NCBI GenBank assembly: GCA_905182375.1
Contig: CAJJBF010000014.1
Coordinates: 1 to 64,000, forward strand
Direction of reading: 5' to 3'
Source of the DNA: Flammeovirgaceae bacterium UBA4465
Lineage (GTDB): Bacteria > Bacteroidota > Bacteroidia > Cytophagales > Cyclobacteriaceae
Length of the DNA stretch: 64,000 nt
The notes beneath the pieces are model-generated. The model was not told the DNA's origin. It was given only the letters and a program-made list of their open reading frames with translations, and did no database searches. The translations under genes and the position numbers were made by a program. Below, piece by piece: positions 1 to 64,000 of the stretch (positions are counted from its first letter, which is position 1; every line of letters begins with the position of its first letter).

Positions 1-1
1 G

Positions 2-373
2 GCGCAAATAGCTGAATTTGAAGAAGAAGAGGATAAAAATTTATTTCTTGAAGAATATGGGTTAACTGAATCTGGATTGAATCGATTAATTAAAACCTCT
101 TATCGTATTTTAAGACTCATCACTTATTTTACAGCGGGTGATCAAGAGGTACGTGCTTGGACGATTCAAGAGGGCTGGAAAGCCCCTCAAGCGGCAGGGG
201 TCATACATACCGATTTTGAAAAGGGTTTTATCAAAGCCGAGGTGATTAAATTGACGGATTACGAACGGTATCAAACCGAACAAGGATGCAAGGAGGCGGG
301 AAAGTTGGCCATTGAAGGAAAAGAATATATTGTGAAGGACGGTGATATCATGCACTTTCGATTCAATGTATAG
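2..373 (+). CDS. ychF: Redox-regulated ATPase YchF, C-terminal part (5' truncated by window edge)
   Basis: The frame is open from the left edge, so this is the last 123 residues of a longer gene. They match the C-terminal helical/TGS end of the universal Obg-family P-loop ATPase YchF: the stretches [31 protein letters not shown] and the very end [10 protein letters not shown] are hallmark YchF motifs. The TGS domain is thought to contact RNA/ribosomes; the ATPase domain lies outside the window. The internal TTG at 77 is not a real start because the conserved sequence continues upstream of it. The next gene is convergent. Confidence 0.95.
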
Positions 374-431
374 GTTAGGAGGTAACTCCAGATCACAACA
401 TTCAATGATCCAAGCAAGTGCTTCTTTTAAT

Positions 432-1706
432 TTAAAGCTTTTTATAGCCTACTAGTCTGTCATTAATAGATCCCGGAGCTCGGTGATAGACGAGTATTTC
501 ATACTTATTACGATGTTCGCCATGATTGCCATCTATCCAATAAAAAGGATACTGTTCGCTTGATACATAATAGTTATAATTATAAAATCCTTGCTTTACT
601 CGAATTCTACCTGTGTAAGCTTGCATATTTTCATCATAGGTCATCTTATTTTGTAAGTTCAACTGCCAATTATTAAAACCTCCATGAATGAAAATATCGC
701 CATTAATTTGGGGGATATCCATTCTAAAATGCACCCAAACATATTCTGAATTGAAATTTTGGGTATTGGGATCCAAAGTTTGGGTGTAGTAGGCACCGTT
801 TAAATCTGTATTTAATGTTTGACTAAAGGCCAAACCTTTTTTTGGTGATTCTGGTTCTAAGATTAACTCGATACCCCGGCTGGTGGGTTGAAGCGCCATT
901 ACATTTTGACCCCGATAGCTTATGTATCGGGCATCAAAAAACCTAAAATTATTTAAGCCTGGAAAGAGCATCTCATCATTGAAGTAGTTGAAAATTAAAG
1001 TTTTTTCATTGGGGATTAGTTGTGTAGGGAGCAAAGGCATGAGGGCATGCTTCCAATCTCTGTTTTGAATTAAAACCACTTTAAAATCATCTTGTGAATT
1101 TGAGGTTTCAAGAGCACCATAGTTGATTTTTAAGTTTATTTTTTGATGCGTTCGACTATTTTTAGGTTGTTTAGGAGTGGAAATATTTGCGTCTATAAAG
1201 GTTAAATTTTCATAGACGATAAACTTTCTTGTAAATAACGGAATAGCTGATTGATCATCTTGATAAATACAGATGATATAATTGCCAGATATTTTTAATT
1301 TAGGAATAACCGTTTTGTAGGTCACATATGCTGAAAAATTACTCTGAGAAAACTCATAATCAGCAATCGTAAATTCATTGTACTCGCTTAGAAATTCCAA
1401 ATCATTCAATTTTGAAGGAATCCAGTTCCAATCACAATGAAAAATCTTCATTTTGAGGTATTGGTAATCTGGATTGAGGAGGTCAAAAATGAGCTCATAG
1501 GTTTGTCCTTGAGCGAGGGGTACTGCATTTAATTGAGCTGCATTCAAAGCCTCAAGGGGGGCAATGCTTACAGTACCTACTTGGCTGGTATATTCTTTAT
1601 CTGTATATTGTACTTCAAATGCATCCAAACTCGAAGATGAGCTTACGAATGTGCATTTAGATTGAACAAAAAAGATCATTAAAAAGCAGAAGCGGAGTCT
1701 TTTCAT
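432..1706 (-). CDS. Type IX secretion system plug protein (DUF5103 family)
   Basis: A 424-residue protein with a basic N-terminus and hydrophobic signal segment (about residues 2-23) followed by a DUF5103 domain over nearly the whole mature chain. Recognisable family stretches are PLAQGQTYELIFDL, MKIFHCDWNW and GNYIICIYQDD. In Flavobacterium the DUF5103 protein is the periplasmic 'plug' that closes the SprA translocon pore of the type IX secretion system. It stands alone, divergently oriented from an ECF sigma factor with only 63 bases between them, so the two may share a regulatory region. Family assignment is firm; the role in this organism is inferred from the family. Confidence 0.85.
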   Translation of the reverse strand: MKRLRFCFLMIFFVQSKCTFVSSSSSLDAFEVQYTDKEYTSQVGTVSIAPLEALNAAQLNAVPLAQGQTYELIFDLLNPDYQYLKMKIFHCDWNWIPSKLNDLEFLSEYNEFTIADYEFSQSNFSAYVTYKTVIPKLKISGNYIICIYQDDQSAIPLFTRKFIVYENLTFIDANISTPKQPKNSRTHQKINLKINYGALETSNSQDDFKVVLIQNRDWKHALMPLLPTQLIPNEKTLIFNYFNDEMLFPGLNNFRFFDARYISYRGQNVMALQPTSRGIELILEPESPKKGLAFSQTLNTDLNGAYYTQTLDPNTQNFNSEYVWVHFRMDIPQINGDIFIHGGFNNWQLNLQNKMTYDENMQAYTGRIRVKQGFYNYNYYVSSEQYPFYWIDGNHGEHRNKYEILVYHRAPGSINDRLVGYKKL

Positions 1707-1769
1707 GAGATTTTTTTATCAACAAGTTTACAACGAATTTTCAATAAAAGTTGTCTTTAACCTAATAGG

Positions 1770-2315
1770 ATGTTTGATTCCGATAAATTTTTAATTAAAG
1801 GGTGTAAGAAAAGTAAACCAAAGGCTCAAGAAGCTCTTTATGCCAAATATTCGAAAGCCATGTACGCGGTTGCATTACGTTATGTAAAGGGAATTCAAGA
1901 GGCCGAAGACATTTTACAAGAGTCTTTTATTAAAGTTTTTGAAAATATAGAAAAATTTAGAGGAGATTCCTCCTTACCCTATTGGATTAAGCGGATCGTG
2001 GTAAATACTGCTTTAAATCATCAGAGAAGTAAGCTTTTTTTATATCCAATGGTAGATATAGTCAATTTAGATGATCGTGTAGTAAATGAAGATGTCTTCT
2101 CCGAATTTAGTCACCAAGAATTAATTAAGATGATTATGTCGCTGCCCGATGGATGCCGAATAATATTTAATATGTACGCCATAGAGGGGTACAAACATCA
2201 CGAGATTGCAGCGAAGTTAAAAATCAGTGAGGGAACATCAAAATCTCAATACTCGAGGGCCAAGAAGCTATTGATCAAAATGTTGGAGTCAAAAGGTCAT
2301 GTCAAATATGGATAG
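1770..2315 (+). CDS. ECF-type RNA polymerase sigma-70 factor
   Basis: A 181-residue sigma factor of the extracytoplasmic-function type. Region 2 lies at about residues 18-90, with the typical EAEDILQESFIKVFENIEKF helix and the DNA-melting segment around LPYWIKRIVVN. Region 4 (about 110-175) carries the helix-turn-helix GYKHHEIAAKLKISEGTSKSQYSRAKKLL, quoted here as position 142-170. Its stop codon lies inside the next gene, which starts 17 bases earlier, so the two are probably translationally coupled as sigma factor and regulator. Its target promoters are not evident from this window. Confidence 0.9.
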   Translation: MFDSDKFLIKGCKKSKPKAQEALYAKYSKAMYAVALRYVKGIQEAEDILQESFIKVFENIEKFRGDSSLPYWIKRIVVNTALNHQRSKLFLYPMVDIVNLDDRVVNEDVFSEFSHQELIKMIMSLPDGCRIIFNMYAIEGYKHHEIAAKLKISEGTSKSQYSRAKKLLIKMLESKGHVKYG

Positions 2316-3603
2316 CCACAGTAGGGATCGAGAACCATTTGCAAACCACTGGCGAAAAGCCATGGAAGAGGTGGAAATAGCTCCTTCTGATAGCGTGTGG
2401 AGCTTGATCGCTAAAAGTTTGGATGTATTGAAGTACAGGCATCGTGCCCAAACCTACGGTTTGGTGGCAGCTATTGCTGTTTTAATAACGATCAGTGTTT
2501 CCATTCAATCACAATGGTTAGGCACTGACCCTTACTCAGGAAATTTTTATTTGAGCCAAAATGGAGATCAAAATCTATCAAACGATACTTCATTGCTAAT
2601 AGGACCTCGAACGGCTTCAGATAGGCTTTATTTTTTAGATTTAAAAGAAGTATATTCAAATTCAGAGCATCCCAAATTGGTGAAAAAGAGTTCTTCACTG
2701 GCAATGAATAAGAAAATATTAAGTCTTGATAAGAAAGAATATCAGTTATTGGATAATAATTCGATTGATAAAAAAACCGTAACTCCCATTCTTGCTTCTT
2801 ATCCTCTGCTTTTTCTCAAGAAAAATTTAAGAATAGAAAAGGACCATTTATGGGCGGGAATTAATATTGGTGGATCTTCATTTAACCCCAATTATGAAAT
2901 GATAAATGCAGGAGATATGCTCTCGGCAGGAGGGTTAAACCAAGGATTTTTGAGGGATCAAGAGGGTAAGGTGACCTCATTGAATGAAAATATGTTAGTG
3001 GGAATTAATAGGAAAATAGAAGTCAATCTAGGTATGACTATCAAAGATCGGTTTGTTCTTGAGGGAGGTCTTCAATATGTCCAAACAGAATTAGTTCAAC
3101 AATCTAATTTTATGGTTGAAACTATTTCTTATCCCACATCAATGCCCGCTCAGAATCCATCTGTAGTTGCAGAAAACACAAACAAGGGAGTTCAAAAGGC
3201 GCAAGAAATAGCATACACAAATACAGAGACGGAATTGAAGAACAGGATAGATTTTGCCTCTGTGCCTTTGCGGGCAGGTTTTATATTTTTAGATCAACGC
3301 TTGTCACTCCGTGTGAACGCTGGTTTGGTGACCAATTTTTACCTAGGAAACATTCATCGATCCTTGGATGATCCAACACCCCTTGCTGAATTTACAACCA
3401 GTGATAATGCTTTATATAGAAACATCTCGTTTTCAGGACAGACAGGGATGAGTTTAGGTTACCGACTTCTTCAAAATGTCGATGTTACATTTGAGCCTAA
3501 CTACACACAATCATTCCAATCTATCACCAGAAGCTATATGGGTTTTTCATCCATTCCTAATGGCTTTGGGGTAATGGCGGGCGTGAGATACAACTTTAAC
3601 TAA
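2299..3603 (+). CDS. Membrane-anchored outer-membrane beta-barrel protein, putative ECF partner/regulator
   Basis: A 434-residue protein overlapping the sigma gene by 17 bases. About 48 hydrophilic residues come first, with FANHWRKAMEEVEIAPSDSVW resembling the cytoplasmic head of Bacteroidota anti-sigma proteins (here at positions 13-33). A single hydrophobic segment follows at about residues 53-70, then a Ser/Lys-rich linker to about 180. The C-terminal half has alternating amphipathic strands typical of an 8-stranded outer-membrane barrel and ends in aromatic GVRYNFN. It has no cleavable signal peptide. The layout suggests one chain from cytoplasm to outer membrane that could tether the sigma factor. 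An in-frame ATG at 2308 is an alternative start. Confidence 0.65.
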   Translation: MSNMDSHSRDREPFANHWRKAMEEVEIAPSDSVWSLIAKSLDVLKYRHRAQTYGLVAAIAVLITISVSIQSQWLGTDPYSGNFYLSQNGDQNLSNDTSLLIGPRTASDRLYFLDLKEVYSNSEHPKLVKKSSSLAMNKKILSLDKKEYQLLDNNSIDKKTVTPILASYPLLFLKKNLRIEKDHLWAGINIGGSSFNPNYEMINAGDMLSAGGLNQGFLRDQEGKVTSLNENMLVGINRKIEVNLGMTIKDRFVLEGGLQYVQTELVQQSNFMVETISYPTSMPAQNPSVVAENTNKGVQKAQEIAYTNTETELKNRIDFASVPLRAGFIFLDQRLSLRVNAGLVTNFYLGNIHRSLDDPTPLAEFTTSDNALYRNISFSGQTGMSLGYRLLQNVDVTFEPNYTQSFQSITRSYMGFSSIPNGFGVMAGVRYNFN

Positions 3604-3684
3604 TACTCTCAAAAACTTATTTTCTTTGGTAGCCATCTTTTTATTTTAGATTTAAAGTTATACTTGCATTTTCAAAATGGAAAG

Positions 3685-4893
3685 ATGTCAAAAATTGTTA
3701 TCATAGGTGCAGGTGGGGTTGGACGAGTAGTCACTCATAAATGTGCTCAATTAAGCACTATTTTTACTGAAATCGTGTTGGCCAGTAGGACGTTGAAAAA
3801 ATGTGATGATATTGCAACAAGCGTAAGAGCAAAATACAAAGAGGTAAAAATCTCAACGACTCAAGTGGATGCGGATGAAGAGGACCAACTCATCCATTTA
3901 TTTGATGCGAATCGCCCTTTTTTGGTGATTAACGTAGCCTTGCCGTATCAAGATTTGACCATCATGGAGGCATGTCTCAAGACAGGTGTACATTATCTGG
4001 ATACAGCTAATTATGAGCCTTTAGAGGAAGCTAAATATGGATATAGCTGGCAGTGGGCTTATCAGGAAAGGTTTAAAAAGGCAGGACTTATGGCCGTTTT
4101 AGGATGTGGTTTTGATCCGGGTGTGACCAGTATTTTCACCGCTTATGCTGCGAAACATCATTTTGACGAGTTACACTACTTAGATATTGTAGATTGTAAT
4201 GGAGGAGATCATGGCAAAACTTTTGCAACCAATTTTAATCCTGAAATTAATATCAGAGAAGTCACACAAAAGGGTAAGTTTTACGAGGAAGGTAGCTGGA
4301 AAGAAACTGCGCCTCATGAAATTAGTCGTATGATTAATTACCCAAATATTGGGCCTAGAAAATCATATTTAATTAATCATGAAGAACTAGAATCTCTGGT
4401 TAAAAATTTTCCTACAATTCGCAGAGCTAGATTCTGGATGACTTTTGGTGACGAATATCTTACACATTTAAGAGTCATACAGAATATTGGTATGGCTGCA
4501 ATTGAGCCCATAGATTTCCAAGGCAATCAAATCATACCTTTGCAATTTTTAAAAGCGGTATTGCCTGATCCAGGTTCCTTAGCAGAAAACTATGAGGGAG
4601 AAACTTCTATCGGTTGTCGCATAAGCGGTCTGAAAAATGGGCGTCACCAAACGTACTATATTTACAATAATTGTAATCATCGAGCAGCTTATTTGGAGAC
4701 CGGAGCTCAGGGCGTCTCTTACACGACAGGAGTCCCTGCGGCATTGGGTGCCAAGATGATGATTACTGGTAAGTGGAAGGGAGCTGGCGTATTTAATGTC
4801 GAAGCCTTTGATCCTGATCCTTTCTTGGAAGACTTGGGTAAAAATGGGCTCATTTGGCATGAGATTAAAGAAGTAAATCTTGAGATGGATTAA
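3685..4893 (+). CDS. Saccharopine dehydrogenase family protein, probable carboxy(nor)spermidine dehydrogenase
   Basis: A 402-residue oxidoreductase. The N-terminal Rossmann motif IVIIGAGGVGRVV is immediately after the chosen ATG; an upstream in-frame TTG at 3664 would add seven unconserved residues. The saccharopine dehydrogenase fold is clear (LGCGFDPGVTSIFTAY, DIVDCNGGDHG). Members paired with nspC condense aspartate semialdehyde with diaminopropane or putrescine to carboxynorspermidine or carboxyspermidine. Two genes downstream is nspC, the decarboxylase of the same pathway, which selects this activity over lysine metabolism. Whether the product is norspermidine or spermidine cannot be told; no diaminobutyrate decarboxylase is in the window. 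Confidence 0.85.
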   Translation: MSKIVIIGAGGVGRVVTHKCAQLSTIFTEIVLASRTLKKCDDIATSVRAKYKEVKISTTQVDADEEDQLIHLFDANRPFLVINVALPYQDLTIMEACLKTGVHYLDTANYEPLEEAKYGYSWQWAYQERFKKAGLMAVLGCGFDPGVTSIFTAYAAKHHFDELHYLDIVDCNGGDHGKTFATNFNPEINIREVTQKGKFYEEGSWKETAPHEISRMINYPNIGPRKSYLINHEELESLVKNFPTIRRARFWMTFGDEYLTHLRVIQNIGMAAIEPIDFQGNQIIPLQFLKAVLPDPGSLAENYEGETSIGCRISGLKNGRHQTYYIYNNCNHRAAYLETGAQGVSYTTGVPAALGAKMMITGKWKGAGVFNVEAFDPDPFLEDLGKNGLIWHEIKEVNLEMD

Positions 4894-4896
4894 TTT

Positions 4897-5403
4897 ATGC
4901 AACCAAACTTGAATACCGTTCCGGAATTTTATCGTGGTTATGTCAAATGTACCAATCAAACGCCCCTGATGGAACAGTTCAACCAATCAACCCATCAATT
5001 ATCGTTCATTATGGATGGTTTAACTGAGGAAAAGGCTGATTATCGCTATCTAGAGGGGAAGTGGTCATTAAAAGAAATGTTCCTACATATTATAGATACC
5101 GAACGTGTTTTTTCATATCGAGCCCTGTGTATCTCTAGAGGAGAAAGACAAAAACTTCCGAGTATGGATCAAGATGAATACGTGATGCGGAGTGAGGCGT
5201 CTTCAAGGGATCTTAAATCATTAAAAAGAGAGTTTTTTTCGGTTCGAGAAAGCACTATTTTAATGTTTTCTTCTTTTTCAGAGGAGCAATGGCAATCGAA
5301 AGGGTGGGTCGGGCCGTTTGAATTTACAGTAAGTATGTTAGGCTATATAATTGTGGGTCATCTAAATCATCATGTCAATATCATTGAGTCAAGATATATT
5401 TGA
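4897..5403 (+). CDS. DinB family protein (putative metal-dependent enzyme)
   Basis: A 168-residue four-helix-bundle protein of the DinB/YfiT class. The three expected metal-binding histidines are visible: one in KEMFLHIIDTERVF and two in the C-terminal GHLNHHVNIIES. DinB-like folds include thiol-dependent transferases and many members of unknown activity. The gene begins three bases after the dehydrogenase stop and its last 32 bases overlap nspC, so it sits tightly inside a polyamine operon. A function in polyamine metabolism or in protection from a reactive intermediate is only an inference from this position. Confidence 0.8.
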   Translation: MQPNLNTVPEFYRGYVKCTNQTPLMEQFNQSTHQLSFIMDGLTEEKADYRYLEGKWSLKEMFLHIIDTERVFSYRALCISRGERQKLPSMDQDEYVMRSEASSRDLKSLKREFFSVRESTILMFSSFSEEQWQSKGWVGPFEFTVSMLGYIIVGHLNHHVNIIESRYI

Positions 5404-6520
5404 GGCCATTCCATCACCTTGTTTCGTTTTGGAAGAAGAAAAGTTAAGGCGTAATCTGGAACGACTGGATTCAGTTCAGAAAAACGCCCAAATTAGTATT
5501 ATTTTGGCTTTGAAAGGCTTTGCTATGTGGTCAAGTTTCCCATTAGTTAAATCATTTTTAAAGAGTGCTACTGCCAGCTCTATGAATGAAGCCAAATTAT
5601 GTATTGAGAAATTCAGTGCATTGGCCCATACTTATGCTGTTGGGTATAGGGATGATGAGTTTGATGAATTGATGAAGCTTTCCTCACACGTTACTTTTAA
5701 TTCCCTAAATCAATTTTATAAATTTCAGGATCGAGTCCCACCACGTATTTCTATGGGTTTAAGGGTGAATCCAGAATGGTCAGATGTTGTTGTGGATCTA
5801 TATAATCCGGCGCATGCCCATTCGAGATTAGGTATGATTAGTTCAAGTCTTCCTGAGATCCTTCCTCCAAATATAGAAGGCCTACATTTTCATGTACTCT
5901 GTGAGTCATCCGCTGCTGCTTTGGTTCAGGTACTAGAGAATTTTGAAAAGAAATTTAAAAAATATCTTCCAAATATTAAATGGCTCAATATGGGAGGCGG
6001 ACATTTAATCACCAAAGATGGTTATGATGTTGAACTACTGGTGAATACCTTAAAGTACTTCAAAGAGAAATATCAAATCGAAATTATTCTCGAACCCAGT
6101 GGGGCGATCGCTTGGCAGACAGGATTTTTAAAGACAACAATCATTGATATTGTGGAGAACCAAGGCAGTCCAACGGCCATCATGAATGCTTCATTCACCT
6201 GTCATATGCCAGACTGCTTAGAAATGCCTTATCGGCCTGAAATTATGGAAGGATCTCATCATGCTGAAAAATATCCATTTCGCTACAATATAGGAGGTAT
6301 CAGTTGTTTAGCCGGAGATTTTTTAGCTGATTACAGTTTTTCCAAACCTTTAAAAATTGGAAACACCCTAACCTTTCAGGATATGATGCATTATACCATG
6401 GTGAAAACAACCATGTTTAATGGCATTGATCATCCCTCTATTGGAGTCATTGGAGCAGACGATAGATTTGAGCTTTTAAAGACCTTTACCTATCAAGATT
6501 ATCGAGATAAGCTATCCTGA
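5372..6520 (+). CDS. nspC: Carboxynorspermidine decarboxylase
   Basis: A 382-residue PLP-dependent decarboxylase of the alanine-racemase-fold (fold III) group. The PLP lysine is K48 in ILALKGFAMW; further family motifs are NMGGGHLI, LEPSGAIAWQTGFL and the substrate-binding CHMPDCLEMPYRPE. It removes CO2 from carboxy(nor)spermidine to give norspermidine or spermidine. The start overlaps the DinB-like gene by 32 bases. The 3' end overlaps the convergent downstream gene by 22 bases. Length is normal for the family. Confidence 0.92.
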   Translation: MSISLSQDIFEAIPSPCFVLEEEKLRRNLERLDSVQKNAQISIILALKGFAMWSSFPLVKSFLKSATASSMNEAKLCIEKFSALAHTYAVGYRDDEFDELMKLSSHVTFNSLNQFYKFQDRVPPRISMGLRVNPEWSDVVVDLYNPAHAHSRLGMISSSLPEILPPNIEGLHFHVLCESSAAALVQVLENFEKKFKKYLPNIKWLNMGGGHLITKDGYDVELLVNTLKYFKEKYQIEIILEPSGAIAWQTGFLKTTIIDIVENQGSPTAIMNASFTCHMPDCLEMPYRPEIMEGSHHAEKYPFRYNIGGISCLAGDFLADYSFSKPLKIGNTLTFQDMMHYTMVKTTMFNGIDHPSIGVIGADDRFELLKTFTYQDYRDKLS

Positions 6521-7083
6521 AGGGTCAAGACACCCATCATGAAAAGATTGTAGTCTTTACAACTTAAATAACCCTCTCCTTCGGAGTAAGGGCAGGTTTG
6601 ATAGTGAATATCAAAAATTCCTTGCTTAAAAATAACTCCTGAGCCTTTACATACGGGACAAATCATCTTGCTCAGACCACCACAATCATATTTTGAGGCG
6701 ATAAGGGCATTGCTTTGATCTTGGTTTAGGGATCGTTGAAGCTCCATATACTTATCTTCAGAAAATTGCAGATATTGAATAGCTTCTTGATAATATTGAC
6801 CTTTAGTCCCCTTTAATTGTAGATATTTATTGAGCCAATTAACGCTTTGTTTGTAAGAGGCGAGATGAAAACTATTTCTTCCAAAGAGATAAGCGAGATC
6901 CGTTGGGATAACTTCCATATTTTCAAGTACGAACAAAAATTCTATTTGCGCAGCTTGGTAGTCGCCAGCAATCATGAGCTGTTGTCCCAAATCCATTCTA
7001 CGATAATATTCACTTTCTGAAGGAACCTGTCCATATGAACAGAAGAGAGAAAACAATAAAAAATAACTTATTAAAAATTTCAT
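6499..7083 (-). CDS. Secreted TPR-like protein with degenerate DnaJ-type zinc motif
   Basis: I do not recognise a named family. The 194-residue product starts with a signal peptide (about 1-18, cleaved near SYG/QVP). A helical, tetratricopeptide-like part follows (about 25-120, with LGQQLMIAGDYQAAQIEF resembling a TPR repeat). The C-terminus carries CPVCKGSG and then CPYSEGEGYLSC. This resembles the CxxCxGxG zinc modules of DnaJ, but the second copy has Ser in place of the second Cys. It converges on nspC with a 22-base overlap and is divergent from the next small secreted protein gene. Confidence 0.6.
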   Translation of the reverse strand: MKFLISYFLLFSLFCSYGQVPSESEYYRRMDLGQQLMIAGDYQAAQIEFLFVLENMEVIPTDLAYLFGRNSFHLASYKQSVNWLNKYLQLKGTKGQYYQEAIQYLQFSEDKYMELQRSLNQDQSNALIASKYDCGGLSKMICPVCKGSGVIFKQGIFDIHYQTCPYSEGEGYLSCKDYNLFMMGVLTLQDSLSR

Positions 7084-7180
7084 GGAGCTAAAATAAAGTA
7101 AATATGGCTAATGGATGATGAAATATAAATTCTTAAAAATAATACATTATTTCAAAAGAAGTATTTGAAATAATCAGCTA

Positions 7181-7188
7181 TAGATTTG
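7181..7188 (+). promoter_or_regulatory. Candidate Bacteroidota -7 promoter element
   Basis: TAGATTTG fits the TAnnTTTG -7 consensus exactly and lies 24 bases before the ATG at 7213. It overlaps an in-frame TTG at 7186, which argues that the TTG is not the start codon. No convincing -33 element is seen at the usual spacing. Confidence 0.4.
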
Positions 7189-7212
7189 CGTTATATTAAA
7201 AATATTTTTTTA

Positions 7213-7557
7213 ATGGCAAGAGCATTCTTTTTTATTCTATTGATGATATCTACTCTGAGTTCGATCTTTGCGCAAAACTCTCGTGATGTAGATAATTCAG
7301 CCGAGACTTCATCTCAAAACAAAAAAAGCGTCAAGGTTTTTAAATCTGGAAAAAATAGTTTTTTCAAAACGCAAAAAGAAGGTAAAGAGGAGTATGAAGA
7401 TCGCATGAAGCAGGTAGTGAAAGATAAAAAAAAGAGTGTTAAAATATTGAAAAAACCACAATATTCAGATAAGAGCTATTTTGGTCATAAAAGACCTCCT
7501 AAAAAAAGGCCTTTATCTAAAAGAAAATTATGCAAAGTATGTGGTATTGTGCATTAA
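7213..7557 (+). CDS. Small basic secreted protein of unknown function
   Basis: This 114-residue protein is not one I recognise. It has an N-terminal signal peptide (MARAFFFILLMISTLSSIFA, cleaved before QNSRD), then a highly lysine-rich chain with a twice-used KKSVKVxK-like motif (around residues 38 and 77). It ends in a CxxC element, KLCKVCGIVH. The ATG at 7213 is preferred over TTG 7186 because a -7 promoter box covers the TTG. The last bases overlap the stop codon of the convergent broken gene. The charge and CxxC suggest a periplasmic or surface protein; this is inference. Confidence 0.55.
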   Translation: MARAFFFILLMISTLSSIFAQNSRDVDNSAETSSQNKKSVKVFKSGKNSFFKTQKEGKEEYEDRMKQVVKDKKKSVKILKKPQYSDKSYFGHKRPPKKRPLSKRKLCKVCGIVH

Positions 7558-8067
7558 TAATAAATCGAATTGATTAGGCTGTTTTTTTTGATTTTGACTG
7601 CAGTTTCTTTAACTCTAGAATGAGATTTTATTATTTTAATGAGGGCAGTTTTAAGTAGGGCTCGATTTTCATGGGTATTGATTACCGTACTTTTAATGAT
7701 CAGTCTATTGAAAAAGGGGTGATATGCTAAATCATTTATGAGCTTCTGGTAATGCTCATACCATGCTATTCTGTAAATTTCTGCCTGTGGAGTGCCATCC
7801 CATATAAATTCAAGTTGATTGTCGCTTCTGCTGTAGCGATAGCTATCTGCGGCAAGTCTATAGAATTCATTTAGAAAGGAGACGTCAAAAATTTCTTTTA
7901 TTTTTTAATTCACGAATAAAGTTATCTTCAATGGCTAGAGGGTTTTCTATTTTGAGGAAATTTCGAATAGCACTAGATATTGTCAGACGCATCAAAAAAC
8001 CTTTTTGTTGATATTGAACCGTTCTTAATATCTCATTTTTATCGGACTCAAATGATTTACGCCACAT
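7554..8067 (-). CDS. Unknown protein, reading frame interrupted by one indel
   Basis: Two minus-strand frames join into one protein. The first runs from ATG 8067 to a stop at 7885. A second, start-less frame continues to TAA at 7554. Dropping one base in the AAAA run at 7896-7899 (minus strand) gives a continuous 170-residue protein reading RELKNKEIFDVSFLNEFY across the join, and 513 bases, an exact multiple of three. The content (DNQLEFIWDGTPQAEIYRIA, THENRALLKTALIKI) looks like real protein, charged, with no signal peptide or membrane segment. I do not recognise the family. It may be a sequencing error or a real pseudogene. Confidence 0.55.
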
Positions 8068-8072
8068 AATAG

Positions 8073-8100
8073 AAAAGGGCAATTGTATAATTGCCCTTTT
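8073..8100 (-). terminator. Rho-independent terminator
   Basis: A perfect 12-bp inverted repeat (AAAAGGGCAATT, loop GTAT) follows the stop of the minus-strand lipoprotein gene by 27 bases and is flanked by T-runs in both directions, so it can act bidirectionally. Confidence 0.8.
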
Positions 8101-8127
8101 TATTTAAATTTTTAATCTTTCGATTAT

Positions 8128-8592
8128 TTATGATGGGTTCATATTAAATACCCAAGCACCAGTGAATCCATCAACTCGACCACCAGATTGGGGAATATCG
8201 AAAGAGAGACTTAAAGTAGAAGCACTCACTTGAAGCGTTATTTTCGTGCCATCGTTTCTTGTTAGGATGGTAAGATCTTCACTAGCAGTAAATGTACCTG
8301 AGGAGGCCCAAACCCCTTCTGTATCCTCATCGGGAATATTTGTAGTATTATAATTTCCTCCTTTAAAATCGTCATCCAATGATAATGTCAGTGTGAAACC
8401 AGTCCATTCATCTCTAGGGTTTCCTTCATTTGTGACTGAATTTAGTTTCCAAGTGCCATCCAGCAGCGTTGCATTTTTCTGAGCAGCAGTAGGAGCAGCT
8501 ACTGGGTCATCACCACCACCACCACCACAATTGGCGAAAATTAACAAGGTAGCGCAGGTACATGCGAGGAATAGGCTTTTCATTATTTTCAT
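8128..8592 (-). CDS. Lipocalin-like lipoprotein
   Basis: A 154-residue lipoprotein. The start is placed at ATG 8592 (or 8583) because the signal peptide KSLFLACTCATLLIFANC begins there and ends in a lipobox Cys followed by a GGGGGDD spacer; the open frame extends to 8742 but that part is AT-rich and unlike protein. The mature part opens with LLDGTWKLNSVTNEG, the usual beginning of lipocalin-like Bacteroidota domains, followed by beta-rich sequence to the C-terminus. It is probably surface- or periplasm-exposed through a lipid anchor. No ligand can be deduced. It stands alone and is followed by a strong terminator. Confidence 0.7.
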   Translation of the reverse strand: MKIMKSLFLACTCATLLIFANCGGGGGDDPVAAPTAAQKNATLLDGTWKLNSVTNEGNPRDEWTGFTLTLSLDDDFKGGNYNTTNIPDEDTEGVWASSGTFTASEDLTILTRNDGTKITLQVSASTLSLSFDIPQSGGRVDGFTGAWVFNMNPS

Positions 8593-9099
8593 AACTGTGA
8601 TCTTAAATTTTAAAAAAAAGATTGTTTCTTTATGTTCAGTAAAATTAATAATTATTTTGATAATATTTAAACGTTGAGCATTTAAATATATTGTTTTTTT
8701 GTTAGAATACATTAATTTAACTTCAATTATCAAAAATTCCATGATCAGGCGAAACAGATCACATTATCGAAATAATTAAGATAATTTTATTTATTCAATG
8801 CTTTTAAAGGTTATTATTTTTACTGATGTAAAGCCTAAGATCATCTCGCGAACTTTTTTAAAATAAAATATTAAAGAGGATCCATTTAAACGACTCTATT
8901 TTTTTGTCCGATCTTTTTGTTTTCAGGTACCGCCTGCAAAGACTTCCATCATATTGTGACTTGAATTACCTTAGAGGGTACTGATAGATTGATAGGGTCT
9001 ACCGTGACCTTAGACAAGGTATAAATGGCATTGAATGCTTAACAGCGAAGTTGAAAAGAGCTCTGATGATCACTTCAATTATTCATGAGGCCTAATGGT
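8593..9099. other. Intergenic region without recognised gene
   Basis: About 500 bases between the lipoprotein and the lipid A operon. It must hold the lipoprotein promoter near 8600-8750. The part 8900-9090 is less AT-rich than the rest, but no frame of it gives a convincing protein and I see no RNA fold or tRNA. Confidence 0.5.
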
Positions 9100-9732
9100 T
9101 CATAGAGATTTCATGCGGATCGTATTCTTATTGTTTAGGTCGATGTTTTTAGAGATAAAATCATATTCATGGCGTTGATTTGAGGCTACGATTATGGTGC
9201 ATGTCCCTATTTTTTGAAGTATTTGATCACGATACCATTCAATACCTTCCTGATCTAAATTTGATGTAGGTTCGTCCAATATAAGCAATTTATTTTTGGC
9301 AAAGATGGCAAGGGCGAGTTTGAGTCGTTGCTTCATTCCAGAAGAAAAATCTTGGACTTTTTTATCAATGGAAAATTGAAAATTTGTTCTTGCTATGATT
9401 TCGTCTAAGGAGAAAGGGGTAGATCTAAATTTGAAATGAAATTCTACATGTTCTCTTAGACTGAATTCCTCTATCAAATCAACATAAGGAGCTGCCAAAC
9501 CTATCGATTGAGGTATGCTTTCAATGGGGTAAGTTTTCTTATTTTCGAAATATTGAATATTACCTGATGTGGGTTCCATGTAGGCGGATATCAGTTTTAT
9601 TAATGTACTTTTCCCACTGCCATTGGCACCAGTGATGCTTAGAGAAGATTGAGATGGAATATCTAAACTTAAGTTTCTAAGAATCCATTCTTTATTGAAC
9701 CTCTTCCCAACTTTATTAAGTTTAACCCTCAT
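9100..9732 (-). CDS. ABC transporter ATP-binding protein
   Basis: A 210-residue ATPase subunit. Walker A is GANGSGKST at residues 35-43, the signature SSGMKQRLKLA at 130-140, and Walker B with D-loop LLILDEPTSNLD at 149-160. The switch histidine region reads IIVASNQRHEYD, so an Asn occupies the place usually held by the H-loop His, as I recall from related Bacteroidota copies. It overlaps lpxA by four bases (ATG inside the lpxA end) and is the last gene of the lipid A operon. No permease is next to it, so its partner and substrate are unknown; export linked to the envelope is a guess. Confidence 0.85.
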   Translation of the reverse strand: MRVKLNKVGKRFNKEWILRNLSLDIPSQSSLSITGANGSGKSTLIKLISAYMEPTSGNIQYFENKKTYPIESIPQSIGLAAPYVDLIEEFSLREHVEFHFKFRSTPFSLDEIIARTNFQFSIDKKVQDFSSGMKQRLKLALAIFAKNKLLILDEPTSNLDQEGIEWYRDQILQKIGTCTIIVASNQRHEYDFISKNIDLNNKNTIRMKSL

Positions 9733-10505
9733 TCAATACCTTTCATGATACCTCGCTCTGATTCTTGAATGAATTTTATGATGAGATTTTTTTCTTTTGA
9801 GGATTCAAAATCACTTTGAATTTTATTAATCGCTTTACTAATATTTAAATCACTCAGATATATAATCCGATACATCTCTTGAATGTTGTTAAGTTCTTGC
9901 GTGGTAAACTTTCTTCTCCTCAGACCAATCGCATTGATGCCGCTGTAGCTCAGGGGTTCACGTGCCGCTGAGACATAGGGGGGTACATCTTTGCGAACAA
10001 GAGAACCTCCAGCAATCATCACATGGGCTCCAATTTTCACAAATTGTCTTATGGCTGCTGTACCACCAATGATGGCATAATCGCCCAAGGAGACATGACC
10101 TGCTATTTGAACCGAATTAGATACAATACAATGATTTCCTAAAATACAATCGTGCGCAACATGGACATAGGCCATCAGTAAATTATGTTCACCAATAACG
10201 GTTTGCTTTCTATGACTGGTTCCTCGTGAAATGGTTACAAATTCTCTAATAGTGGTGTTGTTACCTATGATCGTCAAGGTTTTTTCTCCTGCGAATTTTA
10301 AATCTTGCGGAACCGATGAGATTTGTGCCCCTGCAAAAATTTTACAATTATCACCTATTCTAGAACCTTCCCAAATGCAAGCGTTGGGTCCAATCCAACA
10401 GCCATCACCTATTTCTGTATCCTTGTCTATGTAAGCAAAAGGCTCAATAACTACATTTTGACCTATTTTGGCATCGGGATGGACAAAAGCTGAGGGGTTA
10501 TTCAT
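9729..10505 (-). CDS. lpxA: Acyl-ACP--UDP-N-acetylglucosamine O-acyltransferase
   Basis: A 258-residue trimeric left-handed beta-helix enzyme catalysing the first step of lipid A synthesis, 3-O-acylation of UDP-GlcNAc. Hexapeptide repeats fill residues 5-190 (HPDAKIGQNVVIEPFAYI, IGDGCWIGPNACIW). The catalytic base lies in AYVHVAHDCILGN. The C-terminal helical domain is normal. Its ATG overlaps the stop of lpxC/fabZ by one base (TAATG), indicating coupled translation in the cytoplasmic lipid A operon. Confidence 0.96.
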   Translation of the reverse strand: MNNPSAFVHPDAKIGQNVVIEPFAYIDKDTEIGDGCWIGPNACIWEGSRIGDNCKIFAGAQISSVPQDLKFAGEKTLTIIGNNTTIREFVTISRGTSHRKQTVIGEHNLLMAYVHVAHDCILGNHCIVSNSVQIAGHVSLGDYAIIGGTAAIRQFVKIGAHVMIAGGSLVRKDVPPYVSAAREPLSYSGINAIGLRRRKFTTQELNNIQEMYRIIYLSDLNISKAINKIQSDFESSKEKNLIIKFIQESERGIMKGIE

Positions 10506-11896
10506 TATTCTTTTTTTACGAGTACGGCAGTCATATTGCCTTCACAAACTAATTGGTTCCCAATATAAGCAACTCCTGACATTTTTACGAAGCCTCTCCT
10601 GATCGGCTCTAATAATTCACATTTAAATATGAGGGTATCTCCTGGAAAAACCATTTTTTTAAATTTAAAATTATCGATACCTAAGAAGTAAGTCCAATAA
10701 TTCTCAGGATCTGGTACCGAATTAAGCGCTAAGATACCTCCAATTTGGGCCATTGCTTCAACTTGTAAGACACCCGGCATTACGGGGTTTCCAGGAAAAT
10801 GACCCTGAAAAAAAGGCTCATTGAAGGTTACATTTTTAATACCCCCCACCGATTCATCATCCAGATGAAAAATTTTATCAATCAGTAAAAATGGATATCT
10901 ATGGGGTAAGATTTTCGCAATTTTATTGATATCCATTACCGGAGGTATTTTAGGATCGTATTGTGGTATTTTACTATGAGAGGTTTTTTGGATTATTTTT
11001 TTGAGTTTTCTAGCGAAGGCAATATTCGCAGCATGCCCAGGACGAGCAGCCATTATTTGGGCTTTAATAGGTCTACCTACCAATGCTAAATCCCCTACGA
11101 TGTCTAATAACTTGTGTCTGGCAGGTTCATTTTTATACCTAAGACTTACGTTATTTAGAATACCCTCTTTCTCGACTTCAACTTTGGGTTTATTGAGTAA
11201 ATGAGCCAGATGATCTAGTTCACCTGGTTTCACCATCCGATCAACCACTACAATGGCGTTAGAAATATCACCCCCTTTGATCAAGTCTTGTTTGTACAGC
11301 TCTTCAATTTCATGTAAAAAGCAAAAAGTTCTAGCATCACTGATTTGCTCATAAAAATCTGTTAATTTATTCAATGAGGCATGCTGACTTCCAAGAACAG
11401 GTGAGTTATAGTCCACCATTACAGTGACTCTGTAATCATCTAAGGGAAGTGCGATAATTTCAACATCTCGTACTTTGTCTTCATAAAAAACGCTGTGAGG
11501 TAACTCAAAGAAGTTTCTAGGAGCGGCTTGTTCTCGTAAGCCGATTTCAAGAATGGCATCCATAAATTGTCTCGCACTACCATCCATAATGGGGGGCTCA
11601 GGTCCATCAATTTTTATCAAAACATTATCTATTTCTAAGGCAACTAAGGCTGATAAGACGTGTTCGACCGTATTAATTCTTCCCCCATTTTGCTCAATAC
11701 TTGTGCCTCGAGACAAATCTACCACATTGTCTACATCGGCGTCAATAGTGGGCTGATTATCTAAATCTATTCTTTGAAATTTAATTCCATGGTTTATTTT
11801 GGCAGGGATGAAAGTCATATTGCTCACAACGCCTGTATGCAAGCCTATGCCCGAGACGGCTGCTTCGCCGCTAACTGTATGTTGATTGAATTTCAT
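10505..11896 (-). CDS. lpxC-fabZ: Bifunctional UDP-3-O-acyl-GlcNAc deacetylase / (3R)-hydroxyacyl-ACP dehydratase
   Basis: A 463-residue fusion typical of Bacteroidota. Residues 1-300 are LpxC, the zinc deacetylase that commits to lipid A. Zinc and catalytic residues appear in INTVEHVLSAL, PARHKLLDIVGDLALVG and PGHAANIAFARKL. Residues about 318-463 are FabZ with the hot-dog active-site segments HRYPFLLIDKI and GHFPGNPVMPGVLQVEAMAQ; FabZ dehydrates hydroxyacyl-ACP for fatty acid elongation. The fusion couples lipid A and membrane lipid synthesis, which compete for the same hydroxyacyl-ACP. It lies 11 bases after lpxD. Confidence 0.97.
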   Translation of the reverse strand: MKFNQHTVSGEAAVSGIGLHTGVVSNMTFIPAKINHGIKFQRIDLDNQPTIDADVDNVVDLSRGTSIEQNGGRINTVEHVLSALVALEIDNVLIKIDGPEPPIMDGSARQFMDAILEIGLREQAAPRNFFELPHSVFYEDKVRDVEIIALPLDDYRVTVMVDYNSPVLGSQHASLNKLTDFYEQISDARTFCFLHEIEELYKQDLIKGGDISNAIVVVDRMVKPGELDHLAHLLNKPKVEVEKEGILNNVSLRYKNEPARHKLLDIVGDLALVGRPIKAQIMAARPGHAANIAFARKLKKIIQKTSHSKIPQYDPKIPPVMDINKIAKILPHRYPFLLIDKIFHLDDESVGGIKNVTFNEPFFQGHFPGNPVMPGVLQVEAMAQIGGILALNSVPDPENYWTYFLGIDNFKFKKMVFPGDTLIFKCELLEPIRRGFVKMSGVAYIGNQLVCEGNMTAVLVKKE

Positions 11897-11907
11897 TGAG
11901 TTTTGGG

Positions 11908-12936
11908 CTACAAATTTAAAAGTTTTTCCTCAATTTTTTCAATCTGCTTCATTACTTCAGGTAATTTTTTGTACACAGTGTAGGATCTAAGATAATTATT
12001 GAAGTCAATGGCAGGGGTTCCATAGATGGTTTGAGCTACTTTGGTATTTTTTGAAACTCCAGATTGAGCCTGTATTTGCGTTTCAGCAGCTATTTTTAAA
12101 TGTCCAGCAATCCCAACTTGTCCACCTATTTTACAATTTTCGCCTATTTTCACAGAGCCAGCGATGCCTGTTTGAGCTGCAATTACGGTATTTTCTCCAA
12201 TCAGGGTGTTGTGACCAATTTGAATCAAATTATCTAATTTGACCCCTTTTTTGATTAGCGTTGTGTTAAAGGTGGCACAATCTATCACCGTATTGGCCCC
12301 TACATCCACATGATCTTCTAAAACAACATTGCCCAATTGAGGTATTTTTTTATAAGAGCCATCCTCAAGAGGTGCATATCCGAAGCCGTCGCTTCCCACA
12401 ACCGCTCCTGCCTGTAAGGTACAATGACTTCCAATCACACTTTTGGCATAAATTTTAACCCCTGGGTGAATGATAGTTTGATGACCAATAGTGACATCAT
12501 CACCAATATAGGTATTGGGATAAATTTTTACTTGATCACCTATTTTAACATTGCTCCCAATATAAGCGAAGGCGCCTACGTAAATGTCTGATCCATGCGT
12601 AGCCGTTTTATGTATGAAACTAGGTTCTTCAATTCCAGTCTTGTTGAAGGAAAGCAGCTGATCATATGCTTCTAACAGAGCGGTAAAAGCAGCATAGGGA
12701 TCTACAACCCTGATCAGGGCTGTATTTATTTTTTTATTTAGAATAAGTTTTTCATCAACAATAACTGCTGACGCTTGGGTTTCGTAAATAAGGGGCTCAT
12801 ACTTTGGGTTGGATAGAAAAGTGATACTTCCTTCTTCAGCATCTTCAATAGAACTGATAGTATTTACCTTAGTCTCTTTTGATCCGTCTAATTTTCCTCC
12901 TATAAGATGAGCAATTTGCTCTAAGGTAAAGTTCAT
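11908..12936 (-). CDS. lpxD: UDP-3-O-(3-hydroxyacyl)glucosamine N-acyltransferase
   Basis: A 342-residue enzyme for the third step of lipid A synthesis (N-acylation of UDP-3-O-acyl-glucosamine). The N-terminal uridine-binding domain (residues 1-100, ITFLSNPKYEPLIYET) is followed by a hexapeptide beta-helix (about 105-300, with GSDGFGYAPLEDGSYKKIPQ and QIGHNTLIGENTVIAAQTG carrying the catalytic His) and a C-terminal helix. Second gene of the minus-strand operon, 32 bases downstream of the HD-domain gene. Confidence 0.96.
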   Translation of the reverse strand: MNFTLEQIAHLIGGKLDGSKETKVNTISSIEDAEEGSITFLSNPKYEPLIYETQASAVIVDEKLILNKKINTALIRVVDPYAAFTALLEAYDQLLSFNKTGIEEPSFIHKTATHGSDIYVGAFAYIGSNVKIGDQVKIYPNTYIGDDVTIGHQTIIHPGVKIYAKSVIGSHCTLQAGAVVGSDGFGYAPLEDGSYKKIPQLGNVVLEDHVDVGANTVIDCATFNTTLIKKGVKLDNLIQIGHNTLIGENTVIAAQTGIAGSVKIGENCKIGGQVGIAGHLKIAAETQIQAQSGVSKNTKVAQTIYGTPAIDFNNYLRSYTVYKKLPEVMKQIEKIEEKLLNL

Positions 12937-12968
12937 TTAACTTTTCATTTTGTCATTGGATTGACCAA

Positions 12969-14210
12969 TTATAAATATTTCGGTAAATATAGTATTTTGG
13001 GATAGCAAAGATAATTTTTTTTCACAATTTTACTCATCACTTTGATGTTGGGCAAATCAACAGCAGCCGTGATTTCTTCTACTCTTCCATTTTTTCTTAA
13101 AATATTTATAGTTTGATTCTTTGCAGTATAAGCGGCATTGGTAACACTGCCATGGGTGACTAAACTATGAGTCATCTCAAGGGGCAACTTTAACCTTTTT
13201 GCAACCTCTTTTTTGATATCAGTTAGTTGAACTGATTTCAGAGGCTCTTCCAGTATCTCAATTTTAAATAACCTCCGATCTTTTAAAGCGTTGCTCAATA
13301 TATTGATGACGGGATCTTCATGATTTAACCAAAGTTTGATACTTCCCCAAATATCAGTATCATCTAATTCCATAAATGTTTCGAGTAATTTTGGATTTTT
13401 ATTGAAATCTTGGGCTGAAAGATCATTGCTGAGAAACAGACTGAGGGCAGGAGTAGCGGACATAGATGTATCCTTGTCCCAACAGATGCTTACCCGTTTG
13501 ATGAGTTCAATGAGCATCTTTTCACTACAAATAGAAGTTTTATGTAAATAAACCTGCCAATACATGATTCTACGGGCGCTGATAAAACTTTCAATACTAT
13601 AAATTCCTTTTTCTTCAACGACGAGCTCATCATCTACCACATTGAGCATTTTTATGATACGTTCAGCTCCAACCGTACCTTCTTGAACGCCAGTAAAAAA
13701 ACAATCTCTTTTTAGGTAATCCAGCCGGTCCATATCCAGTTGGCTAGAAACCAATTGAGTAAGGAATTTACGAGGATAGGTACCCTTAAATATTTCAATG
13801 GCTAAGGTCAGTTTGCCTGCGAATTCTTTATTCAATGCATCAAGCGTCCAAGCGGTGATGCTTTCATGGGAGACATTTTTGAAAAGACTGAATTCCAATG
13901 TGTGCGAAAAAGGACCATGACCAATATCGTGCAGAAGAATGGCAATTAATGCGCCTTCGTATTCAGCTTCAAAAATCATTTGACCTTTCTCACGAAGACT
14001 GTCTAATGTTTTTCTCATCAAATGCATCGCTCCTAAAGCATGACTAAATCGGGTATGAATGGCACCAGGATATACATAATCAGAGAGCCCCAGTTGCTTG
14101 ATTCTACGTAATCTTTGAAAATAGGGATGCTCGATGATATCAAAAATGAGTTCATTAGGTATGTTTATAAAACCATAAACAGGATCATTAAATATTTTCT
14201 TTTTATTCAA
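12969..14210 (-). CDS. HD domain phosphohydrolase (COG1078/dGTPase-like)
   Basis: A 413-residue HD-superfamily protein. The metal ligands are visible: H57 in RFSHALG, H94-D95 in ILLHDIGHG, with H98 and H103 nearby, and the distal Asp in SSQLDMDRLDYL (D159). This set is that of SAMHD1/dGTPase-like nucleotide phosphohydrolases. It is the first gene of the operon leading into lpxD, a common Bacteroidota arrangement. The substrate is not known; a nucleotide is likely. It is divergent from porX with about 50 bases between, so both promoters lie there. Confidence 0.85.
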   Translation of the reverse strand: MNKKKIFNDPVYGFINIPNELIFDIIEHPYFQRLRRIKQLGLSDYVYPGAIHTRFSHALGAMHLMRKTLDSLREKGQMIFEAEYEGALIAILLHDIGHGPFSHTLEFSLFKNVSHESITAWTLDALNKEFAGKLTLAIEIFKGTYPRKFLTQLVSSQLDMDRLDYLKRDCFFTGVQEGTVGAERIIKMLNVVDDELVVEEKGIYSIESFISARRIMYWQVYLHKTSICSEKMLIELIKRVSICWDKDTSMSATPALSLFLSNDLSAQDFNKNPKLLETFMELDDTDIWGSIKLWLNHEDPVINILSNALKDRRLFKIEILEEPLKSVQLTDIKKEVAKRLKLPLEMTHSLVTHGSVTNAAYTAKNQTINILRKNGRVEEITAAVDLPNIKVMSKIVKKNYLCYPKILYLPKYL

Positions 14211-14261
14211 AGTATATTCGAGTCAATTATAGTGTGAACATACAAAAGGATTTTCGTAAAA

Positions 14262-15809
14262 ATGCAGCAATATAAAATTTTATGGGCCGATGATGAGATT
14301 GATCTATTAATGCCTCATATTATATTTTTGGAATCTAAAGGCTATCATGTCATTCCTGTAAATAGTGGTAATGATGCCTTAGATGAGGTCGAAAAGCAGT
14401 ACTTTGATATTATTTTTCTTGATGAGAATATGCCAGGAATATCTGGGATTGAAACCTTGAGAGCAATTAAATTATCACATCCCAATATTCCCGTGGTCAT
14501 GATCACCAAAAATGAGGAAGAAGATATCATGGAAGAGGCCATTGGTTCACAGATCGCAGATTATTTGATTAAACCGTTAAATCCAAATCAAATCCTACTT
14601 TCTGTAAAAAGGTTATTGGATAAAAATCGCATAGTATCTGAAAAAACAAATTTAAGCTATCAGCAAAATTTCACTGATGTTGGTTATGAAATAGCCGATG
14701 CGACAGATTATGAAGATTGGATTGAAGTATATAGAAAATTGGTTCGTTGGGAATTATTGATTGATGAAACCAATGAAAAGGACATGTCAGAAATTCTCCG
14801 AACTCAAAAGGCTGAAGCCAATCAAAGATTCGCGAATTATATTCGATCAGATTATGAAGATTGGATGAATTCATCCGAAGGGCCATTACTTTCCCATGAG
14901 GTTTTTAAAGAAAAAGTTTTCCCGGCACTTGCACAGAGTAGTATTTTTCTCATTGTTATTGATAATTTAAGATGGGATCAATGGGAAATAATTGAGCCAG
15001 AGATTGCTCAATTATTTGAAATAGAGAAAAAAGAAACTTATTTTTCTATTTTGCCAACCACTACCAATTATGCAAGAAATGCACTTTTTGCAGGTTTAAT
15101 GCCTGCAGACATTGAAAAGGAGTATCCGGATTTTTGGACAAAAGAAAGCGAGGAAGGCTCTAAAAATAAGTTTGAATCGGACTTGTTAGCCGCTCAATTA
15201 GGGCGGAACAAAATAGAAGTAAAATACAATTATCACAAAATAATTAAAACTCAGGAAGCCAAACAGATAGAACAGAAATTAGATGAGCTCCTTAAAGCAC
15301 CTCTCAATGTATTGGTCTACAATTTTGTCGATATGCTTTCACATGCCAGGACAGACATGCAAATGATCCGCGAATTGGCTCCAGATGAATCGGCTTATAG
15401 AGCATTGACCAAAACGTGGTTTGCACATTCATCACTTTTCGAAGTTCTTAAAAAACTATCTTCAAAAAAGGTTAAAGTAATGATCACCACCGATCATGGT
15501 ACGATCCGGGTCAAAAAACCCGAGAAAATCAAGGCAGATAGAAATACCAACCATAATTTGAGGTTTAAGATAGGGAAGAATTTGGGATTTAATCCCAAAT
15601 CGGTATTTCATATGCATAAACCTGAAGTATTTAAATTACCTAAATTAAATTTGACTTCATCCTATATTTTTGCTTTGGGAGAATCATTCTTTGCCTATGA
15701 AAATAATTTTAATCATTATGCCAATCTTTATGAGGATACTTTTCAGCATGGGGGTATCAGTATGGAAGAGATGATGATTCCTCTTATAACCCTTCGACAA
15801 AAACAATGA
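14262..15809 (+). CDS. porX: T9SS response regulator/PglZ phosphodiesterase PorX
   Basis: A 515-residue two-domain protein. The receiver domain (1-120) has the acidic pair D10-D11, phospho-acceptor D54 (IIFLDEN), T82 and K104. Its output is not a DNA-binding domain but an alkaline-phosphatase-superfamily PglZ domain (about 215-510) with metal/catalytic residues in VIDNLRWD (D234), LPTTTNYARN (T266-T268), YNFVDMLSHART (D357, H361) and TTDHGT (D411, H412). In Porphyromonas and Flavobacterium PorX works with histidine kinase PorY and sigma SigP to control type IX secretion. It is followed by tsaE with a 4-base overlap. Confidence 0.92.
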   Translation: MQQYKILWADDEIDLLMPHIIFLESKGYHVIPVNSGNDALDEVEKQYFDIIFLDENMPGISGIETLRAIKLSHPNIPVVMITKNEEEDIMEEAIGSQIADYLIKPLNPNQILLSVKRLLDKNRIVSEKTNLSYQQNFTDVGYEIADATDYEDWIEVYRKLVRWELLIDETNEKDMSEILRTQKAEANQRFANYIRSDYEDWMNSSEGPLLSHEVFKEKVFPALAQSSIFLIVIDNLRWDQWEIIEPEIAQLFEIEKKETYFSILPTTTNYARNALFAGLMPADIEKEYPDFWTKESEEGSKNKFESDLLAAQLGRNKIEVKYNYHKIIKTQEAKQIEQKLDELLKAPLNVLVYNFVDMLSHARTDMQMIRELAPDESAYRALTKTWFAHSSLFEVLKKLSSKKVKVMITTDHGTIRVKKPEKIKADRNTNHNLRFKIGKNLGFNPKSVFHMHKPEVFKLPKLNLTSSYIFALGESFFAYENNFNHYANLYEDTFQHGGISMEEMMIPLITLRQKQ

Positions 15810-16228
15810 TTTACTCTTTAGATCAGATTGATAAAGTTGCTCGTAAAATAATCGATGATTTGGAAGAACATAAAGTCATTTGTGTCAATGGTGATATGGG
15901 AGCAGGTAAGACTACCTTAATCAAAAAAATAGGCGAATTTTTAGGGGTAAGTGATGCGATCCATTCGCCAACTTTTGCCATCGTCAATGAATACCACTGT
16001 AATGATGACACCCCTATGTATCATTTTGATTTTTACAGAATAACAAATATTTTAGAAGCGGTCAATTTGGGCATTGAGGATTATTTTTACAGTAATCATT
16101 TATGCTTCATCGAATGGTCTGAAAACATCACTACCTTGTTGCCCGAAAAATACCTTAATATTAATATTAAATTAACCTCCGAGAGTCAAAGGGAAATCAG
16201 TTTCGAATCATATGACAGAAGAAAATAA
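15806..16228 (+). CDS. tsaE: tRNA threonylcarbamoyladenosine biosynthesis ATPase TsaE
   Basis: A 140-residue P-loop protein with Walker A GDMGAGKTT at residues 29-37, the switch segment HSPTFAIVNEY and Walker B-like CFIEWSE. TsaE supports the TsaBD complex in making t6A at position 37 of ANN-decoding tRNAs. It overlaps porX by four bases and the following alanine dehydrogenase by 17 bases. Confidence 0.95.
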   Translation: MIYSLDQIDKVARKIIDDLEEHKVICVNGDMGAGKTTLIKKIGEFLGVSDAIHSPTFAIVNEYHCNDDTPMYHFDFYRITNILEAVNLGIEDYFYSNHLCFIEWSENITTLLPEKYLNINIKLTSESQREISFESYDRRK

Positions 16229-17438
16229 ATCTGGGTTTGAGAAAATAGGGAGGGCTGCTGCCCTCTACCCACAAGAAAAGCAGTCAAAAAGAGATAAAAA
16301 AGCTAAATCATTGAGCATCGGTGTGCCGTTGGAGATGGGGAAGCAAGAAAATAGAATATCCTTAAAGCCTGAATCAGTAGAAGTACTTGTACAGAATGGT
16401 CATCAGGTAAATGTAGAGGCATCTGCTGGTAATTCTGCCAATTATGCAGATACTGATTATAGTGAAGTAGGGGCACAGATAGTTTATGATCGTAAAACAG
16501 TTTACGCTTCCGATGTCATACTTAAGGTTGAACCTCCCACTATTGAGGAAATAGGTCTCATTCCATCGGGGGCTACTTTGATATCGGCACTTCAACCAGC
16601 TAGTCAATCTATTGAGTATTTGAAAGCGCTTCAGGAAAAGAAAATCATTGGTTTGGCCTTTGAGTTTATTGAAGATAAGGTAGGAGGACTACCGATCGTA
16701 AGATCAATGAGTGAAATTGCAGGGAGTTCGGTGATGTTAATTGCAGCAGAACTTTTGAGTAAAACCAATAGTGGATCAGGGGTGATTTTAGGTGGAGTAA
16801 CGGGCGTGCCCCCGACTAAGGCGGTCATTATTGGAGCGGGAACGGTAGCTGAATATGCAACACGAGCATCCCTAGGCTTGGGAGTTGATTTACAAGTGTT
16901 TGATAATAGAATTTATAAATTAAGAAGGTTAAAGCATGCAGTGGGCTGGCAGGTTCATACGTCGACCTTTGACCATCCGTCACTGGGAAAAGCATTGGAA
17001 TCCGCCGATGTTTTGATTGGTGCGATGCGTGCAGAAAATGGGGTTAATGGGATGGTGGTTAGCGAAGAAATGATTGCTAACATGAAGCCTAATTCTTTGG
17101 TCATAGATGTGAGCATTGATCAAGGAGGCTGCATTGAAACCTCACGCTTGACTACGTTGGATACACCGACGTTTCGAAAATACGATGTGGTCCATTATTG
17201 TGTGCCTAATATTGCTTCTAGAGTTCCAAGAACGGCATCTATTGCTATTTCGAATATTCTAACACCTATTTTGATTCAAATGGGTGAAGCTGGAGGAATA
17301 GAGGAGATGATTTTAAGAAATCAGTGGTTCATGAAAGGAGTTTATGCCTATAAAGGAAGTATTTCTAACCAACATTTAGCCACGAAATACAACTTAATTT
17401 TTAAGGATCTCAGGTTGTTGATGGCCGCTCGATTTTAA
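16212..17438 (+). CDS. ald: Alanine dehydrogenase
   Basis: A 408-residue NAD-dependent enzyme of the alanine dehydrogenase/PNT family. It carries a roughly 35-residue hydrophilic N-terminal extension (FEKIGRAAALYPQEKQSKR) seen in Bacteroidota copies. Then come SIGVPLEMGKQENRISL, the nucleotide-binding VIIGAGTVAEYATRASLGLG, and DVSIDQGGCIETS. It oxidises alanine to pyruvate and ammonia, or runs in reverse. The start overlaps tsaE by 17 bases and the 3' end overlaps convergent valS by four bases. Confidence 0.9.
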   Translation: MTEENKSGFEKIGRAAALYPQEKQSKRDKKAKSLSIGVPLEMGKQENRISLKPESVEVLVQNGHQVNVEASAGNSANYADTDYSEVGAQIVYDRKTVYASDVILKVEPPTIEEIGLIPSGATLISALQPASQSIEYLKALQEKKIIGLAFEFIEDKVGGLPIVRSMSEIAGSSVMLIAAELLSKTNSGSGVILGGVTGVPPTKAVIIGAGTVAEYATRASLGLGVDLQVFDNRIYKLRRLKHAVGWQVHTSTFDHPSLGKALESADVLIGAMRAENGVNGMVVSEEMIANMKPNSLVIDVSIDQGGCIETSRLTTLDTPTFRKYDVVHYCVPNIASRVPRTASIAISNILTPILIQMGEAGGIEEMILRNQWFMKGVYAYKGSISNQHLATKYNLIFKDLRLLMAARF

Positions 17439-20110
17439 AGTTTTCTAAGGCTTTCCATGAGCGTTTCAATTTTAGCTTCTGCGTCGGCTTGCTTCTTTTT
17501 TTCTATCTCTAAAACTTTTGGAGGCGCATGATTAACGAAGCGCTCATTACTCATTTTTTTGAGTACATTTTCAAGAAATCCGCGGGTATAGTCCAATTCC
17601 TTTTGAAGCGTTTCACGTTCAAAATCTAGATCTATGGTTTTAGCTGACACAATAGAAAATTCCTTTGAATGAATTAAGAAGGCATGACTCTGTGCTGGTT
17701 TTTCTTTGATAAATGAAATTTTTTCCAAGTTGGCCATTTTCATTAAGGAAGCGTTGATAGTCGTAAAAAGGGAGGCCTCGCTGTTGATATTTAGGATTAA
17801 TTTGATTTTTGGCGATAGTTGATTTTTATTTCTAATATTTCTTATTTGTGCGATAATTTCAAAAAGGAAAGAAGTATCAGCTAAAATGGGTTCATCGAAT
17901 TTTTGAGAGATTGGCCATTCAGCGACAATCAAATCCTCATCAGCGCCTCTTCTTTGTAAACTGTGCCATATTTCTTCGGTAATAAAGGGCATAAATGGAT
18001 GCAGCACCTTCATCAATTGTTCCAAAAAAGAAACGGTCTGTTGATGGGTTTTGGTATCTATTGGGGCCCCATAATTAGGCTTGATCCACTCTAGATACCA
18101 ACTGCAGAAATCATTCCAGATCAGCTTATAGACGGTCATTAAGGCATCAGACATTCTGAATTTAGAAAAGTGATCTTCTAGTTCTAACAATGCTTTTTGA
18201 AAATTGGACTCAAACCAACGAATGGCCAATTGATTTTCGCTAGGTTGCTCAATTTCTTCAACTTCCCAACCTTGAATGAGTCGAAAAGCGTTCCAGATTT
18301 TATTAGAAAATTTCTGACCTTGTTCGACCAGTTTTTCATCAAAAAGGAGGTCATTTCCGGCGGGAGAGCTGAAGAGCATACCGGTTCTTACGCCATCCGC
18401 CCCATACTTTTTTATGAGATCCAAAGGATTGGGTGAATTACCCAATGATTTAGACATTTTTCTTCTCTGTTTATCACGAACAATTCCTGTGAGATAGACA
18501 TTTTTAAAAGGTTTTTCCCCGGTGTATTCATAGCCTGCGATGACCATTCGAGCCACCCAGAAAAACAAAATTTCAGGAGCGGTGACCAAGGTATCGGTAG
18601 GATAGAAATAATCTAATTCTTCATTTTTTTTAGGTAATATTTTGCCTGTTTCAGTATCAAATGCTTGATCACTAAACCCGTCAAAAACAGCTAAAGGAAA
18701 AAGCCAAGATGAAGCCCAGGTATCCAGAACATCCTCGTCTTGACGAAGATCGGATGGCTTCAAGTGTGGGTTACCTGACTTTTTTTGAGCCAATGTTAGC
18801 GCTTCATGTTCATTTACGGCGACCACGAAGTCATCTTCTCCTTGTCCGAAATAATAGGCAGGAATGCGTTGACCCCACCAAAGCTGTCGAGAAATACACC
18901 AATCACGGACATTTTCCATCCAATGGTGATAGGTATTCTTAAATTTAGGTGGAAAAAGCCGAATTTCGTCATTCATAACTACTTCATGAGCGGTCTTTGA
19001 GATGGATTTCATTTTTATGAACCATTGCAGCGACAACTTGGGTTCAATGACCGTATCCGTCCTTTCTGATCTACCAATTCTAGTATTAAAATCCTCTTCA
19101 TTTACGAGGATTCTCATCATTTTCATATCCTTGACGATCTGTTTCCTCACTTCAAAACGATCCATACCCTTATATTTTTCAATTTCGCAGGCCGAAGTCA
19201 GCTTACCGTCTAAACCAATGGTGTCAATGATTTTAAGTCCGTGACGCAGCCCAATCTCATAGTCGTTGGTATCATGGGCGGGTGTTACTTTCAAACAACC
19301 CGTACCAAAATCCATCGTTACGTATTCATCAGCAATGATGGGCACTCGCCTATTGACAAAAGGAATGATGGCTGACTTTCCAATAAGGTGTTGATAACGA
19401 CGGTCATTTGGGTTTACAGCTATCCCTGTATCTCCCATGATCGTTTCAGGTCTTTGTGTAGCGATGGTGATGTATTCGCTACTATTTTCAATTTGATATT
19501 TTACTGAATAAAGTTTCGATATTTCACCCCCTTCTTTGTAGAGAACTTCTTCATTTGATACTGCTGTTTGGGCCTCTACATCCCAATTGACCATACGAAG
19601 ACTTCGATAGACATAACCTTTTTTAAAAAGGTCGACAAATACTTTGATAACGGATGAATAATAATCTTTATCCATGGTAAAGGCTGTTCTATCCCAATCA
19701 CATGAAGCCCCTAACTTTTTTAACTGGTCAAGGATGATGCCCCCATATTTTTCTTTCCATTCCCAAGCATGCTCCATAAATGCCTCTCTGCTGAGATCAC
19801 TTTTTTTAATCCCTTTTGCTCTCAGCATTTTTACTACTTTTGCTTCGGTTGCAATCGATGCATGATCTGTACCCGGGACCCAACAAGCTTCAAATCCTTG
19901 CATCCTTGCTTTTCTTATCAGAATGTCTTGAATGGTATTATTGAGCATGTGGCCCATGTGCAGTACTCCAGTGACATTAGGTGGGGGGATGATAATGCTG
20001 AAAGGTTTTTTGTTGGGATTTACTTTGGCTTTGAAATGTCCTTTATCCATCCAATATTGGTACCATTTATCTTCTACTTGAGCGGGATCATATTTGGTTG
20101 ATAGGGCCAT
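17435..20110 (-). CDS. valS: Valine--tRNA ligase
   Basis: An 891-residue class I aminoacyl-tRNA synthetase of normal length. The HIGH-type motif is HMGHM (from residue 51, within PPPNVTGVLHMGHM), the editing domain contains ATQRPETIMGDTGIAVNP, and the KMSKS loop reads RRKMSKSLGNSPNPLD. The anticodon-binding domain is recognisable by ELEDHFSKFRMSDALMTVY, followed by a C-terminal coiled-coil arm that binds tRNA (about 825-891). It is transcribed alone. Confidence 0.98.
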   Translation of the reverse strand: MALSTKYDPAQVEDKWYQYWMDKGHFKAKVNPNKKPFSIIIPPPNVTGVLHMGHMLNNTIQDILIRKARMQGFEACWVPGTDHASIATEAKVVKMLRAKGIKKSDLSREAFMEHAWEWKEKYGGIILDQLKKLGASCDWDRTAFTMDKDYYSSVIKVFVDLFKKGYVYRSLRMVNWDVEAQTAVSNEEVLYKEGGEISKLYSVKYQIENSSEYITIATQRPETIMGDTGIAVNPNDRRYQHLIGKSAIIPFVNRRVPIIADEYVTMDFGTGCLKVTPAHDTNDYEIGLRHGLKIIDTIGLDGKLTSACEIEKYKGMDRFEVRKQIVKDMKMMRILVNEEDFNTRIGRSERTDTVIEPKLSLQWFIKMKSISKTAHEVVMNDEIRLFPPKFKNTYHHWMENVRDWCISRQLWWGQRIPAYYFGQGEDDFVVAVNEHEALTLAQKKSGNPHLKPSDLRQDEDVLDTWASSWLFPLAVFDGFSDQAFDTETGKILPKKNEELDYFYPTDTLVTAPEILFFWVARMVIAGYEYTGEKPFKNVYLTGIVRDKQRRKMSKSLGNSPNPLDLIKKYGADGVRTGMLFSSPAGNDLLFDEKLVEQGQKFSNKIWNAFRLIQGWEVEEIEQPSENQLAIRWFESNFQKALLELEDHFSKFRMSDALMTVYKLIWNDFCSWYLEWIKPNYGAPIDTKTHQQTVSFLEQLMKVLHPFMPFITEEIWHSLQRRGADEDLIVAEWPISQKFDEPILADTSFLFEIIAQIRNIRNKNQLSPKIKLILNINSEASLFTTINASLMKMANLEKISFIKEKPAQSHAFLIHSKEFSIVSAKTIDLDFERETLQKELDYTRGFLENVLKKMSNERFVNHAPPKVLEIEKKKQADAEAKIETLMESLRKL

Positions 20111-20139
20111 TCTGTTTTTTTAAAGTCTTATATTTTTCG

Positions 20140-20147
20140 CAAAACTA
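20140..20147 (-). promoter_or_regulatory. Candidate -7 promoter element for valS
   Basis: On the minus strand the bases read TAGTTTTG, an exact TAnnTTTG match, 29 bases before the valS ATG. A -33 element at proper spacing is not obvious. Confidence 0.35.
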
Positions 20148-20215
20148 ACCACAACTCAAATAAACGACACTTATTTCTAGATAATTCGGTGCCAAAAGAA
20201 GCGAGAGTTCGTTTT

Positions 20216-21136
20216 TTAGAAGGCAAATTGTGACTTGAATACTTGCAATTCATCAGATAGAGAGGTGGATGTAAACCGGGTAATAGATTTAAATAGTTTG
20301 CTCTTGAGACTCACATTGAGTTCTCTGAGTTTCATGTGCTGATTGGCATAAATAAATTCTAAATCAGGGTATAACTCTTTAAAAGCGTCTAAAATCTCTA
20401 AAATCTGCAAATTTTTGTCTACGAGGTTGTAAGTCCCAGTGGGAACTTCTTTTAAAACACATTGCTCTATGGTGTTTACTAAGTGCTCAACATGAATAAA
20501 TGCTCGGGTCTGCTTCCCGTTTCCGAATATTTGAATTCGGTTGGTAAAATGGGCATCAAACATAAATTTATTAATGACCGCATCAAAACGCATACTTTTG
20601 CTGAACCCATAGATATTTCCTCCTCTGAGTATGATGGAATTCTTTTTTTCCATCAGTCGGTTGACATGTGTTTCGCCTCTCAGCTTAGATATCCCATAAT
20701 AAGTTTGTGGTAGGGGCAGTGTGGATTCATCTGCCAGATCAGCGCCTGTACCATAAACTGCTGTACTGCTGAGATGGATGAATTTAGAGACGCCACTTTC
20801 CTCTGCGGCATAGACGACTTCTGCGGTACCCCAATGATTTACTTGTTCAAAAAAATGGGGATCCGTATTTGCAAAGGGTGTAGTTACCATGGCAGCTAAA
20901 TGAATGAGTATATCCGTATCAGTCAACTGTTTCTTTAATAATCGGGAGTCTAATATTTCTCCATGAACGAACACTATTTTGGATAAAAAACACGATTTTT
21001 TTCCTAAAAAAAGGCTTCTATGGCCTTTGCTCAAATTATCATAAATAGTGATTTTACTAATTTCCTTGTTGAGCGCCAATTTTGCCAACAATTCAGTTCC
21101 TACATATCCAGCACCTCCGGTAATTAATACATTCAT
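20216..21136 (-). CDS. NAD-dependent epimerase/dehydratase family protein
   Basis: A 306-residue extended short-chain dehydrogenase. The Rossmann motif ITGGAGYVGTEL is at residues 5-16 and the catalytic Tyr and Lys are in YYGISKLRGE. Sequence such as GNIYGFS and GKQTRAFIHVEHLV is typical of nucleotide-sugar epimerases/dehydratases. Its start overlaps the end of cysH by four bases, so the two are co-transcribed, although the biochemical link to sulfate reduction is not clear. The exact sugar substrate cannot be assigned. Confidence 0.85.
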   Translation of the reverse strand: MNVLITGGAGYVGTELLAKLALNKEISKITIYDNLSKGHRSLFLGKKSCFLSKIVFVHGEILDSRLLKKQLTDTDILIHLAAMVTTPFANTDPHFFEQVNHWGTAEVVYAAEESGVSKFIHLSSTAVYGTGADLADESTLPLPQTYYGISKLRGETHVNRLMEKKNSIILRGGNIYGFSKSMRFDAVINKFMFDAHFTNRIQIFGNGKQTRAFIHVEHLVNTIEQCVLKEVPTGTYNLVDKNLQILEILDAFKELYPDLEFIYANQHMKLRELNVSLKSKLFKSITRFTSTSLSDELQVFKSQFAF

Positions 21137-21792
21137 TCTTTAATAATTAACTCCGTGTGCAAGCCACATTCTACTTTATTTAAACCAAACCACCGAGCTT
21201 CGCGCATTTGCATTTCTAAATCTATTTTTCTAGTACAAGGTTCGCAGCCAATACTTGTATAACCACGCTGCTCTAGTGGATGCTTGGAAATGTTGTATTC
21301 TTTGAGATAGTCAAATATTTTTTTTTGATTCCAATCGAGCATGGGATGAAATCTTACCGTATTATAAGGGGCTGCTTGTTCGACCTTCATAGCGCTTCGG
21401 ATGGCACTTTGATCTGCGCGAACCCCATTCATCCAAACATCATAGGTGGCCAAAACAGCATCCAATGGTTGTGTTTTGTTGATTGAACAGCAATGATCAG
21501 GATCTGAGGTATATAAGAGTTTTCCATTAAGATCTTTTTGCAAATACTTCGGCGTCGCCGGTTTTAGGTCCATCACAGTTAACTGGAAGAGATCAGCAAT
21601 TTCATCCTTAAATCTGACCGTTTCAGGAAATAGATAACCTGTATTTATAAAATAGATGGGAATTTTTGGGCTGATTTCCTTGATGATGTGCAAGAGGACC
21701 AGACTATGGGATTGGAATGAAGAGGTGGTAAATATTCGCTTTCCTGCTTGCTGATATTTTTTTATTTTAGATTTAATTTCAGGTATTTCCAT
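21133..21792 (-). CDS. cysH: Phosphoadenylyl/adenylyl-sulfate reductase, APS-reductase type
   Basis: A 219-residue member of the CysH family. The PP-loop-like start FTTSSFQSHSLVLLHII, the YFINTGYLFPET segment and the catalytic C-terminus ECGLH are present. In addition there are DHCC (positions 118-121) and CEPC, the four cysteines that bind a [4Fe-4S] cluster in APS reductases and are missing from PAPS-only enzymes. It should reduce APS to sulfite with thioredoxin in assimilatory sulfur metabolism. No other cys gene is in the window. It is the promoter-proximal member of the pair with the epimerase gene. Confidence 0.88.
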   Translation of the reverse strand: MEIPEIKSKIKKYQQAGKRIFTTSSFQSHSLVLLHIIKEISPKIPIYFINTGYLFPETVRFKDEIADLFQLTVMDLKPATPKYLQKDLNGKLLYTSDPDHCCSINKTQPLDAVLATYDVWMNGVRADQSAIRSAMKVEQAAPYNTVRFHPMLDWNQKKIFDYLKEYNISKHPLEQRGYTSIGCEPCTRKIDLEMQMREARWFGLNKVECGLHTELIIKE

Positions 21793-21934
21793 TTTTTTCT
21801 CAGATGCAAAAGAATCAATTATTTAAGTGAATCAAAAGGGAATACGATATAATTGTGTTAAATAATGAACTAATCTTCTTTTTTTTTGATTTCTATCTTG
21901 CAAGGTTAATATTTGCACGACTGAATAGGTTAGC

Positions 21935-22348
21935 ATGAAAAAAGTTTCGGTTTTTAGAAAAGAGCATTTCAATGCAGCTCACAGACTGCATAATCCCAGT
22001 TTGTCAGATACAGAGAATGCCAGAATATTTGGTAAGTGTAACAACGCTAACTACCACGGCCACAATTATGACCTGACCGTAAAATTAATGGGTGAAGTGG
22101 ATGCGACAACTGGATATGTTTATGACATGAAATTGTTAAGTGATATCATTAAGGAAAATATCCTCGACCGCTTTGATCATAAAAATTTAAATCTAGATGT
22201 AAAGGAGTTTGAGAGCCTTAATCCTACGGCAGAAAATATTGCTATTACCATTTATGATATATTAAAATCTAAAATTGAAAACCGTTACGAAATAAAAATA
22301 TTATTGTATGAAACCGAAAGAAATTTTGTCGAATACCCCGCTGACTGA
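21935..22348 (+). CDS. 6-pyruvoyl-tetrahydropterin synthase (PTPS-I-like, annotated often as QueD)
   Basis: A 137-residue T-fold enzyme. The zinc ligands are H16, H41 and H43. The catalytic Cys is C35 in FGKCNNANYHGHNY, with five residues between Cys and HGH. This spacing and the stretches GEVDATTGYVYDM and DHKNLNLDV closely resemble the animal 6-pyruvoyl-tetrahydropterin synthase, whereas QueD (queuosine route) has Cys-x3-HGH. The likely product is 6-pyruvoyl-tetrahydropterin from dihydroneopterin triphosphate, supplied by FolE encoded by the overlapping next gene. The subfamily call is from motif comparison by eye. Confidence 0.85.
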   Translation: MKKVSVFRKEHFNAAHRLHNPSLSDTENARIFGKCNNANYHGHNYDLTVKLMGEVDATTGYVYDMKLLSDIIKENILDRFDHKNLNLDVKEFESLNPTAENIAITIYDILKSKIENRYEIKILLYETERNFVEYPAD

Positions 22349-22988
22349 CGATGATTGCCATGGCGTTTTTTCTTATGAAACACCCTTAAGGCCAGATGCT
22401 TTTGAAAAAGATGATGATCTAAAAATAGAGCTAATAGAAAAGCATTTTAGAGAAATCATGCATGTGTTGGGTATGGACTTAAGTGATGACAGTCTCAAAG
22501 GAACTCCCCATAGAGTTGCAAAAATGTATGTTAAGGAGGTTTTTTCGGGGTTAAATCCGTCTAGTAAGCCCACCAGTAAATTGTTCGACAACAAATATAA
22601 TTATGATCAAATGTTGGTTGAAAAAGATATCACTTTCTATTCGCACTGCGAACATCATTTTGTTCCTATTTACGGGAAAGCACACGTGGCCTACTTTTCA
22701 AGTGGCAAGGTCATAGGACTGTCTAAAATCAATAGGATTGTACAATATTTTTCGAAAAGACCCCAAGTGCAAGAAAGGTTGACGGTACAAATTGCTGAAG
22801 AACTCAAAAAACTTTTGAATACCGAAGATATTGCTGTAGTCATGGATGCTAAACACATGTGTGTCTCCTCAAGAGGGGTTGGAGATACCAACAGTCAAAC
22901 GGGGACCGCACATTTTTCAGGAAAATTTAATGATCAGGCGGTGCGCTCTGAATTTTTAAATTATGTCAATTCGAGTGCTTCGAAATAA
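22308..22988 (+). CDS. folE: GTP cyclohydrolase I
   Basis: A 226-residue type IA GTP cyclohydrolase that converts GTP to dihydroneopterin triphosphate. The zinc ligands C114, H117 (FYSHCEHHFVP) and C185 (HMCVSSRG) are all present, as are GTPHRVAKMY and the QERLT segment. The first ~35 residues are a variable extension. It overlaps the pterin synthase gene by 41 bases, so the two enzymes are made together and catalyse successive steps. Confidence 0.95.
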   Translation: MKPKEILSNTPLTDDDCHGVFSYETPLRPDAFEKDDDLKIELIEKHFREIMHVLGMDLSDDSLKGTPHRVAKMYVKEVFSGLNPSSKPTSKLFDNKYNYDQMLVEKDITFYSHCEHHFVPIYGKAHVAYFSSGKVIGLSKINRIVQYFSKRPQVQERLTVQIAEELKKLLNTEDIAVVMDAKHMCVSSRGVGDTNSQTGTAHFSGKFNDQAVRSEFLNYVNSSASK

Positions 22989-23059
22989 TTATAAAATTTT
23001 TTTTCAAAGCTTTTTCTTTATGGTTCCCTTTCGGAGATAACCTTTCGTGTTCTCTTTTT

Positions 23060-23082
23060 TCATGCAAATGCTATTTGCATGA
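23060..23082. repeat. Perfect 10-bp inverted repeat between folE and hppA
   Basis: TCATGCAAAT, a 3-base loop GCT, then ATTTGCATGA. A short T-run follows eight bases later. It can serve as the terminator of the pterin operon; its symmetry and position upstream of the hppA promoter box would also suit an operator. Confidence 0.6.
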
Positions 23083-23115
23083 GCAACTTTTTATCCGTTT
23101 TGTCTTACATTATCA

Positions 23116-23123
23116 TATATTTG
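23116..23123 (+). promoter_or_regulatory. Candidate -7 promoter element for hppA
   Basis: TATATTTG matches the TAnnTTTG consensus exactly and lies 30 bases before the hppA ATG. The -33 position has only a TTTG at a shorter spacing (23099-23102). Confidence 0.45.
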
Positions 23124-23153
23124 CCAAAAATTTAAAAATACCAAACGAAAAAA

Positions 23154-25412
23154 ATGGAATACTTTATCTATCTAGTGCCAGTCTTTGCGATTGTAGGACT
23201 GATTGTGATGGCATTTAAAGCCAAATGGGTAATCAAACAAGATGCGGGTGAAAAGAACATGCGAGAACTTGCTTCTCACATTAAAGAGGGAGCATTGGCT
23301 TTTTTATCTGCCGAATACCGCGTACTCATCATATTTGTTGTGATTGCTGGAGCACTTTTAGCTTTGGTTTCTTCTTTAATAGAATCTACCAGTTATTTTA
23401 TAGTAGTAGCTTTCGTTATTGGTGCTTTTTTCTCAGCACTCGCAGGAAATATAGGTATGCGCATTGCTACCGAAGCCAATGTTCGGACAACTCAAGCTGC
23501 TAGAACCAGCCTTCCAGATGCTTTAAAAGTCTCTTTTACGGGAGGTATGGTAATGGGTTTAGGTGTTGCAGGTTTAGCTGTGTTTGGATTGAGTGTAATT
23601 TTTATTGTGCTGCTTCAAATCTTCATGGGAGGTGAATGGAGTATTGATGGTAATGAAAAAATGACCATGGTACTAGAAACGCTAGCTGGGTTTTCATTGG
23701 GAGCAGAGTCTATTGCACTTTTTGCAAGAGTGGGTGGAGGTATTTATACCAAGGCCGCAGATGTAGGCGCAGATTTAGTAGGTAAAATAGAGGCCGGGAT
23801 ACCTGAAGACGATCCTAGAAATCCAGCTACGATCGCAGATAATGTTGGAGATAATGTTGGAGATGTTGCTGGCATGGGTGCTGATCTGTTCGGATCTTAT
23901 GTGGCAACTGTTTTGGCATCGATGGTGCTTGGGAACTATGTGATTCGCGATATGGGTGGTGTCATTGATGATGTGTTTGGCGGAATGGGCCCTATCTTAT
24001 TACCCTTAGTGATTGCTGCAGTAGGCATTATATTTTCAATTTTTGGAAGTTTTTTCATTAAGATAAAAAGTAATGATGCTAAAGAACAAGAAATTCAAAA
24101 TGCTTTAAATATAGGTAACTGGAGTTCTATTGTGATGACGGCGATTGCTTCTTATTTCATCATTAATTTTATGTTACCCGAAAACATGAAAATGGATTTC
24201 TTTGAAGTGGGTATCAAAGAAATACCTAGAATAAACGTATTTGGAAGTGTGATCATAGGTTTAGTTGTGGGTGCTGCCATTTCTTATTTCACAGAATATT
24301 ATACAGGGTTAGGTAAAAAGCCTGTAATGTCAATTATTGAAAATTCAGCTACGGGAGCTGGAACCAATATTATTGCGGGTTTGTCGACAGGAATGATGTC
24401 TACATTTGCACCCATCTTATTATTTGCTGCTGCCATTTGGGGCACGTACACTTTAGCTGGGTTTTATGGAGTCGGTATAGCGGCATCAGCCATGATGGCC
24501 ACTACGGCCATGCAATTGGCTATCGATGCTTTTGGACCCATTGCGGATAATGCAGGAGGGATTGCAGAGATGAGTAAACTTCCCAAAGAGGTGAGAGAAC
24601 GTACAGACGTTTTAGATTCGGTTGGTAATACTACAGCGGCTATTGGTAAAGGTTTTGCGATTGCCTCGGCCGCTTTAACTGCATTGGCACTTTTCGCTGC
24701 CTATGTGACCTTCACCGGTATTGATGGTATAAATATTTATAAAGCAGACGTGCTTGCAACACTTTTTGTCGGGGCTATGATTCCTGTAGTATTTTCTGCA
24801 CTAGCGATGAGATCAGTAGGTCGTGCTGCTATGGAAATGGTGATGGAAGTAAGACGTCAATTTAAAGAGATTCCTGGTATTATGGAAGGTACAGGAATTC
24901 CAGAATATGGTAAATGTGTAGATATTTCTACTAAAGCGGCCATTAAAGAAATGATGCTTCCGGGTGCGCTGACCATTATCAGTCCTATCATTATAGGTTT
25001 TTTAATGGGACCTGAGGCATTGGGATCCTACATGGCCGGTGTAACTGTTTCAGGAGTTTTGTGGGCCATTTTTCAAAACAATGCAGGAGGAGCCTGGGAC
25101 AACGCTAAAAAGTCATTTGAAGCTGGGGTAATGATCAATGGTGAGATGACCTACAAAGGATCAGAAGCACATAAGGCGGCAGTTACAGGAGACACGGTTG
25201 GAGATCCATTTAAAGACACGTCTGGTCCTTCCATGAATATTCTAATTAAATTGACCTGTTTGATCGGTTTAGTTATTGCTCCTATTTTGGGTGAAATGTA
25301 CGGCAATGGTCATCAAACTTTTAATGAAAAAGTAGTAGATGTCGTTGAAAATGTGGAGAAGACCCAAGAAGGTGAATCATGGGAAGGCAGCATTACGGTA
25401 AATAAAAATTGA
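23154..25412 (+). CDS. hppA: K+-dependent membrane-bound (Na+-type) pyrophosphatase
   Basis: A 752-residue integral membrane pyrophosphatase with about 16 transmembrane helices. The pyrophosphate site is clear in [20 protein letters not shown] (about 215-235), followed by [17 protein letters not shown], and the C-terminal [11 protein letters not shown] and [15 protein letters not shown]. The motif [13 protein letters not shown] has Ala and Gly where K+-independent enzymes have Lys and Thr, so this is the K+-dependent class, most of which pump Na+ or both Na+ and H+. It lies in the cytoplasmic membrane and recovers energy from biosynthetic pyrophosphate. It is monocistronic with its own terminator. 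Confidence 0.95.
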
Positions 25413-25510
25413 ATGGAGACAACGAAAACTCTAACAGGTACTCAGCAGGAGGTTGAAGTAATGTTATAAGCTTTCGTAGAGGAGATGGAATAAAAACTTA
25501 CTAAAGAAGA

Positions 25511-25545
25511 AAAAAAGGTATTACTTATCAGTAATGCCTTTTTTT
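25511..25545 (+). terminator. Rho-independent terminator after hppA
   Basis: Stem AGGTATTACT/AGTAATGCCT (one G-T wobble, loop TATC), flanked by an A-run on the left and seven T on the right, about 100 bases after the hppA stop. Confidence 0.85.
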
Positions 25546-25981
25546 ATAGAGAATAGTTGTGGTGCATTTCAAGATATTCTCATCAGGGATGGATGATTAA
25601 TTTTAAAATTAAGATAGTTACGCCTTGAAACCGTTAAATGCCTCAGTAGAATTTATATTCGTTTCACTTCCTTTCTTCTCGTTATGCATTTACAAATAAT
25701 TTTATAATCTTTGTGTACAAACAATCCTTCGAACATTTTTTTGGAGGAAACTAAATAACCAAATGTATTCATACGCAGCTTTGTCCTGAATATATGTTTC
25801 GATCGCTTCGAATGTATCAATCAATCTTACCACTCAAGGTAAAGCCTTTATTGCCAATAAAATCATGCATTTTTCAAGTGCAAAGTCAGTATAAATTACT
25901 TTTAATATTGATTTATCTTTTTTTGAAGGGTCACCCATTCAGTTTAACTCGTATTTATTCAAGATTAGGTTTTTAAATAAT
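25546..25981. other. Intergenic region without recognised gene
   Basis: About 430 bases between the hppA terminator and the next sigma gene. A 60-codon frame at 25794-25976 has no recognisable content and is not called. The promoter of the sigma operon must lie here. Confidence 0.5.
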
Positions 25982-26521
25982 ATGACGGAGCAACAAATAC
26001 TTGATCATATTTCTCGAGGAGATGAAACCGCCTTGGACTATTTGTATAAAAAATATTATCCCATGATGACCAAAATGGTCCTTAAAAATAATGGTACAGT
26101 CGAGGAAGCAAATGATGTATATCAAGATGCCCTAATTGTTTTTTGGCAAAAAGCCATTAGTGGAGACCTTAAAATCACGTCTAAAATAAGCACCTATTTA
26201 TACAGTATTTGTAAAAATTGCTGGCTGAAGGAATTAAGTCGTAAAAAACGACTGAGTTATACAGAACAAGAAGGATCAATCGTCCAATCCGATCCCGAGG
26301 ACATAATGTCAAAGGTGGTTCAGGATGCGATGGAGGTGTTGGGAGATCCTTGTAAAAGTGTTCTGACCTATTACTACTTCAATGAAATGTCAATGTCAGA
26401 GATAGCAGGTCGCATGAACTATTCCAATGCCGATACCGTCAAAGCGAAAAAGTACAAGTGTAAAAAGCGCTTAGATGTTCTCATTAAGAAAAATTACACT
26501 CAAGAAGATTTTTTTAATTAA
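25982..26521 (+). CDS. ECF-type RNA polymerase sigma-70 factor
   Basis: A 179-residue sigma factor. Region 2 (about 12-80) contains EEANDVYQDALIVFWQK and SKISTYLYSICKNCWLKELSR. Region 4 (about 115-170) has YYYFNEMSMSEIAGRMNYSNADTVKAKKYKCKKRL at positions 136-170. The stop codon is followed without any gap by the ATG of a one-transmembrane protein, a typical sigma/anti-sigma pair. The signal sensed is unknown. Confidence 0.9.
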   Translation: MTEQQILDHISRGDETALDYLYKKYYPMMTKMVLKNNGTVEEANDVYQDALIVFWQKAISGDLKITSKISTYLYSICKNCWLKELSRKKRLSYTEQEGSIVQSDPEDIMSKVVQDAMEVLGDPCKSVLTYYYFNEMSMSEIAGRMNYSNADTVKAKKYKCKKRLDVLIKKNYTQEDFFN

Positions 26522-27439
26522 ATGAAATCAGGGGATCAAGAGGAAGCTATTGCACAATATTTAACACGGCGAATGTCTGAAGTTGAAAGGAGTGCTTTTG
26601 AGCAAAAAATCAGTGAAAGTCCGCAGTTGGCCCAAAAAATTGAGTTTGAAAAACAGATTGCTCAGGGAATCAAAAATTACAAAAAAGGAATCTTAAAATC
26701 TCGTTTAGATCAATTAGAGCTAGGTCCAAGCATTGTTGAAACGACTTCCATCACCACCAAAACCATATTAGCTGGCATAACTGTGATCGTTATAGGTGGC
26801 TTATCTTATTTTATGCTGACTCCCGGTGAAATCCTAGTTATTGAAAATCAAGAGACAATTATCGGTACCGATGGCATGGCGGAAGATAAAAATGCGAAGA
26901 TTTCGCTGGAAATAGACACAACTTATGCGATGTTGAGCGATAAAAAAGAAGATGAAAGGACCTCACCAATCACAAAAGACATCGAAAATACAACGGTTAA
27001 AGTCTCAACAAAACAGTCAAAAAAGGAGTCAAAATCAGATAAAGTAATTCTCCAAGCAGAGGTAGAAGTCGTACTTCCAGATATGGATGGAACTGAAATA
27101 TCTTTTGATGAGACATTTGATTCTCTCCAAGATTTCTCTGACGATTTAATGAAAAATCAAGCGCAGGTGAGTTCGGTACCCGAATTGGAGGTAGAAATTG
27201 AAATGAAAAAAACTAAAAAATTAAAATATATTTATGTAGGCGAAAAATTAATTTTAATCGGAGATTTTTCTGCGTCACCTTATCAAATTATTGAAGACAA
27301 TACGATCGCTGAAAAGAAACTCTATTTGTACTTTGAGCAGGAGTACTACGTCTTATCTGTAACCTCCGAGAAGAAAGCATTAATCCCGGTGAGGGACATA
27401 AGATTATTAGATTATTTGGTTGACCTAAGAAACAAATAA
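26522..27439 (+). CDS. Putative transmembrane anti-sigma factor without zinc motif
   Basis: A 305-residue protein starting directly after the sigma stop. The N-terminal 75 residues are hydrophilic and helical (AQYLTRRMSEVERSAFEQKI), as in anti-sigma heads, but contain no Cys, so the common HxxxCxxC zinc anti-sigma motif is absent. One membrane helix lies at about 80-99. The remaining 200 residues would be periplasmic; they are Lys/Glu-rich with a C-terminal conserved-looking segment (KYIYVGEKLILIGDFSASPY). Function is inferred from position and topology. Confidence 0.65.
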   Translation: MKSGDQEEAIAQYLTRRMSEVERSAFEQKISESPQLAQKIEFEKQIAQGIKNYKKGILKSRLDQLELGPSIVETTSITTKTILAGITVIVIGGLSYFMLTPGEILVIENQETIIGTDGMAEDKNAKISLEIDTTYAMLSDKKEDERTSPITKDIENTTVKVSTKQSKKESKSDKVILQAEVEVVLPDMDGTEISFDETFDSLQDFSDDLMKNQAQVSSVPELEVEIEMKKTKKLKYIYVGEKLILIGDFSASPYQIIEDNTIAEKKLYLYFEQEYYVLSVTSEKKALIPVRDIRLLDYLVDLRNK

Positions 27440-27484
27440 TAAGTTCAGACTATTTTTCGGTTATTTTGTAACTTGCGCATCATA

Positions 27485-28375
27485 ATGAAAGATAGTAGAA
27501 GGCAGAAAAGAAAATTAGGAAGTTTCCCTTTTCTCAGTGTAATATTCAGCATCACCTTGTCGCTTGTGGTCATGGGCATTTTTGGTGTTTCATTTATATA
27601 TCTCAAAACTCTTACTTCTATTGTCCAATCAAACGTTGAAATACAGGTCTATTTAGATAAATCTATAATAGATCATGATATGAAACGATTGCAAAAGATC
27701 CTGACTACCCGACCTTATATTCGATCAGGTGATGCTGCAGAAAACATTAATTTTATTAGCAAAGAAATGGCCGCTGAAGTATTTATCAGAGATACGGGTG
27801 AAGATTTCACTAAATTTCTAGGGGATAACCCACTGAGAGATGCTTTTTCAGTGAAGATCACAAATCAATATCAATCGGTAGACAGCTTGAAAGCTATAGA
27901 GATAGACTTAAGACGGTTGCCAGGAGTTTATGAAGTAGTTTTTCAGGAATCTTTAATAGCCAGCATCAATAAAAATCTAAGAAAAATTGGGGTATTGCTT
28001 TTGGGTATGACGCTGATATTATTAGTTGCTGTTATTGTTTTGATCAATAATACCATAAGAATAGCCTTGTTCTCTCAAAGATTTTTGATCAGGAGTATGC
28101 AGTTAGTGGGTGCTACGAAAGGGTTTATCAGGTGGCCATTCTTGAAAAGATCTTTAATTTATGGATTGGTTTCTGGTATTTTGGCCTCGGGAATCATTTT
28201 TGGTATCATTGAATTTGCACAACATCAAATTGATGATTTAGATAAGCTTTATGCAGAAGAACCCTTATTTATTTTATTTGCTGTTTTGATATTTTTGGGC
28301 CTTTTAATCTCATATCTTAGCACCTTATCCTCTATGAGGCGCTATTTTAAAATTTCACTAGACGAACTTTATTAA
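27485..28375 (+). CDS. ftsX: Cell division protein FtsX
   Basis: A 296-residue inner-membrane protein of the FtsX/MacB permease type: one N-terminal membrane helix (about 15-40), a periplasmic domain, and three C-terminal helices ending in SYLSTLSSMRRYFKISLDELY. The permease motif is at RSMQLVGATKGFIRWPFLKRS. With FtsE it activates septal peptidoglycan hydrolases. The ATG at 27485 is preferred over TTG 27473. It opens a conserved Cytophagales run ftsX-DUF3098-uppP-truB-ribF-gldC; ftsE is not adjacent. Confidence 0.92.
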   Translation: MKDSRRQKRKLGSFPFLSVIFSITLSLVVMGIFGVSFIYLKTLTSIVQSNVEIQVYLDKSIIDHDMKRLQKILTTRPYIRSGDAAENINFISKEMAAEVFIRDTGEDFTKFLGDNPLRDAFSVKITNQYQSVDSLKAIEIDLRRLPGVYEVVFQESLIASINKNLRKIGVLLLGMTLILLVAVIVLINNTIRIALFSQRFLIRSMQLVGATKGFIRWPFLKRSLIYGLVSGILASGIIFGIIEFAQHQIDDLDKLYAEEPLFILFAVLIFLGLLISYLSTLSSMRRYFKISLDELY

Positions 28376-28385
28376 ACAGAAACAA

Positions 28386-28613
28386 ATGTCAGTTCAAACC
28401 AAATTTGCTTTTAAAAAAATAAATTATCTGATCATGATCTTAGGTATTGCCTTGATTCTTTTAGGCTTCGTGATCATGTCCTTAGATCAAGAGACTTATG
28501 GATTTGGATTCTTTGGTTTAACTTTAGGTCCAATCATCGTTTTTTCAGGATTCATGATTCAATTTGCTGCCATTTTATATAAATCAAAAAAAGCGACTAA
28601 TTTAGAAGAATAA
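28386..28613 (+). CDS. DUF3098 family small membrane protein
   Basis: A 75-residue protein with two transmembrane helices (about 14-32 and 42-64) and short basic ends, matching the DUF3098 family of Bacteroidota. It lies 10 bases after ftsX and one base before uppP, the usual place for this family. Its biochemical role is unknown; the neighbours suggest cell envelope or division. Confidence 0.85.
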   Translation: MSVQTKFAFKKINYLIMILGIALILLGFVIMSLDQETYGFGFFGLTLGPIIVFSGFMIQFAAILYKSKKATNLEE

Positions 28614-28614
28614 A

Positions 28615-29412
28615 ATGACTTTGATTGATGCGCTTATTCTGGGGATTATTCAAGGTCTCACAGAATTTTTACCTGTCAGTAGCAGTGGGCATTTAGAGAT
28701 CGGCGTGGTTTTATTGGGAATAAACTCCACAAACAACCTCTTGTTTGCCTTGGTTGTTCATCTGGCTACTTGCCTGAGCACTATTTTTGTTTTTCACAAA
28801 GACATTCTTATATTAATTAAGGGGTTATTGAAATTTGAATGGAATAATTCGACAAAGTTTGTATTGAAGATAATTATTTCAATGATTCCTGTAGGTATAG
28901 TTGGACTGCTTTTTGAAAGTGAAATTGAAGCTTTGTTCACAGGTGATTTGTTTTTAGTAGGGGGTATGCTGCTGGTTACGTCGATATTACTATTCATTCC
29001 TCGCTATTTTAGTCAGGGTATAGGTGAAGTTACTTTTGGAAAATCTTTGGTTATTGGATTGGCACAATCGATAGCCATTTTGCCGGGAATATCAAGATCT
29101 GGATCAACGATCGCTATGGCATTAGTCTTGGGAGTGAGTAGGGAAAAAGCAGCTAAATTTTCTTTTTTAATGGTTCTTTTGCCTATAATTGGTGCAAGTT
29201 TACTCAAGATTAAAAAATATATTGAGTTCCCTTACTTAGAACCTGAAATAAATACGTTGGCCTTATTTTTAGGATTTATGGCTGCTTTTATTTCTGGTTA
29301 TTTAGCTTGTCGATGGATGGTAAAAATTGTAAAGAAAGGGAAACTCATCTATTTTTCTATTTATTGTTTTATTTTGGGTTTGACCGCTATTTCTTATAGT
29401 TATATGCTATGA
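28615..29412 (+). CDS. uppP: Undecaprenyl-diphosphatase
   Basis: A 265-residue polytopic membrane phosphatase (BacA family). The two catalytic motifs are GLTEFLPVSSSGHLEIG near the N-terminus and LPGISRSGSTIAMAL near residue 160. It dephosphorylates undecaprenyl diphosphate at the outer face of the membrane to recycle the lipid carrier for peptidoglycan and polysaccharides. It overlaps truB by four bases. Confidence 0.97.
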   Translation: MTLIDALILGIIQGLTEFLPVSSSGHLEIGVVLLGINSTNNLLFALVVHLATCLSTIFVFHKDILILIKGLLKFEWNNSTKFVLKIIISMIPVGIVGLLFESEIEALFTGDLFLVGGMLLVTSILLFIPRYFSQGIGEVTFGKSLVIGLAQSIAILPGISRSGSTIAMALVLGVSREKAAKFSFLMVLLPIIGASLLKIKKYIEFPYLEPEINTLALFLGFMAAFISGYLACRWMVKIVKKGKLIYFSIYCFILGLTAISYSYML

Positions 29413-30089
29413 TTATTCCAGAGGAAGGGAGCTTATTACTGGTCAACAAACCCAAAAGTTGGACTTCATTTGATGTAGTCAACAAATTAAGGTATCTACT
29501 AAAAATAAAGAAAATAGGCCATGCCGGAACCCTAGATCCCTTGGCAAAGGGCTTGTTACTCATTGGCATAGGCAAGTATACTAAAAAACTAGAAAGCCTT
29601 CAGGGGTTAGATAAGACCTATGAAGGCATCATCGAGATAGGTAAAACTACGCCTTCCTTCGATTTAGAAACACCTTTTGATTCTTTCTCAGACTATACGC
29701 ATGTCACGCCTCAGGCCATAGCTGCAGCAGTTGAAGCTTTAACTGGAGAACTGGATCAGATGCCGCCTATTTATTCAGCGATTAAAGTCAATGGGCAGCG
29801 GGCTTATAAAAGTGCCCGAAAAAATGAAATCATTGAGCTTAAGTCACGAAAAATCAAAGTGTATAAGTTTGAGATTACTCAGGTACATTTGCCTGAAATT
29901 CATTTCAGAGTGGTATGTTCAAAGGGTACTTACATCAGGAGCCTCGCAAAGGATTTAGGTGAGCAATTGGGTGTAGGGGGGTATTTAAAGGAGTTGGTAA
30001 GAACGCAAGTTGGCAATTATAAATTGGAAAATGCCTTGCAGCTTGAGCAATTAGTTGATCAAATTAATTTAGAAAATGAAAGTAATTGA
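29409..30089 (+). CDS. truB: tRNA pseudouridine(55) synthase
   Basis: A 226-residue pseudouridine synthase. The catalytic aspartate is D43 in GHAGTLDPLAKGLL; the motifs PPIYSAIKVNGQRAYKSAR and KGTYIRSLAKDLG are those of TruB. It modifies U55 in the T-arm of tRNAs. It overlaps uppP by four bases and ribF by 14 bases. It lacks the long PUA extension of some homologues. Confidence 0.96.
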   Translation: MIIPEEGSLLLVNKPKSWTSFDVVNKLRYLLKIKKIGHAGTLDPLAKGLLLIGIGKYTKKLESLQGLDKTYEGIIEIGKTTPSFDLETPFDSFSDYTHVTPQAIAAAVEALTGELDQMPPIYSAIKVNGQRAYKSARKNEIIELKSRKIKVYKFEITQVHLPEIHFRVVCSKGTYIRSLAKDLGEQLGVGGYLKELVRTQVGNYKLENALQLEQLVDQINLENESN

Positions 30090-31011
30090 TCATTTTCAAG
30101 AATTGGATGCTTGTATTTTACCCATCGTCACCAGTGGTACCTTTGATGGAGTTCATTCTGGACATCTGAAAATTTTAAGTGGTTTGGTTCAGCAAGCTCA
30201 AACACGCGGAGGAGAAAGTGTGGTCATCACTTATTGGCCGCATCCTAGATTTGTATTGGGAAAGGGGTCGAGTTCATTGAAACTGCTCAGTACATTTGAA
30301 GAAAAAGTAAAACTACTGAGTGATATAGGTATTGATTATTTGTTAAAAGTACGATTTTCAAAAGAATTTTCGGAATTATCACCGGAAGCTTTTGTCCAGA
30401 AAGTATTAATAAAAGGAATCAAAGCTAAAAAATTCATCATCGGTTACGACCACCGCTTCGGTAAAAATCAGACAGGAGATATTGATTTTTTAAAAAAAAA
30501 TAAGGAACGTTTTGGCTTAGAGATCGAAGAAATCTCACGATTGGACATAGATCAAGTGGGGATCAGCTCTACCAATATCCGCCAAGCCTTGGCTGATGGA
30601 GAGGTAGATGCCGCCCAAGGATATCTTGGACGTTATTATAGCTTATCTGGAATAGTTACCCGAGGAGATCAGATCGGTAGAAAAATAGGGTTTCCTACTG
30701 CGAATCTCTTTATCTCTGAATCATATAAATTAATTCCCTCAGATGGTGTCTATGCCATATTCGTATATTTGAGACTTGAGCGCTACGATGGGATGCTCAA
30801 TATTGGGTGGCGTCCTACGGTGAAAGGTAAAAAACGAACGATTGAAGCACATTTTTTTGATTTCAATGAGGACATTTATGGAAGCTACCTAAGGGTCGAA
30901 CTGGTATCATTCATTCGTAAAGAAATTGAGTTTAACCATTTAGATAGTTTGAAAGAACAATTGATAAAAGATAAATCAGCAGCGAAAATAATATTAGAAA
31001 AAGTTAATTAG
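30076..31011 (+). CDS. ribF: Bifunctional riboflavin kinase/FAD synthetase
   Basis: A 311-residue enzyme. The N-terminal FMN adenylyltransferase has the nucleotidyltransferase motif GTFDGVHSGHLKIL (about 21-34) and ISSTNIRQALADG. The C-terminal riboflavin kinase starts near residue 183 with GIVTRGDQIGRKIGFPTANLF. It makes FMN and FAD from riboflavin. It overlaps truB by 14 bases and precedes gldC by five bases. Confidence 0.97.
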   Translation: MKVIDHFQELDACILPIVTSGTFDGVHSGHLKILSGLVQQAQTRGGESVVITYWPHPRFVLGKGSSSLKLLSTFEEKVKLLSDIGIDYLLKVRFSKEFSELSPEAFVQKVLIKGIKAKKFIIGYDHRFGKNQTGDIDFLKKNKERFGLEIEEISRLDIDQVGISSTNIRQALADGEVDAAQGYLGRYYSLSGIVTRGDQIGRKIGFPTANLFISESYKLIPSDGVYAIFVYLRLERYDGMLNIGWRPTVKGKKRTIEAHFFDFNEDIYGSYLRVELVSFIRKEIEFNHLDSLKEQLIKDKSAAKIILEKVN

Positions 31012-31016
31012 AGCAA

Positions 31017-31349
31017 ATGAAGGAGTCAGAAATAAAGTTCAAGGTTTCACTTGATGATGAAAACATTCCAGAAAAAATAGAATGGGACGCTGATGAAAAG
31101 GAAAAATCAGGTTATTCAGAGACCAAGTCGATCAGTGTTTCCTTATGGGATAGTGAGCAAAAAAACACTTTGAGAATTGATCTATGGGCAAAAGATATGC
31201 CATTAGATGAAATGAAGCGGTTTTATATAGATTGCTTGGGAGGAATTGGTCAGACTTTATTAAATGCCACAGGGGATCAATTTATGTCTGAAGAAATCAA
31301 TGGACTCTGCGATAAATTAGTAGAACATGTCAAAAAAGAAGCGGAATAG
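31017..31349 (+). CDS. gldC: Gliding motility protein GldC
   Basis: A 110-residue acidic cytoplasmic protein with the family sequence KFKVSLDDENIPEKIEWDA and LDEMKRFYIDCLGGIGQTL. GldC is a small Bacteroidota protein first linked to Flavobacterium gliding; its biochemical role is not settled and it also occurs in non-gliding species. It ends the ftsX-to-gldC run. Confidence 0.92.
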   Translation: MKESEIKFKVSLDDENIPEKIEWDADEKEKSGYSETKSISVSLWDSEQKNTLRIDLWAKDMPLDEMKRFYIDCLGGIGQTLLNATGDQFMSEEINGLCDKLVEHVKKEAE

Positions 31350-31535
31350 GAAGTTGGGCTTGAGTCAAATTATGATTGCTTTTTGAATAAGACAACTTTA
31401 TTTTTTATCATTTCGAATGAAATTAGCTCATCGGTTTTATTATATTAAGTTTGTAGTTTTTTGTGATAAAAAATAAAACTCTTGAACTATAAAAGCGTAA
31501 AAATTTAAACGAGTGAGTATATCAATTAGAAAGCT

Positions 31536-31543
31536 TAAATTTG
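31536..31543 (+). promoter_or_regulatory. Possible -7 promoter element for the TonB receptor
   Basis: TAAATTTG fits TAnnTTTG and lies 101 bases before the receptor ATG; another match (TAAGTTTG) is at 31446-31453. The region is AT-rich, so chance matches are possible. Confidence 0.25.
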
Positions 31544-31644
31544 TCATTATGAGTTGGATAAATCTTATTGTGTTTAGTTAGGTCTTAGTGCTATTTTTTA
31601 AAAAAAAATAACTATTATTAAAAAGTAATTTTAATTTAGAATTT

Positions 31645-34602
31645 ATGAAGTTTGCTGTTTCAAACATTACAATACTTTTCGGGCTTTTGTTTTTGCCTCT
31701 CGTGTCCTTTTCACAAACACAGATATCCGGAGTGGTATTGGATAAAGACAATCGCGAACCTTTGATTGGGGTTAATGTCGTGGTGAAGGGAACCGTATTA
31801 GGTACTGTGACAGATTTCTACGGAAAATTTAATCTCAGTGTACAGGCGGCTCCTCCAATTACTTTGGCGATAACAAGCATTGGCTACAATGGTCAGGAGA
31901 TTGAAATAAACGATGCCAACATTATGGGTCTGGAAATCATTCTCGAGGAATCCGTTGAAATTGGACAAGAAATAGTAGTATCGGCTTCTAGAATAGAAGA
32001 GAGAATCCTTGAATCCCCAGTGTCTATAGAGATAATGAATATTTTGGATATTCAAAACACTTCTGCTGACAACTATTATAAGGCCATTGCCAATTTGAAA
32101 GGTGTCGATGTAGCCTCTAGTAGTATTAATTTTCAGGTCATCAATACACGAGGATTTGCCAATACGGGCAACACCCGATTTGTACAATTAATTGATGGGA
32201 TGGACACACAAGCACCTGCCCTAAATTTTCCGGTAGGCAATTTAAATGGTCCCTCTGAGTTGGACGTTGAATCACTTGAGCTGATTCCGGGAGCCTCATC
32301 TGCCCTTTATGGACCTAACGCATTCAGTGGAGTGCTGCTCATCAATAGTAAAAACCCTTTTGAATATCAAGGATTAAGTGCCTTTCAAAAGATAGGGATG
32401 AATCATATGAACGATACGCAATCGAACTATACTGCGCAACCTATGTATGAAGGTTCATTGCGCTATGCCAAAGCCTACAACAATAAATTTGCCTATAAAG
32501 TTAACTTCTCCTATTCTGTTGCTGAAGATTGGCATGGAAATTCTGATATGGATAGAAATGCAGCTACCAATCCGTTTGCCAGTATTGGGGGAGTCAATCC
32601 AGGAGCAGATCGATTACATTTTCAAGGTGATGAGGCAGGGGTTAATTTAGCCTTACTCGCTCAAAGTGAGGATTTTAAAACTTATGGTCAGCTGCCATTG
32701 AATAAATTTTCCAACAATAAATTTCCTCGTCCTTATATTTCAGCAGGTGATCTCCCCAATCATCCGGTAAATATTACTCCTTATCAAGAAATTGATCTTA
32801 TTGATTATGGTGCTGAAAATTATAAATTTAATACAGCCCTTCATTATCGTTTGAATGATAAGGCTGAGGTCAGTTATACATTTAACGGTGGCTGGGGAAC
32901 AAGTATTTATACTGGGGCCCAGCGATATTCATTGGTCAATTTTGGGATTGTACAGCATAAGTTAGAGCTTAAAGGGGATAATTTTCATGTAAGGGCATAT
33001 GGTACCATTGAGAATTCTGGAGATTCTTACATTACGGAGTTCCTAGGTATAAGGATGCATCAAGAAGCCATAAATCTGGCCAATAATGATCCTGCAAGGC
33101 CTTCGGTTTTACCCGCAGGATTTTATAATTATTTTGGTGATTATGCCGTAGAATATTTACGATATCTTTCTGTTGAAGAGGGACTCAATCCAGGTGATAT
33201 TCAAGGGGTGCCAAGTGTGGAACGTATGCAAATAGAAAATGCCGCACATAATTATGCTAGAGAGCAAATAGATGGAAGATATTTAGCTGATGAGGAAAAT
33301 GGAGGATTTATTACCGAAGGAGCTACGGGTGATCAATACACTTTGGCAGACTTAAAAAGTAGGGTGATGACGGGTGTAATCCCTGAAGGCCCTTTATTTA
33401 ATGATAGATCGGCGATGTATCAAGCAGATGGTCAGTATGATTTCAAAAATGATATTGATTTTATGGAGCTTCAAGTGGGAGCCAGTTTTAGAATGTTTGA
33501 TTTGGGTTCTAATGGTACGATCTTTCCAGATACCGTAGGAAATGAGATTACTATTAAAGAATATGGTATTTATGCTCAGACCGCCAAACGGGTTTCAGAC
33601 TGGCTTAAGCTTTCAGGCTCAATTAGATATGATAAAAATGAAAACTTTAAGGGCCAAGTCAATCCTAGAATTTCAGCAGTTTTGAATCCAAATAACAATC
33701 ACTTTTTTAGATTTTCTTATCAAACTGGATTCAGAATACCTACTACACAAAATCAGTATATCAATTTAGATATTATCAGTAGTAGACTACTCGGTGGATT
33801 ACCGGAGTTTTACGATACCTACGTTCCAGACCCTCAAAATAATACTTACTATAAACTTCAGTCGGTTTTAGATTATCGAAATGAAATATATTCAGGGGTT
33901 GATAGTGCGGATGCTGTTATGGTATTGGATCGTTATACTGAATTTAACCCGGTCAAACCTGAGCAAGTAAAAACATTTGAAGTGGGATACAAAAGTGTTA
34001 TTAACAATAAGTTAGTAATTGATATGGCTTATTTTTATAATATATATACCAATTTCATTACAAATATAGGTGTGGTCGATTCCACAAAGTCGGCAACAAA
34101 CTCAAGGTTATTATTGGGTTCTTCCGATGATACCTATGCTTTGACTACAAATATGACCAAGCCTGTGTACACACAGGGCTTCGTAGCAGGTCTGGATTAT
34201 TCTTTACCCAAGGGCTATAAATTTGGGATCAATTACTCCTGGAATCAGTTCATCAGTGGAGCAGATTATGAGCAAGGGAACACATTATTTGATTTTAATA
34301 CTCCTGAGCACAAAGTCAATATTAACTTTGGGAATAGAAATCTTTTTAAAAATTTCGGATTTAATATGACTTATAGATATCAGACTGAGTTTAGATGGGA
34401 GTCTTCTTTTGCGCAGGGGAACGTACCTGCATACAATACATTAGATGCTCAAGTTTCTTATAAGCTTTCTTCTCTTAAGTCAGTTTTGAAACTGGGAGCT
34501 TCAAATCTCTCAAATAAATACTATATCCAAAGTTTAGGAGGCCCAAGTATTGGTGCGATTTATTACTTGTCCATTACTTTTGATGAATTTATGAGAAGAT
34601 AA
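31645..34602 (+). CDS. TonB-dependent receptor with carboxypeptidase-like regulatory domain
   Basis: A 985-residue outer-membrane receptor. Signal peptide at 1-23 (cleaved after SFS), then a carboxypeptidase-regulatory-like domain (about 25-110, ISGVVLDKDNREPLIGVNV). A plug domain follows (about 120-235, VINTRGFANTGNTRFVQLID and LELIPGASSALYGPNAFSG), then a 22-strand barrel to the C-terminus. There is no SusD partner next to it, so it is not a typical glycan SusCD pair. The ligand (iron complex, cofactor or peptide) is not deducible. It is monocistronic and followed by a hairpin terminator. Confidence 0.9.
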   Translation: MKFAVSNITILFGLLFLPLVSFSQTQISGVVLDKDNREPLIGVNVVVKGTVLGTVTDFYGKFNLSVQAAPPITLAITSIGYNGQEIEINDANIMGLEIILEESVEIGQEIVVSASRIEERILESPVSIEIMNILDIQNTSADNYYKAIANLKGVDVASSSINFQVINTRGFANTGNTRFVQLIDGMDTQAPALNFPVGNLNGPSELDVESLELIPGASSALYGPNAFSGVLLINSKNPFEYQGLSAFQKIGMNHMNDTQSNYTAQPMYEGSLRYAKAYNNKFAYKVNFSYSVAEDWHGNSDMDRNAATNPFASIGGVNPGADRLHFQGDEAGVNLALLAQSEDFKTYGQLPLNKFSNNKFPRPYISAGDLPNHPVNITPYQEIDLIDYGAENYKFNTALHYRLNDKAEVSYTFNGGWGTSIYTGAQRYSLVNFGIVQHKLELKGDNFHVRAYGTIENSGDSYITEFLGIRMHQEAINLANNDPARPSVLPAGFYNYFGDYAVEYLRYLSVEEGLNPGDIQGVPSVERMQIENAAHNYAREQIDGRYLADEENGGFITEGATGDQYTLADLKSRVMTGVIPEGPLFNDRSAMYQADGQYDFKNDIDFMELQVGASFRMFDLGSNGTIFPDTVGNEITIKEYGIYAQTAKRVSDWLKLSGSIRYDKNENFKGQVNPRISAVLNPNNNHFFRFSYQTGFRIPTTQNQYINLDIISSRLLGGLPEFYDTYVPDPQNNTYYKLQSVLDYRNEIYSGVDSADAVMVLDRYTEFNPVKPEQVKTFEVGYKSVINNKLVIDMAYFYNIYTNFITNIGVVDSTKSATNSRLLLGSSDDTYALTTNMTKPVYTQGFVAGLDYSLPKGYKFGINYSWNQFISGADYEQGNTLFDFNTPEHKVNINFGNRNLFKNFGFNMTYRYQTEFRWESSFAQGNVPAYNTLDAQVSYKLSSLKSVLKLGASNLSNKYYIQSLGGPSIGAIYYLSITFDEFMRR

Positions 34603-34634
34603 GCTTTCACAACGCAGTTAAATGAGTATTTTAG

Positions 34635-34660
34635 ACCCTGCTTTTGGTGGGGTTTTTTAT
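34635..34660 (+). terminator. Rho-independent terminator after the TonB receptor
   Basis: A 7-bp stem ACCCTGC/GGGGGT-type pairing (34635-34641 with 34647-34653, two wobbles) and a six-T tail, 33 bases after the stop. Confidence 0.55.
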
Positions 34661-34682
34661 TGTTTTATAAATTTGTAATCCT

Positions 34683-35527
34683 ATGAAAGACGAATCAGCC
34701 ATTTCAACTACCTGCAGAATACGCGTCAGATAAACTCTGTATTATCATCTTTGGTACCGACACCCGTCTCAGGCCGCTTATTTGACGTAGTGCTGCTCTA
34801 TATGATACTGACGAGCATACTGCTTGTCATGTTGGAGAGTGTTCAATTGATAAGTTCTAGATATGAAGACTTATTCTATATTTTAGAATGGCTATTCACC
34901 ATATTCTTCACTATTGAATTTTTATTGCGGTTGTGGATATCGAGGAGACCTTTAAAATATTTATTTAGTTTCTATGGGCTTGTTGATTTTATTGCAGTGA
35001 TCCCTACTTATATAACCTTATTTTATGTAGGAGGATCATATTTAGTGGTTATTCGTGCGATACGCTTGTTGCGGGTTTTTAGGATTTTAAAGCTCAGTCG
35101 TCAACTCTCGGAATCTCGGGTACTGATCAAAGCATTGGTTTCAGGTAGGCATAAAATCTTAGTATTTCTAGGAGGTGTATTGACTTTAGTGACCATCATG
35201 GGAACCTTAATGTACCTTGTAGAGGGGAGTGAAAATGGATTTGATAGCATTCCTCGGAGTATTTATTGGGCCATTGTGACTACTACTACAGTAGGTTACG
35301 GGGACATATATCCTATCACCGTTTTTGGTCAAATTTTGGCAGCTATCCTGATGCTTATGGGATATGCGATCATAGCTGTACCAACAGGCATTGTAAGCTC
35401 TGAATTGAACAAGACTTCTCAAAAAAGTGTTCGTAAGAAAAAAGTAATATGTTCTTCTTGTGGTAAACGAAAACATAACTTCAAGGCCAAGTTTTGTGCA
35501 CGCTGTGGTACTCTATTGGGAGTTTGA
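34683..35527 (+). CDS. Voltage-gated-type potassium channel, 5' end interrupted by two indels
   Basis: A Kv-like channel of about 280 residues. The S4 segment has regular arginines (VIRAIRLLRVFRILKLSR), the selectivity filter is TTTTVGYGD, and the C-terminus carries a zinc ribbon with two CxxC pairs. The frame from TTG 34751 misses the normal N-terminus. Dropping one A in 34686-34688 and one base at about 34759-34765 gives MKTNQPFQLPAEY, then DKLCIIIFGTD and PVSGRLFDVVLL, matching how such channels begin. ATG 34683 is therefore the likely start. It is not co-transcribed with its neighbours. Confidence 0.8.
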
Positions 35528-35869
35528 GTATACCTATTTGATCAAGGCTATACTTGCGGAGGTTTTAATCACTCAAAGTGTTCAAATCTAATGGAGCATA
35601 TTTTAATTTTAGTATTTGTCATTTAGGGCAATATTTGGTGAGTAGGAGAAATAGGATTTAATGGAGATTAAATTTCAGTTCAACAAAGAGTTTTTCAGCG
35701 AATAAGCCTTATTTCGTAACATTGCCTTATGAGCGTCTTAATAGTCATTGAATTTGAGTATTTCGTTAGACACTTTATCATGATCGATTGCTCTATGAGG
35801 ATCTATATTATGTAATATGATGAAAATCAGATTTATTAATCAGTGGCAAATATAAAATTAATAATAATA
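35528..35869. other. Intergenic region without recognised gene
   Basis: About 340 AT-rich bases between the channel gene and the terminator of the convergent lipoprotein gene. No protein, tRNA or clear repeat is visible. Confidence 0.5.
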
Positions 35870-35901
35870 AAAAAGGCCAACGAATTTCGTTGGCCTTTTT
35901 T
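35870..35901 (-). terminator. Rho-independent terminator of the FAS1 lipoprotein gene
   Basis: An almost perfect inverted repeat AAAAAGGCCAACGAA/TTCGTTGGCCTTTTT, 23 bases after the minus-strand stop codon. T-runs on both sides allow bidirectional action. Confidence 0.88.
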
Positions 35902-35923
35902 ATTACCTAAGTAATGAATAATA

Positions 35924-38184
35924 TTATTCATTTACGGTAACAAATACATCATGTATTTCCACAGGAACATCATTTTCTCCAAGATACATTAGAAATGATC
36001 TATACGTATTCGCACTATCTTGCGGTGGGATTTCCACAGTGTAAGTTTCTTGGTCATCTACCGTACTTGTCACTAATACTTTCGCTGTGTTGAATGCAGG
36101 ATCAACGTCTGGATTAGGTGCTTTTTCAAATCTGAAATTGACATTGACGCTATCACCAGCCGTTTGTACAGCCGCCAAAAATGTAATCTTTCCTCCATTA
36201 GGAAAACTGAAGGGATATAAGTCAACATTTTCGTTTGCAACACCAGCCCACACTTCAGAGCCTGTTGGAAAATTATATACATGTGTTGCAGAATCAAATG
36301 TCATACCACCGAAAGTTCCTGAAAAGTCTGCATACATTGAGGGTGCTTGGCCGTCATCATCGCCGTCGTCTCCGCCGGTTTCGTTCTCGCAATCTTGATG
36401 TTCAAGGATGAATTGCCATGTCGCCAAACCATCTACCCCAGCATCATTAGGTATTTGTATATGAAATGTTGCATGACAGTCTTCTTCATCATCATCACCC
36501 ACAATTTATAGGTAATTTGATCAGGAGCATCCGCAGTGGAGGTTAGTTCACCATCATTATAAACTTTAGCTAAACCAAAGTAAGCTCCTATGCCAAACAA
36601 CGTTACTGTTTCTTTATCATCATTGACCTGGTAGGTAAACGGTGCATTCGACTCATCATGAGGAGCGACAGGCTCACCACATCCTTCATCAACACCTTGC
36701 CATTGTTCTACCCAAGTGGATCCATCTGTGAGAATTGTATACTGACCGGTCCAAATCTCGTCTCCATCTTCATTAGTACTCATTGTACCCGCGTCAAACA
36801 CATACTGATCGTCATAGTGACATTCTCTGTCAGTTATCTCACCTGGGGTTATATTAAACCATGATAAGTCAGTTGGACTCGGCCCTACTGCTAGCGAACC
36901 TTGAACAGGGGCGAGTTGCCAAGTTCCTTCCATGGGATTACTTGCAGGTTCAGGTTTGAAAGGAAGTAGAAAACCAATAGTAACATGAATTACACCGTTG
37001 ACGTTAACTACAGCATCTGGCGCTAACACTTCAGCATTCCAGAAACCTGCACTATCAGAACTCATTCCCATCAAGAAATCCAAATCGCTATCGATAAGAA
37101 CACCGGTTCCGCCTCCAAATTGACCAGCTAATGCCGCGTCGTATTTGATGAAAAGTGGCGCATAATCATCTGTACCATCTCCATCTATGTCATCCATCAG
37201 CGGAAACATTCCATCAACAACTTTTCCATTATCGAATGCTCCTCCTGTAATGGTAGCAGCATCAAGAATTTTTGAGGCATCACCAGTAGCTTTCATTGCT
37301 CCTGCTTCTCCAACTATATGATGGGCTATAATAGCATACCACTCGTCCGGAGAAAAATCGTCAACCGAAATTCCAACCCCTTGAAAGACAGCATTCGGAA
37401 CAGCAAACACTGTAGACATCGCTTCAGGATTGGATAAGTAAGCTATGAGACTTGGAAGTTGGGCCTCAGTAGCAAAAACATCTGATGCCTGAAGAGCTCC
37501 ACCCATTGCAGAAAAAGTATCGCTGATCAATAAAGAGGCAGCATTTGTTCCTAAAATACTTGCCAATAAACTACCTACACCAGGGGGTATAAGTACAGTT
37601 CCAACGTCCCATATAATACCATTTGAGGCTAAAATTGGTTCATCGGAAACAAGAATCCCTTTGGTATTAGATCCTGTGAGGAGTGTTCCATTTTCCGGAG
37701 AACCCTCAGAACCATCGGCATCGGGATTATCTAAATTTACAATGATTGACTCGCCTTGGACAGTGGCTATGCTAGCACCTGGAGTTATTTCATCAATGAC
37801 AGTACCAGCACCATGATAAGTTAATAAAGATACTATGATCGCAGGGCTAACATCACTTGCCTTACTCACACCCACTGTAGCGTACAGAGCTAAAAAGGCA
37901 TCATTATTGGGTGCAAATAGGGTATATGTACCATCTTCTGAAAACAAAGAAGACAGCAATGTGCCATTTGCATCAATTGGATATGCTTCGAGAAGGTAGA
38001 TTAATGTATCGTATCCTCCGACATCGGCCAAAGTTTGCATAATATTTTCATATTCTGATTCCACGACATCACTAGGGCCATCTACATCGTCATCATCACT
38101 ACAATTTGTGAGAAAGGTCAAACTCAAGGCCATCACTAACATTGTGAAATACTTGAATGGTGTTAAAATTTTATTTTTCATCAT
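35924..38184 (-). CDS. Fasciclin (FAS1) domain lipoprotein with C-terminal beta domain, frame interrupted once
   Basis: A lipoprotein (signal peptide with lipobox FLTNC, then an acidic DDDDVDG spacer). The start is ATG 38184 or 38181. Two FAS1 domains follow (about 45-205 and 215-410): TYTLFAPNNDAFLAL and NGIIWDVGTVLIPP in the first, STVFAVPNAVFQ and NGVIHVTIGFLLPF in the second. A WQLAPVQGSLAVGPSP domain resembling ones on secreted Bacteroidota glycan proteins comes next, then a further beta domain. The frame breaks near 36505-36507; adding one A gives YKIVGDDDEEDCHATF and a 753-residue product with an exact multiple of three bases. Likely surface adhesin. Confidence 0.78.
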
Positions 38185-38658
38185 TTTATTTGTTTTTTTC
38201 TTCTTCGATTTAATCAAACTTTTATTTTTAAACAATTTATGGCATGTTAACGCTAAAGGTTCTAGACACTTAATATGTGCTTACCTTAATAGGTAACCCT
38301 TTCTTTTTATAAATTTTTCGATTTTTTACTTGTACATAGCATATTTCTACAACTTCTACTCTTTTTTCGTTCATATCGACTTGGCCCGATTATCTTTTTA
38401 ATCATAAAATAGCTTTCGAATCGGGTAGCTTAAATGGATAGTATCAAACATTGATATATTCACTTTTACCTCGAAGTATATATTTATAAAATACAATTTT
38501 ACATTATTAAAGTTAAAGATTTAATCAAATGTTAATAAAATATGAGTGGAGATAAGCATTTTATAAAAAATTCTTGTCAAAAACATTTTAATTAATTCAA
38601 AGGAAATAATTATGATTTACTGAATAATCATTAAATATTATGAAAATTTAGTAGGAAC

Positions 38659-38678
38659 AGCAATTTTGTTAAATTGCT
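38659..38678. repeat. Inverted repeat, 8-bp arms
   Basis: AGCAATTT, loop TGTT, AAATTGCT. Without a T-run behind it a terminator is unlikely; an operator or RNA hairpin is possible. Confidence 0.4.
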
Positions 38679-38899
38679 TACAGAGTAATATATCAGTTTA
38701 TTAATCTTAAAATTAATGGTTTTATTCAGAAAAATAGTTTGATCTTGATTTTGGAAATAAGCCGAGGTACTTTTTTGTTCTCTTAATGTAATGTTTTTTT
38801 CCATTTGAGTTCTATTTTGATTGGGACCTGCGTTAAATCCTTATTTTTTATTTATTTTTTATATTAAAAGGTTCTTTATCCTTACATTTTAACTTTTTG

Positions 38900-38926
38900 A
38901 TCCTAATTTTAATTAAAAATTAGGAT
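38900..38926. repeat. Inverted repeat, 11-bp arms
   Basis: ATCCTAATTTT, loop AATTA, AAAATTAGGAT, a perfect 11-bp stem about 90 bases before the leader peptide start. It could be an operator of the ilv operon or a terminator of upstream noise transcription. Confidence 0.45.
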
Positions 38927-38939
38927 GTTTATACAAATT

Positions 38940-38955
38940 AGAACAATTTTGTTCT
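38940..38955. repeat. Inverted repeat, 7-bp arms
   Basis: AGAACAA, TT, TTGTTCT, 60 bases before the leader peptide start and close to where the ilv promoter must lie. Its size would suit a dimeric regulator site. Confidence 0.35.
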
Positions 38956-39015
38956 GTTACTACGGCTTTCTTAAATAAGGAGTACTAGTTTGAACTTTTA
39001 TTTAACAAAAAAATA

Positions 39016-39075
39016 ATGATACAAATTTCTATAGTTCTCATGTACATTTTGCTCTCAGTGATCATTCATACCTGA
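39016..39075 (+). CDS. ilv operon leader peptide (attenuator peptide)
   Basis: A 19-codon frame, MIQISIVLMYILLSVIIHT, lies 75 bases before ilvE. Eleven of 19 residues are branched-chain: six Ile (two as the rare-type ATA), three Leu and two Val, the amino acids whose synthesis genes follow. It has an A-rich upstream stretch (as usual for Bacteroidota starts) and is followed by a terminator hairpin and an alternative pairing. By analogy with enterobacterial ilv leaders, its translation should stall when any charged Ile, Leu or Val tRNA is scarce. The peptide itself probably has no other role. Confidence 0.8.
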   Translation: MIQISIVLMYILLSVIIHT

Positions 39076-39077
39076 GT

Positions 39078-39114
39078 CGATTGGTTCAATTAATTAAAAA
39101 ATTAAAGCCATTCG
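39078..39114 (+). promoter_or_regulatory. Antiterminator pairing of the ilv attenuator
   Basis: CGATTGGTT (39078-39086) can pair with AGCCATTCG (39106-39114): eight of nine positions pair, one as G-U, with one U-U mismatch. This uses the left arm of the terminator, so the two folds exclude each other. The first arm begins two bases after the leader stop codon (39073-39075), so a ribosome finishing the peptide would cover it, while a ribosome stalled earlier would leave it free. A possible protector stem is CTCAG 39054-39058 with CTGAG 39072-39076. Confidence 0.65.
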
Positions 39115-39142
39115 AAATAAATTAGAATGGCTTTCTTTATTT
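39104..39142 (+). terminator. Attenuator terminator hairpin before ilvE
   Basis: AAAGCCATTC (39104-39113), an 11-base loop, and GAATGGCTTT (39125-39134): a perfect 10-bp stem followed by CTTTATTT. It ends eight bases before the ilvE ATG, with no gene upstream on this strand that would need it, which fits an attenuator. Confidence 0.85.
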
Positions 39143-39149
39143 AAAAAAA

Positions 39150-40040
39150 ATGTATTTTCAAGAGGATAGTATTGTGTTTTTAGATGGTAGTTGGATTGAG
39201 GCAAAAAAAGCAAATTTCAGTCTCTTTAGCCAAACTATGCATTATGGATTTGGAGCCTTTGATGGGATGAGGTCTTACAAAAATGCAGAGGGGTGTAATA
39301 TTTTTAGAGCAAAGGCACATTTTGAACGATTGACGGCTGCATGTAAAGATCTGACCCTCGAAATTCCCTTCACCGTTGACGAACTCGTCAATGTAGCCTA
39401 CAAGCTGTTGAAAAAAAATAAGCTCGTGAATGCCTACGTCAGACCCTTAATTTTTATGGATACCAATATGGACTTGACGACCGATAGTAAGGTCCATGTT
39501 TTTATGGCGGCATGGAGGTGGAAAAAATATTTAGGCAATGAACCTTTAGATCTGATGATCTCAGAGCATAGCAAAACCGTAGGCTTGGCTAATAAAATTA
39601 ATGCCAAAATTATAGGCAATTATACAAACTCCATCTTGGCATCTTCACAGGCCAAAAAATTAGGTTATAGTGAAGCTTTGATGCTCGATATTAATGGGAA
39701 TATTTCAGAGAGTCCAGCAGCTAATTTTTTTTATGAGAAGGACGGCGCACTTTTTACGCCCACTACTGAATTCGCCTATGACGGCATTACGCGCCAAACT
39801 ATCATTGAACTGGCAAAGCAATGGAATATAAAAGTAACCGAAAAAGAGGTGTCAGTAGAAGAGATATACGAGGCAGATTACGCTTTTTTGACAGGAACAG
39901 CTACGGAAGTATCACCTATCAAAAGTATCAATGGTGAAATTTTTAAGGCTGAGTGGGAGGATTCTAATGCTCATAGTCTGTACATGATGTACCGTCAGCA
40001 AGTAATGTTCAATGAATACCAGGGCCTAACTATTGTCTAA
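39150..40040 (+). CDS. ilvE: Branched-chain amino acid aminotransferase
   Basis: A 296-residue fold-type IV PLP enzyme, the last step of Ile, Leu and Val synthesis. Family segments are SQTMHYGFGAFDGMRSY near the N-terminus, NAKIIGNYTNSILASSQAKK (with the PLP-binding Lys) and EALMLDINGNISESPAANFF. It is the first structural gene after the attenuator and is separated from ilvD by four bases. The frame is intact. Confidence 0.94.
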   Translation: MYFQEDSIVFLDGSWIEAKKANFSLFSQTMHYGFGAFDGMRSYKNAEGCNIFRAKAHFERLTAACKDLTLEIPFTVDELVNVAYKLLKKNKLVNAYVRPLIFMDTNMDLTTDSKVHVFMAAWRWKKYLGNEPLDLMISEHSKTVGLANKINAKIIGNYTNSILASSQAKKLGYSEALMLDINGNISESPAANFFYEKDGALFTPTTEFAYDGITRQTIIELAKQWNIKVTEKEVSVEEIYEADYAFLTGTATEVSPIKSINGEIFKAEWEDSNAHSLYMMYRQQVMFNEYQGLTIV

Positions 40041-40044
40041 AATC

Positions 40045-41717
40045 ATGCCGACATTAAATAAATACAGTAAAGTCATTACTCAAGACCCGAGCCAGCCGGC
40101 TTCCCAAGCGATGCTGTATGCCGTTGGGCTATCTAGCTGAAGACATGTCTAAAGCACAAGTAGGTATTGTGAGTACTGGTTTTGAAGGTAACCCTTGTAA
40201 TATGCATTTGAATATTTTGGCACATCAAGTTAAGAAAGGGGTGTTGGATGCTGATTTGGTAGGTTTGATTTTTCATACCATCGGAGTGAGTGATGGTATT
40301 TCTAATGGAACAGCGGGATGAAATACTCCTTAGTGTCGCGTGATATTATCGCAGATTCTATAGAAACGGTCGTCAATGCGCAATACTACGATGCACTAGT
40401 GCCTGTCGTTGGATGTGATAAAAATATGCCAGCCGCCATCATGGCTTTAGGTAGATTGAATCGACCCGGATTGATGGTTTATGGTGGAAGTATCAAACCA
40501 GGTAAATGGAAAGGGAAAGATCTTAATATTGTTTCAGCTTTTGAGGCTTACGGAGCCAAGTTATCAAATAGTATTTCTGATGAGGATTATGAAGGTATCA
40601 TAAAAAACTCAATTCCAGGCCCAGGTGCATGTGGGGGTATGTATACGGCCAATACCATGTCATCTGCCATAGAGGCATTGGGAATGAGCCTGCCTTTTTC
40701 GTCATCTAATCCTGCCGAAAGCCAAGACAAAACGACAGAAACTTTGAAGGTTGGAGCAGCCATCAAAAATCTAATGATAAAGGATATTCTTCCTAAGCAA
40801 ATCATGACAAAGCAGGCTTTTGAGAATGCCATAGCTACCGTCATGGTCTTGGGCGGCTCAACCAATGCTGTCTTACATTTGATCGCTATGGCCAAATCGG
40901 TAGATGTACCTTTGGGCCTTGACGATTTTCAAAGAATTTCTGATAATACACCTTTTATAGCAGATCTAAAACCTTCAGGAGCGTATTTGATGCAGGATTT
41001 ACATCAGGTGGGTGGTGTTCCTGCTGTATTGAAAGAAATGTTACATCAGGGTTACTTACAGGGAGATTGTTTGACGGTTACTGGGGAAAAGTATTGGAGA
41101 AAATTTGGAGGCTGTAAAGTCTTTGAGTGAGCAACAAAAAGTAATTGTCCCTTTTGATAATCCCATAAAAACAAATGGGCACTTACAAATTCTCTATGGA
41201 AACCTAGCTCCCGAAGGTGCCGTAGCCAAAATCACTGGGAAAGAAGGTGAGATATTTGAGGGCCCTGCAAGGATCTATGAAGATGAATTTGATGCTATAA
41301 GAGGCATCATAGAAGAAGTCCAAAAAGGAGAAGTGATTGTGATTAGATATTCGGGCCCCAAAGGTGCGCCGGGCATGCCAGAAATGTTAAAACCCACTGG
41401 AGCAGTGATGGGTGCCGGTCTGGGTAAAGAGGTGGCTTTGATTACTGATGGTAGATTCTCGGGAGGATCACATGGATTTGTCGTGGGACATATTACCCCT
41501 GAAGCGCAAGAAGGGAGGACCTTTAGCTTTTGTGCAAAATGGAGATATCATCAGGATAGATGCCATCAGTAATCAATTGGTTTTGAAAATTTCTGATGAA
41601 GAAATGAAAAAAAGAAAATCCATTTGGATCCAGCCCGATTACAAAGCCAATAAAGGAGTATTAAAAAAATATATCAATTCGGTAGCTACGGCATCCGAGG
41701 GTTGTGTTACCGATTAA
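40045..41717 (+). CDS. ilvD: Dihydroxy-acid dehydratase, frame interrupted by four indels
   Basis: The Fe-S dehydratase that makes the 2-keto acids for Val/Leu and Ile. The pieces join at four points: extra G in GGG 40126-40128, a missing A at 40318, extra G in GGGG 41083-41086, and extra G in GGG 41513-41515. Correction gives 556 residues (normal for the family) with continuous joins [42 protein letters not shown] and [14 protein letters not shown]. Cluster and active-site motifs [17 protein letters not shown] and [12 protein letters not shown] are intact. As written the gene could not be translated. Protein-level conservation argues for sequencing error or very recent loss. Confidence 0.88.
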
Positions 41718-41721
41718 TAAT

Positions 41722-43456
41722 ATGAATACATCAACTTTAGTATTAGAAAAAAAGATAACCAAAAAGACGACCAGAATAAAAGGGTCTGATGCGGTACTTC
41801 AGTGTTTAATAGCCGAAGGAGTTACGACTATTTTCGGTTATCCTGGCGGTGCCATTATGCCTATTTATGATGCGCTCTATCATTATCAAGATAAATTGAA
41901 CCATATTTTGACCCGTCATGAGCAGGGCGCGGTACATGCCGCTCAGGGTATGGCTCGTGTGACCGGCAAAGCAGGGGTCTGTTTTGCTACTTCTGGTCCC
42001 GGGGCAACCAATTTAATTACCGGTATAGCAGATGCACAAATTGATTCGACTCCTTTGGTCTGTATTACGGGACAAGTTCCTTCACATCTATTAGGGACAG
42101 ATGCTTTTCAAGAGACAGATGTTATGGGCATTTCTATGCCTGTGACCAAGTGGAATTACCAAGTGACCCGAGCAGAGGAAATACCTTATGCTATTGCTCG
42201 AGCTTTTTATATTGCGAATACGGGTCGTCCAGGGCCCGTTTTGATCGATATAACCAAAGATGCTCAATTTGCTGAGTTTGATTTCACCTATGATAAATGC
42301 GAAAAAATCCGAAGTTACCACCCTTATCCCGAAGCGCTAACGTCGGATCTTGAGGCCGCTGCAAATTTGATAAATGAGGCTAAAAAGCCCTATATATTGG
42401 TAGGACAAGGTGTTCAGCTTTCTGGAGCAGAGAATGAATTGATGCGATTTGCAGAAAAAACAGGAATTCCTATGGCGGCAACGCTGATGGGACTCTCAGG
42501 AATTCCGACCAGCCATCCCCTTTATGTTGGCTACCTAGGTATGCATGGGAATTATGGTCCTAACATAAAGACCAATGAATGTGATGTATTAATCGCCATA
42601 GGTATGAGATTCGATGATCGTGTGACTGGTGATTTAGACCGATATGCTAAACAAGCCAAAGTAATTCACATCGAAATTGATCCCTCTGAGATAGATAAAA
42701 ATGTAAAAACAGACTGTAGCTGTTTATAGTGATGCCAAACAGGCTTTGCTGGGGCTGCTCCCGTTGGTGAATGTTTCAACGCACAAGGATTGGATAGACG
42801 AGTTTCATCAATGTGATAAAATTGAACTTGATAAGGTAATTGATGCTGAATTGTATCCTGATTCAGGTGAAATAAAAATGGCTGAAGTGATCAATAGGAT
42901 ATCAGAGGTCACTGATGGTGACGCCATTGTCGTTACTGACGTTGGACAACATCAAATGGTAGCAAATAGATATTATAAATTTCGAAAATCATTAAGCTGT
43001 ATTACTTCTGGTGGTTTGGGTACGATGGGTTTCGCGTTGCCATCTGCGATGGGCGCAAAAGTAGGACAGCCAGAAAGAACGGTTATAGCTGTGATTGGAG
43101 ATGGTGGTTTTCAAATGACCATACAAGAATTAGGAACCATAAGGCAGAGTGATTTAGCGGTAAAAATTTTAATTCTAAATAATAACTTCCTGGGAATGGT
43201 ACGTCAATGGCAACAGTTGTTTTTTGAAAAGCGTTATTCTTTTACTGAGCTGGATAATCCAGATTTTCAAATGATTACTAGGGGTTATGGTATCAAAGCT
43301 CAGAAAGTTGAAAAAAGAGAAGATCTAGATCAAGCCATATTTGATTGGTTGAATTGTGAAGGACCGGCACTACTTGAAGTAGTGGTCGAGCAAGAAGGAA
43401 ATGTATTTCCAATGGTGCCTTCCGGAGCCTCTGTAGCTGAAATCAGATTAGATTGA
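41722..43456 (+). CDS. ilvB: Acetolactate synthase large subunit, frame interrupted once
   Basis: A thiamine-diphosphate enzyme for the first common step of branched-chain synthesis. The ATG at 41722 is preferred over TTG 41704. The N-terminal part has GYPGGAIMPIYDAL with RHEQGAVHAAQG (catalytic Glu); the C-terminal part has GDGGFQMTIQELGT and the ThDP/Mg site. The frame stops at 42729. Removing the extra T at about 42715 gives KTDVAVYSDAKQALLG and a 577-residue product, exactly divisible and typical in length. ilvN follows with one base between. Confidence 0.9.
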
Positions 43457-43457
43457 T

Positions 43458-44043
43458 ATGAGTTTAGAAACTTAAATACCCTACCTCAACTCCCAGAGAA
43501 TTTACTTTATCTGTACTTACTGAAGATAAATCTGGATTAATCAATCAGCTGACGATCATTTTTACCAAAAGGAAGATCAATATCAATAGTTTGAACGTAT
43601 CAGTTACAGAAGTCAAAGGCGTAAGTCGCTTTACGATTGTGACCGAGACCAGTAAGGATATGATTGACAATATCGTCAAGCAAATAAGGAAGCTGATTGA
43701 TGTGCTTGGAGCGTTTGTTTACGAAGAAGATCAGATATTCTATCAAGAAATTGCGCTCTATAAAGTGCCGAAATATGCGATTGTGGATGGGAAGTCGATA
43801 GAGGATCTAGTGAGCAAAAGTGGCGCACGGATTTTAGTGGTTGAAACAGACTACATGATCATCGAGAAAACGGGGAAAGCTAGAGAGACCCATGATTTAT
43901 ATCAAAAATTAGAACCTTTTGGGCTCTTAGAGTTCATCCGATCGGGCCGTGTGGCTATATCAAAATCAACAAGAAAAACCGAAGCTTACATCAAGGAACT
44001 AGAGGCTTCAAATTCAAATAAATTAAGTATTAAAGATTTTTAA
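43458..44043 (+). CDS. ilvN: Acetolactate synthase small (regulatory) subunit, frame interrupted once
   Basis: The ATG at 43458 meets a stop after five codons, but dropping one A of AAA 43468-43470 restores a 194-residue protein. It continues TPREFTLSVLTEDKSGLINQ and then IFTKRKININSLNVSVTE, the ACT domain of IlvN, followed by the C-terminal domain to RSGRVAISKSTR. The small subunit gives valine feedback inhibition to IlvB. Without the correction only the part from TTG 43591 would be read, lacking half of the ACT domain. Confidence 0.87.
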
Positions 44044-44064
44044 TTATTCATAAAAGTTAGACAA

Positions 44065-45111
44065 ATGGCAAAAATTAATTTTGGCGGTGTAGAAGAAGAA
44101 GTAGTCACCCGTGAGGAATTTCCCCTCGAAAAAGCAAGAGAAGTAATGAAGGATGAAGTGATAGCCATTGTCGGCTATGGTGTCCAAGGTCCGGGTCAAG
44201 CACTCAACTTGAGAGATAACGGATTCAATGTCATCGTGGGTCAAAGAAAAGGGGGTAAATCATGGGATAAAGCGGTTGCAGATGGATTCGAACCCGGAGT
44301 TTCATTATTTGAAATAGAGGAAGCTTGTGAGAAAGGAACGGTCATTCAATATTTGTTATCAGATGCAGGTCAAATTGACCAGTGGTCCGTTATTAAGCCT
44401 TATTTAACCCCAGGAAAAGCCCTTTATTTTTCTCATGGATTTGGCGTTACTTATAAGGATCAAACAGGAATAGATTTGCCTAGTGACGTAGATGTTATCC
44501 TGGTTGCCCCAAAGGGGTCAGGCACGTCATTAAGAAGATTGTTTGTAGCAGGAAAAGGCCTAAATTCATCATTTGCAGTTCATCAGGATGCAACAGGGCG
44601 TGCGCGTGAGCGAGTGATATCGTTAGGTATTGGCGTGGGTTCAGGTTATCTTTTTGAAACTAATTTTAAAAGTGAAGTTTATAGTGATTTGACCGGAGAG
44701 CGAGGAAGTTTGATGGGAGCTATACAAGGATTATTTGCGGCACAATATGATTTACTACGTAAAAAAGGACATTCACCCTCAGAAGCTTTTAACGAAACGG
44801 TGGAGGAAGCGACGCAATCTTTATATCCGCTGGTAGCTGAAAACGGCATGGATTGGATGTATGCCAACTGTTCAACGACTGCCCAAAGAGGAGCTTTAGA
44901 TTGGTGGAAAAAGTTTAGAGATGCGGTTGCACCGGTTTTTGAAGAACTTTATGAAAGTGTAGCCACTGGAAATGAAGCTAAAATTACGATTGAGGCAAAC
45001 CAGAAGGCCACTTACAGAGAGGGTCTTGAAAAAGAGCTCAATGAGTTAAGGGAATCCGAAATGTGGCGCACGGGGGCTACTGTGAGAAAATTAAGACCTG
45101 AGAATAAATAA
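44065..45111 (+). CDS. ilvC: Ketol-acid reductoisomerase
   Basis: A 348-residue NAD(P)H-dependent enzyme, second step of Val/Ile synthesis. The nucleotide-binding motif is IAIVGYGVQGPGQALNLRDNG, the loop segment GQRKGGKSWDKA decides cofactor preference, and the metal-binding helices include SDLTGERGSLMGAIQG and EATQSLYPLVAENGMDWM. The frame is intact, with a 21-base gap from ilvN. Confidence 0.96.
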   Translation: MAKINFGGVEEEVVTREEFPLEKAREVMKDEVIAIVGYGVQGPGQALNLRDNGFNVIVGQRKGGKSWDKAVADGFEPGVSLFEIEEACEKGTVIQYLLSDAGQIDQWSVIKPYLTPGKALYFSHGFGVTYKDQTGIDLPSDVDVILVAPKGSGTSLRRLFVAGKGLNSSFAVHQDATGRARERVISLGIGVGSGYLFETNFKSEVYSDLTGERGSLMGAIQGLFAAQYDLLRKKGHSPSEAFNETVEEATQSLYPLVAENGMDWMYANCSTTAQRGALDWWKKFRDAVAPVFEELYESVATGNEAKITIEANQKATYREGLEKELNELRESEMWRTGATVRKLRPENK

Positions 45112-45135
45112 TTAACCTTTTTAACTACGATTGTC

Positions 45136-46668
45136 GTGGCAGATCAACTTTATATTTTTGATACAACCTTACGAGATGGTGAACAAGTCCCAGGTTGTAA
45201 ACTGAACACGGAAGAAAAAATCATAGTGGCTAAGGCGCTCGAAGCGTTAGGTGTAGATGTTATTGAGGCGGGTTTTCCTGTTTCAAGTCCTGGCGATTTC
45301 AATTCGGTTCGTGAGTTATCTAAGGCCACTTCAAGGCCTATCATTTGTGCCTTGACACGGGCTGTTGAGAAGGATATTGAGGTAGCGGCAGATGCGTTGA
45401 AATATGCCAAAAGAAAGCGTATTCATACCGGTATAGGGACTTCTTTTTTGCATATTCATCATAAGTTAATGTCCACAGAAGAAAAAGTACTTGAGCGTGC
45501 TGTGCACGCGGTTAAATATGCTAAAAAATATGTAGAAGATGTTGAGTTTTATGCTGAAGATGCTGGGCGGACCGATAATGAGTATTTGGCAAGAGTAGTT
45601 GAATCAGTGATTGCTGCCGGTGCTACAGTCATCAATATTCCAGATACGACAGGATACTGCTTACCAGAGATGTATGGTGCTAAAATCAAGTATTTGATGG
45701 AGCATGTGAAGGGCATTGAAAAGGCTATTCTTTCAACGCATTGTCATAATGATTTGGGTATGGCTACGGCCAATTCAATCATGGGTGTGATCAATGGTGC
45801 GCGGCAGGTTGAGGTCACCATGAATGGTATTGGAGAACGTGCGGGTAATACCAGTCTAGAAGAAGTAGTGATGACTTTTAAAAGTCACAAAGCGCTCAAT
45901 ATCGAAACCAATATCAACACAAAAAATATTTATCAAACCAGTAGACTTGTTTCTAATTTGATGAATATGCCCGTTCAGCCCAATAAGGCCATAGTAGGGA
46001 GAAATGCTTTTGCACATTCATCGGGGATACATCAAGATGGCGTCCTTAAGCTCCGCGAGAATTATGAAATCATCGATCCGGTGGAGGTAGGGGTACAAGA
46101 ATCGTCCATATTATTATCTGCAAGAAGTGGTAGGGCGGCTTTAAGACATCGACTCAGTATTTTAGGATATGTGCTTGAAGAGGAGAAAATTGACGAAGTA
46201 TATGAACATTTCTTAAAGTTGGCGGATTCTCAAAAGGAGATTTCAGATGAAGACCTTGAAAATCTGATGGGTAAAGTTCATAGGGATAAGGAGCACGTTA
46301 AGCTTGATTTCCTTAAGGTTACTTCGGGAAAAGGTTTGGTGCCGAACGCCGTAGTTCACTTAGATGTTTTAGGAGAAAAAATAGAAGTTTCTGGGACGGG
46401 TGTTGGTGGAATTGATGCTGCATTAAATGCGATAAGGTCAGTAATTAATAAGAATGAGTTCATCGATGAGATTTTGATTCAGGCATTTAGCAGAACTACC
46501 TTAGCCTTAGGTAAGGTACATGTCCAACTAAAGAATCAAACAGGAAAAATGTTTCATGGTTTTGCAGCACATCAAGACTTGATTACCGCCGCTATAGAGG
46601 CTTACTTGGATGCAGTTAATAAAATGGGACCCATTGAGCTGAAGAAGATTAAAGAAAAAGAATTATAA
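45136..46668 (+). CDS. leuA: 2-isopropylmalate synthase
   Basis: A 510-residue enzyme condensing acetyl-CoA with 2-ketoisovalerate, first step of leucine synthesis. The start is GTG 45136, directly followed by [20 protein letters not shown] (position 9-28). The metal site [13 protein letters not shown] and [14 protein letters not shown] are present, and the C-terminal LeuA dimer/feedback domain runs from about 380. It lies 24 bases after ilvC. Confidence 0.95.
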
Positions 46669-46678
46669 ATAATAAAAT

Positions 46679-48085
46679 ATGAGTCAATCGACGACATTAT
46701 TTGATAAAATTTGGGATGGCCATACCGTTAAGTCTATTGAAAATGGGCCTAGTGTTTTGTACATTGATAGGCACTATATACATGAAGTAACCAGTCCAGT
46801 AGCTTTTCTAGGTCTAGAAAAAAGGGGATTGAGTGTTGCTAATCCCCAAAAGACGACAGCTACCCCAGACCATAATATTCCTACTCAAGATCAACATTTG
46901 ACCATTCAAGATGCTTTATCTAGAATTCAAGTGGATAAGTTGATGAAGAATTGTAAAAATCATAATATTCCCTTGTACGGATTAAATCACAAATGGCAGG
47001 GTATCGTTCATGTGATTGGTCCCGAGCTGGGATTGACCCAGCCTGGGATGACTATTGTTTGTGGAGATAGCCATACTTCAACACACGGAGCATTTGGATG
47101 CGTTGCTTTTGGCATTGGTACGAGTGAAGTAGAAATGGTTTTAGGTACGCAATGTATCATGCAGCCCAAGCCAAAGAAGATGCGAATCAAGATTGATGGA
47201 GTTTTAAGCAAAGGGGTAACGGCTAAAGACATTGCGCTCTACATTATATCCCAAATAACTACGAGTGGGGGCACTGGGCATTTTATCGAATATGCAGGAA
47301 GCGCTATTGAGGGATTGACCATGGAAGGACGCATGACCTTATGTAATATGAGTATTGAGAGTGGTGCTCGAGGGGGCTTAATTGCTCCCGATCAGACTAC
47401 TTTTGAATACCTTAAGAACAGAGAGTTCTCTCCAAAAGACCAAAAATGGGAGGACGCCATGGCAAAATGGGCCTTGCTCAAGACCGATGAAGATGCTTCT
47501 TTTCACAAAGAATACTTATTTCACGCCCAAGACATTGAGCCCATGATCACTTTCGGAACTAATCCAGGAATGGGAACGGGAGTTACAGGCCACATTCCCC
47601 TGGCTGCTTCTATAGCGGAGAGTGAAAGGGTTACTTATGAAAAATCTCTTCAATATATGGGCTTCAGTGATGGCGATAAATTGCAAGGAAAATCAATTGA
47701 CTACGTTTTTATTGGGAGTTGTACCAACGGCAGGATTGAAGATTTAAGAGAGTTTGCCCATTTTATTAAGGGCAAAAAGAAGGCAGAGAACATTACTGCT
47801 TGGATTGTACCAGGTTCTAAACAGGTAGAAGTCCAAGCCCAAGAGGAGGGTTTGTTAGACATTCTTGAAGCTGCTGGATTTGAGTTGAGACAGCCAGGAT
47901 GTTCGGCTTGTTTGGCCATGAATGATGATAAGATTCCTGCTGGAAAATATGCAGTTTCCACCTCTAATAGGAACTTTGAGGGTAGACAAGGACCCGGAGC
48001 ACGTACCTTACTTGCAAGCCCTTTGGTAGCCGCAGCTTGTGCTATTTCAGGAAAAATCACTGATCCAAGAGAATATTTGAACTAA
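46679..48085 (+). CDS. leuC: 3-isopropylmalate dehydratase large subunit
   Basis: A 468-residue aconitase-family protein holding the [4Fe-4S] cluster by cysteines in FIGSCTNGR and [24 protein letters not shown] and the [19 protein letters not shown] end are typical. With LeuD it isomerises isopropylmalate, and it probably also serves the citramalate route. The frame is intact; leuD follows after 12 bases. Confidence 0.97.
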
Positions 48086-48097
48086 AAGCTTAAGTTG

Positions 48098-48689
48098 ATG
48101 CCCATAGAAAAATTCATAAAAATTCAGTCTTCAGCGGTCCCCGTGCAGATTGAAAATGTAGATACGGACCAAATTATACCTGCACGTTTTTTAAAAGCCG
48201 TCGAGAGAAAAGGATTTGGAGATAATTTATTCAGAGATTGGCGCTATGATAAATCTAATAATCCGATCAGCGGTTTCCCTCTTGAATGAGATCAAATACT
48301 CGGGACAAATTTTGATTGGAGGAAAAAATTTTGGCAGCGGATCAAGTAGAGAACATGCGGCTTGGGCATTGTACGATTATGGATTTAAGGTAGTCGTATC
48401 TAGTTTCTTTGCGGATATATTCAAAGGAAATGCGTTGAATAATGGTCTGCTTCCAGTTCAAGTAACCTCAGATGAGCTTAGTGAAATATTTGAAGCCATA
48501 GACACGGATACTCAAGCTACTTTCACCGTTGATCTTGTGCAACAAACCTTTACAATTGATGCTTCAGGTAAAGTCATTGATTTTGAAATTAATCCTTACA
48601 AGAAGGAATGTCTCTTGCAAGGCTATGACGATATTGATTATTTATTAAGTCTGAAAAAAGAAATAGCAGTTTTCGAATCGAAAGAATGA
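48098..48689 (+). CDS. leuD: 3-isopropylmalate dehydratase small subunit, frame interrupted once
   Basis: The swivel subunit of isopropylmalate isomerase. The frame from ATG 48098 has [13 protein letters not shown] and stops at 48289. Dropping the extra base at 48284 gives [23 protein letters not shown] and continues through [13 protein letters not shown] to a 196-residue protein, as expected for LeuD, with an exact multiple of three bases. The next gene starts one base after its stop. Confidence 0.9.
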
Positions 48690-48690
48690 T

Positions 48691-50244
48691 ATGGATGAGC
48701 AAAAAGTACTCATATTAGATACCACCCTCAGAGATGGTGAGCAGACTTCTGGCGTATCATTTACGGAAACAGAAAAACTCAGCTTGGCCAAAATTTTGTT
48801 AGAAGAGGTCAAAGTAGATCGCTTAGAGATCACTTCGGCGCGTGTATCAGAGGGTGAAAAAAGAGCAGCTCTGCGCATTTTAAATTGGGCGAAGGATACA
48901 GATCATTTAGAAAAAATTGAAATTCTTGGATTTGTAGATCAGCGTGAGTCTGTCAAGTGGATTCAGGAGGTAGGGGGTAAGGTGATGAACTTGCTCGCCA
49001 AAGGATCAGTGAAGCATTTGAGGGGTCAATTACGCAAGACACCAGAAGAACACATTGAATCATTAATTGACACCATTGAGTATGCCAACACATTGGGTAT
49101 TCAGATTAATTTATATTTAGAAGATTGGTCTAATGGAATGATCCAATCTCGGGATTATGTTTTTCAGTTGATGGATGCACTTGAGGACCAACCTATTCTA
49201 CGCTTTATGTTGCCGGATACTTTAGGTGTTTTGCAGCCCTCAGAGACGGCTTTGTTTGTGTCGGAAATGATCCATCGTTATCCCAAACTTAAATTTGATT
49301 TCCATGCACATAATGACTACGATCTGAGTATCGCAAATGTTTTGGAAGCCGTAAAAGCGGGAGTAAGCTGTATTCACGTCACAGTTAATGGCCTGGGAGA
49401 ACGAGCCGGTAATGCTATTTTGAGTAGTTCAATTGCAGCGCTTCGTGATCATCTTAAAATTGAAACAAATGTGGTAGAAACCAATATTTATCGCATCAGT
49501 AAATTAGTTGAAACCTTTTCAGGCTTACGGATTCCCGCCAACAAACCTTTGATTGGGGCCAGTGTATTTACCCAAACTTGTGGCGTACATGCAGATGGGG
49601 ACAGTAAGGATAATTTATATTTCAATACGCTCATGCCCGAACGCTTCGGAAGGTCCCGAAGTTATGCTTTGGGCAAGACTTCCGGAAAAGCAAATGTGAA
49701 AAAGAATCTAGCTGAACTAGGTATTGAACTTGATGAGAAAACACTCAAAAAAGTAACGGATAGAGTCATTCAATTGGGAGATAAAAAGGAACAAATCACG
49801 TTGGATGATTTACCCTATATCGTTGCAGATGTTTTGGATTTGGCAGAGATTGAGCAAAAGGTAAAAATCATCAATTATAATTTATCACATGCCAAGGGCT
49901 TGAAGCCTGTGGCTTCCGTGGCCTTAAAGATAGAAGGGAAACAGTATGAGGCGACTTCAGCAGGGGACGGACAATATGATGCCTTTATGAATGCCCTATC
50001 AAAAATCTATCAAGATAAACTTAAGAAATCGCTCCCACAATTGATAGATTATAGTGTATTGATACCTCCTGGAGGGAAATCAGACGCCTTATGCGAAACT
50101 ACCATAACCTGGGAAATGAAGCGCGAGTTCAAAACTCGGGGAGTTGATACTGATCAAACTTTTTCAGCTATAAAGGCAACGGAGAAGATGTTGAATTTAC
50201 TTCAAAATGAGACCATTCTTCAAATCACACAATTACAATCATAA
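48691..50244 (+). CDS. 2-isopropylmalate/citramalate synthase family protein (second copy)
   Basis: A 517-residue HMGL-like synthase with [20 protein letters not shown] at the start, metal site FHAHNDYDLSIAN and NGLGERAGNAIL, plus a C-terminal regulatory domain. It differs clearly from the leuA three genes upstream. In Bacteroidota such a second copy is usually regarded as citramalate synthase, which makes Ile from pyruvate and acetyl-CoA without threonine. No threonine deaminase (ilvA) is in this cluster, which fits that role. Substrate choice is inference; a second isopropylmalate synthase is the alternative. Confidence 0.82.
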   Translation: MDEQKVLILDTTLRDGEQTSGVSFTETEKLSLAKILLEEVKVDRLEITSARVSEGEKRAALRILNWAKDTDHLEKIEILGFVDQRESVKWIQEVGGKVMNLLAKGSVKHLRGQLRKTPEEHIESLIDTIEYANTLGIQINLYLEDWSNGMIQSRDYVFQLMDALEDQPILRFMLPDTLGVLQPSETALFVSEMIHRYPKLKFDFHAHNDYDLSIANVLEAVKAGVSCIHVTVNGLGERAGNAILSSSIAALRDHLKIETNVVETNIYRISKLVETFSGLRIPANKPLIGASVFTQTCGVHADGDSKDNLYFNTLMPERFGRSRSYALGKTSGKANVKKNLAELGIELDEKTLKKVTDRVIQLGDKKEQITLDDLPYIVADVLDLAEIEQKVKIINYNLSHAKGLKPVASVALKIEGKQYEATSAGDGQYDAFMNALSKIYQDKLKKSLPQLIDYSVLIPPGGKSDALCETTITWEMKREFKTRGVDTDQTFSAIKATEKMLNLLQNETILQITQLQS

Positions 50245-50265
50245 TTTACTTTAGCATAAATTTCA

Positions 50266-51336
50266 ATGAATTTGAATATAGCAATACTATCTGGAGATGG
50301 GATAGGGCCAGAAATTATTAACGAAGCATTAAAGATTACGCAAGTAGTTGCTGATAAATTCAACCATAAGTTGGTCTATAAACATGCACTTACTGGTGCG
50401 GCCGCCATAGAGGCAGTGGGAGATCCTTATCCAGATGAAACTTTAGAAGTTTGTAAAAACTCAGATGCTGTATTATTTGGAGCCATAGGAGATCCTAAAT
50501 ACGATAACGATCCGAGTGCTAAAGTACGCCCTGAACAAGGTTTATTATCCATGCGAAAAAAATTAGGCCTTTATGCAAATATTCGTCCGTTGACTACTTT
50601 CAAGTCTTTGATTCATAAATCCCCCTTACGCACTGAATTAGTTGATGGCGCTGATTTCGTTTGTATACGTGAGTTGACAGGAGGTATTTATTTTGGTCAA
50701 CCCCAAGGTCGGTCAGAGGATGGTAATACCGCCTATGATACTTGCATATACACGCGATCTGAAATTGTAAGAATCTTAGAATTAGGATTTGAATTTGCCC
50801 GTAAAAGAAGAAAAAAACTAACGGTGGTTGATAAAGCGAATGTATTGGCCACTTCAAGACTATGGAGGCAGATTGCTCAGGAGATGTCGCCTAATTATCC
50901 TGATATTGAAGTCGAGTATTTACTCGTTGACAACGCTGCGATGCGCATCATACAATGGCCAAAGGATTTTGATGTTATGGTGACTGAAAACATGTTTGGT
51001 GACATTCTAACCGATGAGGCCAGCGTGATCAGTGGTTCTTTAGGCTTGTTGCCTTCAGCATCGGTAGGTGTCCATACATCTGTTTTTGAGCCGATTCATG
51101 GATCTTATCCTCAAGCGGCAGGTAAAAACATAGCTAATCCTGTGGCGACTATACTTTCTGCTGCTATGATGTTTGAATATGCCTTCAAGTTGATTGAAGA
51201 AGCTGCATTGATCAGGGAGGCTGTAGAGCAATCTATAGTGGAAGAATTTGTGACAATTGATATTGCAGAAAGTGCTGTAGGACAGTCAACCTCTGAGGTA
51301 GGAGATTGGATGGCCGCTTATATTGAAAATAAATAA
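50266..51336 (+). CDS. leuB: 3-isopropylmalate dehydrogenase
   Basis: A 356-residue NAD-dependent beta-decarboxylating dehydrogenase. [12 protein letters not shown] starts the protein, [15 protein letters not shown] and [16 protein letters not shown] form the active site, and [19 protein letters not shown] binds metal and NAD. It completes leucine synthesis and probably acts on methylmalate for Ile. thrA starts two bases after its stop. Confidence 0.97.
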
Positions 51337-51338
51337 CC

Positions 51339-53787
51339 ATGATTGTACTTAAGTTCGGTGGAACTTCTGTGGGTAATGCCAAGAGCATCAAAACGGTTGC
51401 CAAGGTATTGCTAGAGAAATCGTCATCAAATGATGTTTTTGCTGTAGTTTCTGCTGTGGGAGGTGTGACCAACCAATTGATAAGCGCCACACATTTTGCT
51501 CAGAACAGAGATACTCAATACGAGTCTTTGGTTAAAGAAATTGAAGAGTTTCACTTGACCCTTGTCAAAGACCTCATTGACGTCAAACTCCAAAGTGGTG
51601 TTTTAGGAGGTATTAAGCTCATTATTAATGAGCTAGAAGAGATTTTAAAAGCTATTTTTGTACTACGAGAAAACAGTTTAAAGTCCTTTGATTATGTATG
51701 TGGTATCGGTGAGCGATTGTCCGTATTGATTATATATAATTACCTCAAGGGATTAAAAAAGGAGGTTAACTTGGTTGATCCTACTCAAATTCTTACCTGT
51801 ACCAATGAATTTGGCTTTGGCCATGTGATCATGGATATCTCCCGAGAAAAGGCCATTGAACAGTTGGCTGATCTAAAAGCAAATTAATATCTGTCCAGGG
51901 TTCATTGCTAGGACAGTGGAGGGGGATTTTACCACCTTGGGTCGGGGAGGCTCTGATTACACGGCGGCATTATTTGCAAACTTTTATAAAGCATCTGTCT
52001 TAGAAATCTGGTCTGATGTCAGTGGTTTGATGACGGTAGACCCAAGATTGGTAACCGCTGCGCGCGTCATTCCTCAACTCTCTTATGAGGATGCTTTAGA
52101 ACTTTCACATTTTGGTGCCAAAGTGATTTATCCTCCCACGATACAACCGGCTTTAGAACAAAATATTCCAATCATAATAAAGAACACTTTTAAACTTACA
52201 GATTTGGGTACCAAAATTACAAGCTCATGGGAGGATAATAGCACCATCAAAGGTATTTCATCTATCGACGAAATATGCTTATTGAATTTAAGTGGGAGTG
52301 GTATGGTTGGCATACCTAACTTCTCTGCACGCTTTTTTCAAGCCCTCGCCGATCGAAATATCAATGTAATTATCATCACACAAGCTTCTTCGGAGCATAC
52401 CATTTGTGTAGGTATTCAATCTTTTGATCAAGAAAAGGCAGTTGAAGAACTTCATAAGGTTTTTAAAAGTGAAATTAATTCAGGAAAAATAGATCCAATA
52501 GAAGTAGAACAACATTTATCTATTGTTGCCTTGGTGGGCTCTAACATGAAAAGTCAGGTTGGGATCAGCGGTCAGATGTTCAGTGTGTTGGGGAGGAATG
52601 GTATTAATATTAAAACGATTGCTCAAGGTTCATCTGAACGCAATATTACTGTCGTTATTGAAAAAAAGCATCTCAAAAAAGCCTTAAATGCTTTGCACGA
52701 ATCTTTTTTTATAGAAGAAATAAAGAAAGTAAATCTTTTTATTATTGGTTTGGGGAATGTTGGCAAAGCTTTTTTAGAGCAAGTATCCAATCAGCAAGCT
52801 TATCTGTTGGATAAATTGAATATGAATTTGGTCATCATTGGAGCAGCCAATTCTAAAACCATGATTTTTGATGAGCAAGGTCTTGGTCCTACGACCTTCA
52901 TGGAGGAGTTACCCAAGAGTGAAGTATTTAATCAAGCGAATTTTCTTGAGCAAATGCGGACCTTGAATTTGCGAAATAGTATTTTTATAGACATTACTGC
53001 TTCGGCGACAGTGGCTGAAATATATGAAGAGGTACTAAAAGAGAGTATCTCAGTAGTGACTCCCAATAAAATTGCTGCTACCAGAGAATATAAACATTAT
53101 TCATTACTGAAAAGTTTATCCAAAAAGTACAAGTCTCAGTTTTTATTTGAAACCAATGTGGGTGCCGGTTTACCCGTTCTTTCTACCTTGAGTGATTTGG
53201 TAAAAAGTGGGGACCAAATCATCAAAATTGAAGCCGTACTTTCTGGAAGCTTAAATTTTATTTTCAATAATTATGATGGAAATAGACCCTTTGTTGAAGT
53301 AGTGAAACTGGCTAAAAAAGAAGGCTATACGGAACCTGATCCTCGCTTAGACTTGTCAGGAGAGGACGTTATGCGTAAAATTTTGATTTTGGCTCGTGAA
53401 AGTGGTTATCAATTTGATTTAGACGAGGTGATGGGTAATAGTTTTCTCCCTGAAAGTTGTCAGACATCTGAGAACGAAGCTGATTTTTATTTGAAATTAG
53501 CCGCCGATGAAACCCATTTTTCAAAGCTTTATCAAGAGGCAGAATCAAAAGAATGTAAATTGCGATATGTAGCGTCATTTGAGGATGAAAAATTAACTAC
53601 AGGCTTGTCTCAGATAAGTATGGATCATCCCTTTTATCATTTGGAAGGGAAAGACAATATTGTACTTTTTTATACCCATCGCTATCCAGAACAGCCTTTG
53701 GTAGTTAAGGGTGCTGGGGCGGGTGCCGCAGTAACAGCATCTGGGATATTTGCTGATGTTATGCGTGTAGCCAATACGCAACAATAG
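51339..53787 (+). CDS. thrA: Bifunctional aspartate kinase/homoserine dehydrogenase, frame interrupted once
   Basis: An 815-residue fusion after correction. Aspartate kinase begins with LKFGGTSVGNAKSI; two ACT units (about 310-455) give allosteric control; homoserine dehydrogenase follows (about 470-815) with FIIGLGNVGKAFLEQ and GAGLPVLSTLSDL. The frame stops at 51887. Dropping one A from AAA 51881-51883 gives INICPGFIARTVEGDFTTLG, the conserved kinase segment, and an exact length. The enzyme makes aspartyl phosphate and homoserine for threonine and methionine. It is followed after three bases by thrB. Confidence 0.91.
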
Positions 53788-53790
53788 ATT

Positions 53791-54720
53791 ATGAGAAAGT
53801 CAATCAAAGTGTTTGCACCGGCCACGGTAGCCAATGTAGGTTGTGGCTATGATGTTTTGGGATTTGCTTTGGAGGGCTATGGGGATGAATTGATTCTGAC
53901 ACGGCGTGATGATGAGCGGCTGGTGATTACTTCGATCGAAGGTGTGCAGGGTATACCCTTAGATCCCCTAAAGAATGTGTCTACAGTAGCTATTCAAGCA
54001 TTGCTGACAGATTTAGATCTGAATCAAGGATTTGATTTAAGAATAAAAAAAAATATAGCAGCAGGAAGTGGCTTGGGCTCGAGTGCCTCCAGTGCCGCCG
54101 CCGCGGTATATGCTGCAAATGAAATTTTGGGAAGTCCTAAAAGTAAACTTGAACTCATAAATTATGCTATGGTAGGTGAAAAATTAGCATCCACCAAAGC
54201 ACATGCAGATAATGTAGCACCTAGTGTTTTAGGGGGGTTTACAGCGGTAAGAAGTTATGAACCGCTAGATGTTTTTAATATTTCTTATCCAGAAAGTTTA
54301 AAAGTGGTTGTTATATTTCCTCAAATTGAGATCAAGACCAGTGACGCTAAAAAAATGCTAAGAGATGAAGTCAAATTGACTGATGCTGTGAAACAATGGG
54401 GCAATATGGCAGGATTGATTTCAGGTCTCATTGAGCAGGATTTTGAACGTATAGGGAAGTCATTGCAGGATGTCATTGTTGAGCCGGTGAGAAGTATTTT
54501 AATACCGTTTTATCATCAAATGAAAACATTAGCTTTAAAGAAAGGAGCTTTAGGGTTCAGTATATCAGGATCTGGCCCCAGTATGTTCTGCTTTATCAAA
54601 GAGGCTGATGCTTCTGGTAGAATAATTGATGCTGCCCGAGTACTTTATGGAGCGCATGAAATTGAGGTCATTTCTTTTGTTTCAGGGATCAATAAACAAG
54701 GTGCAAAAATCATTGAATAG
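53791..54720 (+). CDS. thrB: Homoserine kinase
   Basis: A 309-residue GHMP kinase. The ATP-binding motif AAGSGLGSSASSAAAAVYA lies at about 91-109. The N-terminal FAPATVANVGCGYDVLGFAL and C-terminal FSISGSGPSMFCF are family-typical. It phosphorylates homoserine. The thrC ATG begins one base after its stop. Confidence 0.96.
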   Translation: MRKSIKVFAPATVANVGCGYDVLGFALEGYGDELILTRRDDERLVITSIEGVQGIPLDPLKNVSTVAIQALLTDLDLNQGFDLRIKKNIAAGSGLGSSASSAAAAVYAANEILGSPKSKLELINYAMVGEKLASTKAHADNVAPSVLGGFTAVRSYEPLDVFNISYPESLKVVVIFPQIEIKTSDAKKMLRDEVKLTDAVKQWGNMAGLISGLIEQDFERIGKSLQDVIVEPVRSILIPFYHQMKTLALKKGALGFSISGSGPSMFCFIKEADASGRIIDAARVLYGAHEIEVISFVSGINKQGAKIIE

Positions 54721-54721
54721 T

Positions 54722-56005
54722 ATGAAATTCCATTCAACCAAAAACAAATTATATCAAGTCAGTTTTGAGGAGGCGGTATTCAAAAGCTTACCCCCAGATA
54801 ATGGTCTTTTCTATCCAAATGCCTTGCCTAAATTAGAAGCTTATTGGCTAGAAAATCTCAAAGGGATGTCCAAAACTGAAATTGGAGTCAAAGTAGCTTC
54901 TCAATTTATTGAAGATGAGATTCCTGCAGATCGCCTGGAAAAAATTATTGAGGAGACCATAGACTTTGATATACCCCTTAAAAAGGTAAGTAACCAAATA
55001 GCAGCATTAGAACTATTTCATGGACCTACGTGGGCTTTTAAGGATGTAGGTGCGAGATTTTTGTCTCGATGTATGGCTTATTTTATCGAGCAGTCCAATC
55101 GTGAAATTACGATATTAGTGGCCACTTCTGGTGATACGGGAGGCGCTGTTGCAGCTGGATTTTTTGGAATACCAGGGATACAAGTGAAGATTTTATATCC
55201 CAAAGGAAAAGTAAGTGAGATTCAAAGAAAACAGTTGACTACTTGGGGAGGTAATATTACGGCTTATGAGGTAGCTGGAACTTTTGATGATTGCCAAAGA
55301 TTGGTCAAGCAATCATTCCTTGATAATGATTTAAATAAGGCAATGAGTTTATCATCGGCCAATTCTATTAATATAGCCAGACTGATTCCTCAATCATTTT
55401 ATTATTTCTATGCCATTCAGCAGTCTGAATCAGCTCATAATGTGATCAGTGTACCTTCAGGAAATTATGGCAATCTGACCGCAGGTTTGTGGGCTTGGTC
55501 CATGGGGTTACCGATAGACAGATTCATAGCTGCTTCAAATGAAAATCATGTGGTGCCAGAATACCTTCGTACAGGTGTTTATACGCCTACCCCTTCTGTT
55601 CAAACCTATGCCAATGCCATGGATGTTGGTGCGCCAAGTAATTTTGTAAGAATGCTCGAATTGTTTGGGAGTAATCATGTCAAAATGACGCAACACATTT
55701 CTGGATTCAAATTAGGAGATGCTGACATCTTAAAAACCATGATCAGTTGCCAAGAGGAGCATAATTATCTTTTAGACCCTCATGGTGCCATTGGCTATCA
55801 AGCGTTATTGAATGGTTTAAATGATCATGAACAGGGCATATTTTTAGAGACCGCACATCCAGTTAAGTTTCTCGATGTTGTCGATAAAGCATTTAAAAGA
55901 CGTCAAGATTTTTCAGAAAAAATAAATTCTTTTGGTGGTAAAAAGGAAGTTTTTCAAGCTCTTCCAATTGATTTTGAATCTTTCAAAGAAGCTTTGATGG
56001 CTTAA
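54722..56005 (+). CDS. thrC: Threonine synthase
   Basis: A 427-residue PLP enzyme converting phosphohomoserine to threonine. The PLP lysine is in HGPTWAFKDVGARFLSR; ATSGDTGGAVAAGFFG and SVPSGNYGNLTAGL bind phosphate and cofactor. The ATG at 54722 fits the conserved start MKFHSTKNKLYQVSF; an upstream in-frame extension inside thrB is not real. It is the last gene of the 17-kb biosynthetic cluster and converges on the rhodanese gene with 21 bases between. Confidence 0.96.
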   Translation: MKFHSTKNKLYQVSFEEAVFKSLPPDNGLFYPNALPKLEAYWLENLKGMSKTEIGVKVASQFIEDEIPADRLEKIIEETIDFDIPLKKVSNQIAALELFHGPTWAFKDVGARFLSRCMAYFIEQSNREITILVATSGDTGGAVAAGFFGIPGIQVKILYPKGKVSEIQRKQLTTWGGNITAYEVAGTFDDCQRLVKQSFLDNDLNKAMSLSSANSINIARLIPQSFYYFYAIQQSESAHNVISVPSGNYGNLTAGLWAWSMGLPIDRFIAASNENHVVPEYLRTGVYTPTPSVQTYANAMDVGAPSNFVRMLELFGSNHVKMTQHISGFKLGDADILKTMISCQEEHNYLLDPHGAIGYQALLNGLNDHEQGIFLETAHPVKFLDVVDKAFKRRQDFSEKINSFGGKKEVFQALPIDFESFKEALMA

Positions 56006-56026
56006 TTTCAGTCATGAATTAAAATC

Positions 56027-56350
56027 TTATCTAACTTTGTCCCAAGCGATGAATCCACCCTTGAGGTTATAAAGGTCTTTGAATTCATTTTTAGCCATTA
56101 TTTGGCAAGCCCGAGCACTTCTTAATCCACTACGGCAGTACATCACATAGGTCTTTGTGCGATCTAACTCTTTTACTTTAGTAGTAAAAGAAGATTCCAT
56201 CACGTTGATATGTATGGATTTTGGGATTACGCCTGAAGAAAGTTCACCAGTATTTCGGACATCTATCACAACTAGGTCCTTATCGTTTTGGAGTGCTTCA
56301 AATTCTATAATATTTATGGACTGGTACTTTTTTTTTAAAAATGAGAACAT
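56027..56350 (-). CDS. Rhodanese-like domain protein
   Basis: A 107-residue single-domain rhodanese. The active-site loop is CRSGLRS within YVMYCRSGLRSARA, preceded by VVIDVRNTGELSSGVIPKSIHI. It probably carries or transfers sulfane sulfur in the cytoplasm, since no signal peptide is seen. It is monocistronic. Confidence 0.88.
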   Translation of the reverse strand: MFSFLKKKYQSINIIEFEALQNDKDLVVIDVRNTGELSSGVIPKSIHINVMESSFTTKVKELDRTKTYVMYCRSGLRSARACQIMAKNEFKDLYNLKGGFIAWDKVR

Positions 56351-56752
56351 AAGTTTTTGAGTTTTTACATAAAAAGACCGCTTACAATCTAGCTGATTTT
56401 GAGAAAAGAATGATCTTGTCTTACGATTTTTTTAAAATAGTAATGACCTTCAGTCAGTAGGTTTCCGCCCTTTTTTTATTCTATCGAATAGACCTAGCCT
56501 TTAAAGCTTTAATCTTTTCTCTTTTTATGAAGATCTGTTCAAGAATTACTGTTGATTAGATTTCGATCTTATCCAGATCTGTTATTATAGTTTTAACTTT
56601 ACATTTCTTTTAATTTACGATTTATTTCCATTAATTGATTCGGATTGAAGGTTTTTTTGTACGTGTTTATCGTTCATATTTTTCGTATTGGTATGACTTA
56701 AAGACATTAAATAACCCTAGATTTTTAATCACTAATTGATAAATTTTTTTAA
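56351..56752. other. Intergenic region without recognised gene
   Basis: About 400 bases of AT-rich DNA between divergent rhodanese and BCCT genes. I see no RNA gene or strong repeat. A promoter for each flank is expected. Confidence 0.45.
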
Positions 56753-56890
56753 TCACCTCAGACTTTCTATCTTGAAATTCTAAAGAGATTACGTATCGTA
56801 AGACAAAAGCTCACAAATTCGCCATTTTTAAGAAATATTCAGCCCTGGGTATTTTTTCCATCTGCTTTTCTGGTTATCTTTTTTGTCATT

Positions 56891-58330
56891 TTGACACTTT
56901 CTTTACAAGAATCTATAGGCACTTTTTTCGAATCCGTTCAAACCTATATTTCTGTCAAATTTGGATGGCTCTATGTATTGGCAGTAAATATCATCTTAGT
57001 ATTCTGTTTGTACCTGGGGTTGAGTCGTTTCAAAAATATTAGATTAGGAGGTCCCGATGCCCAACCGGAATTCAGTACTTGGGCCTGGTTGAGTATGCTG
57101 TTCAATGCGGGCATTGGCTTGGTACTCATGTTTTATAGTGTAGCCGAACCGATGATACATTATTCTAATCCTCCTTATGGGACAGGGGGAACTTTGTTGG
57201 CAGCCAAAAACGCCTTGAATATTTCTTATTTGCATTGGGGACTGCATGGTTGGTCTATTTATGCATTGATGGGTTTGTCAATGGCATTTTTTAGATATAA
57301 TAAGGGACTTCCACTGGGTGTGAGATGGGTGCTTTACCCTTTACTTGGAGATCATTTGAAAGGGCCTATAGGTCACATTATAGATGTTATAGCGGTAGTA
57401 TCCACCATGTTCGGTTTGGCCACTACATTAGGTTTAGGTATTCAGCACATCAATGCAGGAATGCATTACCTTTTTAATTTTGAAGAGAGTGTCAACTTAC
57501 AGGTAATTTTAATTTTGATCATTACCTTAGGCGCGACCTTATCTGTTGTCTCAGGTTTGCATAAGGGTATACAGCTTTTAAGTAAAATGGCCTCGGTTAT
57601 GGCCATCATACTTATGGGATTTATGCTCGTGGTGGGTCCCACCTCCTTCATTCTTGGATCAACGGTACAAAGCACGGGCTATTATCTCCAAAATCTCATA
57701 GCTACAAGCACATGGATGGAAGTCAATACGGAAAGTCGATGGATGGATAGCTGGACTTTTTTTTACTGGGGATGGTGGTTTGCTTGGGCACCTTTTGTAG
57801 GATTATTTGTGGCTAGAATATCTAAAGGTCGTACCATTAAAGAATTTTTAATTGGTGTGGTGATCGCTCCAACGCTGGCAACCATAGTTTGGATATCTAT
57901 TTTTGGAAGTACCTCCTTACACATTGAAATTTTTGGCTCAGGGGGTATGACTGAGGCGGTCAATCAGGACATAACTACTGCTTTATTTAAACTTTTAGAG
58001 CATTTTCCATTGCCTTATTTAAGTATCTTATTTGTGGTGATTGCAGGCGTTATTTTCTTTATCACCTCCTCTGATAGTGGTTCATTAGTGATTGACTTTA
58101 TTACCAGTGGGGGTCAAGAAAATACACCTGTCCAATTACGCATTTTTTGGGCATTATTAGAAGGGGCTGTTGCTGCAGTCCTACTTTGGGGAGGTGGGCT
58201 CATCGCTTTACAAACAGGATCTTTGGTGACTGGGCTTCCGGTTTGTTTACTCATGCTCATCGTCTGCTACTCGATATTAAAAGCGTTGCGAGCGTATCAA
58301 GTAGACACTGAAAAGGGAGCTAATCCATAG
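56891..58330 (+). CDS. BCCT family betaine/choline/carnitine transporter (N-terminus extends upstream)
   Basis: A secondary transporter of the BCCT family with about 12 membrane helices; signature segments are [31 protein letters not shown] and [22 protein letters not shown]. The first usual start, TTG 56891, cuts the first helix: the same frame is open back to 56753 and reads [20 protein letters not shown], the typical BCCT helix 1. No ATG, GTG or TTG lies in frame there, so the start (perhaps near 56772-56783) or an indel is unresolved. It overlaps convergent betA by 11 bases; choline uptake is the likely role. Confidence 0.88.
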
Positions 58331-59996
58331 TATTTTGACTATCTTTTTTGTAATATGGTATTTTTGATGGGGCTAACGTCTTATTTAATATCATATCTGC
58401 TGCTTTTTCAGCAACCATTAATACAGGGGCATAGATATTGCCATTGGTCACATAAGGGAAAACTGAGGCATCTACTACGCGAAGGTTCTCTACGCCATGA
58501 ACCTTTAAGGTGTTGGGGTCCGTTACTGATAGCGCATCTGTACCCATCTTACAAGTAGAGCTGGGATGGTAGGCACTTTCACCTTCTCTCGCGATAAAAT
58601 CTAGAATTTCTTCATCTGTTTGAACGGCTGGACCCGGTGACAATTCTTTACCCATAAACGTACTCATAGCTTGAGTATCGATGATTTTTCTCGACAAACG
58701 AAGGGCTTCACACCATTCTTTCCTTTCATTTTCTGTAGAAAGATAGTTAAATAGAATACTGGGATATTCAAGTGGATCACCAGATTTTATTTGTATTCGA
58801 CCCCTTACATCTGTCCCCATAGGTCCCACATGTAATTGGAAACCATGGCCCTCACTTGGCGCAGTACCGTCATAGCGAATGGCCAAAGGTAGGAAGTGGA
58901 ACTGGAGATTGGGGTAGCTTACCAAGTCATTACTGCGGATAAAGCCGCCGGCTTCAAAATGATTAGTAGCGCCAATTCCTTTTTTTCTAAAAAGCCAATC
59001 AAATCCAATTTTTGGGGCTCGCCACGGATTCAAGGAAGGGTATAAGCTCACGGGCTTTTTACAGGCCCATTGTACATATACTTCTAAATGATCTTGCAGA
59101 TTCTCACCAACTCCAGGAAGATCTTTTATGACCGGTATATCTAGTTTTTTTAAATGATCTGCACGACCAATTCCTGATAGTTGAAGTAGTTGAGGTGAAT
59201 TGATCGCACCTCCACAGCATATGATTTCTTGAGCAAAGATCTTTTTTATTTTATTACCTTTTTTGAAAGCGACACCGATGGCTTTTTGGCCATCAAATAA
59301 GATACGCAAGACCATGGCTTGTGTAATGACTGTCAAGTTTTTACGATTTTTAACCGGATGGATATAGGCACGCGCTGCGTTGAGCCTACGCGAATTATAG
59401 ATAGTTTGATCAAACCGTCCAAAGCCCTCTTGTTGAAATCCATTTACGTCATCAGTTAAGGGATAACCGGCTTCCTGTACGGACTTAAAAAAAGCATCAA
59501 ATAGTGGATTTTCGCAAGTAGGGGTAGTAAGTTTTAAATTACCTTGATCTCCTCTATAATCATCACCTCCCATCAGGCGGGTTTCTACTTTTTTGAAATA
59601 GGGTAAACAATGTGCATAGTCCCAATGCTCAAGCCCTTTATCTCCAGCCCACTTTTCATAGTCCATGGCATTTCCTCGGATCCAAATCATTCCATTGATA
59701 CAACTCGATCCTCCTAATACTTTCCCTCTAGGTTGCGCGATTTTACGATCATACATAAACGGTTCAGGATCGGATGTATAACCCCAATTATAATTATTAC
59801 CTGTGAGTAGATAAGTAAGTGCTGCGGGCATATGTATTCGGAAATCCCACTTATAATCAGGTCTTCCTGCTTCGAGGACGAGTACGTTATTCGATGGATC
59901 TTCACTTAATCGATTGGCCAAGACGGCACCAGCAGATCCGCCACCGATAATGATATAATGGTAGGGCATGGAATCAGTTTGGCTTTTTAAGTTCAT
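58320..59996 (-). CDS. betA: Choline dehydrogenase (GMC oxidoreductase)
   Basis: A 558-residue FAD enzyme of the GMC family. The FAD motif [19 protein letters not shown] is near the N-terminus, [15 protein letters not shown] and [18 protein letters not shown] are GMC signatures, and the C-terminal [12 protein letters not shown] and [12 protein letters not shown] carry the catalytic His/Asn region. Choline dehydrogenase fits the close resemblance to BetA and the adjacent BCCT transporter; other alcohols are possible. A start at the internal Met 10 is an alternative. No betaine aldehyde dehydrogenase gene is in the window. Confidence 0.87.
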
Positions 59997-60156
59997 TTGT
60001 AAATTATTATGCGTTCAGTACGGTTCATAAAAGCGGCAGAAGCGTCAATGAGTATTTAGTAAATTTTTTGTAGATATAAAATGCTAGATAGCATTATTAG
60101 AACTCCATTATATTTTAGTTGAACTTTTCATTTCACATTTTTTTTCAACATAGTCA

Positions 60157-61554
60157 TCAGGAAATTTGGCTTACCGTTGTAGGAACTTCAGTTTCTTTAA
60201 TGCTACGAATACCTCCTTCAATATCAATCAACTGATGATAACCTCTTGATTTGAGTATCGAATTAAATATCATAGAGCGATAGCCTCCAAGACAGTGGAT
60301 GTGATATTCGGTTTGTTTATCTAGTAATTCCAGATGATTATTAATGAAGTCTAATGGAATGTTTTGAGCACCATTGATTTGTTCTGCTTGGAATTCGCCA
60401 GGTTTACGAACATCTATTACATTTAGGGACTTCTTTGAGTATTGCTTTGAGAATGTTTCTGCTGAAATTGAAGTGATGGTTTCCACATCTTTACCCGCAT
60501 GAACCCAAGCAGTAAACCCTCCTTCAAGATAGCCTAATGTATGATCATAGCCCACTCTTGACAGTCGGGTAATGACCTCTTTTTCCATTCCTTTACTTGC
60601 AATGAAAACAATAGGCTGATTCAAGTCATTTATCAAAGCACCTACCCAGGGAGCAAAACTTCCCTTGATGCCTATAAAAATGGCGTTGGGTATATGGCCT
60701 TGAGCAAATTCCTCTGGTTCTCGCGTATCCAATACAAGTGCCTTTTCATGTTCGACCAATGATTCAAGGAGGTCTATATCCAATGCAACCATTCCTTGTT
60801 TTAATACCCCATCGATACTTTTAATTCCTGATTTATTTAATTGTGCATTTTTTGCAAAATACTGGGGTGGAGGTAGGATGCCCTCAGTAACTTCTTTGAT
60901 AAATTCTACTTTGGTCATGTCAGCCCTTAAGGCATAATTTGTCCTCTTTTGATTCCCTAAAAGATCTTGTGTTTCATTACTCATGTTTTTTCCACAGGCA
61001 GATCCTGCACCATGAGCAGGATAAATGATGATATCGTCTGGCAAAGGCATTATTTTATTTCGAAGACTTTCAAAGAGCATCCCGGCTAAATCTTCTTTCG
61101 TAAAGGAGGTTTTTATGGCCAGATCAGGACGTCCAACATCTCCAATAAATAAAGTATCACCAGTAAACAATGCATGGGCCTTCCCTTCTTCATTCCTTAG
61201 TAAATAGCAAGTGCTTTCTAGGGTATGACCTGGAGTATGTAAGGCTTGTAAGGTTACTTTCCCCAGATGGAAAACTTGATGATCTGTGGCCATAATGATG
61301 TCATAATCCGTATGAGCCTCAGGTCCATAGACTATGTCAGCTCCTGATTTATTTGCTAGATCTAGATGACCCGATAAAAAATCTGCATGAAAATGAGTTT
61401 CAAAAATATACTTAATTTTCGATTTTTCTTTTTTCACTTTCTCTAAATAAGGGTCAATTTCTCTTAATGGATCAATAATTGCCACCTCACCCTTACTTTC
61501 TACGTAGTAGGCCCCTTGCGCCAGACATCCTGTATAGATTTGTTCAATTTTCAT
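60157..61554 (-). CDS. MBL-fold persulfide dioxygenase-like protein with two rhodanese domains
   Basis: A 465-residue three-domain protein. The metallo-beta-lactamase domain (1-240) has THFHADFLSGH (H54, H56, D58), HTPGHTLEST and FTGDTLFIGDVGR. Phe replaces the second-metal His after D58, as in mononuclear-iron persulfide dioxygenases. Rhodanese one (about 260-350) lacks the active Cys (VFIASKGMEKE); rhodanese two (about 365-455) keeps it (HIHCLGGYRS). This layout resembles CstB/ETHE1-type enzymes that oxidise persulfide to sulfite or thiosulfate. It follows the SulP gene by 24 bases, so one operon is likely. Confidence 0.85.
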   Translation of the reverse strand: MKIEQIYTGCLAQGAYYVESKGEVAIIDPLREIDPYLEKVKKEKSKIKYIFETHFHADFLSGHLDLANKSGADIVYGPEAHTDYDIIMATDHQVFHLGKVTLQALHTPGHTLESTCYLLRNEEGKAHALFTGDTLFIGDVGRPDLAIKTSFTKEDLAGMLFESLRNKIMPLPDDIIIYPAHGAGSACGKNMSNETQDLLGNQKRTNYALRADMTKVEFIKEVTEGILPPPQYFAKNAQLNKSGIKSIDGVLKQGMVALDIDLLESLVEHEKALVLDTREPEEFAQGHIPNAIFIGIKGSFAPWVGALINDLNQPIVFIASKGMEKEVITRLSRVGYDHTLGYLEGGFTAWVHAGKDVETITSISAETFSKQYSKKSLNVIDVRKPGEFQAEQINGAQNIPLDFINNHLELLDKQTEYHIHCLGGYRSMIFNSILKSRGYHQLIDIEGGIRSIKETEVPTTVSQIS

Positions 61555-61578
61555 ATCATTTTATTAATTTCTTCGGGA

Positions 61579-63249
61579 CTAATTACCTTCTTTTCTTAAG
61601 AACTCAATCGCTGCCGTTGAATCTTTAAAAAGAGTTTTTTCCATAGGTCCAGTAATCATTTTTTTTACAGTAAAGATTGCGTCTAAAGGAGGATGCAGCG
61701 AGTACCATAAAATTCTTATATTTTTTTCATTTAATTGCATTATGAGCCGTTTAATTCCCTTGATACCGCTACTATCTATATACTGAACAGTGCTTAAGTC
61801 TATTAATAACACATGACTATCAGGATTTGAGAGGATCATGTGCTGATTTATTTGCTGCTCAATTGATTCGATATTAATGGTAATTATAGGAGTATCAATT
61901 TTCAAAATGACCAGGGGATGATTTTTAGTAGTTTTGCTATTCTCAGTAGGGACTGGTAATGCTTCTCCCTTTTCATCAAAGGGCTTGACTTGAATCTTAG
62001 GGAAAATAGATTTGTATACGAGTAGGAGTACATATAGGCCCATTCCAGAGGAAATACCCCATATCATCCCAAAGAATAGGGTAATAATAAGGGTAAAACT
62101 AAGCATAAAAAAATCAAGTAAATGCGTCCTTGACAGTTCATAAGGATATTTAAAATCAATTAAATTTCTGAGAGCCACCAAAATGATCGCGGCCAAAACA
62201 GGATAAGCCAGGAGCGCAAAAATATCTGTAAAAAAAAGTAAGGTCAATGCGATTAGGCAGGCGCTAATGACCCCCGAAAAAGGGGTTTGAGCTCCTGCGC
62301 TGAAATTTACTGCAGATCTCCCAAATCCACCGGTAACGGGAAAGCTCATGAAAAAAGCACCGATAAAATTAGCACTCCCTAAAGCGACCAATTCAGTATT
62401 TGCATTGACTATATGATCTTTTGACTGTAAGGCAAGGTTTTTACCTACTGAAAAAGATTCAATGAATGAAATCAGTGCGAGTGTGAGTGCCAAAGGCAAA
62501 AGGAGCGTCATCTGCCCTAGATCGATCTTTGGCAAATTGAAGCGTGGTAAGCCCATGGGAATTTCGCCAATGACATTGAGACCTGAAAGGTGCAGCTCTA
62601 AAAAATGAACCATCCCAATGGAAGTAAAAACGATGATTAATGTTCCCGGTAATTTTGGCGCCCACTTTTTAAAGGCATACAATAATAGAATGGAAAACAA
62701 ACCTATAGATGCGGTTAATATATCGATATTTGCTAAATTGGTGACGATACTGATGAATAGGACGATGATATTTCCTTTTTCCATATCTATGCCTAATAAG
62801 GGCCCCAATTGATTCAGGCCTATTAAAATGGCAGCAGCAGAGGTAAATCCACTAATGATGGGTTTAGATAGTAATTGGGTTATGAATCCCATTCTCATAA
62901 AACCCAGAAAAGTCTGAATAATACCTACCATGAGGGTTAAAATGATTGCTAATTGGATGTATTCTTGGGATCCAATGACCGCCAATATCCCTAATCCGCT
63001 TGCGATAAGCAATGAATCCATAGCTGTGGGGCCAACTGAAAGTTGTCTAGACGACCCAAATAATGCATACATTATTTGAGGAGCGAGGGAGGCATACAAA
63101 CCATAAATAACGGGTAGACCTGCTATTAAGGCATAGGCCATACTTTGGGGAATTAACAAAACGCCCACCGTTAGTCCAGCAAAAATATCCCCTTTTAATT
63201 TAGTTGTAGAATAATCTTGAAGCCAACTTAGCGGTTTTAATATGGCCAT
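61579..63249 (-). CDS. SulP family inorganic anion transporter
   Basis: A 556-residue SLC26/SulP transporter. The N-terminal membrane domain (about 20-415) starts with GDIFAGLTVGVLLIPQSMAYALIAGLPVIYGLYAS, given here as positions 20-54, and a cytoplasmic STAS domain follows (about 440-550, LIDLSTVQYIDSSGIKGIKRL-like core at 484-504). Sulfate is a plausible substrate; bicarbonate is also possible in this family. Co-transcription with the persulfide dioxygenase-like gene supports a sulfur-oxyanion role. Confidence 0.92.
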   Translation of the reverse strand: MAILKPLSWLQDYSTTKLKGDIFAGLTVGVLLIPQSMAYALIAGLPVIYGLYASLAPQIMYALFGSSRQLSVGPTAMDSLLIASGLGILAVIGSQEYIQLAIILTLMVGIIQTFLGFMRMGFITQLLSKPIISGFTSAAAILIGLNQLGPLLGIDMEKGNIIVLFISIVTNLANIDILTASIGLFSILLLYAFKKWAPKLPGTLIIVFTSIGMVHFLELHLSGLNVIGEIPMGLPRFNLPKIDLGQMTLLLPLALTLALISFIESFSVGKNLALQSKDHIVNANTELVALGSANFIGAFFMSFPVTGGFGRSAVNFSAGAQTPFSGVISACLIALTLLFFTDIFALLAYPVLAAIILVALRNLIDFKYPYELSRTHLLDFFMLSFTLIITLFFGMIWGISSGMGLYVLLLVYKSIFPKIQVKPFDEKGEALPVPTENSKTTKNHPLVILKIDTPIITINIESIEQQINQHMILSNPDSHVLLIDLSTVQYIDSSGIKGIKRLIMQLNEKNIRILWYSLHPPLDAIFTVKKMITGPMEKTLFKDSTAAIEFLRKEGN

Positions 63250-63363
63250 TTAAGAAATGATAAATAGGGGTTACATTGAATTTTAAAAGCTAAGTTAACC
63301 ATTGTTAGGGGGATTAAGAGTTGAAGGATGAGTGATTTGTCCAAATTCAAAATTTATGCCTTC

Positions 63364-64000
63364 TCAGAATGTGATTTTGTATTCAGAGTACTGGAACTCA
63401 GCCCTCAAGTATTCGATTTCTCGATGTCTATTGGTACGATATGATTTTCTATGCAATGGTAATTTGATGGGCAAATGATCTGTAAACTTTAGATTTTCAA
63501 TATAAGCGTAGGTGGGAGGGTGAAAGACCAATGATCCTAAAAAGGCAGCGTTATTTTCATCAAAATAATAGATCCATTCTTCTGCAGTTGAATGATTGCT
63601 ATTTTCTTTAGGGTTATAGTTGGCTTTTATAGCATGAGCCTGCTGACCACTCCGTAAAATTACAGATCTAAGCGCAGTTAATACCGTACCTGCATCTAGT
63701 AGTTTAAAAGGCATACCTAATACATAGAGTGAACTCATGACTGTTTGCGTCGGGTCTTTTTCTGTAAGGATGTTGTTTTGAAATTGCCTTGCCCCATCTG
63801 TACTGTAAGTAATACGGTGATGAAGATCATTTTCTTCCCAGGTTATTTCAGCTGAAAATTGAGGGTAAAATTTATATCGATGAAGCTGAACGTTATCTTT
63901 TTCAATGCTACCGTCAGCAAAATAGAGGATTCCATGTTTGACATAAGTAAGATTTTTGATGCGCTGCCAAGTATCCAAACCACCTGCATTTTTAATGGTC
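63364..64000 (-). CDS. DUF6503-like protein, N-terminus beyond the window
   Basis: The frame stays open to the right edge, so only the last about 211 residues are seen. The segment IKNAGGLDTWQRIKNLTYVKHGIL resembles the start of Bacteroidota DUF6503 proteins, which usually follow a signal peptide; here it lies at the edge. The rest is beta-rich with aromatic residues (KFYPQFSAEITWEEND, AEEWIYYFDENNAAFLG). TTG 63978 is not a real start, because the family sequence continues upstream. It is probably a secreted or periplasmic protein of unknown role; the family call is tentative. Confidence 0.6.
   Translation of the reverse strand, partial: TIKNAGGLDTWQRIKNLTYVKHGILYFADGSIEKDNVQLHRYKFYPQFSAEITWEENDLHHRITYSTDGARQFQNNILTEKDPTQTVMSSLYVLGMPFKLLDAGTVLTALRSVILRSGQQAHAIKANYNPKENSNHSTAEEWIYYFDENNAAFLGSLVFHPPTYAYIENLKFTDHLPIKLPLHRKSYRTNRHREIEYLRAEFQYSEYKITF

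Follow-up and report, generated by a model that had tools for sequence, protein, structure and literature searches.

A predicted ribosome-mediated attenuator ahead of the ilv-leu-thr genes of a Cyclobacteriaceae genome, with similar units in relatives

Introduction

How might a bacterium of a phylum that starts translation without Shine-Dalgarno pairing adjust the transcription of a long run of biosynthetic genes to its supply of isoleucine, valine, and leucine? The question is raised by a short leader region in Flammeovirgaceae bacterium UBA4465 (contig CAJJBF010000014.1), of which a stretch of 64,000 nucleotides, here called the window, was analysed. The enterobacterial ilvGMEDA, ilvBN, and leu operons are known to carry leader-peptide attenuators, in which the progress of a ribosome along a small frame decides between two exclusive hairpins. 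A sequence-only reading of the window had proposed the same logic in front of its ilv, leu, and thr genes. From sequence and comparative evidence, we consider it highly probable (roughly 0.9) that the region is a ribosome-mediated transcription attenuator sensing charged Ile, Val, and Leu tRNAs.

Methods

Searches for ilvE covered 98 same-family genomes taken from a larger group, and an ilvE alignment was searched against a collection with one genome per species. A close ilvE was present in 40 of the 98 family genomes, which gave 41 loci; the other 58 had matches with E values of 3e-30 or weaker only. In the species collection the best 80 of 587 ilvE matches were kept as named loci, and 47 of these were examined; L077, L078, and L080-L110, whose titles belong to other phyla, were omitted. 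Two of the 47 were then excluded, L073 with its 6 nt upstream and L075 with its gammaproteobacterial title, and L032 and L039 were retained despite MAG titles outside Bacteroidota, leaving 45. The total was thus 86 loci, each with at least 300 nt upstream. The titles of the named loci include Fulvivirga, Chryseolinea, Chryseosolibacter, Roseivirga, Hymenobacter, Pontibacter, Chitinophaga, Flavihumibacter, Pedobacter, Tenacibaculum, Myroides, and Chryseobacterium, genera that we take to span Cytophagales, Chitinophagales, Sphingobacteriales, and Flavobacteriales.

A unit was defined as a stable hairpin with a T-run, preceded by an Ile/Val/Leu-rich frame ending 5-75 nt upstream of the hairpin, with a score of at least 3. 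The shuffle test of arm pairing used 83 units; one spurious overlapping unit (L008) was then removed, and later tests used 82. For each of these 82, whichever stretch close to the leader stop paired best with the terminator's left arm was assigned as the antiterminator arm.

Results

Leader frame and terminator in the window

The features immediately ahead of ilvE are the following.

39016..39075, + strand: leader ORF of 19 codons, MIQISIVLMYILLSVIIHT, then TGA; 11 Ile/Val/Leu residues
39077..39115, + strand: predicted antiterminator hairpin, 5' side 39077-39095 and 3' side 39100-39115; 15 pairs, -9.8 kcal/mol
39104..39134, + strand: predicted intrinsic terminator hairpin, regions 3:4; 10 uninterrupted pairs, loop of 11 nt, -12.3 kcal/mol
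39135..39142, + strand: T-rich tail CTTTATTT, 6 T in 8, a moderate tail

The leader runs from the ATG at 39016 to the TGA at 39073-39075, and the 11 branched-chain residues that the sequence-only reading had counted among its 19 are confirmed; the last control codons are V15, I16, and I17 (39058-39066). Ahead of the ATG there is A at -3, -6, -11, and -12 and T at -13 to -15. The A-rich bases partly match the start context of Bacteroidota as reported in PMC7366714. The leader is probably translated. When the 450-nt upstream region was shuffled with its dinucleotides preserved, the score of the window's best leader and terminator unit was reached in 0 of 300 shuffles.

The perfect 10-bp hairpin with a T-rich tail just ahead of ilvE, also part of the earlier claim, is confirmed by the sequence and ends 15 nt before the ilvE ATG. 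Its stability was equalled in 4 of 300 shuffles of the 450-nt upstream region, and it would be expected to terminate transcription. A simple terminator scan has no entry at 39104-39142; the rule of that scan admits loops of 3-8 nt only, and the loop here is 11 nt.

The competing hairpin

The sequence-only reading had paired 39078-39086 with 39106-39114 as an alternative to the terminator. This competing hairpin is present in the sequence and is larger (39077-39115). TCGA at 39077-39080 pairs with 39112-39115, TGGTT at 39082-39086 with 39106-39110, and TTAATT at 39090-39095 with 39100-39105, interrupted by one T.T mismatch (39081/39111) and one 3-nt bulge. Taken whole, the hairpin is significant, with -9.8 kcal/mol against a mean of -2.6 (sd 1.8) for shuffles, of which 1 in 500 was equally stable, and it engages 9 of the 10 left-arm bases of the terminator. 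The two short arms alone, as a duplex of regions 2 and 3, reach -6.1 kcal/mol, a value matched by 24% of 50 shuffled upstream stretches, and are not significant. The leader stop lies just ahead of the antiterminator arm, as had been claimed: region 2 begins 1-2 nt past the stop, and on geometry, with an assumed footprint, a ribosome at the stop codon would cover it.

Conservation ahead of ilvE in relatives

Had relatives shown neither a conserved leader frame nor conserved stems, the sequence-only reading would by its own terms have been refuted; the survey is favourable to it. Units were found at 66 of the 86 Bacteroidota loci, the 45 named ones coming from the best 80 of 587 matches, compared with 7/86 reverse complements and 0-1/86 in each of five sets of shuffles. 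The units are divided between 35 of the 41 family loci and 31 of the 45 named loci, the latter again from the best 80 of 587. No unit with a score of at least 3 was found at 20 of the 86 loci, including three titled Sphingobacterium and one titled Winogradskyella. In 1.07 Mb made up of the window and the 45 named loci, scanned on both strands, the rule set at score 5 picked out 42 strong units, of which 28 lie within 450 nt before ilvE and 14 elsewhere.

Over the 82 units the leader residues are 24% Ile, 15% Val, and 11% Leu, with 1% Phe and 4% Ala; the high share of the first three is due in part to the selection of frames for those residues. The low Phe and Ala are unlike a membrane peptide. 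Between genera the peptides resemble one another mainly in their richness in Ile, Val, and Leu.

Geometry and joint change of the arms

In 76 of the 82 units the arm falls within -20 to +13 of the end of the stop codon, that is, under a ribosome at the stop if its footprint is as assumed, and the last Ile/Val/Leu codon is a median of 9.5 nt from the arm. In the window the arm follows the stop; in many relatives it is inside the last codons of the leader, which fits the recurrent peptide endings GEW, GKW, and SGW. The arm sequences vary widely and have matching partners (GGAATGG, GGGGCG, GAGGTGG, GATACAG, GAAGCGG, and others).

Compensatory change in the stems had been proposed as a check on the attenuator, and its outcome suggests that across relatives a change in an antiterminator arm tends to be matched by one in its partner. 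Against shuffled upstream stretches, 51 of 83 units had antiterminator pairing in the best 5%. When arms were instead compared with unlike partners from other loci, 38/82 were in the best 5% and 70/82 above the median, against 16/82 in the best 5% for the reversed-sequence control, so part of this signal is due to base composition alone. The shuffle and swap tests of regions 2 and 3 are unequal in strength.

The sister genome

A genome of the same genus, G041, has 94% DNA identity to the window across the operon. Its leader is MVQTSVILTKIFLPVIIQT, still rich in Ile, Val, and Leu. The leader DNA is identical at 47 of 60 positions without indels, the changes numbering 5, 2, and 6 at the three codon positions, and ilvE is identical at 824 of 888. 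Of the 59 positions that run from the stop codon through the terminator, 58 are identical; the sole substitution falls at the antiterminator's T.T mismatch, and the sole length difference in the A-run that forms its loop. As far as this pair of sequences indicates, the leader peptide drifts and the switch does not.

The protector hairpin

The region had been called a complete attenuator. Leader, terminator, and antiterminator are present, but a protector hairpin (1:2) was not detected in the window, where region 2 pairs with the leader no better than it does with codon-shuffled leaders (rank 0.70), so that the word complete is slightly strong. In the sister genome the rank is 0.15, which is borderline. 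In the fold test, which compares leader plus arm with codon-shuffled leaders, 1:2 pairing was supported at 0.05 or better in 30 of 82 units, where about 4 are expected. The energy of leader plus arm beat that of codon-shuffled leaders at 5% in 36/82 units, and at least half of the arm was paired upstream in 71/82 best folds, a count that has no control. Relatives give evidence of the full 1:2, 2:3, and 3:4 scheme and the window of 2:3 and 3:4. A duplex-only test (7/82) had pointed to near-universal absence of the 1:2 hairpin; that idea was overturned by the fold-based result and has been discarded.

Codon choice in the leaders is uneven. The Val codon GTC has a share of 0.45 in the leaders of the 82 units and 0.12 in ilvE, and the Leu codons TTA and TTG are under-used. 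The preference for GTC is possibly a by-product of leader RNA structure, since AATGGC in the arm could base-pair with GTC-ATT, which would be a plausible reason for it.

Promoters and predicted nearly leaderless leaders

The main promoter of Bacteroidota carries TAnnTTTG, placed at -12 to -5 in Flavobacterium psychrophilum according to PMC9723704. A scan for the exact box found none before the window leader, with no hit for L001 or L002. By eye, one weak candidate can be pointed out.

38986..38993, + strand: possible promoter -7 box, TAGTTTGA, weak

If it follows the spacing of F. psychrophilum, transcription would start about 18 nt ahead of the leader ATG. An AT-rich palindrome, TCCTAATTTTAATTAAAAATTAGGA (38901-38925, -8.1 kcal/mol), lies between the divergent gene and the leader and is less perfect in the sister genome.

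Of the 71 first units, one of which (L008) is a spurious frame, 24 have the exact box at a distance of 4-56 nt ahead of an in-frame ATG, with start codons chosen by the analyst; the remaining 47, the window included, have no exact box in this range. Boxes 4-20 nt before the ATG were found in 16/71 first units, against 0-4/71 across 20 shuffle sets. In 8 of the 24 the distance is 4-10 nt, from which a 5' UTR of 0-6 nt is predicted, which would make these leaders nearly leaderless. Leaderless mRNAs are given as 5.5% in F. psychrophilum (PMC9723704), and 5' UTRs shorter than 10 nt as about 3.7% in Bacteroides thetaiotaomicron (PMC7366714). Relative to 5.5%, 8/24 is an enrichment (binomial 2.8e-5), to be read with the stricter measure of leaderless used for F. 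psychrophilum and with the species here being related.

Tandem units

Two leader and terminator units stand in series before ilvE at 13 of the 86 loci, 11 of them within 450 nt and two more within 900 nt; the window has a single unit. The tandem loci (L017, L019, L020, L021, L023, L045, L054, L059, L068, L071, L111, L113, and L119) comprise eight family members and the titles Roseivirga, Pontibacter (P. indicus), Tenacibaculum (two), and Chryseobacterium. A fixed rule of two units with a score of at least 2 selected 12/86 loci, or 11 once one spurious case (L008) was removed, and 0/86 both among reverse complements and in each of five shuffle sets. Both leaders of each pair are rich in Ile, Val, and Leu by the score used, so the same signal seems to be sensed twice.

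At 7 of the 13 tandem loci an exact promoter box precedes the first unit, and at 0 of 13 the second; a relaxed pattern gave one box before a second unit (L020). In 19 of 26 comparisons, pairing was stronger between a unit's own arms than across units. The reverse held in 7 of 26, and strict orthogonality of the two units is not claimed.

The genes downstream and other leaders of the genome

39150..40040, + strand: ilvE, branched-chain aminotransferase, first gene of the presumed operon (TIGR01122, 250.6 bits, cut-off 245.55)
40041..56005, + strand: ilvD, ilvB, ilvN, ilvC, leuA, leuC, leuD, cimA, leuB, thrA, thrB, and thrC, by the NCBIfam models of these names

About 17 kb of genes had been placed under control of the leader. 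The gene content agrees with that length, with a run of ilv, leu, cimA, and thr genes from ilvE to thrC (39150-56005) that measures 16.9 kb and makes the amino acids that would be sensed; that the run forms one transcript is a presumption. The cimA gene (citramalate synthase-like, 48691-50244, next to leuB) has NF042433 as its best match, with 661 bits, below the cut-off of 950. With cimA in the operon, a threonine-independent route to isoleucine may be available, although the operon goes on to include thrABC.

The frames of ilvD, ilvB, ilvN, leuD, and thrA (40041-53787) are interrupted relative to G041, in which they are full length. There are eight single-base length differences from G041 in 17 kb, and since other parts of the window have them too, assembly error and gene decay are equally likely causes.

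The genome of the window has a second leader of interest, before a trpE-like gene (L123, G000:C8) assigned by Pfam PF00425 only. A frame with three consecutive Trp codons, MTLNKTYWWWLEIQIYNL, lies 66-123 nt before this gene and is followed, directly ahead of the gene, by a strong predicted terminator of -17.4 kcal/mol; it is likely, on sequence, to be a Trp attenuator. The Rfam Trp_leader model gives 25.3 bits only there (cut-off 41), and Thr_leader and Phe_leader score equally. With this leader, the organism of the window probably uses attenuation more than once. No comparable leader was found in this genome before the PDT (pheA-like) gene or a second chorismate-binding gene. A search for hisG (Pfam PF01634) found none in the genome, which has a recorded completeness of 94.7%; missing sequence or histidine auxotrophy may account for this.

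Discussion

Proposed mechanism

The polymerase would transcribe the 19-codon leader with a ribosome trailing it. When amino acids are plentiful, the ribosome would get to the TGA at 39073-39075 and mask 39077-39086, the antiterminator's first arm. This would free the left arm of the terminator (39104-39113), the terminator would form, and transcription would stop before ilvE. A shortage of Ile, Val, or Leu would stall the ribosome at one of the 11 control codons, and the antiterminator (39077-39115) would fold first and exclude the terminator, so that the 16.9-kb ilv-leu-thr operon would be transcribed. A response to these three amino acids is what the codon content of the leader suggests.

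Alternative explanations

The attenuation reading is supported by conservation at 66/86 loci, by the joint change of the arms, by the geometry of stop and arm, and by the sister comparison. Since the region is AT-rich and short frames are numerous in it, the hairpin might be an ordinary terminator insulating ilvE from upstream transcription, with an Ile/Val/Leu frame ahead of it by chance. We regard this as very improbable: 0/300 shuffles reach the score of the unit, the same combination recurs at 66 of 86 loci, and the arms tend to change jointly; moreover, all frames of at least 150 aa between 36 kb and the leader are on the opposite strand. Just as improbable is a functional small protein, perhaps of the membrane, that is conserved before ilvE, for which the hydrophobic peptide and the retention of the frame between the sister genomes could be cited. 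The leader, however, is less conserved than ilvE (47/60 against 824/888 identical positions) and has changes at all three codon positions; peptides of different genera are alike mainly in Ile/Val/Leu richness, and the 82 leaders hold 24 Phe to 460 Ile residues.

A conserved RNA ahead of a biosynthetic operon could also bind a metabolite or tRNA directly, as a riboswitch or T-box, with the small frame incidental. Rfam 15 (4227 models) gave no match at gathering score in the window and none at E up to 1 for 38900-39250, the 8 relatives that were searched likewise had none in their leader regions at gathering score, and the conserved RNA is confined to switch arms of varying sequence; a direct sensor is thus extremely improbable. 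A variant of the attenuator itself deserves more weight, though we think it rather unlikely. In the lineage of the window there may be a two-state switch without a protector hairpin, in which an untranslated leader would lead to readthrough and translation would be needed for switching off; in enterobacterial leaders, loss of leader translation favours termination. The rank of 0.70 in the window agrees with such a switch, but the borderline sister (0.15) and the 30/82 units with supported 1:2 pairing, against about 4 expected, do not, and absence in one lineage may be mere failure of prediction.

Implications

We offer, as a tentative view held with somewhat less than even confidence, that a branched-chain attenuator is old in Bacteroidota and adapted to initiation without Shine-Dalgarno sequences, the leader AUG of some species being at or a few nt from the 5' end, and that in roughly one of every seven loci the whole attenuator occurs twice under one promoter. 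If this is true, two switches of the same specificity in series should respond more steeply than either alone, and natural tandem attenuators provide a way to test how serial switches shape a response. The survey gives comparative support for amino-acid-specific, ribosome-mediated attenuation in a phylum that starts without Shine-Dalgarno pairing, and it supplies 82 predicted leader units, some in cultured species. Chryseolinea serpens, Pontibacter indicus, and Fulvivirga imtechensis are examples of cultured relatives that share this anatomy. For the window, the leader would offer single-point control of the 16.9-kb ilv-leu-thr operon.

Comparison with known systems

A 2010 survey of attenuators stated that, to its authors' knowledge, leader-peptide systems had earlier been shown only in Proteobacteria and Actinobacteria (PMC2965389). 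For Bacteroidota, leader-peptide attenuation has since been proposed before amino-acid operons of F. psychrophilum (PMC9723704), a member of the same phylum whose conserved structured 5' elements likewise lack Rfam hits; the section concerned names elements before pheA, hisG, ftsY, acsA, alaS, and rimP, with no ilv leader among these. Leader-peptide-like small frames in long 5' UTRs are described for B. thetaiotaomicron (PMC7366714), and small leader genes are reported to peak at certain distances before genes, Bacteroidetes included, in the survey of PMC4833913. The Bacteroid-trp motif (RF01692, PMC2864571) is presented as a probable cis-regulatory RNA of Bacteroidetes, linked to trp by name; it differs in that the window gave no match to it, and the trpE-like locus none at E up to 1. 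These Bacteroidota papers, as far as their relevant parts go, suggest leader peptides without working out a branched-chain case, and among the open-access matches listed, by titles and the starts of abstracts, there was no branched-chain attenuator of Bacteroidota. The F. psychrophilum proposal and this result together indicate that the kind is known and that, within open-access reach, this member and its breadth appear undescribed.

Outside Proteobacteria, in other phyla, an attenuator or uORF before ilv genes is described for ilvBNC of Corynebacterium (PMC11857589, PMC10272879) and for ilv-leu of Staphylococcus aureus (PMC5794164); the likeness is by description only. The tandem attenuators of Salmonella mgtCBR, as PMC3641672 describes them, resemble 13 of the 86 loci in having two small frames with attenuators in one leader, and the difference is that in the 13 tandem loci both units have Ile/Val/Leu-rich leaders.

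The closest comparison is with the branched-chain leaders of enterobacteria. The region differs from them in that it has no Rfam match, no Shine-Dalgarno sequence was seen before the leader, and the protector hairpin was undetected in the window, and also in placing a single control region ahead of ilv, leu, cimA, and thr genes together. What it shares with the leaders of ilvGMEDA, ilvBN, and leu is an Ile/Val/Leu-rich leader, a predicted antiterminator and terminator that exclude each other, a stop codon adjoining region 2, and a biosynthetic operon on the 3' side.
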